Both the position numbers and the translations under genes were made by a program. 64,000 bases of DNA. It comes from Pseudomonadota bacterium (lineage in GTDB: Bacteria; Pseudomonadota; Gammaproteobacteria; Xanthomonadales; Wenzhouxiangellaceae). A model generated the notes under the pieces. It worked only from the letters and a program-made list of their open reading frames with translations. It did no database searches and had not been told where the DNA came from. Shown piece after piece: positions 1-64,000 of this stretch (position 1 is its first letter; every line of letters begins with the position of its first letter). The DNA lies in NCBI GenBank assembly GCA_013285445.1, contig CP053448.1, forward strand, positions 2,294,001 to 2,358,000, in the 5' to 3' direction.

Positions 1-22
1 ACTGAATGGGGATAATGCCGAC

Positions 23-1054
23 ATGGACGTGCGCCTGATCGAGATGAGCCTGGCGGTTGACCGAATAGACGGGCTGAGAAACCGCGTGGCCGAACTCGAA
101 CCACTCGAGATCGACGCCTTCGCCGATCCCTCCGGCGAGCGCGGCATATTGCGCGTTCTGGTGTGCAAGCGCCAGGTCGAGAACTTCGTCAACCACTTCG
201 AATCGCTGGCCGAGCGCTACGACGATTTCCGGATGACGCTGTACGCGGTCGAGGCCACGCTGCCGGCACCGCCCGAGCCGGATGAAGAAACCGAAACCAG
301 CATCGAAGGCGAGGAAGAGAACCAGGAAGAGGCCGATCGCCTCAGCCGCATCGAGCTTCACGCGCAGGTCGGAAAGAACGCCCGCCTTAATGCCGAATAC
401 CTCTGGATGGTCTTCTTTTCCTCGGTGGTCGCCGCCGTCGGGCTGGTTCAGGGCAACGTCGCGGTGATTGTAGGCGCGATGGTCATCGCTCCCCTGCTCG
501 GCCCCAACATGGCGCTGGCGCTGGCGGCCACGCTGGCCGACACCCGCCTGGGTTTCAGAGCGATCAAGACCGGGATGAGCGGGGTGGTGGTGGCCGTGGC
601 GCTCGGCCTGGCTTGCGGGTGGGTATTCGACGCCGACCCGACCCTGCCCGAGATCGCAAGCCGCACCCGCATCAGCGAGCTCGACCTGGTCCTTGCCCTG
701 GCCGCCGGTGGCGCCGGCGCATTGGCGACCACCAGTGGCATCGCCGGGGCGCTGGTCGGCGTGATGGTCGCCGTGGCCCTACTGCCGCCGCTGCTGGTCG
801 CCGCACTGCTGGCCGGGGCCGGCCACTGGAAGGGAGCGGCCGGGGCCGCCCTGCTCTACAGCACCAACATCGCCGCGCTGAACCTCGCTGCGATGGCGGT
901 TTTCCTGAGCCGCGGCATCACGCCGCGCAAGTGGTGGGAAAAGAAACGCGCCCGTCGGTCGGCGACTCTCTTCATGGTGCTCTGGTTCTTGATCCTGGCC
1001 GCGCTCGCGGTAGGGTTCATCTACTACAACCTGCGCCTGCCCTCGCCCGGCTGA
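23..1054 (+). CDS. DUF389 / TIGR00341-family membrane protein
   Basis: A 343-residue protein with a soluble N-terminal part of about 125 residues, then a very acidic Glu-rich linker (roughly residues 85-108), then a membrane region (about 128-340) with six or so hydrophobic segments. The membrane part carries the small-residue-rich segments typical of DUF389 (IVGAMVIAPLLGPNMA near residue 150; LATTSGIAGALVGVMVAVALLPP near 235). The family has no well-established function; it is an inner-membrane protein, possibly a transporter. The start ATG has GGGGA a few bases upstream, but the window begins only 22 bp earlier, so an upstream start or partner gene cannot be excluded. It converges on the glycosyltransferase gene, with 27 bp between the two stop codons. 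Family assignment is by recalled motif pattern. Confidence 0.85.
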   Translation: MDVRLIEMSLAVDRIDGLRNRVAELEPLEIDAFADPSGERGILRVLVCKRQVENFVNHFESLAERYDDFRMTLYAVEATLPAPPEPDEETETSIEGEEENQEEADRLSRIELHAQVGKNARLNAEYLWMVFFSSVVAAVGLVQGNVAVIVGAMVIAPLLGPNMALALAATLADTRLGFRAIKTGMSGVVVAVALGLACGWVFDADPTLPEIASRTRISELDLVLALAAGGAGALATTSGIAGALVGVMVAVALLPPLLVAALLAGAGHWKGAAGAALLYSTNIAALNLAAMAVFLSRGITPRKWWEKKRARRSATLFMVLWFLILAALAVGFIYYNLRLPSPG

Positions 1055-1081
1055 ACCGGCCCGGCTCGGGTCGTCGATATC

Positions 1082-2803
1082 TCAGAGATACGGCGACGGG
1101 CGCAGCGAGGTCGGAGCCACGTAAACGGGTGCGGCGTGCGGGTCGCCCCGACAGCCCATGGCCGCATGGCCCGGAACGAGCCACCAGTGCTGGCTGTTCT
1201 GGAAGCCGAGGTCGTATGTCCTGTCCATGTCCACGCAGTCAACCAGTCCAGCATGTTCATGGGCGATCAGAAGCCAGCGCTCGCCTGGCGAGGCAGCCAG
1301 CCAGTCGAAGGCCCTTGCCGCCTCCCGGTCATCGGGCGTCGAGTAGCCGAAGTGAACAGTCGGCTGGCGGGCCATGAGCACGAATTCCTCACCGAAATCA
1401 TGAACGGCCAGCCATTTCTCCGGGCCGCTGATTTCAGCAACCCGCTGCATCAACTCGCGCGGCGAGCGGCTGCCGTTCATGTCGGGCCAGGACAGCCACC
1501 CGAAGGTGCACCACAACAAACCGAGCCACAGCGCCAGCGCCATGACGCCGCGTTTGGGCCTGAACCAGGCCAGCAGCAAGACCATGGCAGCGCCCATCAG
1601 GGCCCACCAGAACCACGGGCTTGCATCGTGCTTGTCGGCCAGTTCCGACAGCGGCTCGAAACCGAGCCAGCCCAGGGTGCCAGCCGTGCCGAGCATGCCG
1701 CCGAGAAGCACGACAATGCCCGTTGCCAGCCAGTTGGGACCGCGTCTCGCCAGCAGTCCGGGCAAGAGCGGTGCGAGTGCCAGCACCAGCAGCGGCACGG
1801 TCGGCAACAGGTAAACGCCGCGCTTGCCCGGAGAAAGACTGAAAAAGATCAGCACCAGCAAGACACCGGACAACGGCAGGACGGTACGCGCGTCCCCGCG
1901 CCGGAGTCGCCGCCACCAGTTCGGCAGCGCCCAGGGCAGCGCCAGCCACAGGGGCAGCCAGGCCCAGGGCGCCACCGCGAAAATGAAGTAGTACCAAGGC
2001 CGGATATGCCCCCAGGGTTCCGCATAGCGTTCAGCCGTCTGGCGGAGCAGGATATCGTCGCGGTAAGCCAGCATGGCCGGGTCGCCGCTGACGGTGGTAT
2101 GGATCACCATCGGCACCACCCACAGCGCAATGGCCGCCAGCAGAACGCCCAAACCGGCCAGCAGCTCGCCGGATGACAGCGGATGGGCGTCGCCGCGCCG
2201 CGCCATGACCAGCCACACCGGGATCATCAGCAGGGGCAGAAACCCGACGCCCTTGGTAATCACGCCCAGCCCCATGGCCGCGCAAGCGACAAACCACCAT
2301 GATCGCGCCGGGCCCAGCAAAGCGTGGCGAAACATGCCGTAGGCGCCCAGGGTGATCCAGAAGGTGACCAGCATGTCGATCTGCGCCATCTTGGCCTGTA
2401 GGGCAAACTGCACGGTCGACAAAAGCGCCAGGCCGGCGAGCATGGCGATACGTCGACCGTGCAGGCGCCCGGTCAGATCAACGACCAGCCACAACGTACC
2501 CAGGGCGGCAAGCAAGGATGGCAGCAGAAAACCCAGGCGCACCGAGCCGGTCGCCATGATGGAAATGGCCGTGGCCCACATGAAAACCGGCGGTTTGTCC
2601 GGGTAAGGCTCTCCGCCGCGATGCGGGATCAGCCAGTTGCCGGTCTCGATCATTTCCAGCGCGTTGAGCACAAAACGCGGCTCGTCGGCCGGCCAGGGAT
2701 CGCGCAGCCCGATTCCCGTGCCCAGCACCACCAGCGCGGCGAGAAACAGCCAGGCCAGCCGCCCTTCCGAGAGGCGGCGGATATCTCCAGCCGGACCGTG
2801 CAT
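1082..2803 (-). CDS. ArnT-like glycosyltransferase (GT39/PMT_2 family)
   Basis: A 573-residue polytopic inner-membrane protein with about 11-12 hydrophobic segments. The first periplasmic loop carries the GT-C signature: acidic DEPR at residues 40-43 followed by the conserved GEPYPDKPP region (KPP at 70-72), as in ArnT, which moves 4-amino-arabinose from undecaprenyl phosphate to lipid A. The sugar and acceptor here are not known. The ATG was chosen at 2803 because it overlaps the stop of the preceding LAB_N gene (TGATG). A longer open frame extends to 3112, but its N-terminal part is Arg/Pro/Gln-rich and antiparallel to LAB_N codons, so it is not coding. It is the last gene of a coupled GT2 - LAB_N - GT39 operon, which supports transfer from a polyprenyl-phosphate sugar. 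Confidence 0.85.
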   Translation of the reverse strand: MHGPAGDIRRLSEGRLAWLFLAALVVLGTGIGLRDPWPADEPRFVLNALEMIETGNWLIPHRGGEPYPDKPPVFMWATAISIMATGSVRLGFLLPSLLAALGTLWLVVDLTGRLHGRRIAMLAGLALLSTVQFALQAKMAQIDMLVTFWITLGAYGMFRHALLGPARSWWFVACAAMGLGVITKGVGFLPLLMIPVWLVMARRGDAHPLSSGELLAGLGVLLAAIALWVVPMVIHTTVSGDPAMLAYRDDILLRQTAERYAEPWGHIRPWYYFIFAVAPWAWLPLWLALPWALPNWWRRLRRGDARTVLPLSGVLLVLIFFSLSPGKRGVYLLPTVPLLVLALAPLLPGLLARRGPNWLATGIVVLLGGMLGTAGTLGWLGFEPLSELADKHDASPWFWWALMGAAMVLLLAWFRPKRGVMALALWLGLLWCTFGWLSWPDMNGSRSPRELMQRVAEISGPEKWLAVHDFGEEFVLMARQPTVHFGYSTPDDREAARAFDWLAASPGERWLLIAHEHAGLVDCVDMDRTYDLGFQNSQHWWLVPGHAAMGCRGDPHAAPVYVAPTSLRPSPYL

Positions 2804-3096
2804 CAGTCGATCACGCCGTCTACGTTCGCCTCCCGGCGTCGCTCGCCGTATATGAGCATCAGGTTGCGACTGTAGATGAACAGCCCGCTCGCCTGCCCGA
2901 CGATGAAGACCGGATCCTGGCGGTGGATGGCATAGATCAGCAGCGTGACACCACCGCCGAGGCTGAACAGCCAGAACGCCAGGGGCACCACGCTGCGACG
3001 GGCACGCTCGCTGACAACCCACTGCACCAGGAAGCGGGCCGAAAAAAGAGCCTGGCCGAGAAATCCGATGGCCAGCCAGAACCAGGGTGAATTCAT
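2803..3096 (-). CDS. LAB_N domain protein (lipid-A-disaccharide synthase N-terminal-like)
   Basis: A 97-residue membrane protein with three hydrophobic segments (about residues 4-28, 36-56 and 64-82). The spacing and the FSARFLVQWVVSE and SGLFIYSRNLMLIYG motifs match the LAB_N family, small flippase- or adaptor-like proteins often fused to or next to lipid A and polyprenyl-phosphate glycosyltransferases. The start overlaps the GT2 stop by 4 bp (ATGA), and the stop overlaps the ArnT-like start by 1 bp. By analogy it would help a lipid-linked sugar cross the inner membrane or organise the two transferases; this role is inferred from context. Confidence 0.85.
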   Translation of the reverse strand: MNSPWFWLAIGFLGQALFSARFLVQWVVSERARRSVVPLAFWLFSLGGGVTLLIYAIHRQDPVFIVGQASGLFIYSRNLMLIYGERRREANVDGVID

Positions 3097-3836
3097 GCCT
3101 GCTCCTCCTCATCTGCCTTGCCCACCAGTGTCCCGCATTCGGCGGGCAGCCGGCAGCGTTTCTTGAGCCACATCACGCCCATCAGGTCCAGCAATCCGGC
3201 CCAGAGACGATTGTTCAGCCCGTAGTGCGACTCCCCAGCACCCCTGGGACGGTGATTGACCGGCACCGATTCGCAGCGACCGCCCTGGAACTGGATGAGT
3301 GCCGGCAGGTACCGGTGCATGTGATCGAAATAAGGCAAGTGCAGGAAGGCACTTCGGTCAATGACCTTGATGCCGCAACCCGTGTCGGGCGTGCTATCGC
3401 GCAGCAGCGTTGAGCGCACCGCATTGGCAATCCGCGATGACAGGCGCTTGAGTCGAGTATCGCGCCGGGCCGTGCGATGCCCGACCACCATTTCGAGCTC
3501 TCTCTCGTGTGCCCGTTCGAGCAGCCGCGGCAAATCAGCCGGGTCGTTCTGCCCGTCTCCATCCAGCGTGGCCAGCCAGCGCCCGCGCGCGTACCGGGCT
3601 GCCTGCCAGATCGAAGTGCTCTGACCGACACTGGAGATATGTCGAAGCGGTCGAAGCGTCGCATTCTCCGCCGCGCGCTTGACCAGCATGGGCCAGGTGT
3701 CGTCCACCGATCCGTCATCGACAACCAACACCTCATAAGCCTCACAAAGCGGCTCCATCGCCGCCTGTACCTCATCCAGCAATTCGGGAAGATTGCTGCC
3801 CTCGTCCCTGGCAGGAATGATGATCGATATATCCAT
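3093..3836 (-). CDS. Family 2 glycosyltransferase (polyprenyl-phosphate sugar synthase type)
   Basis: A 247-residue GT-A transferase. The N-terminus has the family 2 pattern: IIIPARDE at residues 5-12, VVDDGS at 38-43 (nucleotide binding) and DGDGQNDP at 92-99, the DxD-type metal site typical of dolichol-phosphate mannosyltransferase and ArnC. A QXXRW-like acceptor element is not obvious. One or two weak C-terminal hydrophobic stretches (GLLDLMGVMWL near 215) suggest membrane association. As first gene of the three-gene operon, it would load a sugar onto undecaprenyl phosphate in the cytoplasm for the downstream flippase-like and ArnT-like proteins. The donor sugar cannot be read from sequence. 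Confidence 0.88.
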   Translation of the reverse strand: MDISIIIPARDEGSNLPELLDEVQAAMEPLCEAYEVLVVDDGSVDDTWPMLVKRAAENATLRPLRHISSVGQSTSIWQAARYARGRWLATLDGDGQNDPADLPRLLERAHERELEMVVGHRTARRDTRLKRLSSRIANAVRSTLLRDSTPDTGCGIKVIDRSAFLHLPYFDHMHRYLPALIQFQGGRCESVPVNHRPRGAGESHYGLNNRLWAGLLDLMGVMWLKKRCRLPAECGTLVGKADEEEQA

Positions 3837-4136
3837 CTGACCCTTTGTTCAAAAGTCCTAAAATATTAGGTAACCCGCAAATACGCGGTTAAGCTCGACA
3901 ATAGAATCCGTTAAGATCATTAACGAAACGGGAGTCGCCCCCTTATGCCGCACTGATGATTTCACCACTGATATGGCCATCGGTGAATACGGCGAATGAC
4001 GCAATGATCATTCCAGACCCCTGGTGTGAACTGGCGAACCCGCATCGAGCCTGACATCACCTACACTGGAATCACCGGACGCTGCCCACCCGGGCACCGC
4101 CAACCGCCCACGAAAAGGACCACGAAAAGGACAGGC
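3837..4136. promoter_or_regulatory. Divergent intergenic region with two palindromes
   Basis: This 300 bp region separates the minus-strand glycosylation operon from the plus-strand ThDP gene and is clearly AT-richer than its surroundings between about 3848 and 3925. It contains CCTAA-AATA-TTAGG at 3857-3870 and CGTTAA-GATCA-TTAACG at 3909-3925, both with perfect arms, plus a weaker pair around CCCGC/GCGG at 3873-3888. These are plausible repressor or activator sites on a bidirectional promoter. No regulator is named by the sequence. The part from about 3930 to 4130 shows no recognisable signal apart from AAAAGGACA just before the ThDP start. Confidence 0.5.
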
Positions 4137-5885
4137 ATGGCTGATCATCACGGCGGCGAACTGGTCGCCCGCATGCTCCAGGCCGAGGGCGTCGAGAAGG
4201 TTTTCGGCATCATCGACGGCACCTACTTCGGCTTCTACTCGGCACTCGACCGGCTCGGCATCGAAATCGTCACGCCGCGACACGAGACCTGCGCGGCGCA
4301 CATGGCCGGCGCCTACGCGCGGCTGACCGGAAGGCTTGGCGTTTGCATGGCCTCCAACGGCCCGGGCGTGGCCAACCTGCTGCCCGGGCTGGTGGTCGAG
4401 CAGGCCGAGGGCAACCGGGTGCTGGCGATCACCAGCGCGCGCCGGCCCGAGATCATGTACCCCGACCGCGGCGGCGCCTACCAGTGCTTCGACCAGGCCG
4501 GCGTGATCGGCCGGATCGGCAAGTTCTCTGAAGCGGTTTCTTCCTGGGAGCGCGTGCCTGAATTGATGCGCAAGGCCTTCCGCGCGTGCTTCGACGGCCG
4601 GCCCGGCGTGGTCCACGTCGATGTGCCCGAGACGATCATGAACGGCAAGTTCAAGTCCCTGCCGGCGCTGTGGCAACCGAAGCAATACCGCAATACCGAG
4701 CCGCTCTCGCCCACCCCCGAGCAGGTCGAGCAGGCCGCCGAGCTGCTGTCCAGGGCCGAGGCGCCCATGATCCACGCCGGCAGCGGCGTGATCCACGCCC
4801 AGGCCTTCGACGCGCTCGAGCGCGTGGCCGAGCAGCTGCATGCGCCGGTCACCACCAGCTGGGCGGCACGCGGAGTGCTGGGCGAGGATTCGCCGCTGGC
4901 CATCCCGATGCCGCACGTCAAGCTCAACCACCAGGTGCGCAACGACGCCGACGCGGTACTGGTCCTGGGCTCGCGCGTGGGCGAGACCGACTGGTGGGGC
5001 AAGCCGCCCTACTGGCGCAAGGCCTCCGAACAGACCACCATCCAGGTCGACCTCGACGCCAGCATGCTCGGCCTCAACAAGCCCGCCGACCTGGCCATCC
5101 AGGCCGATATCGGCAGGTTCCTCGACGCCCTGGCCCGCGCCCTGGCCGAGCGCAAGTCGGCCAGTATCGATTCGCGCAGAAAGCGGGTTTCCGAATACGG
5201 CAAGCAGATCGAGAAGGACCGCGCCGACTGGAACAAGGCGCTGGAACACGACGGTGTCCCCATGCACCCGGCGCACGTGGCCGCCACCTGCAACGCAGTC
5301 TTCGACCCCGACTCACCGATCGTCGCCGACGGCGGCAACACCGCCATCTGGGCGATGTTCCATCACCACGCCCGCGTACCCAACCGCGTGCTGTCGACCT
5401 TCAAGTTCGGCATGCTCGGCGCCGGCATGGCCCAGGCCATCGGCGCGGCCATCGCCCGGCCCGACAGGCCGGTGTGCTGCATCATCGGCGACGGCGCCTT
5501 CGGTTTTCATCCGCAGGAAATCGAAACGGCGGTGCGCAACAAGCTGAAAGTGATCTACCTGGTGCTGTGCGACAAACAGTGGGGCATGGTGAAAATGAAT
5601 CAGCAATTCGCGCTCAAGCCGCTGAAAACCCTCATGTTCAAGTCGCTCAAACCGGAGGAGACCATCAAGGCCGACCTGGGCGAGATCGCCTTCGACCAGC
5701 TGGCCGAGGCGATGGGCGCCCACGGCGAACGCGTCTCGGATGCGGCCGAACTCAAACCGGCGCTGGAGCGCGCCCTGGCATCGGGCGGCTGCGCCGTCAT
5801 CCACGTCGACGTCGACCCGGTCAAGCACATGTGGGCGCCGGGGCTGATGCACTTCAAGAAGATGCACGAGGAACCGAAAGGATAA
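4137..5885 (+). CDS. Thiamine diphosphate-dependent enzyme, acetolactate synthase-like
   Basis: A 582-residue three-domain ThDP enzyme. The N-terminal Pyr domain has the catalytic Glu at residue 50 (PRHETCAAH), the central TPP_enzyme_M domain spans about 190-330, and the C-terminal PP domain has the cofactor motif beginning GDGAF at 451. The final Asn of the usual GDG-X25-NN motif is replaced (CDKQWG). The family covers acetolactate synthase, oxalyl-CoA and benzoylformate decarboxylases, sulfoacetaldehyde acetyltransferase and others; the substrate is not evident. ATG 4137 was preferred to an in-frame ATG at 4026 because AAAAGGACA precedes it and homology-like sequence begins there. No small regulatory subunit is nearby, which argues against a housekeeping ilvB. 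It precedes a carboxylate-transporter operon, so it may belong to a catabolic pathway. Confidence 0.85.
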   Translation: MADHHGGELVARMLQAEGVEKVFGIIDGTYFGFYSALDRLGIEIVTPRHETCAAHMAGAYARLTGRLGVCMASNGPGVANLLPGLVVEQAEGNRVLAITSARRPEIMYPDRGGAYQCFDQAGVIGRIGKFSEAVSSWERVPELMRKAFRACFDGRPGVVHVDVPETIMNGKFKSLPALWQPKQYRNTEPLSPTPEQVEQAAELLSRAEAPMIHAGSGVIHAQAFDALERVAEQLHAPVTTSWAARGVLGEDSPLAIPMPHVKLNHQVRNDADAVLVLGSRVGETDWWGKPPYWRKASEQTTIQVDLDASMLGLNKPADLAIQADIGRFLDALARALAERKSASIDSRRKRVSEYGKQIEKDRADWNKALEHDGVPMHPAHVAATCNAVFDPDSPIVADGGNTAIWAMFHHHARVPNRVLSTFKFGMLGAGMAQAIGAAIARPDRPVCCIIGDGAFGFHPQEIETAVRNKLKVIYLVLCDKQWGMVKMNQQFALKPLKTLMFKSLKPEETIKADLGEIAFDQLAEAMGAHGERVSDAAELKPALERALASGGCAVIHVDVDPVKHMWAPGLMHFKKMHEEPKG

Positions 5886-6025
5886 GCCTCCGCAGAACTA
5901 CTGCGCGGGCGACTGACGGCGTCCGGCGGTGCTCGAAATCCTCATGTATTCGCACATACACTGCGGTTCCTGCGCTCCGGCGGCCACCGTCAGCCGCCCG
6001 CTCGCTACGTTCTGCGAAGGCTTAT
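5883..6025. repeat. Long imperfect palindrome between ThDP gene and BASS operon
   Basis: The left arm starting TAAGCCTCCGCAGAAC (5883-5898) pairs with GTTCTGCGAAGGCTTA ending near 6024 (15 of 16 positions). The arms continue inward through GCGGGCGACTGACGG (5905-5919), matched by CCGTCAGCCGCCCGC (5987-6001), and through a GGCGG/CCGCC part. The total extent is about 143 bp with a central region near 5940-5965. The left end touches the ThDP stop codon. The structure could fold in RNA as a long hairpin and act as a terminator or processing site, or could be a miniature repeat element (MITE-like or REP-like). No transposase is nearby, and only one copy is visible in the window. Confidence 0.75.
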
Positions 6026-6058
6026 TTGGGCAAATATAGATGAAGGTGAGTTTCTTCC

Positions 6059-6964
6059 GTGCGTTTCGACCCTGACAGTCTGGTCCTGCTCAACGTCATC
6101 CTGGCGGCGATGATGTTCGGCGTGTCGCTGAACCTGCGGCCTGCCGATTTCCGCCGCGTGATCCTGTCGCCGGTGGCGCCGGCGGCGGGGCTGGTGGCGC
6201 AGTTCCTGCTACTGCCGGCGGCGACCTGCGCGGTCACCTGGCTGCTCGAGGTCGATCCGGAGCTGGCGCTGGGCATGATCCTGATCGCCGCCTGCCCCGG
6301 CGGCAACTTCTCCAACATCATGACCTTCATGGCGCGCGGCTCGGTCGCGGTGTCGGTGTCGATGACGGCCGTCTCCAGCGTTGCCGCGATCGTGCTCACG
6401 CCGATCAACTTCGCCTTCTACGGCTGGCTCAACCCCTACACGCGCGACTACCTCACCACCATCAGCATCGAGCCCGGCGGCATCCTGCTGCTGGTCGTGC
6501 TGGTGCTCGGCCTGCCGCTGCTGCTGGGCATGCTCGCCGGCCAGCGCTGGCCGCTGATGGCCGCGCGCAGCGAGCGCGTCGTGCGGGCGGTCTCGCTGCT
6601 GATCCTGCTCGCCTTCGTGGCCATCGCCTTTGCGCGCAACTTCGACCTGTTCCTGGCCCGCTTCCAGTCCTTCGTCTGGCTCGTCATCGGCCACAACCTG
6701 ATCGCCTTCGGGCTCGGCTTCGCCATGGCGCGGCTCGCCCGGCTGCCGGCCGCCGACCGGCGCGCGGTGACCATGGAGATCGGCATCCAGAATTCCGGCC
6801 TGGGTCTGGTCATCCTGTTCACCTTCTTCCCGGAGGCCGGCGGCATGCTGCTCATCGCCGGCTTCTGGGGCGTGTGGCACCTGGTCGCCGGCATCACCCT
6901 GTCGCAGGTCTGGGCGCGCATCCCGCTCGACGGGCAGCGCTTGCCGGCAAAGGACGCCGCATGA
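6059..6964 (+). CDS. Bile acid:sodium symporter (BASS) family transporter
   Basis: A 301-residue polytopic membrane protein with nine to ten hydrophobic segments covering nearly its full length. The pattern is BASS-like: LNLRPADFRRV early, then ACPGGNFSNIMTFMARGSVAVSVSMTA (about residues 79-105) and EIGIQNSGLGLVI (about 239-251), the two conserved crossing-helix regions that hold the Na+ and substrate sites. Such transporters carry organic anions (bile acids, pantoate, pyruvate and other carboxylates) with sodium. The start is GTG at 6059, supported by AAGGTGAG eight bases upstream; an ATG at 6040 is out of frame. The stop overlaps the next start by 4 bp, so it leads a four-gene operon. Confidence 0.88.
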   Translation: MRFDPDSLVLLNVILAAMMFGVSLNLRPADFRRVILSPVAPAAGLVAQFLLLPAATCAVTWLLEVDPELALGMILIAACPGGNFSNIMTFMARGSVAVSVSMTAVSSVAAIVLTPINFAFYGWLNPYTRDYLTTISIEPGGILLLVVLVLGLPLLLGMLAGQRWPLMAARSERVVRAVSLLILLAFVAIAFARNFDLFLARFQSFVWLVIGHNLIAFGLGFAMARLARLPAADRRAVTMEIGIQNSGLGLVILFTFFPEAGGMLLIAGFWGVWHLVAGITLSQVWARIPLDGQRLPAKDAA

Positions 6965-7896
6965 AAAAGCGCATCCTCATCACCGGTGCGGCCGGCTACA
7001 TCGGCCACCAGCTCGGCAACCGCCTGGCCCGGGATTTCGCCGTGTTCGGCACTGACATCCGCGAGCGAAACGACCTGAAGTTCCCGCTGCATTTTCTTGA
7101 TATCCGATCGGAAAAATTGACAGGTTTCATGCGCGAGCACGGCATCACGCACGTCGTGCACCTCGCCTCGGTGCTGCAGGCCTCGAAGGACCGGCAGCGC
7201 GATTTCGACATCGACGTCGGCGGCACGCGCAATGTCCTGCAGGCCTGCGTGGCGACCGGCGTGCAGCACCTCACCGTGACCAGTTCGGGAGCGGCCTACG
7301 GCTACCACGACGACAACCCCGACTGGATCGACGAGGACGACCCACTGCGCGGCAACGAGGCCTTCGCCTACGCCGACCACAAGCGCCAGGTCGAGGAGAT
7401 GCTGGCCGACTGGCGCAACAGGCACCCCGGGCTCAGGCAGCTGGTGCTGCGCCCCGGCACGGTGCTGGGCGCCCACACCCGCAACCAGATCACCGCCCTG
7501 TTCACGGCCCGCCGCATCCTGGTGCTGAAAGGCCACGACTCGCCGTTCGTGTTCATCTGGGACGAGGACGTGCTGGCGATTCTCGAGAAAGGCATCCGCG
7601 AGGACGCCGAGGGCATCTACAACCTGGCCGGCGACGGCGCGCTGACCCTGCGCGACATCGCCCGCCGCCTGGGCAAACCCACGCTCACCCTGCCCGTCGC
7701 CCTGGTCAGGGCGGGACTGCGCGTCGCCAGGTGGCTGGGCAGGCCCACCCGTCCGGAGCAGATCGACTTCCTGCGCTACCGCCCGGTGCTGTCGAACCGC
7801 CGCCTGAAGGAAGCATTCGGCTACACCCCGAAGAAGACCTCGGCCGAAGCCTTCGACTACTTCGCCGAACACGCCATGGGCCGGCGGCAGGAATGA
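6961..7896 (+). CDS. NAD(P)-dependent sugar epimerase/dehydratase-type oxidoreductase
   Basis: A 311-residue extended short-chain dehydrogenase. It has the Rossmann motif GAAGYIG (residues 9-15), SSG at 108-110 and the catalytic Tyr137-xxx-Lys141 (YADHK). The family includes UDP-glucose 4-epimerases and related sugar enzymes. A C-terminal part after about 220 resembles the substrate-binding lobe (YNLAGDGALTLRDIA). The substrate is unknown; a transport-linked operon without other sugar-nucleotide genes makes a role on a small hydroxyacid or lactone possible. The start overlaps the BASS stop (ATGA), and the stop overlaps the SDR start (ATGA), so translation is probably coupled. Confidence 0.82.
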   Translation: MKKRILITGAAGYIGHQLGNRLARDFAVFGTDIRERNDLKFPLHFLDIRSEKLTGFMREHGITHVVHLASVLQASKDRQRDFDIDVGGTRNVLQACVATGVQHLTVTSSGAAYGYHDDNPDWIDEDDPLRGNEAFAYADHKRQVEEMLADWRNRHPGLRQLVLRPGTVLGAHTRNQITALFTARRILVLKGHDSPFVFIWDEDVLAILEKGIREDAEGIYNLAGDGALTLRDIARRLGKPTLTLPVALVRAGLRVARWLGRPTRPEQIDFLRYRPVLSNRRLKEAFGYTPKKTSAEAFDYFAEHAMGRRQE

Positions 7897-8678
7897 AGGT
7901 GGTGCTGATCACCGGCGCCGCCGGCGGCCTCGGGCGGGCGCTCGCCCGGAGCTGGTTCGACGACGGCCACGCGCTCGTCCTGGCCGATCTGGACGAATCG
8001 CGGCTGGAAGCGCTCGCGCGCGAGTTCGACGCGCCGGAGCGCCTGCTGACCCGCGTCCTCGACGTCACCGACCGCGGGGCGATCGCGGGCCTGCTCGAGG
8101 CCACCCGAAAGCGCTTCGGCCGACTCGACATCCTGGTCAACAACGCCGGCATCACCCACCGATCGCCCGCGCACCGCACCGACGCCGAAGTCTTCAGCAG
8201 GGTCATGGCCGTCGACTGGCAGGCGCCGGTGGAACTCGCCCTCGCCGGCCTCGACCTGCTGCGCGAATCCAGGGGCCTGATCGTCAACATCGGCTCGATG
8301 GCCGGCTGGATGCCCCTGCCCGGCCGCGCCGCCTACGGCGCCGCCAAATCGGCGCTGACCCAGTTCTTCGAGGTACTGCGCCTGGAGCTGGCCGACGACG
8401 GCGTCGGCGTGCTGATGGTCTACCCGACGTTCCTGGAAACCGACATCGAGGCCCACGCCCTCGGCCACGACGGCCTGCCGGCCCGCCACGCCCAGAGCCG
8501 CATCGGTCGACAGCGCAGCGCCGAATGGATGGCCGCACGCGTCGCCCGCGCCGCGGCCAAACGGCAGCGCTGGCTGTTCCCCAACCGCCTCGCCTGGATC
8601 GGGTCGCTGGTTTGGCGAGTCACGCCCGGGCTGTACCTGAAGCTGATCCGGCGGAAGTTCGAGGGGGAGCTGCGCTGA
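7893..8678 (+). CDS. Short-chain dehydrogenase/reductase
   Basis: A 261-residue classical SDR. It has TGAAGGLG (residues 7-14) for NAD(P) binding, NNAG at 83-86, and the catalytic set Ser135, Tyr148 and Lys152 (YGAAK). The C-terminus is Arg-rich with a weakly hydrophobic segment (LAWIGSLVWRVTPGLYLKLI), as in SDRs that associate with membranes. The start was chosen at 7893 because it overlaps the epimerase stop by 4 bp and gives the glycine motif its normal distance from the N-terminus. It probably oxidises or reduces a hydroxyl/keto group in the same unknown pathway as its operon partners. Confidence 0.87.
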   Translation: MKVVLITGAAGGLGRALARSWFDDGHALVLADLDESRLEALAREFDAPERLLTRVLDVTDRGAIAGLLEATRKRFGRLDILVNNAGITHRSPAHRTDAEVFSRVMAVDWQAPVELALAGLDLLRESRGLIVNIGSMAGWMPLPGRAAYGAAKSALTQFFEVLRLELADDGVGVLMVYPTFLETDIEAHALGHDGLPARHAQSRIGRQRSAEWMAARVARAAAKRQRWLFPNRLAWIGSLVWRVTPGLYLKLIRRKFEGELR

Positions 8679-9403
8679 TGACGCCCTGGCTGTGGCTGGG
8701 CCTGTGCATCCTGATCTCGTCGACGATCGAGGCGATCACCGGCTTCGGCTCGATCGTCATCGCCCTGGCGCTGGGCGCGCTGCTGCTGCCAATCTCATCG
8801 ATGCTGCCGGTGCTGGTGCCGCTCAACATCTTCATGACCGGCACCATCGCCTGGAAGAACCGCCGCCACATCGACAAGGCGTTACTGCTGAAACTGGTCC
8901 TGCCGCTGATGGCCGCCGGCACGCTCGCCGGCTACTTTCTGAGCCCCTGGCTGGGCGAGAGCCTGCTCAAGGCGCTGCTCGGCGCCCTGATCATCTGGTT
9001 CGCGCTGCGCGAGCTGTGGCGCCTGTACCGCCACGTCGCCAGCCGCCGCCACCCGGCCTGGCTGAGCCGCGCGCTGACCTTCGCCGCCGGCATCACGCAC
9101 GGCCTGTTCGCCTCCGGCGGCCCGCTGCTGGTCTACGCCCTGGCCGGCACCCGGCTCGACAAGGGCGGCCTTCGCGCCACGCTGGTCACCGTGTGGTTCA
9201 GCCTCAACGCCGGCCTGACCGTCGCCTTCCTGGTCGACGGCACGCTCGTTCCGGCGCTGCCGAAAGTGGCCGCCTACCTGCCCGTGCTCGGCACCGGCTA
9301 CCTGCTCGGGGAGTTCCTGCACCACCGCCTGGATGAACGGCGCTTCCGGCAGCTGGTCTACGTGCTGCTCATTGTTACCGGGATGGCGCTTATTCTGAGG
9401 TGA
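8678..9403 (+). CDS. TauE/SafE family permease (sulfite exporter type)
   Basis: A 241-residue membrane protein with about seven to eight hydrophobic segments and the internal repeat characteristic of TauE/SafE: EAITGFGSIVIALALGALLLP near residue 15 and GITHGLFASGGPLLVYALAG near 137. Members export sulfite, sulfoacetate or other anions. GAGGGGGAG precedes the ATG, which overlaps the SDR stop by one base (TGATG). From codon 122 to nearly the end, the gene is duplicated at 15596-15918 (7 differences in 323 bp). The last 13 codons differ more from that copy, so the two 3' ends have distinct histories. It is the last gene of the BASS-epimerase-SDR-TauE operon. Confidence 0.87.
   Translation: MTPWLWLGLCILISSTIEAITGFGSIVIALALGALLLPISSMLPVLVPLNIFMTGTIAWKNRRHIDKALLLKLVLPLMAAGTLAGYFLSPWLGESLLKALLGALIIWFALRELWRLYRHVASRRHPAWLSRALTFAAGITHGLFASGGPLLVYALAGTRLDKGGLRATLVTVWFSLNAGLTVAFLVDGTLVPALPKVAAYLPVLGTGYLLGEFLHHRLDERRFRQLVYVLLIVTGMALILR
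9042..9364 (+). repeat. Left copy of 323-bp direct repeat (3' part of tauE)
   Basis: This segment matches 15596-15918 at a constant offset of 6554 bp, with no gaps and seven mismatches that I counted by eye, mostly at third codon positions. The alignment can be continued ungapped to both stop codons (9403 and 15957), but identity falls sharply after 9364. The left copy is inside an intact gene. The two copies flank the Fic-Mod-Res genes. Confidence 0.93.
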
Positions 9404-9429
9404 AGCGCCACCAGGACAGGGCGGCGCTT
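9403..9429 (+). terminator. Candidate terminator hairpin after tauE
   Basis: AAGCGCC (9403-9409) is complementary to GGCGCTT (9423-9429) with a 13-base loop, right at the tauE stop codon. No strong T-run follows (CTCCGTTC), so it may be a weak or Rho-assisted terminator. It separates the transport operon from the fic gene. Confidence 0.45.
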
Positions 9430-9498
9430 CTCCGTTCAGACTGGCGCCGTGGCGTCAGAAAGAGCATGAAAGAACGTGGAACCACTCGCGAATTAATA

Positions 9499-9538
9499 AG
9501 GTAATACGCTTTACATTACCTAGTTTAGTTCGTACTAT
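9499..9538 (+). promoter_or_regulatory. Promoter with overlapping operator for fic-mod-res
   Basis: A sigma-70-type promoter is visible: TTTACA (9510-9515), 17-base spacer, TACTAT (9533-9538). A perfect inverted repeat AGGTAAT - 9 bases - ATTACCT (9499-9505 and 9515-9521) overlaps the -35 box, an arrangement expected for a repressor site. The fic ATG lies 26 bases after the -10 box. The region (9485-9545) is markedly AT-rich. The regulator is unknown; the Fic protein has a C-terminal winged-helix-like part and could autoregulate, which is inference. Confidence 0.6.
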
Positions 9539-9563
9539 TGCCTCGTTATCCGGCGACATTCAG

Positions 9564-10613
9564 ATGCATTCTCTCGAACCCGAATTTCTCGACGAGCTCA
9601 GTTTCAACGCGGATCACCTCGCCACCCTGCGGGCACTGGGGGAGTATCGCGGCAAACAGAGCCTGTTCTTCCATCAGGCACCGGAGACGCTGAAGACGCT
9701 GCGCCAGGCGGCAGTGATTGAATCGACCGAGTCGTCCAACCGGCTCGAGGGCGTGACGGTGGCCCCGGCGCGCCTGGAGCCCCTGTTGCTCAAGCGCACG
9801 GACCCGCGCAACCGCTCGGAGCAGGAAATCACGGGCTATCGCGATGCGCTGGCCCTTATTCACGAATCCGGGCGGGAGATGGCGCTCACACCGAATGTCG
9901 TGCTGCAGCTCCACGGCCTGCTCTATCGCTACATGCCGCAGCGCGGCGGGCGCTGGAAGAACACCCAGAACGAGATCACCGAAACCGGGCCAGACGGCAC
10001 CACGCGGGTCCGATTCGAGCCAACGCCCCCGCACCTGGTATCGATGCAGATGGACCAACTTGCCGAACGTTACGCCAAGGCGGTTGATGGGGCGCGCCAG
10101 GACCCCCTGGTGCTGATTCCCCTAGCGGTCTTCGATTTTCTCTGCATTCACCCCTTCAACGACGGCAACGGCCGGGTGGCCCGCTTGGTTACCCTAATGC
10201 TGCTCTACCATTTCGGTTATGAAGTGGGCCGCTACATCAGCCTGGAGCGGATCGTGGAGGCGACCAAAGAGGGCTACTACGACACCCTGGAGGCCAGTTC
10301 ACAGGGCTGGCATGATGGCCGGCATGATGTCATGCCGTGGCTGGAGTACTTCTGGGGCACGCTGCTGCGTGCCTACCGGGAATTCGAGGAACGCGTGACC
10401 CAGGTCCGGTATGCGCCGGGGGCGAAAACCGAGCAGGTTCGCCTGGCTGTCTTTCGCCGCACTCAGCCCTTCGCCATTTCGGAAATCGAGGCCGAGTGCG
10501 CCGACGTCAGCCGAGACATGGTTCGCCATGTGCTGCGTCAGATGCGCGAGGAAGGCCTGCTAGAAGTCATCGGCCGCGGCCGCGGCGCCAAATGGCATCA
10601 GATCAAATCGTAG
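9564..10613 (+). CDS. Fic family protein (AMP-transferase fold) with C-terminal winged helix
   Basis: A 349-residue protein. The Fic active-site motif HPFNDGNGR begins at His196, so the catalytic His, the phosphate-binding loop and Arg are intact. An N-terminal inhibitory motif of the S/T-xxx-E-G/N type is present (SNRLEG, residues 58-63), which marks it as a self-inhibited Fic protein whose Glu blocks ATP binding. A C-terminal 75 residues (from about 270) look like a winged-helix DNA-binding domain, as in many stand-alone Fic regulators. Known Fic proteins transfer AMP or other phosphate-containing groups to target proteins. It is the first gene before mod and res with its own promoter, so it probably regulates or guards the restriction system. 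The TAG stop is supplied by a REP-like repeat. Confidence 0.92.
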   Translation: MHSLEPEFLDELSFNADHLATLRALGEYRGKQSLFFHQAPETLKTLRQAAVIESTESSNRLEGVTVAPARLEPLLLKRTDPRNRSEQEITGYRDALALIHESGREMALTPNVVLQLHGLLYRYMPQRGGRWKNTQNEITETGPDGTTRVRFEPTPPHLVSMQMDQLAERYAKAVDGARQDPLVLIPLAVFDFLCIHPFNDGNGRVARLVTLMLLYHFGYEVGRYISLERIVEATKEGYYDTLEASSQGWHDGRHDVMPWLEYFWGTLLRAYREFEERVTQVRYAPGAKTEQVRLAVFRRTQPFAISEIEAECADVSRDMVRHVLRQMREEGLLEVIGRGRGAKWHQIKS

Positions 10614-10640
10614 GTCGGGGCCGCGCCCCCGACGAACAGA
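10611..10640 (+). repeat. REP-like palindromic repeat, copy 1
   Basis: The element starts TAGGTCGGGGCCGCG and contains GTCGGGG/CCCCGAC arms around a 6-base loop. Its TAG is the fic stop codon. It matches copies at 19871 and 19971 with two or three differences over about 26 bases. It can form a GC-rich hairpin immediately after the stop and may attenuate transcription between fic and mod. Confidence 0.8.
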
Positions 10641-10667
10641 ATCCAGAGAAACCACCGGAACAAGGCA

Positions 10668-12533
10668 ATGGCAAAAGAGAAAACAGACGCTGACATCGCC
10701 GCCAGCCCCAACCCCGCCGATCTCAAGCGCGAAGCCCTGAAGCAGGTTCTCCCGGAAGCGATCAGCGAGGGAAAGGTCGACATCGAGGCACTCAAGCGCG
10801 CCCTGGGAGAAGATTTCGTGATCGACGGCGGCGAACGCTACCGGCTCGACTGGGTGGGCAAGTCCGAGGCCTACAAGGTACTGCAGACACCCACGACCGC
10901 CACACTCCGGCCCCGCCGGGACCAGTCGGTCAATTTCGATACGGCCAGCCATGTCTTTATCGAGGGCGAGAACCTCGAGTCGCTGAAAGTGCTGCAGAAG
11001 GCCTACTTCGGCAAGGTCAAGCTGATCTATATCGATCCCCCGTACAACACCGGCAACGACAACTTCGTTTACCCAGACCGATTCCAGGAAAGCAAGGAAG
11101 ACTATCTGAAACGGGTCAACGAACTCGACGACGACGGTGCGTTGATGCGCGAGGGGTTTTTCCGCAAGAACAGCCGCGAATCCGGCCACTACCACTCCAA
11201 CTGGCTGAGCATGATGCTGCCGCGGCTCTACATCGCCCGGAATCTCTTGCATGAGCAAGGTGTGATCTTTGTTTCATGCGACGACAACGAGGTTTATAAC
11301 CTGCGTTGCTTGATGAATGAGATTTTTGGGGAAGAGAACTTTGTTGCTCAGCTCGTATGGAAGGCCCGAAAATTTACCGACACCCGCGCCGTTACTAACG
11401 TGTCGACTGACCATGAGTACTTGCTGTGCTATTCACGTCAGTCAGAGTTTTCGTTCTACGGATTAGATAGAGATGAAAGCAAGTTTTCTAACCCGGATGA
11501 AGACCCCCGTGGCCCCTGGATGAGTCGAAGCATGCTCGGTCTCGCCACGCGCGAACAGCGCCCCAACCTCTACTATTCCATCGTTGACCCCGATTCCGGA
11601 AGGGAGTTTCCTGCTCCCGAAGACCGAGGCTGGAGGTACTCAAAAAATCGCATGAAAACTATGATTCAAGAAGGCCGCGTTCTATTTCCGAAATCGGAGT
11701 CTGGCAGACCTCGAGAGAAAAAATTCAGATCAGAGATGCAACAGGACAGGATCTCATTCCCATCGATCATCCAGAATGTTCACACGTCTGATGGAACCGC
11801 GGAAGTAAGAGAGCTCCTCGGCCAACAAATCTTCGACTTTCCAAAGCCGGTGGAATTGCTGAAAACGCTAGTTCAGCAAGCTTTGCCTGAGGAAGGTATT
11901 GCACTCGATTTCTTTGCAGGATCCGGCACCACAATGGAGGCGGTGCTGCGCCAGAACGCCGAAGACAACGGCAACCGTCGCTGCATCCTGGTCCAGCTAC
12001 CGGAACCGCTGGATACCGACAACGTGGAATTCTCCGATATCGCCCAGGTGGCCCGCACCCGCATTCGTGCAGTGATCGAGGACCTTAAAGCGACAGACGA
12101 CCTGGCCTCGCCCTTTCCCGAGGACGAGGGCTTCAAGGCCTATACCCTGGCCCCTTCAAACTTCAAGCAGTGGCGCGGTGAGGCAATCGAATCCGCCGAT
12201 GATCTGGCCGAGCAGGTCAAACTGTTCATGAGTGCCGAAAAGGACGGCGCCGATACCGAAGCCGTGCTGTATGAGTTACTGCTGAAACTGGGATATGAAC
12301 TGACGGCGAGCGTTGAAACTATCGAAGTGAATAGCCACCCGGTTCATTCAGTAGACGAAGGCCGCCTGCTGCTGCTCCTTGAAGGCTTTGCAGAAAGCAT
12401 GATCGAACCGTTGATCGAGCGAAAGCCCGAACAGATCGTTGCCCTCGATTCGATCTTCGAGGACTCGGACCCGCTCAAGTCCAATCTTTCCCTGCAGTGT
12501 CGGGATGCCGACATCCGCTTTGTCTGCATCTGA
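10668..12533 (+). CDS. mod: Type III DNA methyltransferase (Mod), beta class
   Basis: A 621-residue site-specific N6-adenine methyltransferase. Motif IV DPPYNTGND begins at Asp123 and precedes motif I DFFAGSGTT at 414-422, the beta-class order typical of type III Mod. The central part (about residues 185-410) would hold the target recognition domain. That part is visibly lower in GC and richer in AAA/TTT/GAA codons than both ends (approximately 11230-11930), suggesting exchange of the recognition domain. Mod binds the target and supplies the specificity of the Mod-Res complex. The stop overlaps the res start by one base (TGATG). AAGGCA sits upstream of the ATG; the gap from fic is 54 bp. Confidence 0.93.
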   Translation: MAKEKTDADIAASPNPADLKREALKQVLPEAISEGKVDIEALKRALGEDFVIDGGERYRLDWVGKSEAYKVLQTPTTATLRPRRDQSVNFDTASHVFIEGENLESLKVLQKAYFGKVKLIYIDPPYNTGNDNFVYPDRFQESKEDYLKRVNELDDDGALMREGFFRKNSRESGHYHSNWLSMMLPRLYIARNLLHEQGVIFVSCDDNEVYNLRCLMNEIFGEENFVAQLVWKARKFTDTRAVTNVSTDHEYLLCYSRQSEFSFYGLDRDESKFSNPDEDPRGPWMSRSMLGLATREQRPNLYYSIVDPDSGREFPAPEDRGWRYSKNRMKTMIQEGRVLFPKSESGRPREKKFRSEMQQDRISFPSIIQNVHTSDGTAEVRELLGQQIFDFPKPVELLKTLVQQALPEEGIALDFFAGSGTTMEAVLRQNAEDNGNRRCILVQLPEPLDTDNVEFSDIAQVARTRIRAVIEDLKATDDLASPFPEDEGFKAYTLAPSNFKQWRGEAIESADDLAEQVKLFMSAEKDGADTEAVLYELLLKLGYELTASVETIEVNSHPVHSVDEGRLLLLLEGFAESMIEPLIERKPEQIVALDSIFEDSDPLKSNLSLQCRDADIRFVCI

Positions 12534-15280
12534 TGGCCATGAGACTTCGATTCGATCCAGATCAGGGCTACCAGAACGATGCGATCTCGGCCGTGACCGA
12601 ACTCTTCCGGGGGCAGCCGGGCCCGGAGTCGGGTGTCTCGCAGTTCGAGCAGGATGCGCTGACCAGTCTCCAGCTGACGGAGGTCGGCCTGGCCAATCGC
12701 TGTGTGCTGACGCCGGAACAGTGGCTCGACAATCTGCGCGCGGTACAGCAGATGCATGGACTGGAGCCATCCGAGCGACTGGAGGTGCTTGCGGATTCCG
12801 ACGGTCAGGTGCTGGGCAATTTTCCGAATTTCACCGTGGAAATGGAGACCGGCACCGGCAAGACCTACGTCTATCTGCGCACCCTGCACGAGCTGCACAA
12901 GCAATTCGGCTTCTGCAAGTTCGTGATCGTCGTGCCCTCTGTCGCCATTCGCGAGGGGGTGCTGAAGTCCCTGCGCATCACCGAGCAGCACTTTCGGCAA
13001 CTCTACGACGCCCAGCGCGTGGAGTTCACCGCCTACGAGTCGGCGCGGGTACACCAGCTGCGCAACTTCGCGCTTTCCGATGCCCTGCAGGTGCTGGTGA
13101 TCAATATCGACGCCTTTGCCAAGGATGCCGACTCGGCGCCGGGGTCGCGCAACAAGGGCAATGTGATCAACCAGCTTCGGGAAACCGGGATTCGGCCGAT
13201 CGAGTTCATCCAGCAGACCCGGCCGATCGTGGTGCTGGACGAACCCCAGAACCTGGAAACCGACAAGCGCAAGCGCGCCATTGCCCGGCTGAATCCGATG
13301 TGCGCCCTGCGCTATTCGGCGACTCACCGCGACACCTACAACCTGGTCTACAGCCTGGACCCCGTTCAGGCTTACGAACTGGGGCTGGTCAAGCAGATCA
13401 GCGTGGATTCGGTGGTCGACGAGAGCACAGAGAACCAGGCATTCGTGGAGCTGGAGAGCTTCAACTCCAGCTCACGCTCGATTTCAGCCAAGGCCACCAT
13501 CTGGGTCAATCAGGCCAGGGGCCCGAGGAAAAAGCGCGTCACATTGAAGAACGGCAGTGATCTCTACAGGCTGTCCAAGCAGCGCGAAATCTATCGCAAT
13601 GGCTTTATCGTCAATGAGATCGACGCCGAGTCGGGTTTCGTGCGTTTTGCCAACGATGTGACCGTGCGCGTGGGCGTCCCGCACGGCGCCGCCGGCGAAC
13701 AGGTCATGCGCATGCAGATCGAGGCGACGGTTCGCCGGCACTTCGAGAAAGCCAGACGCCTGGAGCCGCTGGGCATCAAGGTGCTCAGTGTGTTCTTTAT
13801 CGACCGCGTTTCCAGCTACCGCGTTTATCACGAGGATGGCTCGACCTCGCTGGGACCGTTCGGCGAATGGTTCGAGGAGATCTTTCGTCGCTACGCCGCC
13901 ATGCCCGAATATCAGAGTCTGTACGACCTGGAGGCCCAGCAGGTCCATAACGGCTACTTCGCCCGCGACAAGCAGGCGCTGTCTCCGTACTCCGAGAGTA
14001 CGTTCAAGACCAAGTCAGGCGCCGAGGGCGGTGCCTTCGAGTTGATCATGCGCGACAAGGAGCGTCTGCTGGATGTCGACGAGCCGCTCCGGTTCATATT
14101 CAGTCACTCGGCCCTGCGTGAGGGTTGGGACAATCCCAACGTCTTTCAGATCTGCACGCTGGCCGAAACCCGCTCGGAGCTGCGCAAGCGCCAGGAGATC
14201 GGCCGCGGGCTGCGGCTTTGCGTCAACCAGGAAGGCGAGCGGGTCATGGACCAACATCTCAACCGCCTGACCGTGATCGCCAATGACACCTATGAGGATT
14301 TCGCCCGGCAGCTTCAGTCCGAAATGATGGCCGACGGCGTGGCCTTCAAGGAAGGCATGGTCAAGAACGAGCGCAAGAAGGTGCAAGTGCGCTTGCGCAA
14401 GGGATTCGAAGCCAACCCGGATTTCCTGGCGCTGTGGGAACGCATTCGGGATCGGACCCGCTACCGAGTGAAGTATCGAACTGAGGAGCTCATCCAGCGA
14501 GCCACCGACCGGGTGCGGGACGACCTCCCCGCCATCGGCCGCCCCCAGGTCGTTCTGACTCGAACGGACCTGGACATCACGCGCGCCGGGATCGACTCCC
14601 GGGTCACCGGCGTCCGACCGGAGTATGTAGCCACGCGTTTCCGAATCCCGGACCTGCTTGCCGAAATTCAGGGTCGCACCGGTCTGTCCCGTTCCACGGT
14701 GGGCCGGATTCTGCTCGACTGCGGGCGCCTGGGCGAAGCGCTGAACAATCCGCAATCCTTCATCGACCAGACGGCGGCCTTGATCAATGCAGAATTGCGC
14801 AGGTTGCTGGTGCAAGGGGTCGAGTACGAAAGGATCGGCGACAAGGTCTGGGAGATGCGCCGATTCGAAGACGGCGAGATCGAAACCTTCATCGACAACG
14901 TCCACGAAGTGACGAAGCCCGAGAAAACACTGTTCTCGCACATCGTAATCGACGGTGATTCAAGCCCCGAACGTCGTTTCGCCGAGGACTGTGAGAACAA
15001 CGACGATGTGTTGTTCTATTTCAAGCTCCCGCGATGGTTCGTCATCGACACCCCCGTCGGCGAATACAACCCGGACTGGGCGCTGGTCTTTCGGGGCGAC
15101 AGCACCCTCTACTTCGTGGCAGAAACCAAGAGTGCCAGCGAGCGTGAGGACCCGGCCGGGGAGCTGCTCCGCTTGGTGGAGCGCATGAAACTCAATTGCG
15201 GTAAGAAACACTTCAAGCAATTCGAGGAAATTGTCTTCAGAAAAGCGCCGAGCCTGAAGGAACTGGTGAGCCAGGGCTAA
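12533..15280 (+). CDS. res: Type III restriction endonuclease (Res)
   Basis: A 915-residue ATP-dependent restriction subunit. The helicase part has Walker A ETGTGKT (105-111), a DEPQ motif II at 236-239, SATHRD further on, and motif VI with QEIGRGLRL near 560. The C-terminal nuclease domain carries the PD...ExK pattern (PDW at 847-849, ETK at 864-866). With Mod it would cut DNA with two head-to-head unmethylated sites after ATP-driven sliding. ATG 12533 overlaps the mod stop (TGATG); a second ATG lies two codons downstream. Length and motif order are normal, so the system looks intact. Confidence 0.93.
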   Translation: MAMRLRFDPDQGYQNDAISAVTELFRGQPGPESGVSQFEQDALTSLQLTEVGLANRCVLTPEQWLDNLRAVQQMHGLEPSERLEVLADSDGQVLGNFPNFTVEMETGTGKTYVYLRTLHELHKQFGFCKFVIVVPSVAIREGVLKSLRITEQHFRQLYDAQRVEFTAYESARVHQLRNFALSDALQVLVINIDAFAKDADSAPGSRNKGNVINQLRETGIRPIEFIQQTRPIVVLDEPQNLETDKRKRAIARLNPMCALRYSATHRDTYNLVYSLDPVQAYELGLVKQISVDSVVDESTENQAFVELESFNSSSRSISAKATIWVNQARGPRKKRVTLKNGSDLYRLSKQREIYRNGFIVNEIDAESGFVRFANDVTVRVGVPHGAAGEQVMRMQIEATVRRHFEKARRLEPLGIKVLSVFFIDRVSSYRVYHEDGSTSLGPFGEWFEEIFRRYAAMPEYQSLYDLEAQQVHNGYFARDKQALSPYSESTFKTKSGAEGGAFELIMRDKERLLDVDEPLRFIFSHSALREGWDNPNVFQICTLAETRSELRKRQEIGRGLRLCVNQEGERVMDQHLNRLTVIANDTYEDFARQLQSEMMADGVAFKEGMVKNERKKVQVRLRKGFEANPDFLALWERIRDRTRYRVKYRTEELIQRATDRVRDDLPAIGRPQVVLTRTDLDITRAGIDSRVTGVRPEYVATRFRIPDLLAEIQGRTGLSRSTVGRILLDCGRLGEALNNPQSFIDQTAALINAELRRLLVQGVEYERIGDKVWEMRRFEDGEIETFIDNVHEVTKPEKTLFSHIVIDGDSSPERRFAEDCENNDDVLFYFKLPRWFVIDTPVGEYNPDWALVFRGDSTLYFVAETKSASEREDPAGELLRLVERMKLNCGKKHFKQFEEIVFRKAPSLKELVSQG

Positions 15281-15420
15281 ACCCCATGATTTAATCAGCA
15301 GGCATTCAGAGCGCACCTGGCTCAGGCCCCGGAGCCGCCAGCCCTAATCCGGAAACGTTCCTATGACCTCGCGATAGAATCTTGCTGCACGTTCAGCGGG
15401 CTTCCGTCAATTGCTTTTGA

Positions 15421-15595
15421 TTATTCATTTTCGCGCGAAATGCCCAGCTCGTCCCAGAGAAACTGGTAGGACACCGGTTCCCTGCCATCCTGCTCGGCCA
15501 TATCACGTTCACGGACTTCATAGCTGCGACCAGGCACGGCCTTCGTCGGCCAAGCTTTGCGTACGAGCGAAGATCTGAACACGCTCCGGGCGACG
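15421..15595 (-). pseudogene. C-terminal remnant of an unidentified gene
   Basis: The minus strand reads an open frame of about 57 codons ending in TAA at 15421, with protein-like composition (end ...FLWDELGISRENE). Its 5' end is cut off where the truncated tauE copy begins at 15596. I do not recognise the family, and the fragment could also be a chance frame. The 140 bp before it (15281-15420), after res, shows no gene or clear signal. Confidence 0.3.
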
Positions 15596-15957
15596 GCCGC
15601 CGCCACCCGGCCTGGCTGAGCCGCGCCCTGACCTTCGCCGCCGGCATCACGCACGGCCTGTTCGCCTCCGGCGGCCCGCTGCTGGTCTACGCCCTGGCCG
15701 GCACCCGGCTCGACAAGGGCGGCCTTCGCGCCACGCTGGTCACCGTGTGGTTCAGCCTCAACGCCGGCCTGACCGTCGCCTTCCTGGTCGACGGCACGCT
15801 CGTTCCGGCACTGCCGAAGGTGGCGGCCTACCTGCCCGTGCTCGGCACCGGCTACCTGCTCGGGGAGTTCCTGCACCACCGACTGGACGAACGGCGCTTC
15901 CGGCAGCTGGTTTACGTGATGTTGATCGCGACAGGGGCAGCGCTTGTCATTCGGTAA
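15596..15957 (+). pseudogene. 5'-truncated second copy of tauE (right direct repeat)
   Basis: This copy corresponds to codons 122-241 of the TauE/SafE gene at 8678-9403, ending in its own TAA. The first 323 bp match at 316 positions; the last 39 bp, including the end of the reading frame, are more divergent though still conservative at protein level. It lacks the first half of the protein and its start, so it should be non-functional. Downstream flanks of the two copies (after 9403 and 15957) are not similar. Confidence 0.9.
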
Positions 15958-16036
15958 CGCACGAAATCCGCAGTTCAACGGCATGCCGGCTCGACCAGAA
16001 TTTCGCGGACCAGGCCAAATGTTCAGGCGCGCCAAC

Positions 16037-16300
16037 CTAATCGTAATGCGTCCATAGTCGAAGTACTTTGACGACTTTCTGATCTTCGAGCACCTGGTAG
16101 ACCAGGCGGTGCTGAATATTGATGCGACGCGAATACGCGCCCGCCAGGTCACCCACGAGTTTCTCGAAAGGCGGCGGCTTCCGGATAGGATCTTCGGCGA
16201 TCAGCGCCAGCAATTCCCGGGCTTTAGGCTTCAGTCCGCTGGCTGCGAGTTTTCTGGTGTCTTTCCGGGGCTGCCTGGTGTAGACAAGCTTCCAGCTCAC
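16037..16300 (-). CDS. yoeB: YoeB/Txe family toxin (ribosome-dependent mRNA endonuclease)
   Basis: An 87-residue basic protein of the RelE superfamily. It has the YoeB hallmarks: WKLVYT near the start, KPPPFEKLVGDLAGAYSRRIN in the middle with Glu and Arg in the expected active-site region, HRLVYQV, and a C-terminal WTHYD where YoeB proteins end in a His-Tyr. GTG at 16300 is preferred over ATG at 16321 because it overlaps the antitoxin stop (GTGA) and matches family length. The toxin would cleave mRNA in the ribosomal A site when free of YefM. Confidence 0.9.
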   Translation of the reverse strand: MSWKLVYTRQPRKDTRKLAASGLKPKARELLALIAEDPIRKPPPFEKLVGDLAGAYSRRINIQHRLVYQVLEDQKVVKVLRLWTHYD

Positions 16301-16539
16301 CAGCCCAGGTCCTCGTCGCACTCGTCAACGGGGGTGGCCATGCCTTCCCGGATGGATTCGCGCATTCCGGGCACGGAGAGCAGAAACAGGGTCTCCTGGA
16401 TTGCCGCCCAGTCTTCCTCGGCGACGAGAACCGCCTTGTTGCGCTTGCCGGTGATCACGATTGGCTGATGCGATTCAGCCGTCTCGTCGATCAGGCGATA
16501 GAGATTGCTCCTTGCCTGGGTTGCGGTAATGCCCGACAT
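16297..16539 (-). CDS. yefM: YefM/Phd family antitoxin
   Basis: An 80-residue protein with the Phd/YefM N-terminal DNA-binding fold (MSGITATQARSNLYRLIDE) and a central ITGKRNKAVLVAEEDW motif. The C-terminal part is acidic and would wrap the toxin. It is encoded just upstream of YoeB with a 4-bp overlap, the standard antitoxin-first order. It represses the operon together with the toxin through sites upstream (see the operator at 16573-16612). Confidence 0.92.
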   Translation of the reverse strand: MSGITATQARSNLYRLIDETAESHQPIVITGKRNKAVLVAEEDWAAIQETLFLLSVPGMRESIREGMATPVDECDEDLGW

Positions 16540-16572
16540 GGTGAACGCTTCCGGAAGATCTGGTCATGTTTA

Positions 16573-16612
16573 TTGTACGCCAAATGGTACGTGCGTCAAT
16601 ACGTACGCCAAT
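16573..16612 (-). promoter_or_regulatory. Candidate YefM-YoeB operator
   Basis: Just upstream of yefM there are two direct copies of GTACGCCAA (16575-16583 and 16603-16611) with GGTACGTGCGTC between them, giving several overlapping GTAC-centred palindromes. YefM of E. coli binds palindromes centred on TGTACA, so these GTAC cores are good operator candidates. Core promoter boxes are not clear. Confidence 0.5.
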
Positions 16613-16637
16613 TCGTGACGGCGCTGATCGTCAGCGA

Positions 16638-17186
16638 TCATTCGTCCTCGCCCGGCATGGCGCCGGGATCGGGCAGCAGCAGGTCTTCGAGGAAGAAGGC
16701 GGACAGCTCCGAGCGGCCCGACAGGCCGGCCTTGCGATAGATCGCGCGCGCCTGCTCGCGCACCGTGCGTTCGGCGGTATCGCGCAGCGCGGCGATCTCC
16801 TTGAGGCTCAGCCCCTTGAGCAGCAGCAGGCCGATTTCCGCTTCGGCCGGACTCAGCGCCCAGGCCGCGAACTGGTCCTGGATGGCCTCACCCAGCCCCC
16901 GCAGCGTCGACTGGTAGCGCGCCTGCCAGCGCCGCGACTCGGCTTCGGCGGAATCCAGACGCACGTTGAGCCGTTGCGCGCGCCGGCGCGCGCGCAGCAT
17001 CTGCGCCAGGACGACGCCGAACATGCTTGCGGCCAGCAGCAACAGGGCCAGTTCGACCAGCACGTGCGACATTTCGACCCCTTCGGCGGAGTCCGAGAGC
17101 AGGTCCCAGCCGATCAGCAGCGCGATCACGCCGAACGCGACCAGGATCACGGCCGAGCCCTGGGTTCGGGAAGGAGTCGTCGTCAT
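16638..17186 (-). CDS. Membrane-anchored LuxR-type transcriptional regulator
   Basis: A 182-residue protein with two N-terminal transmembrane segments (about residues 12-30 and 40-60), a charged coiled-coil-like stretch (about 62-95) and a C-terminal LuxR/GerE helix-turn-helix (LSPAEAEIGLLLLKGLSLKEIA and a recognition helix around TAERTVREQARAIYRKAG). There is no receiver or autoinducer domain, so any signal would come from the membrane part. ATG 17186 is preferred over a codon eight residues upstream because GAGG precedes it. It is divergent from the cytochrome b gene, with 95 bp between, and could regulate it. Confidence 0.85.
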   Translation of the reverse strand: MTTTPSRTQGSAVILVAFGVIALLIGWDLLSDSAEGVEMSHVLVELALLLLAASMFGVVLAQMLRARRRAQRLNVRLDSAEAESRRWQARYQSTLRGLGEAIQDQFAAWALSPAEAEIGLLLLKGLSLKEIAALRDTAERTVREQARAIYRKAGLSGRSELSAFFLEDLLLPDPGAMPGEDE

Positions 17187-17281
17187 TTGGAGCCTCGTCG
17201 AGCGAAACACGTCATGTGCCGGATTCTATTCCAGGTCGATCGGTCGCAAGCTGACCCCAGGCAAGAACGAGGCAGACGGAC

Positions 17282-17902
17282 ATGAACACGCTCGCACCCG
17301 AAGCTCGAGTCAAGGTCTGGGATCCGCTGGTGCGCATCGGCCACTGGCTGCTGGTCCTCGGCTTTTTCACCAACTACATCATCGAAGACGAATGGATGAC
17401 GCTGCACAGCTGGGTTGGCTACACCCTGCTTGCCGTCGTGCTGCTCCGGATACTGTGGGGATTCGTCGGCACGCGCCACGCGCGCTTCGGCGATTTCGTG
17501 CGTTCACCGGCCACCACCGCCCGATACCTGGGCGACATGGCGCGCGGCCGGGCCAGGCGCTACCTGGGACACAACCCGGCCGGCGCCGTCATGATCCTGC
17601 TGCTGCTGGCAGGCATGGTCGCCATGGCGTTTACCGGCATCGTGCTCTACGCCGTCGAGGAAAACGCCGGGCCGCTCGCCGGCTGGGTCGCCGAAAGCGG
17701 CGAAGCCGCCGGGCAGGCCGTGTGGACGGTCTCGGAAGATTTCTGGGAAGAAACGCACGAGGTGCTGGCCAACCTGATGCTCGCCCTGGTCATCTTCCAC
17801 GTCCTCGGCGTGCTGGTCGCCGGTCGCATGCACCGCGAGAATCTCGTCCGCGCGATGATCACCGGACGCAAACGGGCGGGAACAACCGGAACCGAAGACT
17901 GA
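17282..17902 (+). CDS. Cytochrome b561-type membrane protein
   Basis: A 206-residue protein of the bacterial cytochrome b561 / Ni-Fe hydrogenase cytochrome b group. Four transmembrane segments are visible (about 17-35, 42-62, 98-120 and 160-180). Candidate haem ligands are His21 in RIGHWLL, His42 in LHSW, and His in ETHEVLANL and FHVLG near the fourth segment. It begins KVWDPLVRIGHW, as expected for this family, and likely passes electrons between quinols and a periplasmic partner. No c-type cytochrome is next to it. GAGG lies upstream of the ATG. Confidence 0.88.
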   Translation: MNTLAPEARVKVWDPLVRIGHWLLVLGFFTNYIIEDEWMTLHSWVGYTLLAVVLLRILWGFVGTRHARFGDFVRSPATTARYLGDMARGRARRYLGHNPAGAVMILLLLAGMVAMAFTGIVLYAVEENAGPLAGWVAESGEAAGQAVWTVSEDFWEETHEVLANLMLALVIFHVLGVLVAGRMHRENLVRAMITGRKRAGTTGTED

Positions 17903-17914
17903 CAGGCCCTGTAG

Positions 17915-19384
17915 TCACAGGCTGGCGATTCGATTTCTCCCCGCCCGCTTGGCCCGGTAAAGCGCCCGGTCCGCCCGGATCAGGGACGATTCCACCGCGT
18001 CTTCCATGGCCACCGCGGTGACGCCGATACTGATGGTCAGATCGACCGCCTCGCCATTGACATGGAAGCTCCGTTCGGCGACGGTGGCACGAACCTTCTC
18101 CGCCACGTCCAGCGCCTGGGCGGCGTTGCAGCCGGCCATCAGCACCAGGAATTCATCTCCACCCCAGCGGCACAGTGTATCGGATTCGCGAACCACACTG
18201 CCAACAACTTCGGCAAACTGCCTTAGCACGCCATCTCCGGCATGATGCCCAAGCCCGTCGTTGATTGTCTTGAAGTTATCGATATCCAGAGCCAGCAGTG
18301 AAACAGGTTCATTGCGGCGGCGGGCATTGCGAACCACCTGACTGAAGATGACCTGGAAGACGTGCCGGTTCGCCGCGCCCGTAAGTTTGTCGGTGGTGGC
18401 CATCTGCTCGAGCCGGCTCTGGTAGCGGTTGAATGTCACGTAGACCAGCATCAGCACAATCGCGCCCATGGCGAGCGCCAGCACGATGTTGATCCCCAGG
18501 GTTCCGAGCAGGTTGCCTTCGGCGTCGCTCTTGCTTTGTTCGACAATCAGGTACCAGTTGAACTCCGGCACCAGGCGGCTGTTGAGAAAGATGGTTTCAC
18601 CAAACTCGTCTACATAGCTGAGCGAGCTACTGGGGTTGGTCAGAATTCGCGTCGCGAACTTGTCCAGCCCGGGGCGTTGGCGCAGCGGCAGCAACGATTC
18701 GTCTTTGTCATCGTGTAGCGTGATTTCGCCCTCCCGATCGACAAAGTATATCTCCCGGTCGTAGCGACGCTCATAGGATTCGATCAGTCCGACGACCTGC
18801 TCGACGGCCAGTCCAATGCCGGTCACGCCGAGAAAATTTCCTTCGCGGTCAACCACGCGATAGTTGATGAAAATGCTCAGTCGCGTGCGGTCGGCCGTGT
18901 CCTGGTCGATGTTGATCTCGTAGTTGTCGCTGAGTCCACGGGCGCGAAAGTACCAGCTGTCTGCCGCGTTGCCGGGTTGGACCTGCTTGATTACACCGGT
19001 CGGGTGGTAGTAGTTTCGCGTCGCCTCGGAGACGAAGAATGCGGTCGTCGTTCGGTACTTGCGCTGGATCTCGCGCAGGTAACGGATCATCGGTTCGGAA
19101 TCCTCCTCCCCGTCCCGAACCCAGTCGCGCACGAAGGTGTCAGTGGCCATCAGCGATGAAATGAGGATCGAGCGGAGCAGGTCGCGTTCGATTTCGGAGT
19201 AGACATTGTCGCTGGTCAGCGGCAGGATCTCGCCGGCGATGCGCTGGTCCAGGGCATCCTCGGCCATGAAATAGCTGGCCACGCTAATGGCGACGAAACC
19301 CAGCCCGAGCACGGTCAGCAGAAAGAAGACAAAGCGGCTGCGGGCTGGCACCATGTAGCGATCCGACCGATCCACGGCCCGCAT
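17915..19384 (-). CDS. Diguanylate cyclase with extracytoplasmic dCache-like sensor
   Basis: A 489-residue protein: N-terminal transmembrane segment (about 12-34), a periplasmic region of about 270 residues with Cache-like features (YYHPTGVIKQV, DGEED, VTGIGLAVEQVVGLI), a second transmembrane segment (LGINIVLALAMGAIVLMLVYV) and a C-terminal GGDEF domain with an intact WGGDEF motif. It should make c-di-GMP in response to a small periplasmic ligand. The start is uncertain: 19384, 19354 and a GTG near 19411 are all possible, and I chose the ATG giving a short basic leader. It is divergent from arfB, 75 bp apart. Confidence 0.88.
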   Translation of the reverse strand: MRAVDRSDRYMVPARSRFVFFLLTVLGLGFVAISVASYFMAEDALDQRIAGEILPLTSDNVYSEIERDLLRSILISSLMATDTFVRDWVRDGEEDSEPMIRYLREIQRKYRTTTAFFVSEATRNYYHPTGVIKQVQPGNAADSWYFRARGLSDNYEINIDQDTADRTRLSIFINYRVVDREGNFLGVTGIGLAVEQVVGLIESYERRYDREIYFVDREGEITLHDDKDESLLPLRQRPGLDKFATRILTNPSSSLSYVDEFGETIFLNSRLVPEFNWYLIVEQSKSDAEGNLLGTLGINIVLALAMGAIVLMLVYVTFNRYQSRLEQMATTDKLTGAANRHVFQVIFSQVVRNARRRNEPVSLLALDIDNFKTINDGLGHHAGDGVLRQFAEVVGSVVRESDTLCRWGGDEFLVLMAGCNAAQALDVAEKVRATVAERSFHVNGEAVDLTISIGVTAVAMEDAVESSLIRADRALYRAKRAGRNRIASL

Positions 19385-19459
19385 CACACCCAGCGGCCGG
19401 GCATCCGTCACTCCATATGAATGAAGGCATGAATCTATCGAATATCCACAGGAGCCGCA

Positions 19460-19873
19460 ATGACCTCGCGCAAGCTGCCGCCCGAAAACGAGATCGAAGA
19501 GAAGTTCATCCTGACCGGCGGACCGGGCGGACAGCACGTCAATCGCACCGAAACCGGCGTGCAGTTGCGTTACAACGTGGTCGATTCAGAGTTCCTGTCC
19601 GAGCCCGTCAAGGTCCGCCTGCTCGAGCTGGCGGGCCGAAGAGCCGACAGCGGCGGCGTGATCACGATCGTGGCCAGGAACCATCGCAGCCAGCACCGCA
19701 ACCGCGAGGAAGCACGCGAGCGGCTGGCCGAGCTGATCGAACAGGCCCGCCATAAACCGAAAAAACGCATTCCGACCCGACCAAGCCGGGCGGCGAAGAA
19801 GCGCTGGAAGAAGAAAAAACAGCGTAAAAAGGAAATCAAGCGGGCTAGAAAGACGCCCCGGATCGACGAGTAG
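19460..19873 (+). CDS. arfB: ArfB/YaeJ ribosome-rescue peptidyl-tRNA hydrolase
   Basis: A 137-residue protein with the release-factor catalytic motif GGPGGQHVNR (GGQ at residues 23-25) and a highly basic Lys/Arg-rich C-terminal tail (about 95-135), which in ArfB enters the empty mRNA channel. It rescues ribosomes stalled on non-stop mRNAs by hydrolysing peptidyl-tRNA without a stop codon. The start is preceded by AGGAG. The stop TAG is the first three bases of a REP-like repeat. Confidence 0.95.
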   Translation: MTSRKLPPENEIEEKFILTGGPGGQHVNRTETGVQLRYNVVDSEFLSEPVKVRLLELAGRRADSGGVITIVARNHRSQHRNREEARERLAELIEQARHKPKKRIPTRPSRAAKKRWKKKKQRKKEIKRARKTPRIDE

Positions 19874-19900
19874 GTCGGGGCCGCGTCCCCGACGGACAGC
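19871..19900 (+). repeat. REP-like palindromic repeat, copy 2
   Basis: It starts TAGGTCGGGGCCGCG, with perfect GTCGGGG/CCCCGAC arms around CCGCGT. The TAG is the arfB stop codon. It shares about 24 of 26 positions with the copy after fic and lies exactly 100 bp before copy 3. The rest of the gap to the next gene (to 20108) shows only copy 3 and a ribosome binding site. Confidence 0.82.
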
Positions 19901-19970
19901 GCGCGGAATCGGAACGTACGACGGTACACCGCCCGGACTACGATTCGAGGCAACCCCGATCCTCTCGCCG

Positions 19971-20000
19971 TAGGTCGGGGCCGCGTCCCCAACGGACGCG
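19971..20000 (+). repeat. REP-like palindromic repeat, copy 3
   Basis: It has the same TAGGTCGGGGCCGCG start as copies 1 and 2, with a CCCCAAC right arm (one mismatch in the stem). It is not attached to a stop codon. Together with copy 2 it forms a closely spaced tandem pair in direct orientation downstream of arfB. Confidence 0.8.
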
Positions 20001-20108
20001 GCTTTCGCCATTGACGCGGTAAATGGCATCATGTCGTTCTGGACATTGGGTCGAACGCCACGCACTGACATGTCGTGAGACTTGTCCGTGATTCGAAGGA
20101 GATAACGC

Positions 20109-21425
20109 TTGAGACACTATTCACACTGGCTGGCCGCTACCCTGCTGCTGGTTGCAATCCCCCTTGCCGCGATGGCGCAAACGCGCGCTTTCGTCGGCGC
20201 GAGAGTCATCCCGATCGATGGTGCGCCGATCGACAACGGTACGCTTGTCGTTGTCGACGGCAGGATTGCCGCTGTCGGCAGCCGAAACGAGGTGGCCATT
20301 GACGATGATGCGCAAATCGTCGAGCTGGGCGCTGGTACGGTCATCATGCCCGGCATCGTCGACACCCACAGTCATATCGGGGAGGTCTCAGGCGCCGACC
20401 GTGCCGGGCCGATACAGCCCGAAGCCCGGGCGCTGGACTCGGTCAACATTCGCTCTTCGGGGCTCAAGCGCGCGCTGGCCGGCGGCATTACCTCGGTCAA
20501 CATCATGCCCGGCTCGGGCCATCTGATCAGCGGACAGACCCTGTATCTGAAGCTGCGCGATGGGAACACCGTCACCGAACTGGCCTATCGCCGCGACGAT
20601 GGCGCGATCGCGGGTGGCCTGAAAATGGCCAATGGCACCAACTCGATGCGCGACGCACCTTTTCCCGGCACGCGCGCGAAGTCGGCCGCGCTGGTGCGCG
20701 CCGCCTTCATCCAGGCCAGCGAGTATGCCGACAAGCGCAAGGATGCGGGCGCGGACCAGCAGCCCGCACGGGACCTGGGTATGGAGGCCCTGGCCGAAGT
20801 CCTCGACGGCACGCGCATGGTCCATTTTCACAGCCACCGTCACGACGATCTGATGACCGCCATCCGTCTGCGCGATGAGTTCGACTTCCGCATGGTGCTA
20901 CATCACACCTCGGAAGCCTGGCGAGTCGCCGAAGAGATCGCGGCCGCAGACGTGCCGGTCTCGCTGATCATCATCGACAGCCCCGGTGGCAAACTGGAGG
21001 CCCTGAATCTGGAGGCGCGGTCGGCGCCCGCGCTTGAACGGGCCGGTGCGCAGGTGGCGCTGCACACCGACGACTGGATCACCGACTCTCGCTATTTCCT
21101 GCGCATGGCCGCCATGGCGGTGCGCGCCGGCATGTCGCGCGAGGCGGCCCTGCGCTCGGTGACCCAGGCCGGCGCCGACATGCTGGACCTGGGCGGCCGG
21201 ATCGGCTCGCTCACGCCGGGCAAGGACGCGGATTTCGTGATTCTCTCCGGCGACCCGTTCAGCGTCTACACGCGCGTGCTCGAGACCTGGGTCGAGGGCG
21301 AGCGCCGTTTCAATCTGGACGATGATGAGGACCGCCTGGTCGCCGAAGGCGGCTTCAACGCACTGTCCGATGACGACGGCGCCGGACACATCCATGCCCA
21401 CGGCAACGACGGAGGCCACCGATGA
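20109..21425 (+). CDS. Secreted amidohydrolase, probably metal-dependent
   Basis: A 438-residue protein with a signal peptide (residues 1-23, cleavage likely after AMA) and an amidohydrolase (imidazolonepropionase-like, COG1228-type) fold. Metal ligands look intact: HSH in IVDTHSHIG, His in MVHFHSHRH, HH in MVLHHTSEAW and HTDDW near residue 318. The C-terminus has GSLTPGKDADFVIL, the family composite-domain signature, then an acidic and His-rich tail. The start codon is TTG at 20109; AAGGAG seven bases upstream fixes it. The substrate is unknown, with cyclic amides or dipeptides as general possibilities. The stop overlaps the next start by 4 bp, coupling it to a paralogue. Confidence 0.87.
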   Translation: MRHYSHWLAATLLLVAIPLAAMAQTRAFVGARVIPIDGAPIDNGTLVVVDGRIAAVGSRNEVAIDDDAQIVELGAGTVIMPGIVDTHSHIGEVSGADRAGPIQPEARALDSVNIRSSGLKRALAGGITSVNIMPGSGHLISGQTLYLKLRDGNTVTELAYRRDDGAIAGGLKMANGTNSMRDAPFPGTRAKSAALVRAAFIQASEYADKRKDAGADQQPARDLGMEALAEVLDGTRMVHFHSHRHDDLMTAIRLRDEFDFRMVLHHTSEAWRVAEEIAAADVPVSLIIIDSPGGKLEALNLEARSAPALERAGAQVALHTDDWITDSRYFLRMAAMAVRAGMSREAALRSVTQAGADMLDLGGRIGSLTPGKDADFVILSGDPFSVYTRVLETWVEGERRFNLDDDEDRLVAEGGFNALSDDDGAGHIHAHGNDGGHR

Positions 21426-22666
21426 CACACTGCAGCCCGCCCTGCAAGAGAACAAATGCAACACGGCTTGCCGTCATCCTTGTGGCAACGCTGATCGCTC
21501 TGCCGGCAGCGGCGCAGGATATCGCCGTGCGCGCCGCCACCCTGTACACCGCGCCGGGACAATCCATCACCGATGGCGTCGTGCTGATCTCCGACGGCAT
21601 CATCCAGGCGGTCGGACCGGTCGGTGACATCGACATTCCCGCTGATGTAGTGCTGGTCGAGGCAGCGGTCGCCACGCCCGGACTGATCGATGCAAGATCG
21701 ACCGTCGGACTGTCGGGCGCCATGAACCAGCCACACGACCAGGACCAGCTCGAGCGCTCGGCGGCCATCCAGCCAGAACTGCGCGCCATTGACGCCTACA
21801 ACCCGCGCGAGCGCCTGGTCGGTTGGCTGCGCGAGCACGGTATCACGACTGTCCATGCCGGCCACGGCCCCGGAGAGGCCATATCCGGCCAGACGCTGCT
21901 GGCCAAAACTGCCGGCGAGACCGTGATCGAAGCCGTGTTCGAGCCGGCTGTCGCCCTCTCGGCGACGTTGGGTCACGCCGCCACCACGCATGACCGGTCC
22001 AGCCCGGGCAATCGCAGCAAGGTCGTGGCCCTGCTGCGCGAACAGCTCTACGCGGCCGAAGACTACCGCGAGAAGCTCGACGGCGACACGCCGCCCGGCC
22101 GCGACCTGGCAATGGAGGCGCTGGTTGCCGTGCTCGACGGGGATCTGCCGTTGATCATCGAGGCCCATCTTCACAGCGACATCATGACCGCGCTGAGGCT
22201 GGCCGATGAATTCGGCTTTCGGCTGATTCTGGCCGGAGCCAGTGACGCGTATCTGCTGATCGATGAAATTGCGAGGGCCGGGGTGCCGGTCATCATTCAC
22301 CCGACCATGCAGCGCTCGCGTGGCAACAGCGACAGCCAGCACTTCTCGTTTACGACCGCCGCAAAGCTGGCCGATGCCGGTATCGAGGTGGCGCTGCAAA
22401 GCGGCTACGAAAGCTACGTACCCAAGACACGAGTGGTGCTGTTCGAAGCGGCGATGACCCTGCCCTACGGCGCCACATTCGACCAGGCGCTGGAGATGGT
22501 CACCATGGCACCGGCCCGCATTCTCGGCATCGATGATCGGGTCGGCTCACTGGAGGTCGGCAAGCACGGCGATGTGGCCCTGTTCGACGGCGATCCCTTC
22601 GAGTACACCACCCAGGTGATCGGGACGATCATCGAGGGACGGCGGGTCAGCGAACGTCGACGCTGA
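21422..22666 (+). CDS. Amidohydrolase-like secreted protein, metal ligands degenerate
   Basis: A 414-residue paralogue of the preceding protein with its own signal peptide (cleavage near ALPAAA, about residue 31). The fold signatures remain (ISDGIIQAVG; TPGLIDA; VGSLEVGKHGDVALFDGDPF). However, the positions equivalent to the HxH motif read DARSTVG, the later His-His becomes LAGASDAY, and HTDDW becomes QSGYES; only the EAHLHSD histidines remain. It therefore probably lacks a normal metal centre and may be a partner or pseudo-enzyme of the upstream protein. The start overlaps the upstream stop (ATGA). The 3' end overlaps the convergent phzF gene by 20 bp. Confidence 0.85.
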   Translation: MTHCSPPCKRTNATRLAVILVATLIALPAAAQDIAVRAATLYTAPGQSITDGVVLISDGIIQAVGPVGDIDIPADVVLVEAAVATPGLIDARSTVGLSGAMNQPHDQDQLERSAAIQPELRAIDAYNPRERLVGWLREHGITTVHAGHGPGEAISGQTLLAKTAGETVIEAVFEPAVALSATLGHAATTHDRSSPGNRSKVVALLREQLYAAEDYREKLDGDTPPGRDLAMEALVAVLDGDLPLIIEAHLHSDIMTALRLADEFGFRLILAGASDAYLLIDEIARAGVPVIIHPTMQRSRGNSDSQHFSFTTAAKLADAGIEVALQSGYESYVPKTRVVLFEAAMTLPYGATFDQALEMVTMAPARILGIDDRVGSLEVGKHGDVALFDGDPFEYTTQVIGTIIEGRRVSERRR

Positions 22667-23447
22667 TCTCGCCGACCATGTAATCCACCGCACGGCCGGT
22701 CAACCAGACCCGATCGCCGTCAACCCGGCATTCGATGCACCCACCCCGGCGCGAAAGCTGGCTGGCAGACAGTGCTTGACGCCCGAGCCGTCTGGCCCAG
22801 TACGGGGCCAGCTCACAGTGGGCCGAACCGGTGACCGGGTCCTCATTGACGCCCAGTGCGGGAAAGAAGCAGCGGCTGACAAAGTCGACCGTCTCACCCG
22901 GGGCGGTGGCCAATACTCCGCGTCGATCGAGCTTGGCCAGTCGGACGAAGTCCGGCGCCAGCGACCGCAGCTCCCCCTCGCTGGCAAGAACCACCAGATA
23001 GTCCGATGCCACGAGCAGTTCGACCGGCTCGGTCCGAGACGACCCGAGCAGCCCGTCGATGAGCCCTGGCGGCGCCTCGACCGGCACGCTTTCGATTGCC
23101 GGGAAATTCATGCGCAAGCCGCTCCGGCAGCGCGCGACGCGCAGCTCGCCGCTGCGGGTATCAAACAGGATCTCGCTGTGCCCGTAACCAAGGTGTTCAA
23201 ACAGGACGTGCGCGCTGGCCAGCGTGGCATGTCCGCACAGATCGACCTCGGCAACCGGCGTGAACCAGCGCAGCTCGAACCGGTTCTCGCGGGGGACGAA
23301 GAAGGCTGTTTCTGACAGATTGTTCTCCCCGGCAATGGCCTGTAGCAGCGCGCCGGCAGGCCAGTGATCAAGTGGCACGACCGCGGCAGGATTACCGCCA
23401 AACACCCGGTCGGCAAAAGCATCAACCTGGTAGAGTCGAAGCGACAT
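22647..23447 (-). CDS. PhzF family isomerase/epimerase
   Basis: A 266-residue protein with the two-lobed diaminopimelate-epimerase-like fold. Motifs include YQVDAFADRVFGGNPAAVV at the N-terminus, NNLSETAFFV with the catalytic Glu near residue 47, DLCGHATLASAHVLF, and EDPVTGSAHCELAPYWA in the C-terminal half. PhzF proper isomerises trans-2,3-dihydro-3-hydroxyanthranilate in phenazine synthesis, but no other phenazine genes are present, so this is a PhzF-like enzyme of unknown substrate. It is convergent with the amidohydrolase pair. Confidence 0.92.
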   Translation of the reverse strand: MSLRLYQVDAFADRVFGGNPAAVVPLDHWPAGALLQAIAGENNLSETAFFVPRENRFELRWFTPVAEVDLCGHATLASAHVLFEHLGYGHSEILFDTRSGELRVARCRSGLRMNFPAIESVPVEAPPGLIDGLLGSSRTEPVELLVASDYLVVLASEGELRSLAPDFVRLAKLDRRGVLATAPGETVDFVSRCFFPALGVNEDPVTGSAHCELAPYWARRLGRQALSASQLSRRGGCIECRVDGDRVWLTGRAVDYMVGEISVDVR

Positions 23448-23552
23448 GGGCTTGTCCTGGTCTGATCTCCCCGCCGATTATGGCATTGCCTCCGACTGGT
23501 GTACGCTTGCAGTCATGGTTTTGCGGTCCTTCAGCCACATGGAGACGCCCGG

Positions 23553-24809
23553 GTGAACGAACCCACGGAATCGACCGGGCGCGCCTCTCTGACGCCCCAA
23601 CCCTACGATGCCAGCCGCTACGGCCGGCTGGTGCTCAATCTGGGACGTGCCCTGCTGCATGTCGGCTCACCGGCCCATCGACTCGAGGCCGCCATGCAGA
23701 TCATGGCCGAGCGCCTGGGCCTGCGGGCCGAGTTCTTCTCAACGCCGACCTCGCTGATCGTTTCGCTCGGCGACGACGACCGTCAGCAGACCTTTTTGGC
23801 GCGTTCGGATCCGGGCTCGGCCAATCTCGCCAAGCTGGCTGACCTGACCGCTGTGATGGAGGACCTGGCTGGCGGCAGCATTGATCCGGAAACCGCCGAT
23901 AAGCGAGTTCGCGAGATCGACCGGGCGCCACCGCTTTATGGCTGGTGGCTGCAGCTGACCGCCTACGTGCTGATCGCTGCCGGTGTTGCGCCCCTGCTCG
24001 GCGGTGGGTGGCGGGAAGCCGCGGTGGCCGCGCCGCTCGGCCTGGTGTGCGGCCTGACCGTGCTGTGGCTGCGGCAGCACGTTGACCGCTCGCGCCTGAT
24101 CACGCCGATGGCAGCGGCACTGGTCACTTTTCTGGGCACGCTGTGGTGCGGGCTCGACCCGGACACGGCCCTGATGCCGGCCATTGTTGCCGCCATGATT
24201 GCCCTGCTGCCGGGCATGGATCTGACTACCGCGGCCCGCGAGCTGTCAACCGGGCACCTGGTATCGGGCGCTTCCCGCATGGCCTTTGCCATCACCGTGT
24301 TTGCGCTCCTGACCTTCGGGCTGGTGCTCGGTGGCATGGCCGGGCAGGCGCTGGTCGGACCAGTCGGCCTGGTCAGTGCCTCGCCGGCGCCGCCGTGGCT
24401 GGCACCCGCCGGCGTTGTTTCCGCAGCGGTTGGTCTAATGCTGCTCATTCAGGCCGACCGGCGCGACTGGTTCTGGATTCTGCTGGTCACCCTGCTGGCC
24501 TGGGTCGGCGCCGGCCTGGGGGCCGCACTCGCGGCGCCGGTCATCGGAGCATTCATCGGCGGCTTGTCGGTCGGTCTGGCCGGCAACCTGTTCGTCCTGC
24601 TCACCCGCCGTCCGAGCTCCATACTTCACATCCCCGGCCTGATTCTGCTGGTGCCGGGCAGCATCGGCCTGCGCAGCCTTGCAACCTTGCTGACCGACGA
24701 TGTGGTCGCGGGCATGGAGACGGCCATCCTCGCCGGCATCATTGCGGTGGCCCTGACCACCGGAATGATCCTGGCATCCGTTCTGCTGCCGCCGCGCAAT
24801 GTGCTCTGA
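23553..24809 (+). CDS. Threonine/serine exporter family protein (ThrE type)
   Basis: A 418-residue membrane protein. An N-terminal domain (about 15-120) has LLHVGSPAHRLEAAM and TSLIVSLGDD, followed by about ten transmembrane segments, the ThrE (DUF1212 plus DUF3815) layout; the second membrane half has IPGLILLVPGSIGLRSL, a ThrE-like signature. The family exports small hydroxy amino acids. GTG 23553 was chosen because GGAG lies nine bases upstream and the frame before it is not protein-like. It is divergent from phzF. Confidence 0.86.
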   Translation: MNEPTESTGRASLTPQPYDASRYGRLVLNLGRALLHVGSPAHRLEAAMQIMAERLGLRAEFFSTPTSLIVSLGDDDRQQTFLARSDPGSANLAKLADLTAVMEDLAGGSIDPETADKRVREIDRAPPLYGWWLQLTAYVLIAAGVAPLLGGGWREAAVAAPLGLVCGLTVLWLRQHVDRSRLITPMAAALVTFLGTLWCGLDPDTALMPAIVAAMIALLPGMDLTTAARELSTGHLVSGASRMAFAITVFALLTFGLVLGGMAGQALVGPVGLVSASPAPPWLAPAGVVSAAVGLMLLIQADRRDWFWILLVTLLAWVGAGLGAALAAPVIGAFIGGLSVGLAGNLFVLLTRRPSSILHIPGLILLVPGSIGLRSLATLLTDDVVAGMETAILAGIIAVALTTGMILASVLLPPRNVL

Positions 24810-24870
24810 GAGCGCTGCTGTGGTGACGCGCGAGCCGGAACCGGGCCGCAAGCGATAAGGAGAATCGAGT

Positions 24871-26007
24871 ATGCGTTCACCGACCGTTCTTTTGTTAACA
24901 GCACTGGCCGCACTAATTGGCCCAAACCCGTCAACAGCGGCGCCCCCACCGACGATGCACCCGCTGTCGGTCTGGCATCAGCGCATCGACCTGGCACCGA
25001 CCCATCCGGACTCGGCCACAATGATCCAGACCCTGGCCGATGAGGGTGGCTTTGGCTTCGGTCGCATGCAGATCGACTTTTCCATGCATATTCTGTACGC
25101 CGACGACAGCACCCCGACCAGCCAGCTGATCCAGATCCCCGGCGACAGCTACTACCTGCCGGACTGTGAGCCGCTGGGAACCGCCGTGCCGCTGCCGCCC
25201 GGCGGCGCCATCGAGGGCGAAACCGGCTACAGCTGTGACAATAACAGCGGCGACTGTCACCTGCTTGTCGTACGTGGCGTCGAACTGTTCGAGGTCTATC
25301 GTGCCAACGTCACCGCCAGCGGCGTCGAGGGTCAGTGCCTGGCGCTGTGGCGGCGTGATGGCCTGTATCCACCCGAAGGTCGGGGCGAACACTGCACCAG
25401 CGCCGATGCGGCCGGGTTTCCGATCGCTCCGCTGCTGTTCAACGCCGACGAGGTCGCCGCAGCCGTCGCCCAGCCGGACGGTGACCTGGGCCATGCCATC
25501 CGGTTCATTCTGCCCAATGCGCGCATGGCCAGCGATGCTTCGCTCGGAGGTGTGGCGGGACGGCTGTATGTGCGGCCGGCATCGCACGCCGGCGGCCCGT
25601 CCGGCCCGGTCGGCTCAGTGCCCTACGGCGCCCGCCTTCGGCTTCGCAGCGATTTCCCGATGGCCGGCTATAACCCCGCAGCACGCGTCATCCTGCGCAC
25701 CATGCAGCGCTACGGCATGGTGTTGTCCGACGGCGGCAATGTCGCGCTGACCGCAGAAAGCGACCGCTACACCAGCACCGACTGGAGCAGTCTCGACATC
25801 CATTCACGCGTCTTCGACCAATCGCCCGGCGACCCGGTCACGGTCAGTGACTTCGAGGTCATCGACACCGGCCCGCGCATTGCCGAGACCTATGAGTGCG
25901 TGCGCGCCCAACCATCACTTGACCCGCTGTTCTTCGATCGCTTCGAACCGGTCAGCACCGTCACCGGTTGGTGGCGCGGTAGCCAGAAATTGCTTATGCT
26001 TGACTGA
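24871..26007 (+). CDS. Secreted protein of unknown function
   Basis: A 378-residue protein with a signal peptide (MRSPTVLLLTALAALIGPNPSTA). Six cysteines are spread over residues about 97-355, some close together (CDNNSGDC), suggesting disulfides. No catalytic motif is recognised. Near the C-terminus the sequence DPLFFDRFEP resembles a short D-x-[IL]-F-x-[DN]-x-FE motif I recall from secreted proteins in Xanthomonadales-like bacteria; its function is not established. AAGGAGA precedes the ATG. It ends 28 bp before the histidine kinase gene and may be its first operon member. It could bind a ligand sensed by the kinase, which is speculative. Confidence 0.7.
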   Translation: MRSPTVLLLTALAALIGPNPSTAAPPPTMHPLSVWHQRIDLAPTHPDSATMIQTLADEGGFGFGRMQIDFSMHILYADDSTPTSQLIQIPGDSYYLPDCEPLGTAVPLPPGGAIEGETGYSCDNNSGDCHLLVVRGVELFEVYRANVTASGVEGQCLALWRRDGLYPPEGRGEHCTSADAAGFPIAPLLFNADEVAAAVAQPDGDLGHAIRFILPNARMASDASLGGVAGRLYVRPASHAGGPSGPVGSVPYGARLRLRSDFPMAGYNPAARVILRTMQRYGMVLSDGGNVALTAESDRYTSTDWSSLDIHSRVFDQSPGDPVTVSDFEVIDTGPRIAETYECVRAQPSLDPLFFDRFEPVSTVTGWWRGSQKLLMLD

Positions 26008-26035
26008 GATTCACCGGCCGGGCGCAACGGAGAAG

Positions 26036-28198
26036 ATGAACATCGACAGGCTGCCCCGGTTTATTGCCCAGACAGCGCCGGACAGGCTCCGGCATTGCCG
26101 TGGCCGATGGATCCGGCAGTATGTCAGGGTGGCGGTGGTGTTCATTGTGCTGGGCATGTCGCCGATCGGCTCAGACCCCAAAGCCGCCGGCGAACCACAG
26201 CGCACAGTGCGCGTGGCGCTGTATCAGAATCTGCCGAAGGTCGGACTCGATGATGACGGTCAGCCGCGCGGCGTCTTCGTGGACCTGATCGAGGCCATTG
26301 CCCGAGCCGAAGGCTGGCAGCTGGAATACCTGCCGGGTACCTGGCGTCAGGGTCTGGAAGGCCTCGAGAACGGCACCATCGATCTGATGCCGGATGTCGC
26401 ACTGACCGCCGATCGCGATCGGCGTTTCGATTTTCATGGCGAGCCGGTGCTGTCCAGCTGGCATCAGATCTACACCCGCCCCGACAGCACGATCCGCTCG
26501 CTGGTCGACCTCGACCGCCGGCGGGTAGCCGTGCTTGAAGGATCGATCCAGCAGGATCAGCTCGAGGGCATGGTCGAGGGCTTCGGTCTGAGCGTCGACG
26601 TGATTGCCAGGCCGGACTACCACTCGGCCTTCGAGTCGGTGGTCAAGGGCGACGCCGACGCGGTCGTGACCAACCGCCTGTTCGGCGAACGCCATGCAGC
26701 TGCGGCGGGTCTGGAAGACACCGCCATCATTTTCGCCCCCTCAAGTCTGTACTTCGCCGCACCCGCCAACGGCTCCGAGGATCTGCTCAAGCGCATCGAC
26801 AAGCATTTGCGAGAATTCAAGCAGACCCCCGATTCGGTCTACTTCCAGTCCCTCGAAAAATGGTCACATGACCTGCCGCCGGCAAGGCTGCCGGACTGGA
26901 TTCCCTACGCCGCGCTGGCCGTGCTGAGTCTGCTGATCGGCGTCGGCGCCATTGCCCTTGTGCTGCGGCGGGAAGTGAAATCGCGCACGGCCACGATCCG
27001 GCAGCAGGCCGAAGCGCACAACCGAGAGCTGAAGCAGCGGGTCGACGAACGCACCCGGGAGCTGGCCGAGACATCCAGGTTGCTGCAGGCGATGATCGAC
27101 CAGATCCCCGCGATCATCTTCTACAAGGACACCCGACTGCGGTTCATCGGCTGCAATCATGCCTATGAACGCGCCTTTGCCGTCCGCTGCGAGGAGATTC
27201 TGGGCAAAACCGTGCTCGACGTGGAGTTTCTGCCGCCGGCGCAACGCAAGCGCTACCAGGCCGAGCAGCAGCGCATTCTGGATGAAGGCGGCACAACCAG
27301 TCGCGAGGTCAGCATTACCTTTGCCGACGGCAGCTGCCATGACCTGCTCTACTCGGCAACCCGGGTCAATCATGACGACGGCTCGCCGCTGGCCCTGATC
27401 GGCGTGCTGGTCGACATCTCCTCGCAGAAGCGTTTCGAGAAGCAGCTGGCGCGGGCGCTTCAGCGGGCCGAGGCGGCCGACCGGGTCAAGTCGACCTTTC
27501 TGGCAACCATGAGTCACGAGCTCAGAACACCGCTCAACTCGATCATCGGCTTTACCGGAATTTTGCTGCAGGAGCTGGCCGGGCCGCTCAATGAAGAACA
27601 GCGACGCCAGCTCGACATGGTGCGCGACAGCTCGCGTCATCTGCTGGCCCTGATCAACGATGTCCTGGACATCTCGCGCATCGAGGCCGGCGAGCTCGGC
27701 CTGCAGCCTGCTCCACTCGATCTGGCCGACTGCATCAGGCGCACGCTCGAGGTGGTTCGCCCACTGGCCGAGGGCAAGAGGCTGACGCTCGAGCAGGAAA
27801 TCGACGATCGGCTTGGCACGCGCATCGGCGATCGACGGCGCATCGAGCAGATTCTGCTCAATCTGACGGGCAACGCGGTCAAGTTCACCCGGCACGGACG
27901 GGTCGCGATTTCGGCCACATCCATTGATGGTCAGGCAGGTCACGCCGTGCGAATCTGCGTGCGCGATACCGGCATCGGCATTGACAGCAAGGATATCGCC
28001 AACCTGTTCAAACCATTCTGGCAGGTCGATTCGACGCTGGCGCGCGAACATGAGGGCACCGGGCTCGGACTGGCCATCTGCAAGCGGCTGGTCGATCTCA
28101 TGGGCGGGCGGATCGAAGTGGAGACATGCCGGGGCCAGGGCAGCCTGTTTACCGTGATCCTGCCGCTCGAACGCAGCGATACGGTGGCGGCATCATGA
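26036..28198 (+). CDS. Sensor histidine kinase with periplasmic solute-binding domain and PAS
   Basis: A 720-residue membrane kinase. After a leader helix (about 30-45) comes a bacterial extracellular solute-binding family 3 domain (about 58-285, RVALYQNLPKVGLDDDGQPRGVFVDLIEA), a transmembrane helix (about 298-318), a coiled coil, a PAS domain (about 350-470), HisKA with the phospho-His at 494 (MSHELRTPLN) and HATPase_c with N (NAVKF), G1 (DTGIGI) and G2 (GTGLGLAI) boxes. It should autophosphorylate when an amino-acid-like ligand binds. It has no receiver of its own; the two downstream genes supply receivers. The start is set by CGGAGA and the short gap. The stop overlaps the next start (ATGA). 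Confidence 0.92.
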   Translation: MNIDRLPRFIAQTAPDRLRHCRGRWIRQYVRVAVVFIVLGMSPIGSDPKAAGEPQRTVRVALYQNLPKVGLDDDGQPRGVFVDLIEAIARAEGWQLEYLPGTWRQGLEGLENGTIDLMPDVALTADRDRRFDFHGEPVLSSWHQIYTRPDSTIRSLVDLDRRRVAVLEGSIQQDQLEGMVEGFGLSVDVIARPDYHSAFESVVKGDADAVVTNRLFGERHAAAAGLEDTAIIFAPSSLYFAAPANGSEDLLKRIDKHLREFKQTPDSVYFQSLEKWSHDLPPARLPDWIPYAALAVLSLLIGVGAIALVLRREVKSRTATIRQQAEAHNRELKQRVDERTRELAETSRLLQAMIDQIPAIIFYKDTRLRFIGCNHAYERAFAVRCEEILGKTVLDVEFLPPAQRKRYQAEQQRILDEGGTTSREVSITFADGSCHDLLYSATRVNHDDGSPLALIGVLVDISSQKRFEKQLARALQRAEAADRVKSTFLATMSHELRTPLNSIIGFTGILLQELAGPLNEEQRRQLDMVRDSSRHLLALINDVLDISRIEAGELGLQPAPLDLADCIRRTLEVVRPLAEGKRLTLEQEIDDRLGTRIGDRRRIEQILLNLTGNAVKFTRHGRVAISATSIDGQAGHAVRICVRDTGIGIDSKDIANLFKPFWQVDSTLAREHEGTGLGLAICKRLVDLMGGRIEVETCRGQGSLFTVILPLERSDTVAAS

Positions 28199-28569
28199 AT
28201 CGAACCCTGCTGCTGATCGAGGACAACGAACAGAATCGCTATCTGGTGACCTATCTGCTGCAGGCGCGCGGCTGGACGGTCGAACATGCCGCCGACGGTG
28301 CTAGCGGCATCGCGCGGGCGCAGGAACTGCGACCGGCGCTGGTGCTGCTTGACATTCAGCTTCCCGGCATGGATGGTTACACCGTGGCGCAGGAACTGCG
28401 GCAGAAACCTGTTTTGGCGAATACACCGATCATAGCGGTGACCTCCTATGCGATGCCGGGTGACCGGGAACGCTGCCTGCGCGCAGGCTGCAGCGGCTAT
28501 ATCGAAAAGCCGATCGACCCTGACACCTTTGTTGACGCGGTCGAGAGCCATCTAGAGGCGCCGACGTGA
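28195..28569 (+). CDS. Single-domain response regulator
   Basis: A 124-residue receiver domain only. The acidic pocket (EDNE near residue 10), the phospho-acceptor Asp53 ([11 protein letters not shown]), Thr (AVTSYA) and Lys (IEKPID) are all present. With no output domain it probably acts as a phosphorelay intermediate or inhibits a partner. It is coupled by 4-bp overlaps to the kinase upstream and to the c-di-GMP protein downstream (GTGA), so the three are probably made in fixed proportion. Confidence 0.93.
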
Positions 28570-31328
28570 AGCGCGTATTGATCGTCGATGACCGGAACGA
28601 GAACCGCTACCTGCTGTGCTCGCTGCTCAAGGCGCACGACTTCGAGGTGCAGGAAGCCAACCACGGCGCCGAAGCGCTGGAGCTGGCGCGGCAAAACGCC
28701 TTCGACCTGGTCATCAGTGATCTGCTCATGCCGGTCATGGACGGCTTCACCCTGCTGCGGGAATGGAAGGCCGACCCGCGACTGAGCGGCATTCCCTTCA
28801 TCGTCTACACTGCCACCTATACCGATCCGGATGACGAGCGACTCGTTCATGATCTTGGCGGGGACGCATTCCTGGTCAAGCCGACCGAACCGGACGCCTT
28901 CATCGCTCATGTTGACGAGGTTCTCAAACAGACCGCCGCCAGCCCGTCGGCAGGCCAGCGCAGGCCGGTCGACGATGACGAGGATGTAGACAGGCGCTAC
29001 AGCCAGCGCCTGGTCCACAAACTCGAACAGCGCAACGAGCAACTGGCCAACCATGTCCGGGAGCTGGAAGCAGCCCGCGCCCAGATCGAGCATGTCAATC
29101 GGCTCTACGGTGCCCTCAGTGCCGTCAATAAGGTCATCGTCCAAATCCGTGATCGCCAGCAGCTGCTCGAGCGCATCTGTCGCATCGCCGTCGAGCGCGG
29201 CGGCCTGACCGTGGCCTGGGTCGGGCTGCTCGACCATGACAGCGGCAAGATCAAGCAAGTGGCCCATGCCGGCGGACAGGATGGCTGGTTCGAGAAGTTC
29301 GAACGACTGAGCATTCACGAGCCACGCCAGACGCCGATGGAGATCGCGCTGGGGGAAGAGCGAACCTTCATCAGCAACGATCTGACCCGCGAGCCCCGGC
29401 TGGCCGGGATGCAGGGGTTCTATTGCAAGGCCGGCCTGCGCTCGAACGCCACCGTCACTATTCGCGTCAACGACCGTCTTGTCGGCGGCATCAGTCTGTT
29501 TTCCGGGCAAACCGGTTTTTTTGACCAGTCCCTGATTGATCTGATCGAAGAGATGGCCAGCGATGTGTCGTTTGCGCTCGAACTAATCGGCAAGGACGAG
29601 CAGCGCACCCGGGCCGAAGTCAGGCTGCGGGCGGCCGAGCAGGCCAACCGGCTTAGCCGTCGCGCCATGGAAGCCACCGCCAACGGCATCATGATCACCG
29701 AGGCCAGCGGGCACGACAACCCGATCATCTACGTCAATCCGGCCTTTGCCCGGATCACGGGATACTCTCGCAGGGAATCGCTTGGTCAGGATCCCCGATT
29801 CCTGTCTGCCGATGATCGCCAGCAGCGTGAGCTCAAAGTAATACGAGAAGCGCTCGATCAGCGTCGCGAGGCGCAGGTTGTGCTGCGCAACTATCGCAAG
29901 GACGGCGCCCTGTTCTGGAACGAGCTGACGATTTCCCCGGTACTCGGAGACGACGATGAAGTGTCCCACTTCGTTGGGATCATCAACGACATAACCGAGC
30001 GCAAGCATTACGAGGAACAGCTGGAGCGACAGTACAGCCAGGACACGCTGACCGGTCTTGCCAGCCGCAACCTGCTCTCCGATCGCGTCGAACAGGCCAT
30101 AGCCTATGCCCGTCATCTCGACCGCGTCATGGCGCTGATGTTCATTGACGTCGACCACTTCAAACGCATCAACGACAGCCTCGGTCGCGCCATCGGGGAT
30201 GTCCTGCTGCGCGAGATCGCCGCACGGCTGAAGACCTGTGTTCGGCCTCGCGATACGCTCGCCCGGATGACCGCCGACGAGTTTGTCATCCTGTATTCTG
30301 ACATGGCCTCCTCCGGCGACCTGCCGGGCCTGGCCGAGCGCGTGCTTGCGGCATTTCGGACGCCTTTCGAGCTGCCCGATCGCTCGGTGACCCTGACGGC
30401 GAGCATCGGCATCAGCGTGTTTCCCGGCAACGGCGAGGACTACGACAAACTGCTGCGCTGCGCCGATATCGCCTTGGCAGGCGCCAAGAGCAGCGGCCCC
30501 GGCACGTTCCGGTTTTATACCGAAGGCATGAACGCCACGGCCCAGCGGCTTATCGACCTGGAGTCCCGGCTGCGCCAGGCGCTGTCAAACGAGGAGATGA
30601 CGCTTCACTATCAGCCGCTGCTCGACGCGCAAAGCCACGCCATCATTTCGCTCGAATCGCTTCTGCGCTGGCGCGGTCCGGACGGGCAGCCAGTTCCGCC
30701 CGACGAGTTCATACCACTGGCAGAACAAACCGGGCTGATCGTACCGATCGGACGCTGGGTGCTGAACACCGCCTGCAGGCAGGCCCGCATCTGGCAGGAC
30801 AGCGGCTACGAGCTGGCCGTTTCGGTCAACCTGTCGGCCCGTCAGTTCCGCGATGCGGCACTGGTCGACGACATTCGCAGCGCGCTCACTGCAAGCGGGT
30901 TGCCCGGCAGACTGCTGCAGCTCGAGCTCACCGAATCGGCGGTGATGGAGCGACCTGAGAAAGCCAGCCGCATTCTCGCTGACCTTCGCAAACTGGGGGT
31001 GAGCGTGGCGATCGATGACTTCGGCACCGGCTACTCCTCGCTCGCCTACCTGCGCCAGTTCCCGATCGACCAGCTCAAGATCGATCGCTCGTTCATCCGG
31101 GATATCGGCCAGAGCGCCGATGGCGAAGCCATCATCACCGGCATGATCGAGCTGGCCCACAGTCTGCGGCTGCAATCCGTTGCCGAAGGGGTCGAGACCG
31201 CCGAACAGGAACGCTTTCTGACCGATACCGGCTGCAACCTGCTGCAGGGATTCCGCTACAGCCGGCCGCTGCCAGCCGGGGAAATCGAACCTTTGCTTGC
31301 CGCGCGCTGCGGTCCCGGGCGCGACTGA
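28566..31328 (+). CDS. REC-GAF-PAS-GGDEF-EAL response regulator (probable c-di-GMP phosphodiesterase)
   Basis: A 920-residue protein. Receiver (1-120) with Asp52; coiled coil (about 140-180); GAF (about 185-345); PAS (about 355-475); GGDEF domain with a degenerate TADEF at 569-573; EAL domain from about 670 with ESL at 697-699 in place of EAL but other signatures intact ([35 protein letters not shown]). The cyclase half is probably inactive, perhaps binding GTP as a regulator, while the EAL half looks competent to degrade c-di-GMP. Start is GTG overlapping the preceding stop. With the kinase and lone receiver it forms a complete sensory chain. Confidence 0.92.
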
Positions 31329-31333
31329 ACCCG

Positions 31334-31606
31334 ATGAGTATCGATATACGCAAGGGTCATTCGCTGGCGCTCGATGAGGCCCAGCAGATCGCCGACGACC
31401 TGGCCCGCGACCTGGCCGAGAAATTCAGCATCGACTATGGCTGGGACGGCGACACCATCGTGTTCGAACGCCTTGGGGTGCACGGCGAAATCGACGTCGA
31501 TGAGCGCCAAATCCACGTTCGCGCCCAGCTCGCGCTGCTGCTGATCTACCTCCAGCCAGCTGTAGAAAGGGAAATCATGCGCTATCTGGACGAGCACTTC
31601 GGGTAG
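31334..31606 (+). CDS. Polyhydroxyalkanoic acid system family protein
   Basis: A 90-residue protein resembling the small PHA-granule-region family (pattern: basic and amphipathic MSIDIRKGHSLALDEAQ, central YGWDGDTIVFERLGVHGEIDV, and hydrophobic QLALLLIYLQPAVEREI). It begins only 5 bp after the signalling gene. Its 3' end overlaps the convergent tyrA by 32 bp. No PHA synthase is in the window, so its role here is open. Confidence 0.75.
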   Translation: MSIDIRKGHSLALDEAQQIADDLARDLAEKFSIDYGWDGDTIVFERLGVHGEIDVDERQIHVRAQLALLLIYLQPAVEREIMRYLDEHFG

Positions 31607-32717
31607 CGCCAAGTCGGTCCAGATAGCGCCTGCCGGCGCGCATCAGCCCGGCGAAACCATCGGCATCGTCCCGATCGACGCAATCACTCAGCGCCTGGAT
31701 CGCCTCACCCAGCGCGGCACGAATGGCCGCGCCATGGCGATTGAGACGCTGAATCTCGTAGTAGAGCGCCGGGCTCTCTCCGGCCACGTCCAGAGCGACC
31801 TCGAGCTGGCGGCGAAAGGTCGTACTGGAAACGGCGGCCAGATCACCGGAATCGATACCACTGTTGGCCAGAGCGGTAAAGAAGGCAATGTTCAGCGCAT
31901 GCGACAGGCCAAGCACCGGCGCCATCAGACGGTCGTGTTCATCGAGATCGATCCGCACCACCTGTGCCATGGTGTCGGCAAACAGGGCTGTGGCCTCGTC
32001 TACGGCCTCGCCACAGCCCACATCCATGACCAGCACGTGCTGGTCGGACAGCAGCCGGGTATCGGGCCCGAACATCGGGTGCAGCGAACACACCCGCAAG
32101 CCGGCCGCCGCCGCCTGCTGCAGCGAGTCGATCAGCGGTGTCTTGAGTGATGCGATATCGAACACCAGGCCGGGTACCCGCCGTTTTGCCAGCTCGTCGA
32201 TCACCCGGGCCGTCTGCGCCGGCGGCGCAGCAATCGCGATGACTCCCGCATCGAGCGGGGCCGAGCGCCAGTCCCGGAACATATCACGACCGTTATCGTC
32301 AATGGCGGGATCAGCGACCATTGCATGGTAGCCCTGGGTGTCGAGGAAGCCGGCCAGCCAGCGACCCATTCGTCCGCCGCCGCCGATGACCAGGGCATGG
32401 CGGCCCTCACCGCGACCGGCCAGACGAATGCGCTCCTGCTCCTGACGCGTCAGCGAAGCTTCGATCAGGCGCTTGAACAGATCTTCGGCCACGACCGGAT
32501 CCAGTGCTACCCGCCCGGCATGGACCCGAATCCTGTCGATCACCTCGCGCTCGCGCCGAAAATCTCTGAGCTGGCGACCATCGACCTGCTTGCAGCGACC
32601 GATCTCGGAGACCAGCTGCTGACGCCTTGCGGCCAGCTCGACCAGCCGCGTATCGACTTCGTCGAGCTGCGCACGCAGCGCACGCAGCGCATCCGGGCCT
32701 TGCTCTCTGGTGGTCAT
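31575..32717 (-). CDS. tyrA: Bifunctional chorismate mutase / prephenate dehydrogenase (T-protein)
   Basis: A 380-residue protein. Residues about 8-95 are an AroQ chorismate mutase (LRAQLDEVDTRLVELAARR; LFKRLIEASLTRQEQERI). After that comes the dehydrogenase: the nucleotide motif VIGGGGRMGRWLAGFL near 108, HPMFGPD with active-site His near 215, and LGLSHALNIAFF with the catalytic His. It converts chorismate to 4-hydroxyphenylpyruvate via prephenate in tyrosine synthesis. The fusion is typical of gammaproteobacteria. Its start codon immediately follows the efpL stop (TGA-ATG), so the two are co-transcribed. Confidence 0.95.
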   Translation of the reverse strand: MTTREQGPDALRALRAQLDEVDTRLVELAARRQQLVSEIGRCKQVDGRQLRDFRREREVIDRIRVHAGRVALDPVVAEDLFKRLIEASLTRQEQERIRLAGRGEGRHALVIGGGGRMGRWLAGFLDTQGYHAMVADPAIDDNGRDMFRDWRSAPLDAGVIAIAAPPAQTARVIDELAKRRVPGLVFDIASLKTPLIDSLQQAAAAGLRVCSLHPMFGPDTRLLSDQHVLVMDVGCGEAVDEATALFADTMAQVVRIDLDEHDRLMAPVLGLSHALNIAFFTALANSGIDSGDLAAVSSTTFRRQLEVALDVAGESPALYYEIQRLNRHGAAIRAALGEAIQALSDCVDRDDADGFAGLMRAGRRYLDRLGATRSARPDSA

Positions 32718-33284
32718 TCAGGCTCGCCCCATGAACTCACCGCTTTCAGTATTGACGCGGATCGTCTCGCCGCTGGTGATGTAGTCGGGCACCAGCACTT
32801 CCAGACCGGTCTCCAGCACCGCTGGCTTGGCGGACTTGGCCGCCGTCGCGCCCTTGAGCACCGGTGCCGTTTCGCTCACACGCAACTCGACCGACTGCGG
32901 CAGCTGGATGGCGATCGGGCGATCGGCGATGATCAGCAGGTAGATCCCCTCCAGGCCATCGCTGATATAGCGGCTCGCCTCGCCAATGTCACTGGCCGAC
33001 AGGGTGTACTGCGTGTAGTCCTCGGTATCCATGAAAACGAACTGGTCGCCGTCGCGATAGGAAAACGTGCTCTGCCGGCGCACCAGATCCGCTTCGCGCA
33101 GCATGTCATCGCCCTTCAGCGTCAGTTCCCGACGCTCACCGCCCGGTATCCCCTCGAGCTTGAACCGAAACAGGGTGCCGCCACCACGCGCAGTCGGCGC
33201 AGATCGATCGATCTGGCGGACGCTGTATGTGCTGCCATCGTGCTCGACCACCTGACCTCGCTTGATTTCGCTGGCTTTTGGCAT
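32718..33284 (-). CDS. efpL: Elongation factor P-like protein (EfpL/YeiP)
   Basis: A 188-residue protein with the three-domain EF-P architecture. The N-terminal KOW-like domain has PTARGGGT in the loop where EF-P carries its modified Lys, and here there is Arg, which is characteristic of EfpL/YeiP. The C-terminal domain has ETGLEVLVPDYI and the ending EFMGRA. It relieves ribosome stalling at proline-type sequences. It is the first gene of an efpL-tyrA pair, and a divergent response regulator lies 226 bp upstream. Confidence 0.95.
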   Translation of the reverse strand: MPKASEIKRGQVVEHDGSTYSVRQIDRSAPTARGGGTLFRFKLEGIPGGERRELTLKGDDMLREADLVRRQSTFSYRDGDQFVFMDTEDYTQYTLSASDIGEASRYISDGLEGIYLLIIADRPIAIQLPQSVELRVSETAPVLKGATAAKSAKPAVLETGLEVLVPDYITSGETIRVNTESGEFMGRA

Positions 33285-33363
33285 GTTGAATGCATGTTCT
33301 CGTTAAACAGGCGGCAAAGAATATCGCGAAACACGATGAAACGGGCAAACCATGGGCCACTAC

Positions 33364-33379
33364 TGTGAATGACTTCACA
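33364..33379. promoter_or_regulatory. Perfect CRP/Clp-type site TGTGA-N6-TCACA
   Basis: TGTGA (33364-33368), six bases, and TCACA (33375-33379) form the full consensus for CRP-family activators (CRP, or Clp in xanthomonads). The site is in the 226-bp divergent region between efpL and the REC-REC-GGDEF gene, 132 bp before the GTG of the latter. Which of the two promoters it serves is not clear. A possible -10 for the rightward gene is TATGCTATC near 33437. Confidence 0.6.
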
Positions 33380-33393
33380 TTTCGCGCGGGATT

Positions 33394-33414
33394 GCATGAC
33401 GCATTAAGTCATGC
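33394..33414. promoter_or_regulatory. Inverted repeat GCATGAC-N7-GTCATGC
   Basis: Perfect 7-bp arms (33394-33400 and 33408-33414) with a GCATTAA centre, 14 bp to the right of the CRP-type site. This is a likely operator for another regulator of the rightward promoter. Its identity is not recognised. Confidence 0.45.
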
Positions 33415-33510
33415 TGCCTGCCCGGAACACACAGCTTATGCTATCTTGCTGGATCAATTCGGTTTTCATGCCTGCCCAGGGGGCCAAACCGGTTCACAGG
33501 ACGCGTTGCG

Positions 33511-34839
33511 GTGAAGATTCTCGTCGTCGACCCATCGAAGGTATTTCATGCCCTGTGGCAGCGGCTGGTCCTCAAGGCCGGCCACGATCCGCTGATGGCC
33601 CGCGACGGCAAGTCCGGCCTGACGCTGCTCGAACGCCACAGCGTCGACATGATCTGCGTATCCCTGTCGCTACCTGACACGGACGGCATCAGTTTTTGCC
33701 GCCGGGCACGTGCGATGGCCAACGGTTTTGCCGTGCCGATCATTCTGCTCAGCTCGGTCCAGGACAATCGGGTTCGCCGCAAGGCGCTGGAAGCCGGGAT
33801 CACCGACATTCATCCACGCGCCGAGGTGGAACAGCTGTTCCAGCGCGCCCGACGCATCACCGGTCGGCACAGCGACGAAAAGCTGTCCGGGCGGGTGCTC
33901 TATATCGAAGACAGTCCCACCGTCAGCCGGATCATGATTCATCTGATGCGGCATATGAACCTGGAGGTCGACCATTACCGCAGCGCGGCCGATGCACTGA
34001 AGAACTTCAGCGAGTCCCGCCATGACCTGGTCATCAGCGATATCCTGGTCGAGGGGGAGATCAGCGGCGTATCGCTGGTCAGTCGGCTGCGCGAACGCCA
34101 GCCCGACAAGACCCGGCTGCCGATCCTGGCCATGTCGGGCCTGGAGGACCAGATCCGGCGCGTCGGGCTGTTTCGGCTCGGCATCAACGATTTCATCAGC
34201 AAACCGGTCATCATGGAAGAGGCGCGCGCGCGTATCAGTAACCTGGTTGTCAACAAGCAGCTGTTCGACCAGGTGCAAAAGCAGCGCCACCAGCTGTATG
34301 AAATGGCCATGACCGACCCGCTGACCGGCCTCTACAACCGCAATTCGCTCAACGAGTTCGGTCAGCAGCTCTCACGACAGACCTCTGAGAATCAGCCGCT
34401 CAGCGTAATCCTGATCGATATCGACCACTTCAAGCAGATCAACGACAACCACGGCCACCTGGTCGGTGACCAGGTACTGACCGAAGTCGGCGAACTGATT
34501 TCGGAGTGCTGTCGTGACGAGGACCTGGCGGTGCGTTTCGGCGGCGAAGAACTGCTGCTGATCCTGCCCCACTGCCCGATGTCCGTTGCCACCGAACGTG
34601 CCGAATTGCTGCGCGAACGTCTCGAACAGCTGCAACCGGCCGGACTGCACGTCACCGCCAGCCTCGGGGTGACCGGCAGCGAAATGCTCGAGGTCGATCT
34701 GGAGGCCCTGATCCGCCGCGCCGACCAGGCGGTCTACCGGGCCAAGGAGCGCGGTCGCAATCGGGTTCAGGCAGCCGCAATCAGCACGACAAGCGACAGC
34801 GACCATCCAGCGCCCCGGCTCATCGGTAACCATCACTGA
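33511..34839 (+). CDS. REC-REC-GGDEF response regulator (PleD-like diguanylate cyclase)
   Basis: A 442-residue protein. The first receiver (1-118) has Ser51 where the phospho-acceptor Asp should be (CVSLSLPDTDG), so it is probably not phosphorylated. The second (about 128-255) has Asp177 (VISDILVEG) and a Lys (ISKPV). A linker leads to a GGDEF domain with intact GGEEL (344-348) and an I-site RxxD (RDED) five residues before it, so product inhibition should work. As in PleD, the first receiver may be an adaptor for dimerisation. The start is GTG at 33511 with a weak ribosome site. The stop overlaps the acylase start (TGATG). Confidence 0.92.
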   Translation: MKILVVDPSKVFHALWQRLVLKAGHDPLMARDGKSGLTLLERHSVDMICVSLSLPDTDGISFCRRARAMANGFAVPIILLSSVQDNRVRRKALEAGITDIHPRAEVEQLFQRARRITGRHSDEKLSGRVLYIEDSPTVSRIMIHLMRHMNLEVDHYRSAADALKNFSESRHDLVISDILVEGEISGVSLVSRLRERQPDKTRLPILAMSGLEDQIRRVGLFRLGINDFISKPVIMEEARARISNLVVNKQLFDQVQKQRHQLYEMAMTDPLTGLYNRNSLNEFGQQLSRQTSENQPLSVILIDIDHFKQINDNHGHLVGDQVLTEVGELISECCRDEDLAVRFGGEELLLILPHCPMSVATERAELLRERLEQLQPAGLHVTASLGVTGSEMLEVDLEALIRRADQAVYRAKERGRNRVQAAAISTTSDSDHPAPRLIGNHH

Positions 34840-37118
34840 TGCCGACAGGAACCCCCACGGGCTCCGGGCTGCTGCGCCGCAGCCTGGCGATCAGCCTCAT
34901 CGTGCTTGCTGCATTTGCAGCCACTGCCTGGTTCGGTGGGCGGGCCTGGCTGAGCCAGTCGGTCATGCCCTACCAGGGGCAAGTCGGTCTGTCCGGGCTT
35001 TCGGGGAAGGTCGAGGTATTGTTTGACCAGCGCGGCATACCGCGCATTTACGCCGAGACCGACGCGGATGCCCTGCGCGCCCTGGGCTGGCTGCATGCGG
35101 GCGAGCGACTGCTGCAAATGGAGCTGATCCGGCGCATGACGCGAGGCGAACTGGCCGAGCTGGTCGGCGAGGCGGCGTTGCCGCTTGACGTTCGCCACCG
35201 GGCGTTCGGGTTCTATCGGCGGGTCATCGAGGCCCCCCCCGCACTCGAGCCGGAAACCGCACGTCTGATCGATGCCTACGTCGGCGGCATCAATTCAAGC
35301 CTGCAGCGCGACCGTCCACTCCCCCCGGGCATGGTGCTGCTGGGCGCCCATCCTCAGCCCTGGACGCGCGCCGACGTGCTGGCCATCGCCTACTACCAGA
35401 CCTTCTATCCGACAACGCTGGTTCAGCGACTGTCCGAATCGTGGCGGGCGGTGACCGAAACCTTCGGTGAATCGGCTGGCCAGTGGCTGGCCGAACTACC
35501 CGACTGGACCGTGCCGACGCTGCCGGAAAGCGCCATGACCCGCGCATCGAACACCTGGGTCGTTGCGCCGGAGCGCTCGGCCAGCGGGGCCGCGCTGCAC
35601 GCTTCGGACCCACATCTCGACATCGACATCGCACCCGGGCTCTGGTATGCGGCCGGCCTGCATGCCGACGAGTCACTTGACGTCATCGGCGTGACTGTCC
35701 CCGGACTGCCCTTTGTCGCCATGGGCCACAACGGACACAGTGCCTGGGCCTTTACGGTCGCGCCCGTCGATGTCTTCGAGCTCTATCGACAACCACGCGA
35801 CAGCGAACAGTCGATGCAGCTGCAGGGACCGCACGGGCCGCAGACGCTGCTGGAACGCCGGGAGCGCTTCCTGGTGCGCGGGCGTGATGAGCCGGTCGAA
35901 AAGACGCTTTACCACACTCCGCTTGGCCCGGTGATCGAACTGAACGATCAGGCCGCCCTGGTGCTGCGCTGGGCGGGTTTCGAGCTGCCCGTCGGTGAAC
36001 TGATTCACAGCGGACTGTCGCTGAACCGGGCAACCGACTTCGCCAGTTTCCGCCAGGCCGCAACGGCCATGGGCGCGCTGTCGGTCAACTGGAGTTACTC
36101 CGATCGTCAGGGCAATATCGGCTATGTTCAGTCGACGCCCGTTCCCGTCCGCCGCCACCGCCGGTTCTTTACCGTACTCGACGCCAGTGATCCGGAAACC
36201 GACTGGGACGGCTTCTACCCCCCTGACGAGCGACCGTTTGCCCTCAACCCGTCCGAGGGCTGGCTGGCCAACGCCAACAACCATGCTGCCGGCGAGAACT
36301 GGCCCTACCCGATACCCGGCTATTACAAGCACCTGCGCATGCGCCGCATCAGCGCCATGCTGACGCAAGACCAGCGCTTCGATCGCGACGACATGACCGC
36401 ACTCCAGCTCAATGAACTGTCCGATCGCGCTTTGAGCTGGAAGGACTGGCTGGCCAAGGTGGCGGCCGGCTCCGGGCGGACCGCCATTGCCGGCGAGCTG
36501 CGTGCCTGGAACGGTGAAATGGCCGCCGACAGCGATATGGGCGGCCTGTTTGCGCTGTGGTGGCACTACCTGCCGCGGGCGCTGTTTAACGATCACAGCG
36601 AGATTGAATGGACACGGCTCAGGCCCTTGCTCGACCAATGGCTGCACGATGATTCCGGGCGGATGCCGCTGGCCGGCCTCGACCGCGACCAGGCTGCACT
36701 GACCGCCTTGGAAGATGCGCTGAAGGTTGGAATCCATCCGCTCGGCCGCATCCAGCAGCTGACCATTCGTCATCCGCTTGCGCGCAACCCGCTGATCGAC
36801 CGATGGCTCGGGCTGACCCGCGGCCCGCTGCCTGTCGGCGGCGACGCCGGCAGCCCCAATGTCGCCTACGTCAGTTTCGATCCCGATTCCGGCCGTCTGG
36901 CGATGCGCGCCGGCGCCTCGATGCGCTACGTCATGGACTGGGCCGACGTCGACCGTTTCAGCCTCAACCTGACGCTGGGGCAATCCGGCAACCCGTTCAG
37001 TCCCCACTTCGACGATTTCCTCAATGACTGGCGCTCGGGAAGACCCTGGACGGTGCCGTGGGGGCGGGCCACTGTCGAAGCCCGCGCGCAGTCGCGTCTG
37101 GAGTTCAGGCCGCAATAG
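34839..37118 (+). CDS. Penicillin acylase family Ntn-hydrolase, membrane-anchored or secreted
   Basis: A 759-residue precursor with an N-terminal signal anchor (about 14-33). The small subunit region (to about 236) contains QRGIPRIYAETDADALRALGWLHAGERLLQMELIRR, as in the S45 family. The maturation site is Ser237 (ASNTWVV), where auto-cleavage would free the catalytic Ser. The beta chain has GLPFVAMGHNGHSAWAFT and a Asn near NANN 480-485. The family includes penicillin, cephalosporin and N-acyl-homoserine-lactone acylases. The natural substrate is unknown; coupling to a diguanylate cyclase suggests envelope or signalling roles. The ATG overlaps the upstream stop. Confidence 0.9.
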   Translation: MPTGTPTGSGLLRRSLAISLIVLAAFAATAWFGGRAWLSQSVMPYQGQVGLSGLSGKVEVLFDQRGIPRIYAETDADALRALGWLHAGERLLQMELIRRMTRGELAELVGEAALPLDVRHRAFGFYRRVIEAPPALEPETARLIDAYVGGINSSLQRDRPLPPGMVLLGAHPQPWTRADVLAIAYYQTFYPTTLVQRLSESWRAVTETFGESAGQWLAELPDWTVPTLPESAMTRASNTWVVAPERSASGAALHASDPHLDIDIAPGLWYAAGLHADESLDVIGVTVPGLPFVAMGHNGHSAWAFTVAPVDVFELYRQPRDSEQSMQLQGPHGPQTLLERRERFLVRGRDEPVEKTLYHTPLGPVIELNDQAALVLRWAGFELPVGELIHSGLSLNRATDFASFRQAATAMGALSVNWSYSDRQGNIGYVQSTPVPVRRHRRFFTVLDASDPETDWDGFYPPDERPFALNPSEGWLANANNHAAGENWPYPIPGYYKHLRMRRISAMLTQDQRFDRDDMTALQLNELSDRALSWKDWLAKVAAGSGRTAIAGELRAWNGEMAADSDMGGLFALWWHYLPRALFNDHSEIEWTRLRPLLDQWLHDDSGRMPLAGLDRDQAALTALEDALKVGIHPLGRIQQLTIRHPLARNPLIDRWLGLTRGPLPVGGDAGSPNVAYVSFDPDSGRLAMRAGASMRYVMDWADVDRFSLNLTLGQSGNPFSPHFDDFLNDWRSGRPWTVPWGRATVEARAQSRLEFRPQ

Positions 37119-37168
37119 GGAGTAGTGCGTATGGCGCCATGGGCCGGTCGCTGCTACCTTCTAGCGGC

Positions 37169-38065
37169 ATGGGATTCACGGCCGCAACGTCATTGATCCG
37201 GATTTTCACCGTGCTCCTGGCTACCGGGCTGCTGTCCGATACCGGGTGTGCATTTGCCGAAGACCAGGACACGGCGCTGTTCGCGCCCTTCGCCCGCGTG
37301 CTGGACATGCATGTCCAGGAGTATCCCCTGACCGGTGGCGGACTGGTTTCCTCATTCGATTACCGCGCCGCACAGGCTGACATCGAGACGATGCGGCTGA
37401 TCGATCAGCAGCGCGTGCGCCTGGCCGAATTCGATCCCGAGCGCATCGAGTCACGGCAGCAGGCGCTGGCATTCTGGATCAATGCCTACAACTTCTTCAT
37501 GATCGCCCATATTCTTGAACACCCCGGGGACGGCAAACTGGTCGACTCCGTGCGCGACTATGGCTCACTGTTCAATCCCTATCGCGTTTTCGACCGCAAC
37601 CTGTTCGATATCGGCGGGCGGCACTATGCGCTGAGCGAAATCGAAATCGACGTTTTGCTGGGTGAGGAATTTGCCGCTCGCGGATGGAAGGATGCGCGCG
37701 TGCACTTCGCCGTCAACTGCGCCTCGGTAGGCTGTCCGCCCCTGCGCGAAAAGGCCTATAACGCAGAAACCGTCGACGGGATGCTCGACGAAAATACCCG
37801 GCTGGCGCTGAACACGCCACTGCACCTGCACATTGAAGAAGACACGCTGTGGCTGTCCAGCCTGTTTGACTGGTATCAGTCCGACTTCGCCGAGCAGTCC
37901 GGCTCGGTGCGTGAATTCATCGGAGAGCACGTCAACAAGTCGACGCGGCAGCGCATCAAGCAGGCAACCCAAACCCGCTTTATCGATTACGACTGGGATC
38001 TGAATGGCCCCGACAACATCCGGGCCTGGATTGAAGCCCGCAACCTTGAGCAGCCCGACCCATGA
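37169..38065 (+). CDS. Secreted DUF547 family protein
   Basis: A 298-residue protein with a signal peptide (cleavage likely after CAFA, about residue 31). The DUF547 signatures are present: QQALAFWINAYNFFMIAHIL (about 97-116), GGRHYALSEIE, and HFAVNCASVGCPPLREKAYNA (about 178-198) with the conserved Cys pair. DUF547 resembles a transglutaminase-like cysteine fold, but function is not established. Start uncertain: ATG 37139 is also in frame; 37169 gives a normal signal peptide. The stop overlaps the TonB receptor start by 4 bp, linking the two. Confidence 0.85.
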   Translation: MGFTAATSLIRIFTVLLATGLLSDTGCAFAEDQDTALFAPFARVLDMHVQEYPLTGGGLVSSFDYRAAQADIETMRLIDQQRVRLAEFDPERIESRQQALAFWINAYNFFMIAHILEHPGDGKLVDSVRDYGSLFNPYRVFDRNLFDIGGRHYALSEIEIDVLLGEEFAARGWKDARVHFAVNCASVGCPPLREKAYNAETVDGMLDENTRLALNTPLHLHIEEDTLWLSSLFDWYQSDFAEQSGSVREFIGEHVNKSTRQRIKQATQTRFIDYDWDLNGPDNIRAWIEARNLEQPDP

Positions 38066-40521
38066 CACCGACCCTCATCGCGATGACCCGTTGCGGACTG
38101 ACAGGCTTCGCCGCGCTGGCGCTGGGGGCCATGCCAGCGATAGCCAACGCCGGGAATCTTCTGACCCTGGATCAGATTCAGGTCATCGGTTCACGCACCG
38201 GCAGCGACTCGGCCCTCGACTCGGCCGTTCCGGTCGATATCTTCAGCGGAGAACAATTGCGATCTGCCGGAGCGGTCGGCAACGAGCTCGGCGAAGCGCT
38301 GGCGCTGCTGGCGCCCTCGTTCAGCTTCCCGCGCCAGTCCAACTCAGTGACTTCGGATCACGTTCGCTCCGCTCAGCTCAGGGGCATGAGCCCGGACCAG
38401 GTGCTGGTACTGGTCAACGGCAAGCGCCGTCATGCCTCGGCGGTGGTCAACGACAACACCAAGATCGGTCGTGGCACGAATGCTTTCGACTTCAACACCA
38501 TCCCCTTGAGCGCGGTCAAGCGCGTCGAGATCCTGCGCGACGGTGCCAGTGCCCAGTACGGATCAGACGCGATTGCCGGCGTGATCAACATCGTGCTCGA
38601 GGATCATGCCGGGGGCGTGCGCGCCGGCGTTAGCTACGGGCTACACAACACTGACGTCGCTCCGATTGATCGCACGGTCACGGATGGCCAGTCAGCCAGT
38701 GTTTGGATCGACCATGGCGTGACGCTCGCTGAAGGCGGTTTTTTCAACTATGGCCTGGAGGCGACCGGCCGCAGCGCGACCAATCGCGCCGGCTTCGACC
38801 GCGTCTCACCGTTCATTCCGCAGACCCGGGCCAACCTGGCCTTCGCCGGCGAAATCACCCACCGCGTCGGTGATCCCGATTCCGATGGGGTCAACCTGTG
38901 GCTCAATGCCGAACGGCCGCTCGGCGCAGCGCTGATCTACGGCAACGCCACCGCCAGCTACCGGGAGACCGAAGGCGCCGCAGTCTATCGCTATCCTGAC
39001 AGTAACCAGAACGTGCCGGCGATCTTTCCGGGCGGCTTCCGGCCGATCACCCTCGGCGACAACATCGACTTCGGCAGCGCGTTCGGCGCACGCCACAGCT
39101 TCGGCGAATGGTTGCTGGACCACTCCCTGACCATCCGGCACAACCGCTTCGAGTTCGGCGTCAGAAACTCACTCAACCCGTCGCTCGGCCCGGACAGTCC
39201 GACACAGTTTCATTCAGGCACCTTTCGGTTCACTACCGGCGGGCTCGGAAGCGAAGCCCGGCGCCGGTTCGACGATGCCCTGGGCGGACGCGGCATCGAC
39301 CTGGCCGCAGGCATCGACTACCGCTTCGAGCGCTTCGAAAGCGATCCAGGCGACCCAGGATCATTCAGCGCCGGTGACTTCACCTTTCCGCCAGAGCTGG
39401 CTGCGCTGGTCGGCTTTCCGGATATCGGCGCACAGGGTGCCAAGGGCCTGACACCGGACGACGCCGCCAAGGAACAGCGTCATGTCCTCGGCGCATTCGT
39501 CGAAGCCAGCAGTCAGCTCAGCGCGCGGTTCAGCGGCAGCGCGGCGGCACGATTCGAACATTACGACGACTTCGGCAGCACCATCACCGGCAAGCTGGCC
39601 GGTCGTTTCCAGAGCACTGAAACGCTGGCGCTGCGCGCCTCGCTCTCGACCAGCTTCCGTGCCCCGACCCTGGCCCAGATGGCCTGGTCGCGTCGCGACA
39701 ACACTTTCTCGACCGAAGGCGCGCGCATCTCCTCGCGCCTGGTACGCGCCGGCAGTGCCCTCGGCCGGGCGCTTGGACTACCAGACCTGGAAGAAGAAAC
39801 GGCGGTCAACTACAGCGCCGGGGTGGTATGGAACGGCTCGGGCGGACTGCGTCTGAGCATTGACGCATTCGAGATTCGCGTCGATGATCGCATCACGCTG
39901 TCTGAGTTCGTTCAGGACCCTGCCGTGATCGATTTCGTGCAGGCCCAGCCTGGCGGCGCAGGCGTTCAGGCGATCGCGGCGTTTACCAACGCAATCGATA
40001 CACGCACGCGCGGCGTCGAAACAACCGCCAGCTACAGCCTGCCGACCGGGCATGGCCTGTGGCGGTTCGACAGCGCCTGGAGCTGGACCGAGTCACGCAT
40101 CCGGGACATCGCCATGGTTCCGGGGCGTATCGCTGAACTGTCCCCAGACGTCGAGCTGATCGGCGTCGAACAGATCAACACGGTCGAATCGGCCTCGCCC
40201 GAGCATGAATGGGTTTCCAGCGCCCGCTGGCAAGGCCGGCGCTGGCGCGCCAGCGCCCGGCTACGGGTCTATTCATCGGTCGTGCGTGAATTCGCCTTCG
40301 CGCGTCAACGATTCTCCGGGCAGTACGCACTCGACCTGGAGGCCGGCTTTGCCATCAGCAACCGCTGGGATCTGACGGTTGGCTCATCGAACATCACCGA
40401 CGAGTACCCCGATGCCTCCGGCACGGCCAACGATTTTTTCGGCAACTTCGCCTATGATCCGATCAATCCGGTGGGCGTCAATGGTCGCTTTGTTTACCTG
40501 CGCTCGGACTGGCGTTTTTGA
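38062..40521 (+). CDS. TonB-dependent outer-membrane receptor
   Basis: An 819-residue receptor: signal peptide (about 1-31), plug domain (about 45-180, with QVLVLVNGKRRH, IPLSAVKRVEILRDGASAQYGSDAIAGVINI) and a beta-barrel to a terminal aromatic residue (VYLRSDWRF). It would import a scarce nutrient using TonB energy; the substrate cannot be read from sequence. The start is coupled to the DUF547 gene. The 3' end overlaps the convergent gluzincin-like gene by 28 bp. No iron-type regulatory site was identified. Confidence 0.93.
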   Translation: MTPTLIAMTRCGLTGFAALALGAMPAIANAGNLLTLDQIQVIGSRTGSDSALDSAVPVDIFSGEQLRSAGAVGNELGEALALLAPSFSFPRQSNSVTSDHVRSAQLRGMSPDQVLVLVNGKRRHASAVVNDNTKIGRGTNAFDFNTIPLSAVKRVEILRDGASAQYGSDAIAGVINIVLEDHAGGVRAGVSYGLHNTDVAPIDRTVTDGQSASVWIDHGVTLAEGGFFNYGLEATGRSATNRAGFDRVSPFIPQTRANLAFAGEITHRVGDPDSDGVNLWLNAERPLGAALIYGNATASYRETEGAAVYRYPDSNQNVPAIFPGGFRPITLGDNIDFGSAFGARHSFGEWLLDHSLTIRHNRFEFGVRNSLNPSLGPDSPTQFHSGTFRFTTGGLGSEARRRFDDALGGRGIDLAAGIDYRFERFESDPGDPGSFSAGDFTFPPELAALVGFPDIGAQGAKGLTPDDAAKEQRHVLGAFVEASSQLSARFSGSAAARFEHYDDFGSTITGKLAGRFQSTETLALRASLSTSFRAPTLAQMAWSRRDNTFSTEGARISSRLVRAGSALGRALGLPDLEEETAVNYSAGVVWNGSGGLRLSIDAFEIRVDDRITLSEFVQDPAVIDFVQAQPGGAGVQAIAAFTNAIDTRTRGVETTASYSLPTGHGLWRFDSAWSWTESRIRDIAMVPGRIAELSPDVELIGVEQINTVESASPEHEWVSSARWQGRRWRASARLRVYSSVVREFAFARQRFSGQYALDLEAGFAISNRWDLTVGSSNITDEYPDASGTANDFFGNFAYDPINPVGVNGRFVYLRSDWRF

Positions 40522-41507
40522 CTCGGCCCGGGCGTGCCTTCGGCCAGCGCCTGGCGCAGCTGGCGCTCGGAATGCGCATCACCAAGCTCGATGTCATCAG
40601 CATGCATGACGATTCCCAGACGCTCGAACGCTGCGGTCACCCGCGGCTTTGCGGGTTCATCAATCATGCTTTCGTACTCCTCGCGCCAGACCGATGGAAT
40701 ACTGAGTTCACCGAATCGCGCGATCAGGCGTTCGGCGTTCCAGCGATGATGCCGGCTGTAGCAGCAGGCATGAAAGTCCGCCAGCACCTGGTCAAGCGAG
40801 TGTTTGCCACCAGACTGTTCGCGCAGCCGCAGATCCACGCGCAGGAAGTAGGCTGCGCCGGTCCAGTAGACGCGTCGAAAGGCACGCTCGCGCCACATGT
40901 TCGGGCTGAGCGCCCGCAGCGTCTGGCCGTGCCCGTTAAAGTCACTCAGGCCGCGGCGAAATCCGGCCGCCAGGCGCCGCCAGGCCTCGTCGGGCGGGAT
41001 CACGCCGGCGCGAGACTGCAGCAGGTACTGGTAGTAGCTGGCCAGTCCCTCGGAAAACCAGATGTCATCGTTGCCGGGAAACGGAATCAGAAGATGCGCG
41101 AACTCGTGGTAACCGCGCCAGTCATCGAGCAGCTCGGCCATGGATGCGTCAGGGTGGACCTGCAGCCTGATCCGGGGCGGGTTGCCGCGTTGTACGCGTC
41201 CGTAGGCAATCGGCTGGCGACTCCGGTCGGCTTCAAGCTGGACGACAATGTGACGCTGCGGAAACCCGCCGACAATCGCGGCAACCGAATCGGCCGTGGT
41301 TTCAATCCACTGCCTCCAGTGGATAGCCGCCAAGCCTGCAAGCGAGGGATCCAGTTCAAGCCGGATGACGGTCCGTTCGCCAGCGGCCGAGGCGATCACC
41401 TTCCCCACCGCAGCCGTTGCGAGCAGCGCGCAGACCGCCCACGCCAGCGCAGCAACGAACGGCGATCGGTAGCGCCGGCTTGCGCTATGCTGGACCCGCT
41501 CAGTCAC
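40494..41507 (-). CDS. Putative zinc metallopeptidase (gluzincin-like)
   Basis: A 337-residue protein with an N-terminal signal anchor (about 15-35). It has HEFAH at 134-138 and Glu153 in WFSEGLASYYQ, the H-E-x-x-H plus downstream Glu arrangement of gluzincin peptidases (M1/M61-like). A CC pair (FHACCYSRHH) lies near 250. Substrate unknown; location likely periplasmic with the N-terminal anchor. It is convergent with the TonB receptor (28-bp overlap) and divergent from the FMN enzyme gene. Confidence 0.75.
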   Translation of the reverse strand: MTERVQHSASRRYRSPFVAALAWAVCALLATAAVGKVIASAAGERTVIRLELDPSLAGLAAIHWRQWIETTADSVAAIVGGFPQRHIVVQLEADRSRQPIAYGRVQRGNPPRIRLQVHPDASMAELLDDWRGYHEFAHLLIPFPGNDDIWFSEGLASYYQYLLQSRAGVIPPDEAWRRLAAGFRRGLSDFNGHGQTLRALSPNMWRERAFRRVYWTGAAYFLRVDLRLREQSGGKHSLDQVLADFHACCYSRHHRWNAERLIARFGELSIPSVWREEYESMIDEPAKPRVTAAFERLGIVMHADDIELGDAHSERQLRQALAEGTPGPSQKRQSERR

Positions 41508-41586
41508 GTTTTCTGCTCGAAACCGCGTTCAGAATCACCATCAGTGACACGCTATCAGCACACATGTCAACGGGGTATTGAGGCGT

Positions 41587-43182
41587 ATGGTTAGACAGTG
41601 GTTCTTCACGCTCAGCATGTGCATCATCGCTATCGTTGCGGTTGCGGCCTGGCTGTGGCCGCCGGCCGGGTGGTGCATGGCGCTGTTTGGTCCGCTGATC
41701 GCGCTCGGTCTTCACGATGCCTTTCAGACCCGGCACACGGTGCTGAGGAATTTTCCGGTCATCGGCCACTTTCGATACATGATCGAGGGCATACGGCCTG
41801 AGATCCAGCAATACCTCATCGAGAGCAACCTCGACGCCTACCCGGTCGAACGGGAGTATCGCACGCTGGTCTATCAGCGCGCCAAGGGCGATCTTGAAAC
41901 ACGCCCCTTCGGCACCCAGCGAGACGTCTACAAGCCAGGCTATGAATGGGCTGCACACGCCATGGCAGCGGCCGGCGAACTGCCAGAGCCGCCCCGCCTG
42001 ATGATCGGCGAGGCGCAGTGCCAGCAGCCCTACTCCTCGTCCCTGCTCAATATCTCGGCGATGAGCTTCGGATCCCTGTCGTCGCACGCCATTCTGGCGC
42101 TCAACACCGCTGCCCGACAAGGCGGTTTTGCGCACAACACCGGCGAAGGCGGCGTCTCACGATATCACCTCGACCCGGGCGGCGACCTGATCTGGCAGAT
42201 TGGATCCGGCTACTTCGGCTGTCGTCGTGAAGATGGCCGGTTCGATGCCGATCGCTTCGCAGAAAGCGCCAGTCAAACCTCGGTCAGAATGATAGAAATC
42301 AAGCTCTCCCAGGGCGCCAAACCCGGCAGCGGCGGCATTCTGCCCGGCAAGAAAGTCAGCGCCGAAGTGGCGCGGGCGCGCGGGTTGAAGCCCGGTCAGG
42401 ACGCCATTTCACCGTCATCTCACAGTGCCTTCGCCACGCCGGCCGAACTCATGGAATTCATCGCCACCTTGCGCGAACTGTCCGGCGGCAAACCGGTGGG
42501 CATCAAGTTCTGTATGGGGCGGGTATCGGACTGGATGGCCATGTGCAAGGCCATGACCGAGACGAACATCACGCCGGACTTCATCACGGTGGACGGTGGC
42601 GAGGGCGGCACCGGTGCCGCGCCGCTCGAGCTGTCCAATTCCATGGGGATGCCCAAGCGTGATGCGCTGGTGCTGGTCAGCAACGTGCTTGTCGGTACCG
42701 GCCTGAGGCCGGGCATCAAGGTCATCGTCAGCGGCAAGATCCTGAGCGCATTCCACATGATCCGCGCACTGGCATTGGGCGCCGACGGCTGCAACAGCGC
42801 CCGCGCGATGATGTTCGCGCTCGGCTGCATTCAGTCACTGCGCTGCAACAACAACACCTGCCCGACCGGGATCACGACCCAGAATCCGGCGCTGGTCAAG
42901 GGTCTGGTTGTCGCCGACAAGGCACCGAGGGTGGAGCGCTTTCACGCCCAGACCATCAAGGCCATGCTGAAGCTGCTGTCAGCCATGGGACTGGCCCATC
43001 CGGATGATCTCGGTCCGCAGCACATCTACCGACGCTCCGGTGATCTCAACGCCGTGCGCTACGCCGACCTGTACGACTTTCTCGAGCCTGGGCAGCTGCT
43101 CGACCCCCAATGTGGCGCCGCATCGGGCCTGGGCCCGCTCTGGCAGCAAGCGCGCGCGGATCGCTGGGGCGACAGCTGGTAA
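41587..43182 (+). CDS. FMN-binding glutamate synthase family protein, membrane-anchored
   Basis: A 531-residue protein with two N-terminal transmembrane segments (about 5-42) followed by the FMN-binding domain of large-subunit glutamate synthase (about 80-510). The Fe-S cysteine set C-x5-C-x4-C (GCIQSLRCNNNTC) is present, as are ITVDGGEGGTGAAP and SQGAKPGSGGILPGKK. It lacks the glutamine amidotransferase and GXGXG domains of GltB, so it is the stand-alone archaeal/bacterial type, which may act with other ammonia sources or on other substrates. ATG 41587 is preferred over a TTG three codons upstream. A class II amidotransferase is encoded convergently next to it. Confidence 0.9.
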   Translation: MVRQWFFTLSMCIIAIVAVAAWLWPPAGWCMALFGPLIALGLHDAFQTRHTVLRNFPVIGHFRYMIEGIRPEIQQYLIESNLDAYPVEREYRTLVYQRAKGDLETRPFGTQRDVYKPGYEWAAHAMAAAGELPEPPRLMIGEAQCQQPYSSSLLNISAMSFGSLSSHAILALNTAARQGGFAHNTGEGGVSRYHLDPGGDLIWQIGSGYFGCRREDGRFDADRFAESASQTSVRMIEIKLSQGAKPGSGGILPGKKVSAEVARARGLKPGQDAISPSSHSAFATPAELMEFIATLRELSGGKPVGIKFCMGRVSDWMAMCKAMTETNITPDFITVDGGEGGTGAAPLELSNSMGMPKRDALVLVSNVLVGTGLRPGIKVIVSGKILSAFHMIRALALGADGCNSARAMMFALGCIQSLRCNNNTCPTGITTQNPALVKGLVVADKAPRVERFHAQTIKAMLKLLSAMGLAHPDDLGPQHIYRRSGDLNAVRYADLYDFLEPGQLLDPQCGAASGLGPLWQQARADRWGDSW

Positions 43183-43186
43183 TCCA

Positions 43187-44050
43187 TCAGACCACGGCTC
43201 CTGCGGATACAGGCTCCAGGCGCACACCAAGGTTGTCATCGACCAGCGCGAGGTGATTGTGATCGATGGCCCGCCAGTGCGGGCCCGGGTTGAGCGGCTC
43301 CGAACTGATCATTACGGCGCGGGTATTCCCGCCTTGTTCCATCCAGCACGCTTCACCATCGCAGCGAAAGCCGCCGCCGCTGTTGATGTAGAGGCTGTCG
43401 ATATAGTCAGGATCGGAGCTGTAGCGACAAGCGGCGGCATGCTGTCCATCGCTCAGAATGAAGTTGAGATAGCAATGTGAACCAGGCGCATGACTGTCGA
43501 CGAGTTCACGAATCTCTCTGATGCCGCAGCAGATAGCCTGACGCAAGAGTTCGCAGCTGCTATCGTTTTCATGACCGCGCAGATGCTCGCTGATCAGGGC
43601 GAAGACGTGTTCAGTATCGGTATTGCCACGGATGCTCTCGAAACCCGCGTCACTCAGACGCGCCATCAGCGGACGCCGAATGCGCCTGAAGTTCTCGATA
43701 CGGCCATTGTGCATGAATGCAAAACGACCACAGCGAAACGGGTGACAGTTGGCCTCCGAGACCTCGAAGCTGCCCCCGGTCGCGGCACGAACATGCGCCA
43801 GGATGCACTGGCTGCTGGTCACCCGCGCCAGTTCATCAAGGTTGGCATTACTCCAGGCCGGCGTCAGCGATCGAAACCGCGCGGGGCGTCGGTGGCCGTC
43901 AACGTACCAGGCCACCCCGAACCCGTCCCCATTGAGCGGTTCGGGCCGTTCGCGAGCGCGCACGCTCTGGTTGATCAGAGAATTCTCCGGTCGCGTCACC
44001 AGGTCAGCAATCGAAAGCCGTTCACCCATGTAGAGCGTCATTCGGCACAT
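43187..44050 (-). CDS. Class II glutamine amidotransferase (YafJ/EgtC-like)
   Basis: A 287-residue protein beginning MCRMTLYMG, so Cys2 becomes the N-terminal nucleophile after Met removal. It has NGDGFGVAWY, HVRAATGG, NCHPF and FMHNGRIENF, the Ntn glutaminase active-site and oxyanion signatures. Family members release ammonia from glutamine or hydrolyse gamma-glutamyl bonds, as EgtC does in ergothioneine synthesis, but egtB/egtD are not nearby. Its stop is 4 bp from that of the FMN-type glutamate synthase gene. The upstream 185 bp to the next gene show no clear promoter. Confidence 0.88.
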   Translation of the reverse strand: MCRMTLYMGERLSIADLVTRPENSLINQSVRARERPEPLNGDGFGVAWYVDGHRRPARFRSLTPAWSNANLDELARVTSSQCILAHVRAATGGSFEVSEANCHPFRCGRFAFMHNGRIENFRRIRRPLMARLSDAGFESIRGNTDTEHVFALISEHLRGHENDSSCELLRQAICCGIREIRELVDSHAPGSHCYLNFILSDGQHAAACRYSSDPDYIDSLYINSGGGFRCDGEACWMEQGGNTRAVMISSEPLNPGPHWRAIDHNHLALVDDNLGVRLEPVSAGAVV

Positions 44051-44235
44051 TACGGAATACCCCGTATGGGATCACTTCGGCCCACATGCTAGCCTACCCT
44101 GGGCTCAGTGTGTGACCGTCAGCGCGTGTCTGAGACAACGGTGCAAGACGCGACCCGCAGCGGGGGCAACGGCAGCGCTCGCATGGCCTACCAAAAGAAG
44201 CTGAGCGCCGGGCAGCGCACAAGCAGGACTTGCCA

Positions 44236-45642
44236 ATGAGTCGATGGATCACTACATGCCGGTTACGTCGCTTCCAGCGGCATGCCTTTTTCCTGGTGAC
44301 GGTAGCGCTGGTGGCCAGTTGCAGCCTGGCGCCAAGCCGACCGGATCTCCAGCGGCTCTACGAAACCGCGCGCAGCGACGTCACCCAGCCACCGGTTGTG
44401 CTGATCCCCGGACTGATGGGCACCCGCCTGGTTTCGGAATCGGAAGGAGAGATCTGGGTCGGATCAGTACTTGATGCGATGTTGTCGCGCTACGAGCACG
44501 CAGCGCTGAGAATCAACCCGGAAACCCTCGATCCTGATCCCGGAGATGTCCGGCCCGGCGCCATCACCGGCAAGTTCGCCGGCCGCGATTTCTACAGCTC
44601 GATCATCGACACACTGGAAACCGCCGGCGGTTTCGAGCCTGCCGTCCCGGGCCAGCCGGTCGAGCCGGGCGGTCGATACTACTACGTGTTCACCTATGAC
44701 TGGCGCCTGGACAACGTCCATACGGTCGGCAGGCTCGATGACCTGATCGAGCAGATTCGCGCCGATCACGGCGACCGCGATCTGAAGGTGGACATCGTGG
44801 CGCATTCGATGGGCGGAATGATCGCGCGCTACTTTCTGCGTTACGGCACGGTCGACGTGACCAATGACAACAACTTCCCGGTCAACTACCACGGCGAGAA
44901 CACGGTCCGTCGCATCGTGCTGCTTGGCACGCCCAACCTGGGCTCGGTCGAGTCGGTCAAGGCGTTTATCGTGGGGCGCCGAATCGGGCTGCGGCGAATT
45001 CCGCCGGAAGTGCTGATCACCTTTCCAAGCTTCTATCAGCTGTTCACCCATCCGATCAACGACTGGTTGCTCGATATCGACGGGAAGCCCATCGACGCCG
45101 ACCCGTTCGATCTGAGCACCTGGAAGCGTTTCCAGTGGTCGATCTACGACCCGCAGGTAAGAAAGCGAATCATGAAGCGCTTCGACGATCCCGAGCAGGG
45201 CCGAGAGCGCCTGGCCCTCATGGAAAAGTATTTTCACAAGCATATCGAGCGAGGACGGCGTTTTATCTGGTCACTGACAGTCAATCTTGAACGCAGCCCC
45301 TGGCAACTGGTGGTTTTCGGCGGGGACTGCGATTTGACGCCAGCGCGCATGGTCGTCGAGGAACACGATGAGCGCTATGAGCTGCATCTCGATCCCGACG
45401 ACATCCGCTCGCCACGCCCGGGCGTGGACTACGACCGTCTGATTCTGGAACCGGGTGACGGCGTCGTCACCAAGGCTTCGCTGCTGGCGCGCGAATCGCT
45501 CGATCCATTCGTCCCTCGCCACCCATGGAGCTTTTTCCCGATGAAATATCCGCTTTTTTTGTGTGAATCACACAGTCAGCTCACCACCAACCTGTTTTTC
45601 CAGGACAACCTGCTCCACTTTCTGCTCAGCCAGGACACATGA
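44236..45642 (+). CDS. LCAT-like alpha/beta hydrolase lipoprotein
   Basis: A 468-residue protein with a lipoprotein signal (VALVASC, lipid-modified Cys29). The alpha/beta hydrolase fold has PVVLIPGLMGTRL near 54-66 and the nucleophile Ser191 in AHSMGG, with YDWRL nearby, resembling lecithin:cholesterol acyltransferase and PGAP1-like lipases. Catalytic Asp (GDCDLTP or PGDGVV) and His (ESHSQL near 453) are plausible. It would act on lipids or esters at the outer face of the envelope. ATG 44236 is preferred over TTG 44230. It is coupled to the next gene by ATGA. Confidence 0.85.
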   Translation: MSRWITTCRLRRFQRHAFFLVTVALVASCSLAPSRPDLQRLYETARSDVTQPPVVLIPGLMGTRLVSESEGEIWVGSVLDAMLSRYEHAALRINPETLDPDPGDVRPGAITGKFAGRDFYSSIIDTLETAGGFEPAVPGQPVEPGGRYYYVFTYDWRLDNVHTVGRLDDLIEQIRADHGDRDLKVDIVAHSMGGMIARYFLRYGTVDVTNDNNFPVNYHGENTVRRIVLLGTPNLGSVESVKAFIVGRRIGLRRIPPEVLITFPSFYQLFTHPINDWLLDIDGKPIDADPFDLSTWKRFQWSIYDPQVRKRIMKRFDDPEQGRERLALMEKYFHKHIERGRRFIWSLTVNLERSPWQLVVFGGDCDLTPARMVVEEHDERYELHLDPDDIRSPRPGVDYDRLILEPGDGVVTKASLLARESLDPFVPRHPWSFFPMKYPLFLCESHSQLTTNLFFQDNLLHFLLSQDT

Positions 45643-46172
45643 AGCATAAGCCACTGACACCCCAACGGATCCGACGCCAACAGCGACAGGATCGCCGATA
45701 CGCCGAAAGTGGTACGCTCAGGACGCAGCTCAAGCGCCACAGCGTGGCCATCATCAGCCTTGCCGTAGCGGTCATTTCGCTCGGCTACAACACCTGGAGA
45801 AACGAAACCTCGGAGCTGCACCGCAACTGGCGCCAGGCAGCATTCCAGACCACCGTCGAGCTCAATGAACTGCAGCAGATCGTGCTGTACCGGCGCTATT
45901 TTCATGGTCGTGAGGAGCATCCATACCAGCCTATACGTGACGCCGAGACCTGGGTGACGGGCTGGGGCAAGGTGGCCAGCATTCGCGATCTCACTTCCGT
46001 GTTGCCCGAGCCCCTGCCGGCCCGTGGTCAAAGCCTGCACGCAACGTGGGAGCAGCACGCGGGCGATCTCGACAGCGGCGGACAGGCGGCCCAGCGCGCG
46101 GAAGATGAACTGATGGGCACGATCGACGATACCCGGCAGGCCACCATCGGTCTGATCGAACAGTTGCGCTGA
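45639..46172 (+). CDS. Small membrane protein of unknown function
   Basis: A 177-residue protein with a strongly basic N-terminus (Arg/Gln/Lys-rich, residues 1-33), one transmembrane segment (about 34-52, HSVAIISLAVAVISLGYN) and a polar, probably periplasmic C-terminal part with helical heptad-like content. No family is recognised. Its start overlaps the LCAT-like hydrolase stop, so it may anchor or assist that enzyme. Confidence 0.7.
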   Translation: MKHKPLTPQRIRRQQRQDRRYAESGTLRTQLKRHSVAIISLAVAVISLGYNTWRNETSELHRNWRQAAFQTTVELNELQQIVLYRRYFHGREEHPYQPIRDAETWVTGWGKVASIRDLTSVLPEPLPARGQSLHATWEQHAGDLDSGGQAAQRAEDELMGTIDDTRQATIGLIEQLR

Positions 46173-46287
46173 ACACAGCCCGTTCCATGGCCGGCTTGCT
46201 TCACCGGGCGAACGGCTGCTGCCGGCCTCGATCATCGCTCGGGCGGACAGCCGCATCGAGGCATGATCGGGTTTTACTTCTGTCGTA

Positions 46288-46304
46288 AAAAGTGTGACAC
46301 TTTT
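46288..46304. promoter_or_regulatory. Inverted repeat AAAAGTG-TGA-CACTTTT upstream of TonB gene
   Basis: Perfect 7-bp arms (46288-46294 and 46298-46304) around a 3-base centre, about 95 bp before the TonB receptor start, in an AT-richer stretch. A second repeat, CTCGAC-N6-GTCGAG, is a little further downstream (about 46320-46337). These are good operator candidates; no regulator is identified. The rest of 46173-46397 shows only GGAGGGA before the GTG. Confidence 0.45.
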
Positions 46305-46397
46305 GTGACCTGCCTGTGCCTCGACTGCATGGTCGAGACGTTTGCAGGCAAGCGGGGGGTATTGTCAACAATAGCCACTGACCACTGGAGGGACACA

Positions 46398-49295
46398 GTG
46401 AACTACCGCAACCTCAGCAACAGCCTGCTCGCGGCTGCGTGCTTGGCCGTACTGCCGGCACTGCATGCCGACCGAGCCCAGGCACAGACCGACAACCAAT
46501 CCGCTGAACTCGACCGCGTCGAGGTCACCGGCACACGCATCAAGCGCACCGACTTCGAGGGCCCGGCGCCCGTACAGGTCATCGACCGCGAAGAAATCGA
46601 GCGATCCGGCCACATCCGCGTCGGTGACCTGCTCCAGGAACTGACCTCGTCGGGATCTGCCATCAACACCGCGTTCAACGCGCCCGACCAGGGCGGTGAT
46701 GGCTCCGTACGCGTCTCGTTGCGCAACCTCGAGCCCGAACGCACGCTGGTGCTCGTCAACGGCCGCAGGTGGGTCAAGGCCACGACCCAGGCCGGCGTGG
46801 CCAACAGCGCCGACCTGAGCACCATTCCGGCAGCAGCGGTCGAGCGTATCGAAGTACTGACCGGCGGCGCCTCGTCAGTCTACGGATCGGACGCCATCGC
46901 CGGCGTAATCAATATCATCACGCGCACCGACTTTACCGGCACGTCAGCCAGCGCCTAGTATGGGCAGACCAGCGAAAGCGACGGCGAGGAAGAGGCCTAC
47001 AGCTTTACCATGGGCCGCGGCAATGGCCAGAGCAACCTGCTGTTCAACATCAGCTATACCAAGCAGAAAGAAATCATGGCCGCAGACCGTGCCATTTCGC
47101 GTGTACCCAAATTCGGCGCCGACGAGTTTGGCGGAGCGATCAGTCGCGGCTCATCCGCCACACCCGAGGGTCGTTTCATTTTCATCGACCCGAACACCGG
47201 TGAGGTATTCGACCTGACCCGGGACACCGGCTCCGGCATGCCCTCACTGGACGACTTCCGCCCGTTCGACGGAACCGCCGACCGCTACAACTTCGCGCCC
47301 GACAACTACCTGCAGATTCCACTGACCCAGACCTCGGCCTACGTCCAGGCAACCCATGATTTCTCACCCAGTCTGCGGCTGTTCACCGAAGCCCTCTACA
47401 ATCGACGAGAATCGATCCAGCTGCAGGCACCGGTACCGATCTTCCTGGGCTCGGCCGGCATTCTGCCGCTCAACGTCGGCGTATCGGCCACCAACCCCTA
47501 CAATCCGTTCGGTTTTGATCTGGATCCGAACACCAACCTGATCCTGATCGGCCGCCGCTTCATTGAAGCTGGGACGCGCAACTACAACGGTGAGGTGGAT
47601 ACCTGGCGCTGGACCGGCGGTCTGCAGGGTGACTTCCGGTTCGCCGATCGTCGTTTTGACTGGGATGTTTCCTATACCTTCTCGAAATCGGAACGCAACG
47701 CGACGATCGAAAACCTGCTCAACCACGACCGTCTGGCCCGGGCCCTCGGACCCATCGATCAATGCACCGGCGAGTGCGTACCGTTCAATATCTTCGGCGG
47801 CCAGCAGGGCACGGGCAACGTCCCTGGCAGCGGCGGCTCGATCACCCCGGAGATGGTCGACTACGTGACCTACACCGCGCTTGAGCAAAACGAGCAAAAG
47901 ATGGTCAACTGGCTGGCCAATATCAGCGGCGAGATTGTTGACCTGCCGGCCGGACCCCTCGCGTTCGCCGCCGGTTTCGAGAAGCGACGGGAATTCGCCG
48001 CCGACACGCCCGACCCGCTGGCCCAGGCCGGATCGGGCGCGGCGAGCGTCAGCGGCGGCCAGCGGTCACCGACCTCGGGCCGCCTCAACCTGGAGGCCTG
48101 GTACGCGGAGCTCAATGTGCCCCTGCTGGCCGACCGGCCCGGGGCGGATATTCTCGAACTGAGCGCATCCATCCGCGGTTCGGACTTCGAGCAGTTCGGC
48201 TCGGAAACAACCGGCCGGCTGGGGCTGCGCTGGCGGCCGACCGGGGATCTGCTGTTGCGCACCAGCTTCGCGGAAGGATTCCGAGCGCCCGGCGTGCAGG
48301 AGCTGTTTGGCGGTCTCGGCGTGCTTGACCCGATACTGACCGACCCGTGCTCGAACTTCCTGACCAGTGGCGTTTCCCAGGATGTCATCGATAACTGCAT
48401 CGCCCAGGGCGTGCCTGCCGACGGCAGCTACGAGCAGATCAACACACAGATCCGCATCACCACCGGCGGCAACCCGGAACTCGAACCCGAAACCTCCGAG
48501 TCGTTCACTATCGGCGGGGTATGGAGCCCCGACGCCATCTCCGGGCTCAGCGTTGCGATCGACTATTACGATATCGAACTGGACAATTCGATCACCTCGA
48601 TCGGGGCGCAGAGCATTCTCGACGCCTGCGCTTTTTCGCTGCGTTTGTGCAATCTGATCGAGCGTTCGGCCTCCGGCGAGGTGTCGCGGCTGCTCGACAC
48701 GCAGGTCAACATCGGCAGCACCGAAACCGCCGGGCTTGATTTTTCGGTCGACTACACCTTCCGGGATACCCCAATCGGCTCCTTCCGTGCGCTGTGGCGC
48801 GGCACCTATACCGAGAAATTCCGCGAATTCGTGCCCGACTTCAGCGATCCCGACGCGCCTGAGGAAGTTCGGGATCTGCTCGGTACCCTGCTGCCCGGTC
48901 AGCCTGATCGCAGCTTCCCTAAGTGGCGCAGCACGCTCGACGTGATCTGGACCATGGGTGACTGGGAAGGCGTCTGGAACGTCCACTATGTTCACAGCTA
49001 CACCGAAAACTGCAGTGACGGGCTGACGCCGAGTTTCTCGGAACTGGGGATGTGCTCCAATCCAGACCCGGTCAACCCGACCAACACGCTCGGTTCAGTG
49101 GTCTACAACGATGTCCAGCTGTCGTACCACTTCGACGGTTTCGGCGTCGGTGACACGCGCGTGACGCTGGGTATCGACAACCTGTTCGATCGTGACCCAC
49201 CGGTGTCCACCGCGGCGTTCTCCAACAGCTTCGACGCAACGCAACACCGGATTCCGGGCCAGTTCTACTACGCCCGGGTCAACGTCGACTTCTGA
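46398..49295 (+). pseudogene. TonB-dependent receptor interrupted by one in-frame amber codon
   Basis: The frame starts at GTG 46398 (GGAGGGA upstream) and runs 965 codons to 49295 if one TAG at 46956-46958 (codon 187) is read through. Before it are a signal peptide (about 1-32) and a plug domain (to GSDAIAGVINIITRTDFTG). After it the same frame continues as a full barrel (YGQTSESDGEEE ... VNVDF) with a C-terminal Phe. There is no frameshift, and the codon before YGQ fits an ancestral Gln (CAG to TAG). The downstream frame has an internal ATG at 47010 without signal peptide. Likely a recent nonsense mutation, sequencing error or suppressed codon. The receptor resembles large siderophore/polymer receptors. 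Confidence 0.85.
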
Positions 49296-49312
49296 GTCGT
49301 CACAGGCATGCA

Positions 49313-49346
49313 GCAAGCCCGCGGGCCCCTGGCTCGCGGGTGCTTC
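49313..49346 (+). terminator. Candidate terminator hairpin after TonB gene
   Basis: AAGCCCGCGG (about 49315-49324) pairs imperfectly with CGCGGGTGCTT (about 49335-49345). It lies between the convergent TonB and saccharopine dehydrogenase-like genes and could serve both strands. No clear T-run follows on the plus strand. Confidence 0.5.
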
Positions 49347-49392
49347 ACCCCCCGAGCCGCTCGGCCGGGTATCCCGCAGGGATCCCGGGCTA

Positions 49393-50625
49393 TCAGGTAA
49401 CCACTTCCACCGTCACGCCGGCATGCCGGGCCAGACGCTCGCGCAGGATCTCGCCAAGCGCAGTCGATGGCGTCCAGAACCCACCGGCACAGCGCTCGCG
49501 CGGCAGATCCCGGGCCAGCGCGGTGGCGGCCTCGCCGATCATGCGCGAGGTCGAGCCGTAGCCGGGGTCGCGATCACCCCGGACCCGCACCTGCAGCTGC
49601 TGGCCTTCGCCGAGCTCACCGTGAATGACAATGTTGAAAAACCCGGCCTCGCGCTTTTCGGCTGACGGTCCTTCGCCGGGGCTGGGCAAGACCAGCCTGC
49701 GGAGCAGCGCGCGAGTCGGCGCCAGCCCGGCACCAAGCGCGAAGGCGGCCATGCCGGCTGAAACGCTGTAGGCCTTCATGCGGCCTCCGAAACCCCGGCC
49801 TGTAAGAACCGCTTCGTCATAGCGAAAGTCACGTCCGTAGGCGTAGTTCTGCAAGGCATTGGCGCGATGCACGACGCGCGTGTTGATCGCTGCCATGATG
49901 AACGGTGCCATCCAGCTGCCGACGATTTCGTCATAGGCCGGCCCGTTGACCAGCGGCTGGCGCGGCGCCGGTTCATCGCGCTCCGGGCACAGGGCAAACG
50001 GGTTCTTGAGGGACCGGGCGGTCTCCGGGTCGCGGCGCGCCTGCTCGACAATATTGAGCATGCTGGCGAAGGTGCCGCCGCTCAGCCCGCCACGGGCGGC
50101 CTTGACGCGCATCCGCACGCGGCCGGCCGGCTGGCCATAGCGCTCACGGGCGCGCTCCTGCAAGAACCACACACCCAGGTCCGACGGGATCGAGTCGAAA
50201 CCGCAGCAGTGCACGATTCGGGCTCCGCTGTCGCGGGCCGCGGCTTCGTGCCTGCCGATCATCTGCTGCATCCAGGGCACCTCGCCGGACAGATCACAGT
50301 AGTCGGTGCCCGCCTCGACGCAGGCCGCGACCAGCTCCGATCCGTAAAGCGCGTAAGGGCCGACGGTGGTGCAGACGACCCGGGTCCGGCCGGCCAGCGC
50401 GTCCAGCGAGGCACGGTCAAAGCTGTCGGCAACAATGAGCGGGACCGCCGCAGCCTGGCTACCCAGGCTGTCGCGCACCTGCTCGAGCTTGTCGGGACTG
50501 CGGCCCGCCAGCGCCCACCTGAGATCCCCGCCAACGCCGTGGCGCGCCAGCAGGTGTTCGGCCACCAGGCGCCCGGTAAAGCCGGTTGCGCCCATCAGGA
50601 CGATATCGAATTCGCGCTCGCTCAT
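49393..50625 (-). CDS. Saccharopine dehydrogenase-like NAD(P)-binding oxidoreductase
   Basis: A 410-residue protein. The N-terminal Rossmann fold has LMGATGFTGRLVAEHLL (about 10-26). GPYALYGSELVAACVEAGTDYCDLSGE (about 89-115) and CCGFDSIPSDLGVW are typical of the saccharopine dehydrogenase / trans-acting enoyl reductase group, which includes mycobacterial enoyl reductases. Reaction and substrate are unknown. A hydrophobic helical stretch (MAAFALGAGLAPTRALLRRLVLP) is near 300. It lies downstream of nadC with a 52-bp gap, so it may be part of that transcript, without clear functional link. Confidence 0.82.
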   Translation of the reverse strand: MSEREFDIVLMGATGFTGRLVAEHLLARHGVGGDLRWALAGRSPDKLEQVRDSLGSQAAAVPLIVADSFDRASLDALAGRTRVVCTTVGPYALYGSELVAACVEAGTDYCDLSGEVPWMQQMIGRHEAAARDSGARIVHCCGFDSIPSDLGVWFLQERARERYGQPAGRVRMRVKAARGGLSGGTFASMLNIVEQARRDPETARSLKNPFALCPERDEPAPRQPLVNGPAYDEIVGSWMAPFIMAAINTRVVHRANALQNYAYGRDFRYDEAVLTGRGFGGRMKAYSVSAGMAAFALGAGLAPTRALLRRLVLPSPGEGPSAEKREAGFFNIVIHGELGEGQQLQVRVRGDRDPGYGSTSRMIGEAATALARDLPRERCAGGFWTPSTALGEILRERLARHAGVTVEVVT

Positions 50626-50677
50626 GCCGATCCTGTTTGGTCAATGACAAACCACGACGATAGCACGCCGCCGACGA

Positions 50678-51529
50678 TCAGTCGTGCACGTCCAGGCCCA
50701 GGTCCAGGCAGGGCGCGGAGTGGGTCAGGGCGCCAACGGAGATGACATCGACACCGGTTGCGGCGATATCGCCGACCGTGTCAAGAGCGACGTTGCCGGA
50801 TGCCTCCAGGATCACGCCCCGCCCGCGCGAGCGCCGGACGGCTTCGCGCAGATCGGCCAGGCTGAAGTTGTCGAGCAGGATCGACTCGGCACCGGATTCC
50901 AGCGCTTCGTCGAGCTGATCGAGCGAGTCGATCTCGGCGGCGATGCGCGCCATATGGCCGGCAAACGCCCGGGCGCGCCGCACGGCCTCGCCGACGCCAC
51001 CGGCCATGGCGACATGATTGTCCTTGATCAGCACCGCGTCATCGAGCCCGAAACGATGCCGGGCGCCGCCCCCGGCGACGACTGCATGAAGCTCCAGCGC
51101 ACGCAGTCCCGGCGTGGTCTTGCGCGTGTGGGCGATCACCGCAGTCGCACCGGCCAGCGCGTCGACATAGCGCCGGGTCAGCGTGGCAATACCCGACAGG
51201 CGGCCGAGAAAGTTGAGTGCGGTGCGCTCTCCCGAAAGAATCGCGCGCGCCAGGCCCTGAATCACCGCGATCACGCCGCCGGGCCGCAAGGGCTGTCCGT
51301 CTTCGAGCTGCCAGTCGATCTTTACGGCCCGATCAAGCTGGGCGAACGCTTCTTCGGCCACGGCGCATCCGGCCAAAACGCCACTCTCACGGGCCATCAG
51401 CGCAAACCGTCCACGGTAGTCGGCAGGCACCGTGGCTATTGATGTCACGTCACCGCGCGCCCCGAGGTCCTCGGCCAGCGCACGCGCCACCGTCTCGACC
51501 AGCACCTGACGCGGCAGTTGGGCCATCAT
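50678..51529 (-). CDS. nadC: Nicotinate-nucleotide pyrophosphorylase (quinolinate phosphoribosyltransferase)
   Basis: A 283-residue enzyme with EDLGARGDVTSIA near the start, LSGERTALNFLGRLSGIAT, ARKTTPGLRALELHAVVAGGGARHRFGLDD (active-site Arg/Lys/His cluster, about 137-165) and a C-terminal VDVISVGALTHSAP. It converts quinolinate and PRPP to nicotinate mononucleotide, the third step of de novo NAD synthesis. Its start overlaps the nadB stop by 4 bp (ATGA), so A-B-C are translated from one message. Confidence 0.95.
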   Translation of the reverse strand: MMAQLPRQVLVETVARALAEDLGARGDVTSIATVPADYRGRFALMARESGVLAGCAVAEEAFAQLDRAVKIDWQLEDGQPLRPGGVIAVIQGLARAILSGERTALNFLGRLSGIATLTRRYVDALAGATAVIAHTRKTTPGLRALELHAVVAGGGARHRFGLDDAVLIKDNHVAMAGGVGEAVRRARAFAGHMARIAAEIDSLDQLDEALESGAESILLDNFSLADLREAVRRSRGRGVILEASGNVALDTVGDIAATGVDVISVGALTHSAPCLDLGLDVHD

Positions 51530-53061
51530 GACGTCAGTCCCGCAGCGCAGCCGATCCCGCCATTGCCGAAGCGGTCAGGAGACACGGTAACGAAGCTCGA
51601 TCGCGTGGCTGCTGCCGGCTGCGGAAAATCGGTTCGGAAATGCGCCCCGCGGCTCTCCTCACGCGCCAGGGCGGCGTCGGCGACCAGCCGGGCAGTAATC
51701 AGCGAATCAGCCGGACCGCACGCCTGCTCAAGCCGGCCGATCGCCTCGAGCAGGCTGGCCAGCCCACGGGCATCGCGTTCGATGCCGGCATGCCGCGACA
51801 TGTTGTCGCGAAGGCTTGCCAGACTGGACGGCGACAGTTCACCATGCGACCGCAAGGCGGGCAACGGACCGGCGCGTTCGGCCGGTTCAGCATCGCGCAG
51901 CTCATAGGCGGTCCGACGCGCCATGACCAGTGCCTCGAGTAAAGAGTTGGAGGCCAGACGGTTGGCGCCGTGCGCTCCGGTACAGGCCACTTCGCCGACC
52001 GCCAGCAGCCCCTCGACACCCGTTCGGCCATCCAGCCCGGCGGCAATGCCACCCATGTGGTAGTGGGCGGCCGGCGCAACCGGGATAGGCTGACAGCGCG
52101 GATCGAGGCCGTGGCGCAGGCAGGCTTCGAACGCTGCGGGAAAACGCTGCGGGAAGTGCACGCCGGGGTTATCGCGGCCATCCAGCCAGGCGCCGCCTGC
52201 TCTGTGCTGACGATAGACCTCCCGGGCCACGACTGCGCGTGGCGCCAGATCGCCTTCCGGATGCCGATCAGCCATGAATCGCCTGCCTTGCGCATCGATC
52301 AGCACCGCGCCGGCGCCGCGCAGCGCCTCGCTGGCCAGCGGTGCCGGACTGACTCCAAAATCCATGGCGGTCGGATGAAACTGAACGAACTCTGCATCGC
52401 GAATCACCGCGCCAAGCCGCGCCGCCCATGCCAGCGCCCTGCCCTGGTTGCCGGGCGGATTGGTGGTTATGGCATACAGCCCCCCCAGTCCTCCAGTGGC
52501 CAGCACGACACTGCAGCCGGCAAGCCGGTGGGTCACCCCGCAGCGATCGCTTGCAGCCACGCCCCGACAGCGGCCCTGGTCATCGGCCAGCAGCGCCTGA
52601 ACGGTCCAGTGCTCGCGCAGCTCGATATGCCCGGCCTGCCGGACGGCAGCGCCGAGCACCTGAACGATCGCCGCACCCGCCTGGTCGCCGTTGACCTGGG
52701 CCACGCGGGCACGACCGTGTGCCGCCTCCCTGGACAGCAGCCAGCTGCCGTCGCCATTGCGTGAAAACGGCACACCCAGGTCCGCCAGGGCCTCGACTTC
52801 GGCAACCGCTGAGCCGGTCAGCCAGGCAAGCATTTCAGGCTCGGCCAGACCGTCACCGGCCCTTATTGCGTCACGGGCATGCTCGGCGGGATTGTCATCG
52901 GCCGCCAGCGGCGCAGCAATCCCGCCCTGGGCCCAGCCACTGGCGCTCTGGGCACCCAGACATTCGCTGGTCAGCACAACCACCGGCCGGGGCGCCAGAT
53001 GCAGGGCCGCCCACAATCCGGCAATGCCGGATCCAACGATGATAATCGGTGCAGATTTCAC
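51526..53061 (-). CDS. nadB: L-aspartate oxidase
   Basis: A 511-residue FAD enzyme. It has the dinucleotide motif IIIVGSGIAGLWAAL at the N-terminus, SGWAQGGIAAPLAADDNPAEHARD, FVQFHPTAMDF, and HYHMGGIAAGLDGRTGVEGL followed by TGAHGANRLASNSLLEALV, all typical of NadB. It oxidises aspartate to iminoaspartate for NadA. The start is GTG at 53061, which overlaps the nadA stop (GTGA). An open frame continues upstream to 53439, but that part is antisense-type sequence inside nadA and not coding. Confidence 0.95.
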   Translation of the reverse strand: MKSAPIIIVGSGIAGLWAALHLAPRPVVVLTSECLGAQSASGWAQGGIAAPLAADDNPAEHARDAIRAGDGLAEPEMLAWLTGSAVAEVEALADLGVPFSRNGDGSWLLSREAAHGRARVAQVNGDQAGAAIVQVLGAAVRQAGHIELREHWTVQALLADDQGRCRGVAASDRCGVTHRLAGCSVVLATGGLGGLYAITTNPPGNQGRALAWAARLGAVIRDAEFVQFHPTAMDFGVSPAPLASEALRGAGAVLIDAQGRRFMADRHPEGDLAPRAVVAREVYRQHRAGGAWLDGRDNPGVHFPQRFPAAFEACLRHGLDPRCQPIPVAPAAHYHMGGIAAGLDGRTGVEGLLAVGEVACTGAHGANRLASNSLLEALVMARRTAYELRDAEPAERAGPLPALRSHGELSPSSLASLRDNMSRHAGIERDARGLASLLEAIGRLEQACGPADSLITARLVADAALAREESRGAHFRTDFPQPAAATRSSFVTVSPDRFGNGGIGCAAGLTS

Positions 53062-54200
53062 GCGCCGGGCAGCGCGACGTAAGCGGCATCCCGGGCCGGA
53101 CGTGTCGAGTCGAACGCCGGCGGCCGTCCTGGTTTCGGCAGCGCCAGCATGGCCGCCAGGCTGCTGCGCGCCCGGCGCGCCGTATCGACATCCACCTCGA
53201 CGATGTGCCGCATTTCGCGCAAAGCGCGGTAGATGCCCGTCAGGGTGATTCGTTTCATGTAAGGACACAGGTTGCACGGGCGAACGAAGCGCGTGGCCGG
53301 ATTGGCCACCGCCACGTTGTCGCTCATCGAACACTCCGTGATCAGGATCGCCTTGGCCGGTTGGTGTTCGGCCACGAAACTGGCCATAGCGCCGGTCGAG
53401 CCGGCGAAATCGGCCGCACGCAGCACCTCGGGCGTGCACTCGGGATGCGTGATGATCATGGCGTCCGGGTGCTCAAGGCGTAGTTGCTCGATATCCGCGC
53501 GGGTAAACTTCTCGTGCACTTCGCAGGACCCTTGCCAGGTCAGGATTCGCACACCGGTCTGGCTGGCAACATTGCGTGCCAGATACTCGTCGGGAATCAT
53601 GATGACCGTATCGGTGTTCCACTGTCGTGCGATCGCCTCGACGACTTCGACCGCGTTGGAGGATGTACAGCAGATATCGGCCTCGGCCTTGACTTCGGCC
53701 GATGTGTTGACGTAGGTGACGATCGGGTAGCCCGGGTAGGCGTTCCGGATGCGGCGCACATCGTTTCCATCGATGGACGCAGCCAGCGAGCAGCCAGCTT
53801 CGAGATCCGGGATCAGCACTGTCTTGCCCGGCGCCAGAATGCTGGCCGTCTCTGCCATGAAGTGGACGCCGGCCTGGACAATAACGTCCTGGTCCGCCGC
53901 TGCCGCCAGCTGCGCCAGGCGCAGCGAGTCGCCGGTGGCATCACCAACGCAGTTGAATATCTCCGGCGTCATGTAATTGTGCGCCAGAACGATCGCGTTG
54001 CGCTCGACCTTGAGGCGGTTGATGGCATCGACTAGCGGCGCGTGCAGCGGCCACTCCGCCGCAGGGACGACGTCACGCACCCGCTCATACAGGCTGCCGG
54101 TGCGCGCCCGCACACCGTCGTCGTAGACCAGTTCTTCAGGCGGCGGAAAGTCTCCGGCCGCCGGACCCCCAGAATTGGGCTTGGCTTGGATTGCAGACAT
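53058..54200 (-). CDS. nadA: Quinolinate synthase
   Basis: A 380-residue [4Fe-4S] enzyme. Ligand Cys regions are visible: NCVGDATGDSL near 115, CCTSSNAVEVV near 205 and RPCNLCPYMKRI near 315. AHNYMTPEI near the N-terminus and HPEC (255-260) are active-site motifs. It condenses iminoaspartate with dihydroxyacetone phosphate. It heads the nadA-nadB-nadC operon. A divergent TPR-sulfotransferase gene starts 130 bp upstream; the intergenic region contains TAGTTTACACCTGATCA but no regulator site that I can name. Confidence 0.96.
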   Translation of the reverse strand: MSAIQAKPNSGGPAAGDFPPPEELVYDDGVRARTGSLYERVRDVVPAAEWPLHAPLVDAINRLKVERNAIVLAHNYMTPEIFNCVGDATGDSLRLAQLAAAADQDVIVQAGVHFMAETASILAPGKTVLIPDLEAGCSLAASIDGNDVRRIRNAYPGYPIVTYVNTSAEVKAEADICCTSSNAVEVVEAIARQWNTDTVIMIPDEYLARNVASQTGVRILTWQGSCEVHEKFTRADIEQLRLEHPDAMIITHPECTPEVLRAADFAGSTGAMASFVAEHQPAKAILITECSMSDNVAVANPATRFVRPCNLCPYMKRITLTGIYRALREMRHIVEVDVDTARRARSSLAAMLALPKPGRPPAFDSTRPARDAAYVALPGA

Positions 54201-54330
54201 GATGGTACAGCTTGCGGTTTCGTTCAGCGGGTTTGATGGGCCCGAACGCGGCGCTTATTTGTGACTGCTAGTTTACACCTGATCACGACCTGAGTCAGCG
54301 TGGCCGGTCACGGCGATTACAATACTGCCC

Positions 54331-56331
54331 ATGCGCGATGATCGACACGTAAGCGACGGCAAATCCGGCCCGGTCCCGCAGCGCGCCCGCCAGCTCTTTG
54401 CTGCCGGCCGAACGGATGCAGCAAAGGCGCTGCTCAGACAGCACATCGACAGCCCACAGAAACGCTCGATGCTGCGCGACTATCTGCTCGTAGAGGGTCG
54501 GATCGACGAGGCAAGCGACCTGATCCATGATTCGAACGATCCGGTCGATCTTGGCCTCGCCAACCATCTGGCCGGACGATATGCGGCCGCCGCCACTCAT
54601 TGCCAGGTGGCGCTTGATCTGGCGCCGGACCGCCCTGACGCCATCCTTCATCTTGCCCGCGCGCGTCACAACCTTGGCGAAGACCGCCAGGCGCTGGCCT
54701 TGCTGGAGCGCCTGGTTGCCAATGTCCCGGAACATGCCCCGGGCTGGCAGGCCCTGGCGCACGCCCGGCGTGCCGGGGGCGATCTCGAAGGTGCCTGCCA
54801 GGCCTACGAGCGCGCGCTGACGCTGTTTCCCGGCGCCGAGCAGCTGCGCCTGGATCTGGCCCTGACGCGCCTGAACCTTGACGATGTAGTCGGGGCGCTG
54901 GATGATCTGGAATCGCTGCTCGCCAAGAACCCGGACCACGTCGAGGCTCTGATTCACGCCGGCCTGGCGCTGCATCTCAAGGGCGCGCTGACGGCAGCGC
55001 GCAGGCGGCTCGAACGGGCGCTGGAGCTCGCGCCCGACCATCCGGACGCGCATCGATTCATGGCCGCCATCGACAACGAGACTGGTGACGCCGGCGCAGC
55101 CTGCCGGCATCTTGAGCAGGCGCTGCAGACATTGCCGGAAGATCCGGAGCTGCTTGCCGAACTGGCTGCCGTCCATGAGCTCTCAAGCGACCTGAACGCG
55201 GCCCGACAGGCCGTCGTCCGTGGCCTGCGCCACCATCCCCGGCACCCGCGCCTGAACCTGGAATCGGCGCGGATTCATCGCCGCCAGGGCAACGTCGAGG
55301 AGGCCGTACGCCTGCTCCGGAAAATCCAACCTGACAGTCTGCCGCCGCGGCTGGCCCAGCAGTATTTCCACGAGGTTGCCCTGAGCATGGACCGCCTCGA
55401 CCAGCCAGATCAGGTCATGCAGGCACTCGATGTCGCCAACCGGATCAAGGCACAGGATCCGCGCACCAGGGCGATTGACCGCGACGCCTGGTTTGCCCGG
55501 ATCGATGCGATGGCGCGCTGGCTCGAATCTCCGCCCCGACCGGTTGATATCAACGCCGCTGATGCCGGCCCGGATCTGTGTTTCCTGGTCGGCTTTCCCC
55601 GCTCCGGGACGACCTTGCTCGATACACTGCTCGACGCCCATCCGGCAATCGCCAGCATCGAGGAAAAGCCGACCTTCGAGCGGCTGGCCGAGCGGCTGGC
55701 GAACACGCCACAAGGCTACCCGGCTGCCGTCGATCAACTCGATCACCGCCAGAGCAAGGCTTTAAGATCGCTTTATCGAGACGTGACGCAACGCTACCTG
55801 CGCGATCAACGGCCGCGGATCATCGTCGACAAGCTGCACCTGCGGCTGCTCGATATCGCCGCAATCCGGCGCCTGTTTCCGGCAGCGCGGTTTCTGTGCA
55901 TTCATCGCCACCCCTGCGACGTCGTGCTGAGCAACTACATGCAGCTCTATGAGCCAACCGAGGCGTTTGTCCATTGCGACACGCTGGAGAACACGGTGCG
56001 CTTCTACGATGCGACGATGCGGCTCTGGCCGCGGCTGGCCGAGGCGGCTGGCGATCGCCTGCACGCATTTCGCTACGAGGATCTGGTGGCGGACCCGCAC
56101 GGCGAGCTCCAGGCAGTTTGCAGATTCCTCGATGTCGACTGGCGCGCCGACATGACCGACACCGGGCAGCGCACGCGTCGGCGCGGACGCATTCGAACCA
56201 ATAGCTACCACCAGGTCGCCGAGGCAATCTATCGCCGATCGTCCGGACGGTGGCAACGCTACCGCGCCTATCTGGCACCGTATCTCGATACCCTGGACCG
56301 GCATGCCCGGCAGCTTGGATACGCGCCGTAA
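54331..56331 (+). CDS. TPR-repeat protein with C-terminal sulfotransferase domain
   Basis: A 666-residue protein. Residues about 15-380 form ten or so TPR-like helical repeats (for example LANHLAGRYAAAATHCQVALDLAPDRPDA, ALIHAGLALHLKGALTAARRRLERALELAPDHPDA). The C-terminal part (about 415-660) is a sulfotransferase with the PAPS-binding loop GFPRSGTTLLDTLL at 421-434 and HRHPCDVVLSNYMQLYEP (3'-phosphate binding) near 528. Such proteins sulfate peptides or glycans in bacteria. No signal peptide is seen, so it is cytoplasmic. The target is unknown. Ends with a 108-bp gap to the peptidase gene. Confidence 0.88.
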   Translation: MRDDRHVSDGKSGPVPQRARQLFAAGRTDAAKALLRQHIDSPQKRSMLRDYLLVEGRIDEASDLIHDSNDPVDLGLANHLAGRYAAAATHCQVALDLAPDRPDAILHLARARHNLGEDRQALALLERLVANVPEHAPGWQALAHARRAGGDLEGACQAYERALTLFPGAEQLRLDLALTRLNLDDVVGALDDLESLLAKNPDHVEALIHAGLALHLKGALTAARRRLERALELAPDHPDAHRFMAAIDNETGDAGAACRHLEQALQTLPEDPELLAELAAVHELSSDLNAARQAVVRGLRHHPRHPRLNLESARIHRRQGNVEEAVRLLRKIQPDSLPPRLAQQYFHEVALSMDRLDQPDQVMQALDVANRIKAQDPRTRAIDRDAWFARIDAMARWLESPPRPVDINAADAGPDLCFLVGFPRSGTTLLDTLLDAHPAIASIEEKPTFERLAERLANTPQGYPAAVDQLDHRQSKALRSLYRDVTQRYLRDQRPRIIVDKLHLRLLDIAAIRRLFPAARFLCIHRHPCDVVLSNYMQLYEPTEAFVHCDTLENTVRFYDATMRLWPRLAEAAGDRLHAFRYEDLVADPHGELQAVCRFLDVDWRADMTDTGQRTRRRGRIRTNSYHQVAEAIYRRSSGRWQRYRAYLAPYLDTLDRHARQLGYAP

Positions 56332-56438
56332 AGCCTCTCTGGGTTTGGTATGTCGCTTGCCGATGGCGGTGTCGAAACACGCCGGCTGTTGCCATTGCGC
56401 CGACCGCGCGTGAGAATAGGCGGCTGACCCATGTCCGA

Positions 56439-58709
56439 ATGAAGCCGCTCATGCCTCGCCGAATTCAAATGCTCCTGGTGCTGCTGGTCGCCGCGTTGAT
56501 GGGCGGCCCGGCCGGCGCCGGGGAAACGTCGTTGACCCTCGAACGGATCTTTGCCTCACCCGATCTGGCCGGACCGACCCTGCGCCGGGCCGAACTTTCG
56601 CCAGACGGTGACCGGGTCACTTTCCTCAGAGGCCGCGAGGACGACCGTAATCTGCTCGACCTGTGGGAATACCATGTCGATGATGACCAGACCCGCCTGC
56701 TGGTCAGCGCTGACGCAGTCCACGACGAGAGCATCGAGCTGTCTGCCGAAGAACAGGCCCGGCGCGAACGCGCGCGAATCGCCGCCCTTCGCGGCATCGT
56801 CGACTACCGCTTCTCGGACGACGGCCGCTTCCTGCTGTTTCCGGTCAAAGGCAACGTGTACCTGCTCGACATGGCCGACGACAGCAAGACGGTTCGCCGG
56901 CTGACCGACGCCGAGACCTTCGACACCGATCCACAAATCGCACCGGACGGTGAGCACGTGGCTTTCGTGCGCGAGCGCAATCTGTGGGTGGTCGAAGTCG
57001 AGTCCGGACGGACCCGGGCACTGACCGACAGCGCGACCGCCACCATTGCCAACGGCGTGGCCGAGTTCATCGCCCAGGAAGAAATGGGTCGCGACACCGG
57101 CTTCTGGTGGTCCCCGAGCGGCAGGCATATCGCCTTTCTCCAGATCGACGAGTCCCCGGTCGAAGTCACGCGCCGCTACGAGGTGCAGGCCGACACGATC
57201 GAAATGGCCGAGCAGCGCTATCCCTATGCCGGGACCGACAACGTGACCTACCGCCTCGGTGTCGTCGAGATCGAGTCGGGAGACATGACCTGGGTGGATC
57301 TGGACGATGCGCGCGACATCTACATCCCGCGGGTGAAGTGGCTGCCCAATGCCGAGCAGCTCAGCTTCCAGCGCCAGAGCCGGGACCAGAAAACCCTCGA
57401 GCTGGTCATCGCCAATATCGATAGTGGCGAGACGCGCAGCCTGCTGACCGAAACCAGCCAGACCTGGGTCAACCTGCACGACGACCTGCATTTCCTCAGC
57501 GGCATGCCGGCGTTTATCTGGTCGTCGGAGCGCAGCGGCTTCCGGCACCTCTACCTGTATGATTTCGAAGGCGAGTTGATCCGGCCGCTGACCGCCGGGG
57601 ACTGGCAGGTCGACGCGCTGGCCGGCGTCGACGAGGAACTGGGCATGGTCTACTTCACCGGATCGGAGGTGTCGGCCACCGAAAAACACCTGTACCGGCA
57701 GTCCCTGGTCACCCGCTCGCCCGAAGTGGTCAACCGCATTTCGCGCCGCTCCGGCTGGCATGAGGTCAGCATGGATCGTGGCGGGCGCGTCTACGTCGAC
57801 ACTTTCTCGAGCAGTCGACAGCCGCCGCAGCTGTCCCTCCACAATATCGACGGAGAGCGCCTGGCCTGGCTGCTGGAAAATCGCCTTGACCAGAATCACC
57901 CCTACGGCCCCTATCTGGACGGACACCGACCGACCGAGTTCGGCACCCTCACCGCACCGGCCGGACACGCCCTTCACTACCGGCTCATTCGGCCGGCCGA
58001 TTTCGATCCCGGGCAGAAATATCCGGTCTTCGTGCACGTCTACGGTGGTCCCACTCATCGCCTGGTCACCGACAGCTGGTCGCGACGGATGCTCATCGAC
58101 CAGTACATGGCGCGCCAAGGCTACCTGGTGTTTTCACTCGACAATCGCGGCGTCGAACGTCAGGGCAAGGCGTTTCAGGATGCGGCCTACCTCAAACTCG
58201 GCCAGGTCGAAATGCCCGACCAGATGGTGGGCGTGGACTGGCTGCGCTCGCTCGAGTTCGTCGACGGCGAGCGTATCGGCATCTTCGGCTGGAGCTATGG
58301 CGGCTATATGAGCCTGATGGCGCTCTCGCAGTATCCGGGGGAATTCGCGGCCGGCGTTTCGGTCGCGCCGGTCTCCGACTGGTCACTCTACGACACCCAC
58401 TACACCGAACGCTATCTGGGCCGGCCGCAGGACCACCCGGAGGCCTATGAGAAAGGCAATGTGCTGACTTATGCCGACGCCATGACCGATCCCCTGCTGC
58501 TCATTCACGGCATGGCCGACGACAACGTGCTGTTCACCCACTCGACCAGACTGATGCACGACCTGCAGTCACGCGCGTTTCCCTTCGAGCTGATGGCTTA
58601 CCCGGGCGAGAAACACGCCATCGCCGGCGAGGGGCCGCGCCTGCATGTCTACCGGATGATCACGCGGTTTCTTGACCGACACCTCAGGCCGACGGGCTCC
58701 ACTGAATAA
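56439..58709 (+). CDS. Secreted S9 family peptidase (dipeptidyl peptidase IV type)
   Basis: A 756-residue protein with a signal peptide (MLLVLLVAALMGGPAGAG). The N-terminal beta-propeller (about 35-480) carries EFIAQEEMGRDTGFWWSP, the DPP IV double-Glu motif that recognises free N-termini. The C-terminal alpha/beta hydrolase has Ser619 (GWSYGGYM), Asp in HGMADDNVLF and His in GEKHAIAG. It should remove dipeptides with Pro/Ala in position 2 from peptides in the periplasm. Start uncertain: 56439, 56451 and 56469 are in frame; a basic leader supports the first two. Confidence 0.92.
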   Translation: MKPLMPRRIQMLLVLLVAALMGGPAGAGETSLTLERIFASPDLAGPTLRRAELSPDGDRVTFLRGREDDRNLLDLWEYHVDDDQTRLLVSADAVHDESIELSAEEQARRERARIAALRGIVDYRFSDDGRFLLFPVKGNVYLLDMADDSKTVRRLTDAETFDTDPQIAPDGEHVAFVRERNLWVVEVESGRTRALTDSATATIANGVAEFIAQEEMGRDTGFWWSPSGRHIAFLQIDESPVEVTRRYEVQADTIEMAEQRYPYAGTDNVTYRLGVVEIESGDMTWVDLDDARDIYIPRVKWLPNAEQLSFQRQSRDQKTLELVIANIDSGETRSLLTETSQTWVNLHDDLHFLSGMPAFIWSSERSGFRHLYLYDFEGELIRPLTAGDWQVDALAGVDEELGMVYFTGSEVSATEKHLYRQSLVTRSPEVVNRISRRSGWHEVSMDRGGRVYVDTFSSSRQPPQLSLHNIDGERLAWLLENRLDQNHPYGPYLDGHRPTEFGTLTAPAGHALHYRLIRPADFDPGQKYPVFVHVYGGPTHRLVTDSWSRRMLIDQYMARQGYLVFSLDNRGVERQGKAFQDAAYLKLGQVEMPDQMVGVDWLRSLEFVDGERIGIFGWSYGGYMSLMALSQYPGEFAAGVSVAPVSDWSLYDTHYTERYLGRPQDHPEAYEKGNVLTYADAMTDPLLLIHGMADDNVLFTHSTRLMHDLQSRAFPFELMAYPGEKHAIAGEGPRLHVYRMITRFLDRHLRPTGSTE

Positions 58710-58739
58710 CAAAGGCTTCTCTTCGAAGACTCCTTAGGT

Positions 58740-60482
58740 TCAGCGACTCAACCGGGCCTGATCGTCATACGGGGCGACGTCAAGCGATTCCCCGGTCGCC
58801 AGGCGGTCGCGAACCGATTGCCACCAGGCGGCGTCGAACAATTCGCCGTGGCTGCGCTCTACAACGGCCAGGTGGTCCTCGCGCAAGCCGATAAAGCGGC
58901 GGAATTCCTCCGGAAAGATGTCGCTGTCGTCGACATGAAACCAGGGCTCGGGGCTGTAGAGCTCAATGTCGTCACGCGCCTCGGGCAACCGCCGAAAGCG
59001 GCACTCGGTCAGCAGTGAAAGCTCGTCGTAGTCGTAGAACACCACCCGACCCGAGCGGGTCACGCCGAAGTTCTTCGGCAACAGATCACCGGCGAAGATA
59101 TTCGAACGGGCCAGATCCTTGAGCGCCTGCCCCATGTCCACCAGGGCCCGGGCAGCAGCGCGGCCGTCTGCTTCGACGAGATAAAGATCGAGCGGGCGAA
59201 CGCGCCGTTCGACGTAGCAATGGCGAATGACGACATCATCACCGTCGGCGTGGACGATGCGGGCACATTCGCCAAACAGTTCCTCGAGCAGTTCGGGGGA
59301 AAAGCGTTCGCGGGGAAAGCGCAGATCCTTGAACTCCTGCACATCAAGCAGGCGCCCGACCCGGTCGTGTCGATAGACCAGCTGATAGCGGTCAATCACT
59401 TCATGGCGCTTGATCGTCTTGGCCGGGGCGAACTGGTCACGAAGCAGCTTGAAGACCAGCGGGTAGGACGGCAGGGTAAACACCACCATGACCATGCCCC
59501 GCTGCCCTTCGGCCTCGACCATGCGCTCATCGGGATGATCGCTCAGATGACGGGAGAAGGCGCGGTAGCGCTCGGTCTTGCCTTGCTTGGCCCGGCCCAG
59601 TACCGAGTAGAGCTCGTCGACCGGCTTGTCCGGCAGCAGGGTACGCAGGAACACCACCGCGTCGGCAACCGTTGGTAAATCGGCCAGGAAATAGCTGTAG
59701 GTGTAGCCGAACAGGATGCTTAGCTGAAGTCGGCGGGTCAACAAGGCGTCGACCACGATGGCGCTGTCGCGACGACACAGCGCAATCACGCAGGGCAGAT
59801 GGCGGGTGCGGCCGAGTACCCGGCCGACCAGGTAGGCGCGACCCTCGCGGTAGAACACGGTCTCAAGCAGCTCGATCGACAGCGGCTCATCGTCGACGAA
59901 CTGCTCGCACAGGCGCTTTGCCAGTCGCACGCAGTCACGCCCCACGTGGGCCCAGGGCAGCGAGAAGCGATACTCGTCGAGCACCCGGCCAAAGGTGCCG
60001 GCCAGGCTGTCGCCGACGATCCAGGTGTGCTTGGCCACCGGTTGCTGAATGCGGTCGGACGGCTGCAGATCGAAGGCGACAAACTCGATAGCCGGGTCAA
60101 CGCCGCGCGTCTTGAATAGCCGCCGCGTGATCGTGTTGAAGAAGGTCTTGTAGAGCTCGGCGTCGAGTTTTCGACGAATCAGCTCAGCGTAGTGCTGTCG
60201 CATGTCGCGCCAGATGCTGCGCGAAAACAGGCGATTGGCCAGCACCGCTTCGAGCCGCGATATGGTCTCATTGACGGCCTGGTCGTAGAGCTCCAGGCGG
60301 GCAACCACATCCGCACGCATGCCGGCTCTATCGCCGCGCTCGAAGCGCCGCTTGCCACGGCGGGTGATGTCGGAAAAACTGGCGTTGTAGTCGTCGAAGG
60401 CGGCCACAACCAGTCCGCTGACCTTGGTCACCAGTTCGCGGTGGCGATGATCCTGCCGCTGACGATCGACAATCCGGGACAT
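58740..60482 (-). CDS. aceK: Isocitrate dehydrogenase kinase/phosphatase
   Basis: A 580-residue bifunctional enzyme with the AceK layout: N-terminal regulatory region (to about 300) and a protein-kinase-like domain with the ATP-binding segment PLVFKLLRDQFAPAKTIKR near 325-345, ERRVRPLDLYL, and catalytic NIFAGDLLPKNFGVTRSGRVVFYDYDE (about 455-480). It phosphorylates and dephosphorylates isocitrate dehydrogenase to steer flux into the glyoxylate shunt. ATG 60482 matches the family N-terminus; an upstream extension to 60722 is not protein-like. No aceA/aceB lie in the window. Confidence 0.95.
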   Translation of the reverse strand: MSRIVDRQRQDHRHRELVTKVSGLVVAAFDDYNASFSDITRRGKRRFERGDRAGMRADVVARLELYDQAVNETISRLEAVLANRLFSRSIWRDMRQHYAELIRRKLDAELYKTFFNTITRRLFKTRGVDPAIEFVAFDLQPSDRIQQPVAKHTWIVGDSLAGTFGRVLDEYRFSLPWAHVGRDCVRLAKRLCEQFVDDEPLSIELLETVFYREGRAYLVGRVLGRTRHLPCVIALCRRDSAIVVDALLTRRLQLSILFGYTYSYFLADLPTVADAVVFLRTLLPDKPVDELYSVLGRAKQGKTERYRAFSRHLSDHPDERMVEAEGQRGMVMVVFTLPSYPLVFKLLRDQFAPAKTIKRHEVIDRYQLVYRHDRVGRLLDVQEFKDLRFPRERFSPELLEELFGECARIVHADGDDVVIRHCYVERRVRPLDLYLVEADGRAAARALVDMGQALKDLARSNIFAGDLLPKNFGVTRSGRVVFYDYDELSLLTECRFRRLPEARDDIELYSPEPWFHVDDSDIFPEEFRRFIGLREDHLAVVERSHGELFDAAWWQSVRDRLATGESLDVAPYDDQARLSR

Positions 60483-60494
60483 GAGCCGATTGTA

Positions 60495-60608
60495 CCGGGA
60501 ATCCGCGCGGTGGAACCCTTGAACGCCGGGCGGGGCAACGGCCGGGTGCTTCGCCCGCTGACCGCCGGTGATGATCTGCTCGATGAATTGCCGGAAAACG
60601 ATTCGTGA
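60495..60608 (+). pseudogene. Tail of a probable antitoxin gene
   Basis: A plus-strand frame ends with an acidic sequence (GDDLLDELPENDS) and a TGA at 60606-60608 that overlaps the GTG of the broken PIN gene (GTGA), the usual antitoxin-toxin junction. No start or DNA-binding region remains because the aceK gene begins just upstream on the other strand. The assignment rests on this junction and the acidic tail. Confidence 0.4.
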
Positions 60609-60790
60609 TCGGGCTGGATACCAGCTTTTCAGCATTCGTTTCCACTGTTTACCGACTGGATGCAGCGCCATCGGCTGGGCCGCAAGCGAGTGCTCGATAC
60701 GCTGCTTGCCGCCAACTATCACAGCGCCGGGATCAAGCGAATCGCAACCACCGACTGGCGCGATTCACCAGCCTCAGTCCGGCGCTGACG
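60605..60790 (+). pseudogene. Broken PIN-domain (VapC-type) toxin gene
   Basis: It starts VIGLDTS (the first PIN Asp) at GTG 60605. After about nine codons the sequence continues in the next frame as FPLFTDWMQRHRLGRKRVLDTLLAAN and then IATTDWRD, the C-terminal PIN motif with its Asp. A further shift near 60765 would extend it as FTSLSPALTF. The middle of the domain is missing. It is therefore a remnant with an internal deletion and frameshifts, adjoining the antitoxin tail. Confidence 0.65.
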
Positions 60791-60981
60791 TTCGACCATC
60801 AGCTGATCGTGCTCGGCGACCTGCTCCAGATAGGCCACCGCCCTGCCTTTATCGATCCGCGAATCATTCCAGTTGGCCACCTGGATGCCGATGAACACGC
60901 CAGGATGACGATCAGGAAGTCGACACCGACGGCGAACCAGTTCTGGTCGCGGACGTGCTTCGTGAAGCTGCGCAGGATCAT
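60785..60981 (-). pseudogene. Frameshifted and truncated DUF6090-type membrane gene
   Basis: From ATG 60981 it reads MILRSFTKHVRDQNWFAVGVDFLIVIL, then near 60903 the frame breaks. Adding one G restores GVFIGIQVANWNDSRIDKGRAVAYLEQVAEHD, the family pattern I recall for DUF6090. The 3' part is lost at the junction with the PIN remnant; the exact end is not certain. Its ATG overlaps the stop of the 343-residue gene upstream (ATGA), so it was part of that operon. Confidence 0.6.
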
Positions 60982-62009
60982 GGTGGCGCGTCCTTCGAGT
61001 CACCCAGAAGGGATTCGACTTCCAACCGGATCCTGAGCTCGCCTTCCTGGCGCTGCAGGATGCCGGAGTAGGAATATCTCTCGATACCGTCTTGTGCGCC
61101 CCAGTCGAACTCGCAGGTCACGATGACCGTGTCCGGCCCAAGGACCTGGAAGGCCAGATCCTGCCATTCGAAGCTGACCGGCCCGATCCATTGATCGCGG
61201 TAGCGCGCCACGATTTCATCGAAGGTGCTTGCATTTCGCTCACCGTTGAAGATCACTGTCGCGCCATCACGGTCGTAGCGCTGGGCTACTGCAGCTCGAT
61301 CGTGGCGGCGCAGGTCGGCAGCGTAGCGTTCCATGAAGTGCTGCGCTTCGCGTTCGATGTCGTCAGGTTCCGGGGCGTACGATCGTTCGTCGGGCGGCCT
61401 GCCAAGTCGCGATCCATCCAGGTAGCGGAGCATGAAATTCTCATCGACCGCGTCCACGATCGGGCCGGCGACCTCCATCATCGGCGTGCCGTCCCAGCCG
61501 CCTTCCTGCCAGCGCCACCAGTTCTTGCCGTGGCGGCTGCCGAAATAGTAGGGCACGACGTTCTGGACATGCCGTCGAGCCTCCTCGCGCGAGACCAGAC
61601 CGATTTTCTCCATGTTGAACATATGGTCGAGCTGCAGCATCACGGCCACCAGATGCGATTCGACCGTCCGGACTTCGACGTCGGTCAGGCTCTCCGGTGC
61701 GCGAATCGACTTGACCCAGGCTGCACCGATGTCCGGTGTGGCAAGGCTCAGCTCGATCTGGGCCAGCAGATCGTTCCTTCCCGATTCCATCTGGGCGCGG
61801 GTCAGGTCCGCGTTCTGCCGGACCTCGACGATCAGGATGAGCAGGCCCACGATGACGCCAACATTGGCGCCCAGTGTCAGCCAGCGGTTCAGACGCTCCG
61901 CACGTGCCGAGTGCGGCTGAGCGATCGAGCCCGGCGTCGATGCCAGCGCAGCACCCGGTGGCGAGTCTTTCCCGGTGAATGAATCAGGAGGCCCGGATTC
62001 CGAACTCAA
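60978..62009 (-). CDS. Membrane protein with C-terminal SnoaL/NTF2-like domain
   Basis: A 343-residue protein. A disordered Ser/Pro-rich leader (1-38), one transmembrane segment (about 44-64, WLTLGANVGVIVGLLILIVEVRQN), a helical region similar to small membrane proteins of unknown function (LRQN-type, about 65-225), then a SnoaL/DUF4440-like domain (about 220-340, ERYAADLRRHDRAAVAQRYDRDGATVIFNG) of the NTF2 fold. Function unknown; the fold suggests ligand binding or isomerisation. The start is TTG at 62009 with GGAGAAG eight bases upstream. It precedes the broken DUF6090 gene with a 4-bp overlap. Confidence 0.72.
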   Translation of the reverse strand: MSSESGPPDSFTGKDSPPGAALASTPGSIAQPHSARAERLNRWLTLGANVGVIVGLLILIVEVRQNADLTRAQMESGRNDLLAQIELSLATPDIGAAWVKSIRAPESLTDVEVRTVESHLVAVMLQLDHMFNMEKIGLVSREEARRHVQNVVPYYFGSRHGKNWWRWQEGGWDGTPMMEVAGPIVDAVDENFMLRYLDGSRLGRPPDERSYAPEPDDIEREAQHFMERYAADLRRHDRAAVAQRYDRDGATVIFNGERNASTFDEIVARYRDQWIGPVSFEWQDLAFQVLGPDTVIVTCEFDWGAQDGIERYSYSGILQRQEGELRIRLEVESLLGDSKDAPP

Positions 62010-62095
62010 CGACGCTTCTCCAACTGGGAATCAATGTCGATCTCGCGCCCCGGCCGGACTGTGAGTTGCGATGCCATGCTTCGAACGAGCATCGG

Positions 62096-62872
62096 TCAGG
62101 CCGCAGTAAACCCGCCGTCGATCATGTGGATGCCGCCGCTGCAGTAGCTCGACTCGTCGCTGGCCAGAAACAGGGCCAGGTTGGCGACTTCTTCATTGCG
62201 CCCGAAGCGCTTCATCGCGATCGCGTCTCGCATGCCGTCGGCCATCGTCGCGGCATCGATCTCGCCATCGACCGCGGCCTGCTCGAAAATCGAATCGATC
62301 ATGCGGTTCTGGACCGGGCCGGGACCGATGGCATTGACTCGGATGTTGACCTCACCCAGCTCCAGCGCGGCGGTCCTGACCATGCCCAGCACCGCGTGCT
62401 TGCTGGCGATGTAGGGCAGCAGGCCCGGGAAGCCGATGACGCTGGCAATGGACCCCAGCGCGATGATGGAACCGCTGCCGCGTCGTTTCATCGGCTCGAC
62501 GCTGTACTTCATGCTCAGCCAGACACCGAGCACATTGGTGCGCAGCAGGGATTCGAAATCATCGAAGGATTGCTCGTTCAGGGGCCGCACGGTGCCTTCG
62601 GATCCGGCATTGGCCAGCATGATGTCCAGCCCGCCGAAACGATCGACGCATCGAGCAATCGCCGCGGCATTGGCCGGATCATCCCCAGCCTCGGCCACGG
62701 CGTGTGCCACCGAATCACCGCCGTCCAGTCGTTCGACCAGCGCGGCGAGCTTGTCTTCGGAACGCCCGACCAGCATCAAACTGGCACCCTCGTCCAGAAA
62801 TCGCCTTGCGATGGCCTCACCAATGCCCCCGGTCGCGCCGGTAATGATCGCTACTTTGTTTCTCAATCTCAT
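62096..62872 (-). CDS. Short-chain dehydrogenase/reductase (classical)
   Basis: A 258-residue SDR with TGATGGIGEA (residues 11-20), NAG at 88-90, Ser in GSIASVIG, catalytic YIASK (Tyr near 156, Lys 160) and C-terminal SGGIHMIDGGFTAA. It resembles glucose-1-dehydrogenase and 3-oxoacyl-ACP reductase groups. The exact substrate is unknown. It is the third gene of a minus-strand set after the VOC and NTF2-like proteins, 90 bp from the latter, hinting at an aromatic or steroid-type degradation set. Confidence 0.88.
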   Translation of the reverse strand: MRLRNKVAIITGATGGIGEAIARRFLDEGASLMLVGRSEDKLAALVERLDGGDSVAHAVAEAGDDPANAAAIARCVDRFGGLDIMLANAGSEGTVRPLNEQSFDDFESLLRTNVLGVWLSMKYSVEPMKRRGSGSIIALGSIASVIGFPGLLPYIASKHAVLGMVRTAALELGEVNIRVNAIGPGPVQNRMIDSIFEQAAVDGEIDAATMADGMRDAIAMKRFGRNEEVANLALFLASDESSYCSGGIHMIDGGFTAA

Positions 62873-62962
62873 TGCTGGATTCCTCGCGTTGAAGGTTTTC
62901 GGGCTGCATCGGGAAACCGCCGTAGCGCCGTTGCACCCTCCTGACGACCGTTCCCTGATCGC

Positions 62963-63337
62963 CTATTCCGCATGCAGATAGAACACCTTGCTCATGATCT
63001 GCCACTGCCCGTCAATTCTGACCAGCGTGAAGAAGTCGGTGAAGCGGTGGCCGGTCCAGTTTTCGAGCTCGATTCGAACGCTGGCGGCGCTGCCTTCGAC
63101 GTCGATCCGCATGTCTCCGGCCACCAGATCGGCGGCCGGGCCGTTATCGGCATGCCAGTCATAGAACATCTCGATCGGTCCGGCGAACAGGTCGGGGCCG
63201 ACGTAGCCGCAGATCGTGGCCAGTTCATGGAAGATCGGGCGCAGGATCTCGTTGTTGCCCGATCGGCCGCCCTCGATGTAGGTCTGCATCAGGACTTCGA
63301 TCTGTGCGGTCTCGTCGCTGCTGCTTGAATCACTCAT
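62963..63337 (-). CDS. Small NTF2-like (lumazine-binding/SnoaL type) protein
   Basis: A 124-residue protein with the NTF2-like pattern: an N-terminal helix (ETAQIEVLMQTYIEGGRSGN), a cone-forming sheet with VEGSAASVRIELENWTGHRFTDFFTLVRIDGQWQIMSKVF. Such proteins are ketosteroid-isomerase-fold ligand-binding or accessory proteins. It is located between the VOC and SDR genes in the same orientation. Confidence 0.8.
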   Translation of the reverse strand: MSDSSSSDETAQIEVLMQTYIEGGRSGNNEILRPIFHELATICGYVGPDLFAGPIEMFYDWHADNGPAADLVAGDMRIDVEGSAASVRIELENWTGHRFTDFFTLVRIDGQWQIMSKVFYLHAE

Positions 63338-63373
63338 GCATTGTTCTCCTGTTTTGCCAAGGCTGCGATCGCT

Positions 63374-63955
63374 TCAGAGCAACGCGCTGACTGCCCCACG
63401 GATGGGCGAGACCGGCTTATGCACAGTGCGAACCCGGAAATCCTCCAGCGCAGCACCGTCCTGCACGGCGGCCAACCATGCTTCGGGATCGAACTCGACA
63501 CCGACCGGGTTGGCCTCGAAAGACGGGCCGGAAATATAGGCGTTGCATTCCTCGGCCGTATCGAAGGCATCGACCTGGAACTCCATCTGGTTGCCGTCGG
63601 GATCGGCGTAGTACATCGAGATGGTCAGGCCATGGTGGACGCACCAGTACGGCTCGATTCCGTTGGCCTTGCAGTGGCCGTAGATCTCGAAAAGATCATT
63701 CAGCGACGCGTAGGTCCAGGCCAGGTGATCGACGCCGGTCCAGTCTTTTTTCTCCGGTTCCGTGCCGGACGGATCGATAACCGACAGGTCGAGAAAGGCG
63801 AATCGGTGGTGCTCGTCGTCGAAGGTCAGAAAACTCATCGCCGGATTCTGATGCTGGACCCGGGCGCCAAACACGATTCCATACCAGCGCAGCATTTCGG
63901 CAAAACGGCGGGTGCGGTAGACCACGTGGGCCAGGGCTTTGGGGGTGGCAGGCAT
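63374..63955 (-). CDS. VOC family protein (extradiol dioxygenase/glyoxalase type)
   Basis: A 193-residue protein with the vicinal oxygen chelate fold: KALAHVVYRTRRFAEMLRWYGIVFGARV at the N-terminus, DHLAWTY in the middle with His, and DPDGNQMEFQVD with the C-terminal Glu. These are the usual metal-ligand positions (His-His-Glu). The layout resembles the large-subunit type of extradiol dioxygenases or glyoxalases. ATG 63955 is chosen because GAGGAAG precedes it. Upstream sequence to the end of the window (63956-64000) contains no further gene start that I can see. Confidence 0.85.
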   Translation of the reverse strand: MPATPKALAHVVYRTRRFAEMLRWYGIVFGARVQHQNPAMSFLTFDDEHHRFAFLDLSVIDPSGTEPEKKDWTGVDHLAWTYASLNDLFEIYGHCKANGIEPYWCVHHGLTISMYYADPDGNQMEFQVDAFDTAEECNAYISGPSFEANPVGVEFDPEAWLAAVQDGAALEDFRVRTVHKPVSPIRGAVSALL

Positions 63956-64000
63956 ACGATCTTCCTCGGTGCGACTTGGTAACAAGGCAGCCCCTGGTGG

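Follow-up and report, generated by a model that had tools for sequence, protein, structure and literature searches.

Restriction-modification genes have been described as insertions with long target duplication, as set out in PMC3031569 and PMC1643837 (citing Nobusato et al. 2000; Furuta et al. 2010). Gene-end duplications of 109-950 bp have also been obtained in the laboratory and attributed to single crossovers in which the circular partner was missing some of the homologous stretch (PMC3240628; Amarir-Bouhram et al. 2011). Here we describe a locus in which a Fic gene and a Type III restriction-modification gene pair lie between two copies of the 3' part of the host gene tauE. The locus is most likely a new and clear-cut case of a route already known for the movement of defence cassettes, and we give a probability of roughly 0.6 to its origin by a single crossover at tauE with incoming DNA in which a tauE 3' fragment was linked to fic-mod-res, the copies being homogenised later in their well-paired part. 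It offers a well-bounded scar of the entry of a defence cassette without its own mobility genes into a chromosome.

The complete tauE gene (8678-9403, forward strand) of the window, by which we mean the whole 64-kb stretch that was analysed, encodes a 241-aa permease of the TauE/SafE family (PF01925, E=4e-24) with 84-86% amino acid identity to the single orthologues of four congeners. A repeat search of positions 7500-17500 independently recovered a single long direct repeat, its copies offset by 6554, and the alignment of 9042-9391 with 15596-15945 showed 95% identity over 350 bp (555 bits in the 64-kb window). The next-best repeat pair of the window reached 47 bits, and the best off-diagonal match in shuffled windows (n=3) 43 bits. 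The initial annotation had reported a 323-bp repeat (9042-9364 and 15596-15918) with seven mismatches, and these were indeed found at 9073, 9256, 9265, 9271, 9328, 9334 and 9358. Its map proved equally accurate: the two copies have the same orientation, fic, mod and res lie between them, and the right copy (15596-15957, forward strand) is truncated at its 5' side and joined to the tail of a gene on the opposite strand, a remnant of a SEC-C protein. The truncation removes 364 bases from the start of the gene and places the edge exactly at 9042/15596. A search of the complete single-contig genome (3,494,817 bases) found tauE at two sites, both in this repeat, and the repeat at no unrelated place; a dispersed repeat was rejected, only two genomic places being occupied.

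The insert sits between two native chromosomal flanks, and the right copy runs on into native chromosome, because the regions upstream and downstream are both syntenic with the congener G011. Upstream of the insert the match covers 5000-9382. Downstream of its tauE gene this congener has a TPR gene and then YoeB/YefM, which correspond to 16036-16607 of the window at 81% DNA identity, and the synteny resumes further downstream at 19505-20998. The YoeB/YefM toxin-antitoxin pair (16037-16539, reverse strand; TIGR02116, E=4e-23; PF02604, E=1.7e-18) is the native downstream neighbour. All four congeners with tauE (G003, G010, G011 and G025) have a single full copy; no second tauE fragment was seen in these four, none of them carries both copies without the island, and no island proteins were found in the regions fetched around their tauE loci, where the downstream comparison for G010 is confined to the roughly 900 bp between tauE and the end of the contig. 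The target is singly present in these insert-free relatives, as in insertions with long target duplication; the four congeners are not conspecific, and their nearest tauE alleles are about 80-86% identical.

A rival origin is an insertion at the tauE 3' end by an integrase that was lost later, the element having supplied a replacement gene end. In integrase islands at tRNA genes or guaA, the element supplies a replacement end for the gene while a fragment of the gene is displaced to the opposite side, and a restored gene end on one side with a displaced fragment on the other is the layout seen here. The usual attachment sites, however, are far shorter than 316 bp, and the near-identity of the copies over 316 bp far exceeds them. 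The nearest of eight PF00589 matches in the genome, a family that covers tyrosine recombinases only, lies about 91 kb from the right repeat, the 64-kb window holds no tRNA, and the displaced fragment has no counterpart in any congener. We regard this origin as highly improbable; an integrase or tRNA-site island was rejected as a candidate, with no tyrosine recombinase nearby and no tRNA in the window.

More importantly, the two tauE copies are mosaic. Over 9042-9355 they are identical at 308 of 314 positions (98.1%, six differences), and each is about 79-82% identical to the congeners over this segment. In the last 48 bp before and including the stop codon (9356-9403 on the left) the identity drops to 31/48 (64.6%, 17 differences), a value within the 29/48 to 38/48 seen between species. 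The two tails are thus as far apart as those of different species, a difference of the kind expected of two alleles. The best change point lies at 9358, with a likelihood gain of 25.6 compared to a maximum of 10.0 in 2000 permutations; it divides the left copy into a near-identical part (9042-9357, forward strand) and a diverged tail (9358-9403, forward strand). Fisher's test of 6/314 against 17/48 differences gave p=4e-12, with a segment boundary picked after the differences had been viewed, and the permutation test, which scans every boundary, gives the fairer assessment. The tail signal is carried by just 46-48 bp. The nearest relatives over the tails are G010 for the left and G011 for the right, tied at 37/48, and 48 bp are too short to tell the donor's tail from the resident's. 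The homology to tauE extends through both stop codons (9401-9403 and 15955-15957), and the right copy keeps an intact reading frame and stop. All six differences in 9042-9355 are synonymous and fall on third positions (p about 0.0006 to 0.0014 under random substitution), and for this reason the near-identical part looks like variation between functional alleles and not like pseudogene decay. A long-decayed pseudogene fragment is disfavoured by these synonymous differences and the intact right frame and stop, and the divergence of the tails (17/48 versus 6/314) speaks against a simple, recent duplication in tandem of the end of the resident tauE. The mosaic fits two functional alleles brought together or a recently homogenised pair.

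This allele difference at the repeat end helps to tell homologous entry from blind target duplication, two routes that are inseparable where the copies are identical or eroded. A target duplication of the kind described by Nobusato et al. 2000 would have put the cassette into tauE without any homologous donor fragment and duplicated 316 bp of target, and the pattern published for such events is one of restriction-modification genes flanked by long direct repeats, with neither IS nor integrase. Such an insert must, on the other hand, have started by chance with 46 bp that encode an in-frame, in-register TauE C-terminus, and we hold this route to be very unlikely. Two alleles of one gene end in close proximity could also be produced by a chimeric assembly in which two strain variants of the tauE locus were merged. 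To this we attach hardly any credence: the genome is assembled as one contig with low contamination (0.72), and a truncated join to a SEC-C remnant is unlike the overlap of two strains.

A C-terminal remnant of a SEC-C-motif protein is encoded at 15421-15579 on the reverse strand, with homology over 15430-15528 (a 33-aa match, at 64%, with the end of a congener protein of 462 aa), and about 67 bp without any assignment separate the end of this homology (15528) from the start of the right tauE copy (15596). The DNA query 15281-15612 gave no match in the congeners. Searching the whole genome with the full-length congener protein returned no other SEC-C match at E<=1e-10, and a split of the SEC-C gene by rearrangement within this genome was rejected on that basis. 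In G028 the SEC-C protein match covers only the first 60 residues (83% identity), and because of this limited match the breakage of this gene may extend to further genomes of the genus.

Single-crossover integration is the simplest account of this architecture, and we infer a crossover, a form of donor molecule and a homogenisation as follows. The incoming DNA would have contained a tauE 3' fragment that began at the equivalent of 9042 and was joined to foreign DNA including the broken SEC-C gene. One crossover within the shared tauE stretch would then have left, on the upstream side of the cassette, a complete tauE ending in one allele's tail and, on the downstream side, a fragment that lacks the 5' part and ends in the other allele's tail. 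The well-pairing part of the copies would have stayed, or become, near-identical, while the last ~46 bp would have kept the original allele difference. The abrupt start of the right copy at 15596 is that of a Campbell-type repeat ending where the donor fragment began. If the donor differed at species level, recombination would have had to cross roughly 20% divergence, with homogenisation needed afterwards; a conspecific donor with a different tail is the alternative, and the data fit either. The initial annotation had proposed that the island entered by homologous recombination at tauE or with a donor tauE fragment. This proposal is borne out in part and, in the form of entry at tauE with a donor tauE fragment, would be the best-supported reading; the tail mosaic is the strongest new evidence for it, next to the syntenic flanks, the island-free congeners and a restorable TauE frame.

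The join at 15528-15596 is illegitimate DNA and is left unexplained by single-crossover integration. The rival here is a linear donor that recombined homologously at just one of its ends, within tauE or upstream of it, and was joined illegitimately at the other, where a broken SEC-C gene met the resident tauE at 9042; the right copy would then be the resident one and the left copy, or the left tail, donor DNA. A truncated SEC-C gene meeting a truncated tauE looks like such a join, and a comEC-family gene in the genome makes the uptake of linear DNA possible. This gene allows DNA uptake and is no proof of it, and control genomes, that of E. coli among them, give matches to the family as well. 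When such events were tested in E. coli, however, the duplication products were mostly single crossovers of circular molecules, and one-sided events led to deletions (PMC3240628). A linear one-sided event would give a final map identical to that of the single crossover, and the evidence separates the two weakly. We consider the linear donor rather unlikely and retain single-crossover integration as the preferred reading.

The cassette itself begins after an A+T-richer spacer at the left island edge (9404-9563; GC 0.51 versus 0.68 in the left flank). No congener match was found for the DNA query 9350-9563, and a longer island DNA query aligns to G028 from 9495 onward. The fic gene (9564-10613, forward strand) encodes a putative SoFic-like AMPylase with HPFNDGNGRVAR, the N-terminal inhibitory motif SNRLEG and a C-terminal HTH (PF02661, E=2.9e-15; PADLOC SoFic, E=3.7e-37). 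It is followed on the same strand by mod (10668-12533), predicted to encode a Type III DNA adenine methyltransferase with DPPY and then FAGSG (PADLOC MTase_III, E=3e-178; PF01555), and by res (12533-15280), the predicted Type III restriction subunit with TGTGKT, DEPQ and PD...ETK (PADLOC REase_III, E=8e-275; PF19778, PF04851). All three genes are intact and, by motif inspection, retain their catalytic motifs; their GC content is 0.55-0.63 compared with 0.68 in the left flank. With DPPY before FxGxG in Mod and helicase plus endonuclease domains in Res, mod-res has the features of a Type III restriction-modification system, as judged from the encoded proteins. Short REP-like palindromes (GTAGGTCGGGGCCGCG..CCCCGACG) occur at 10610-10639, 19870-19899 and 19970-19997 of the window, and one of them lies in the 54-bp gap between fic and mod. 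When the mod DNA was compared with L131 and L132, both ends proved conserved and about 11348-11906 failed to align, as would be expected from an exchanged target-recognition domain.

Because the same trio occurs at non-tauE sites, namely in G019, in a Rhodocyclaceae MAG and in a gammaproteobacterial MAG, fic-mod-res is a mobile unit, in which Fic is optional. The G028 contig is too short for its site to be assigned. Among 80 Mod loci, three (L054, L058 and L067) have a close Fic neighbour, and a weak Fic match of 27% lies beside L120. Five other genomes of the class have the same Fic family and no mod-res match in the fetched stretch, two of the five stretches ending soon after fic. Fic as a fixed component of the Type III unit was rejected, since most Mod relatives are without Fic and the Fic family is also found without mod-res nearby. 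The literature that we searched held nothing on point about an association of Fic with Type III systems. In G019 and G061 (L131 and L130) mod-res lies in the general neighbourhood of a gene that we take to be DUF255/thioredoxin-like, possibly a shared insertion region in this family. In G130 (L146, 8342-13685) a related Fic gene precedes a gene whose 1401-aa product has a nucleotide-binding-like motif but lacks any Pfam match; this product may be another partner with which the Fic family is associated.

The scar also predicts a reversal of the proposed entry, in which tauE would be restored and the defence genes dropped. Computed recombination of the copies in register deletes 6,554 bp and leaves a continuous TauE frame of 241 aa that ends in the right tail and adjoins YoeB/YefM; we infer that such a deletion could occur in the future. 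That the repeats would release a 6.55-kb circle of fic-mod-res and one tauE 3' fragment, able to re-enter the tauE locus of related cells through normal homologous recombination and without integrase or transposase, is very improbable in our estimate.

In comparison with known systems, the cassette shares the Mod and Res families, the motif order and the gene order with Type III restriction-modification systems, and differs in that a Fic gene precedes mod-res, as in a minority of the close relatives. With the SoFic-like standalone Fic AMPylases it has in common the Fic domain, the N-terminal inhibitory motif, the C-terminal helix-turn-helix and the PADLOC SoFic match; its Fic protein scores below the NCBIfam SoFic cut-off, however (39.7 versus 550 bits), and is encoded upstream of mod-res. 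As in the single crossovers of PMC3240628, a partial gene-end duplication, here of 316-362 bp, flanks the insert with one copy truncated, whereas those events involved a laboratory plasmid into which part of the host's own gene had been cloned and the present one is natural, with a diverged tail. Finally, the locus shares with the long-target-duplication insertions, as described in PMC3031569 and PMC1643837, restriction-modification genes bracketed by long direct repeats of host-gene sequence, their absence from relatives and the lack of IS or integrase at the ends. It differs from the insertions described there in that the repeats have tails of different alleles and the insert brings an in-frame end for tauE, two features of the DNA that point to a locus-specific homologous exchange.
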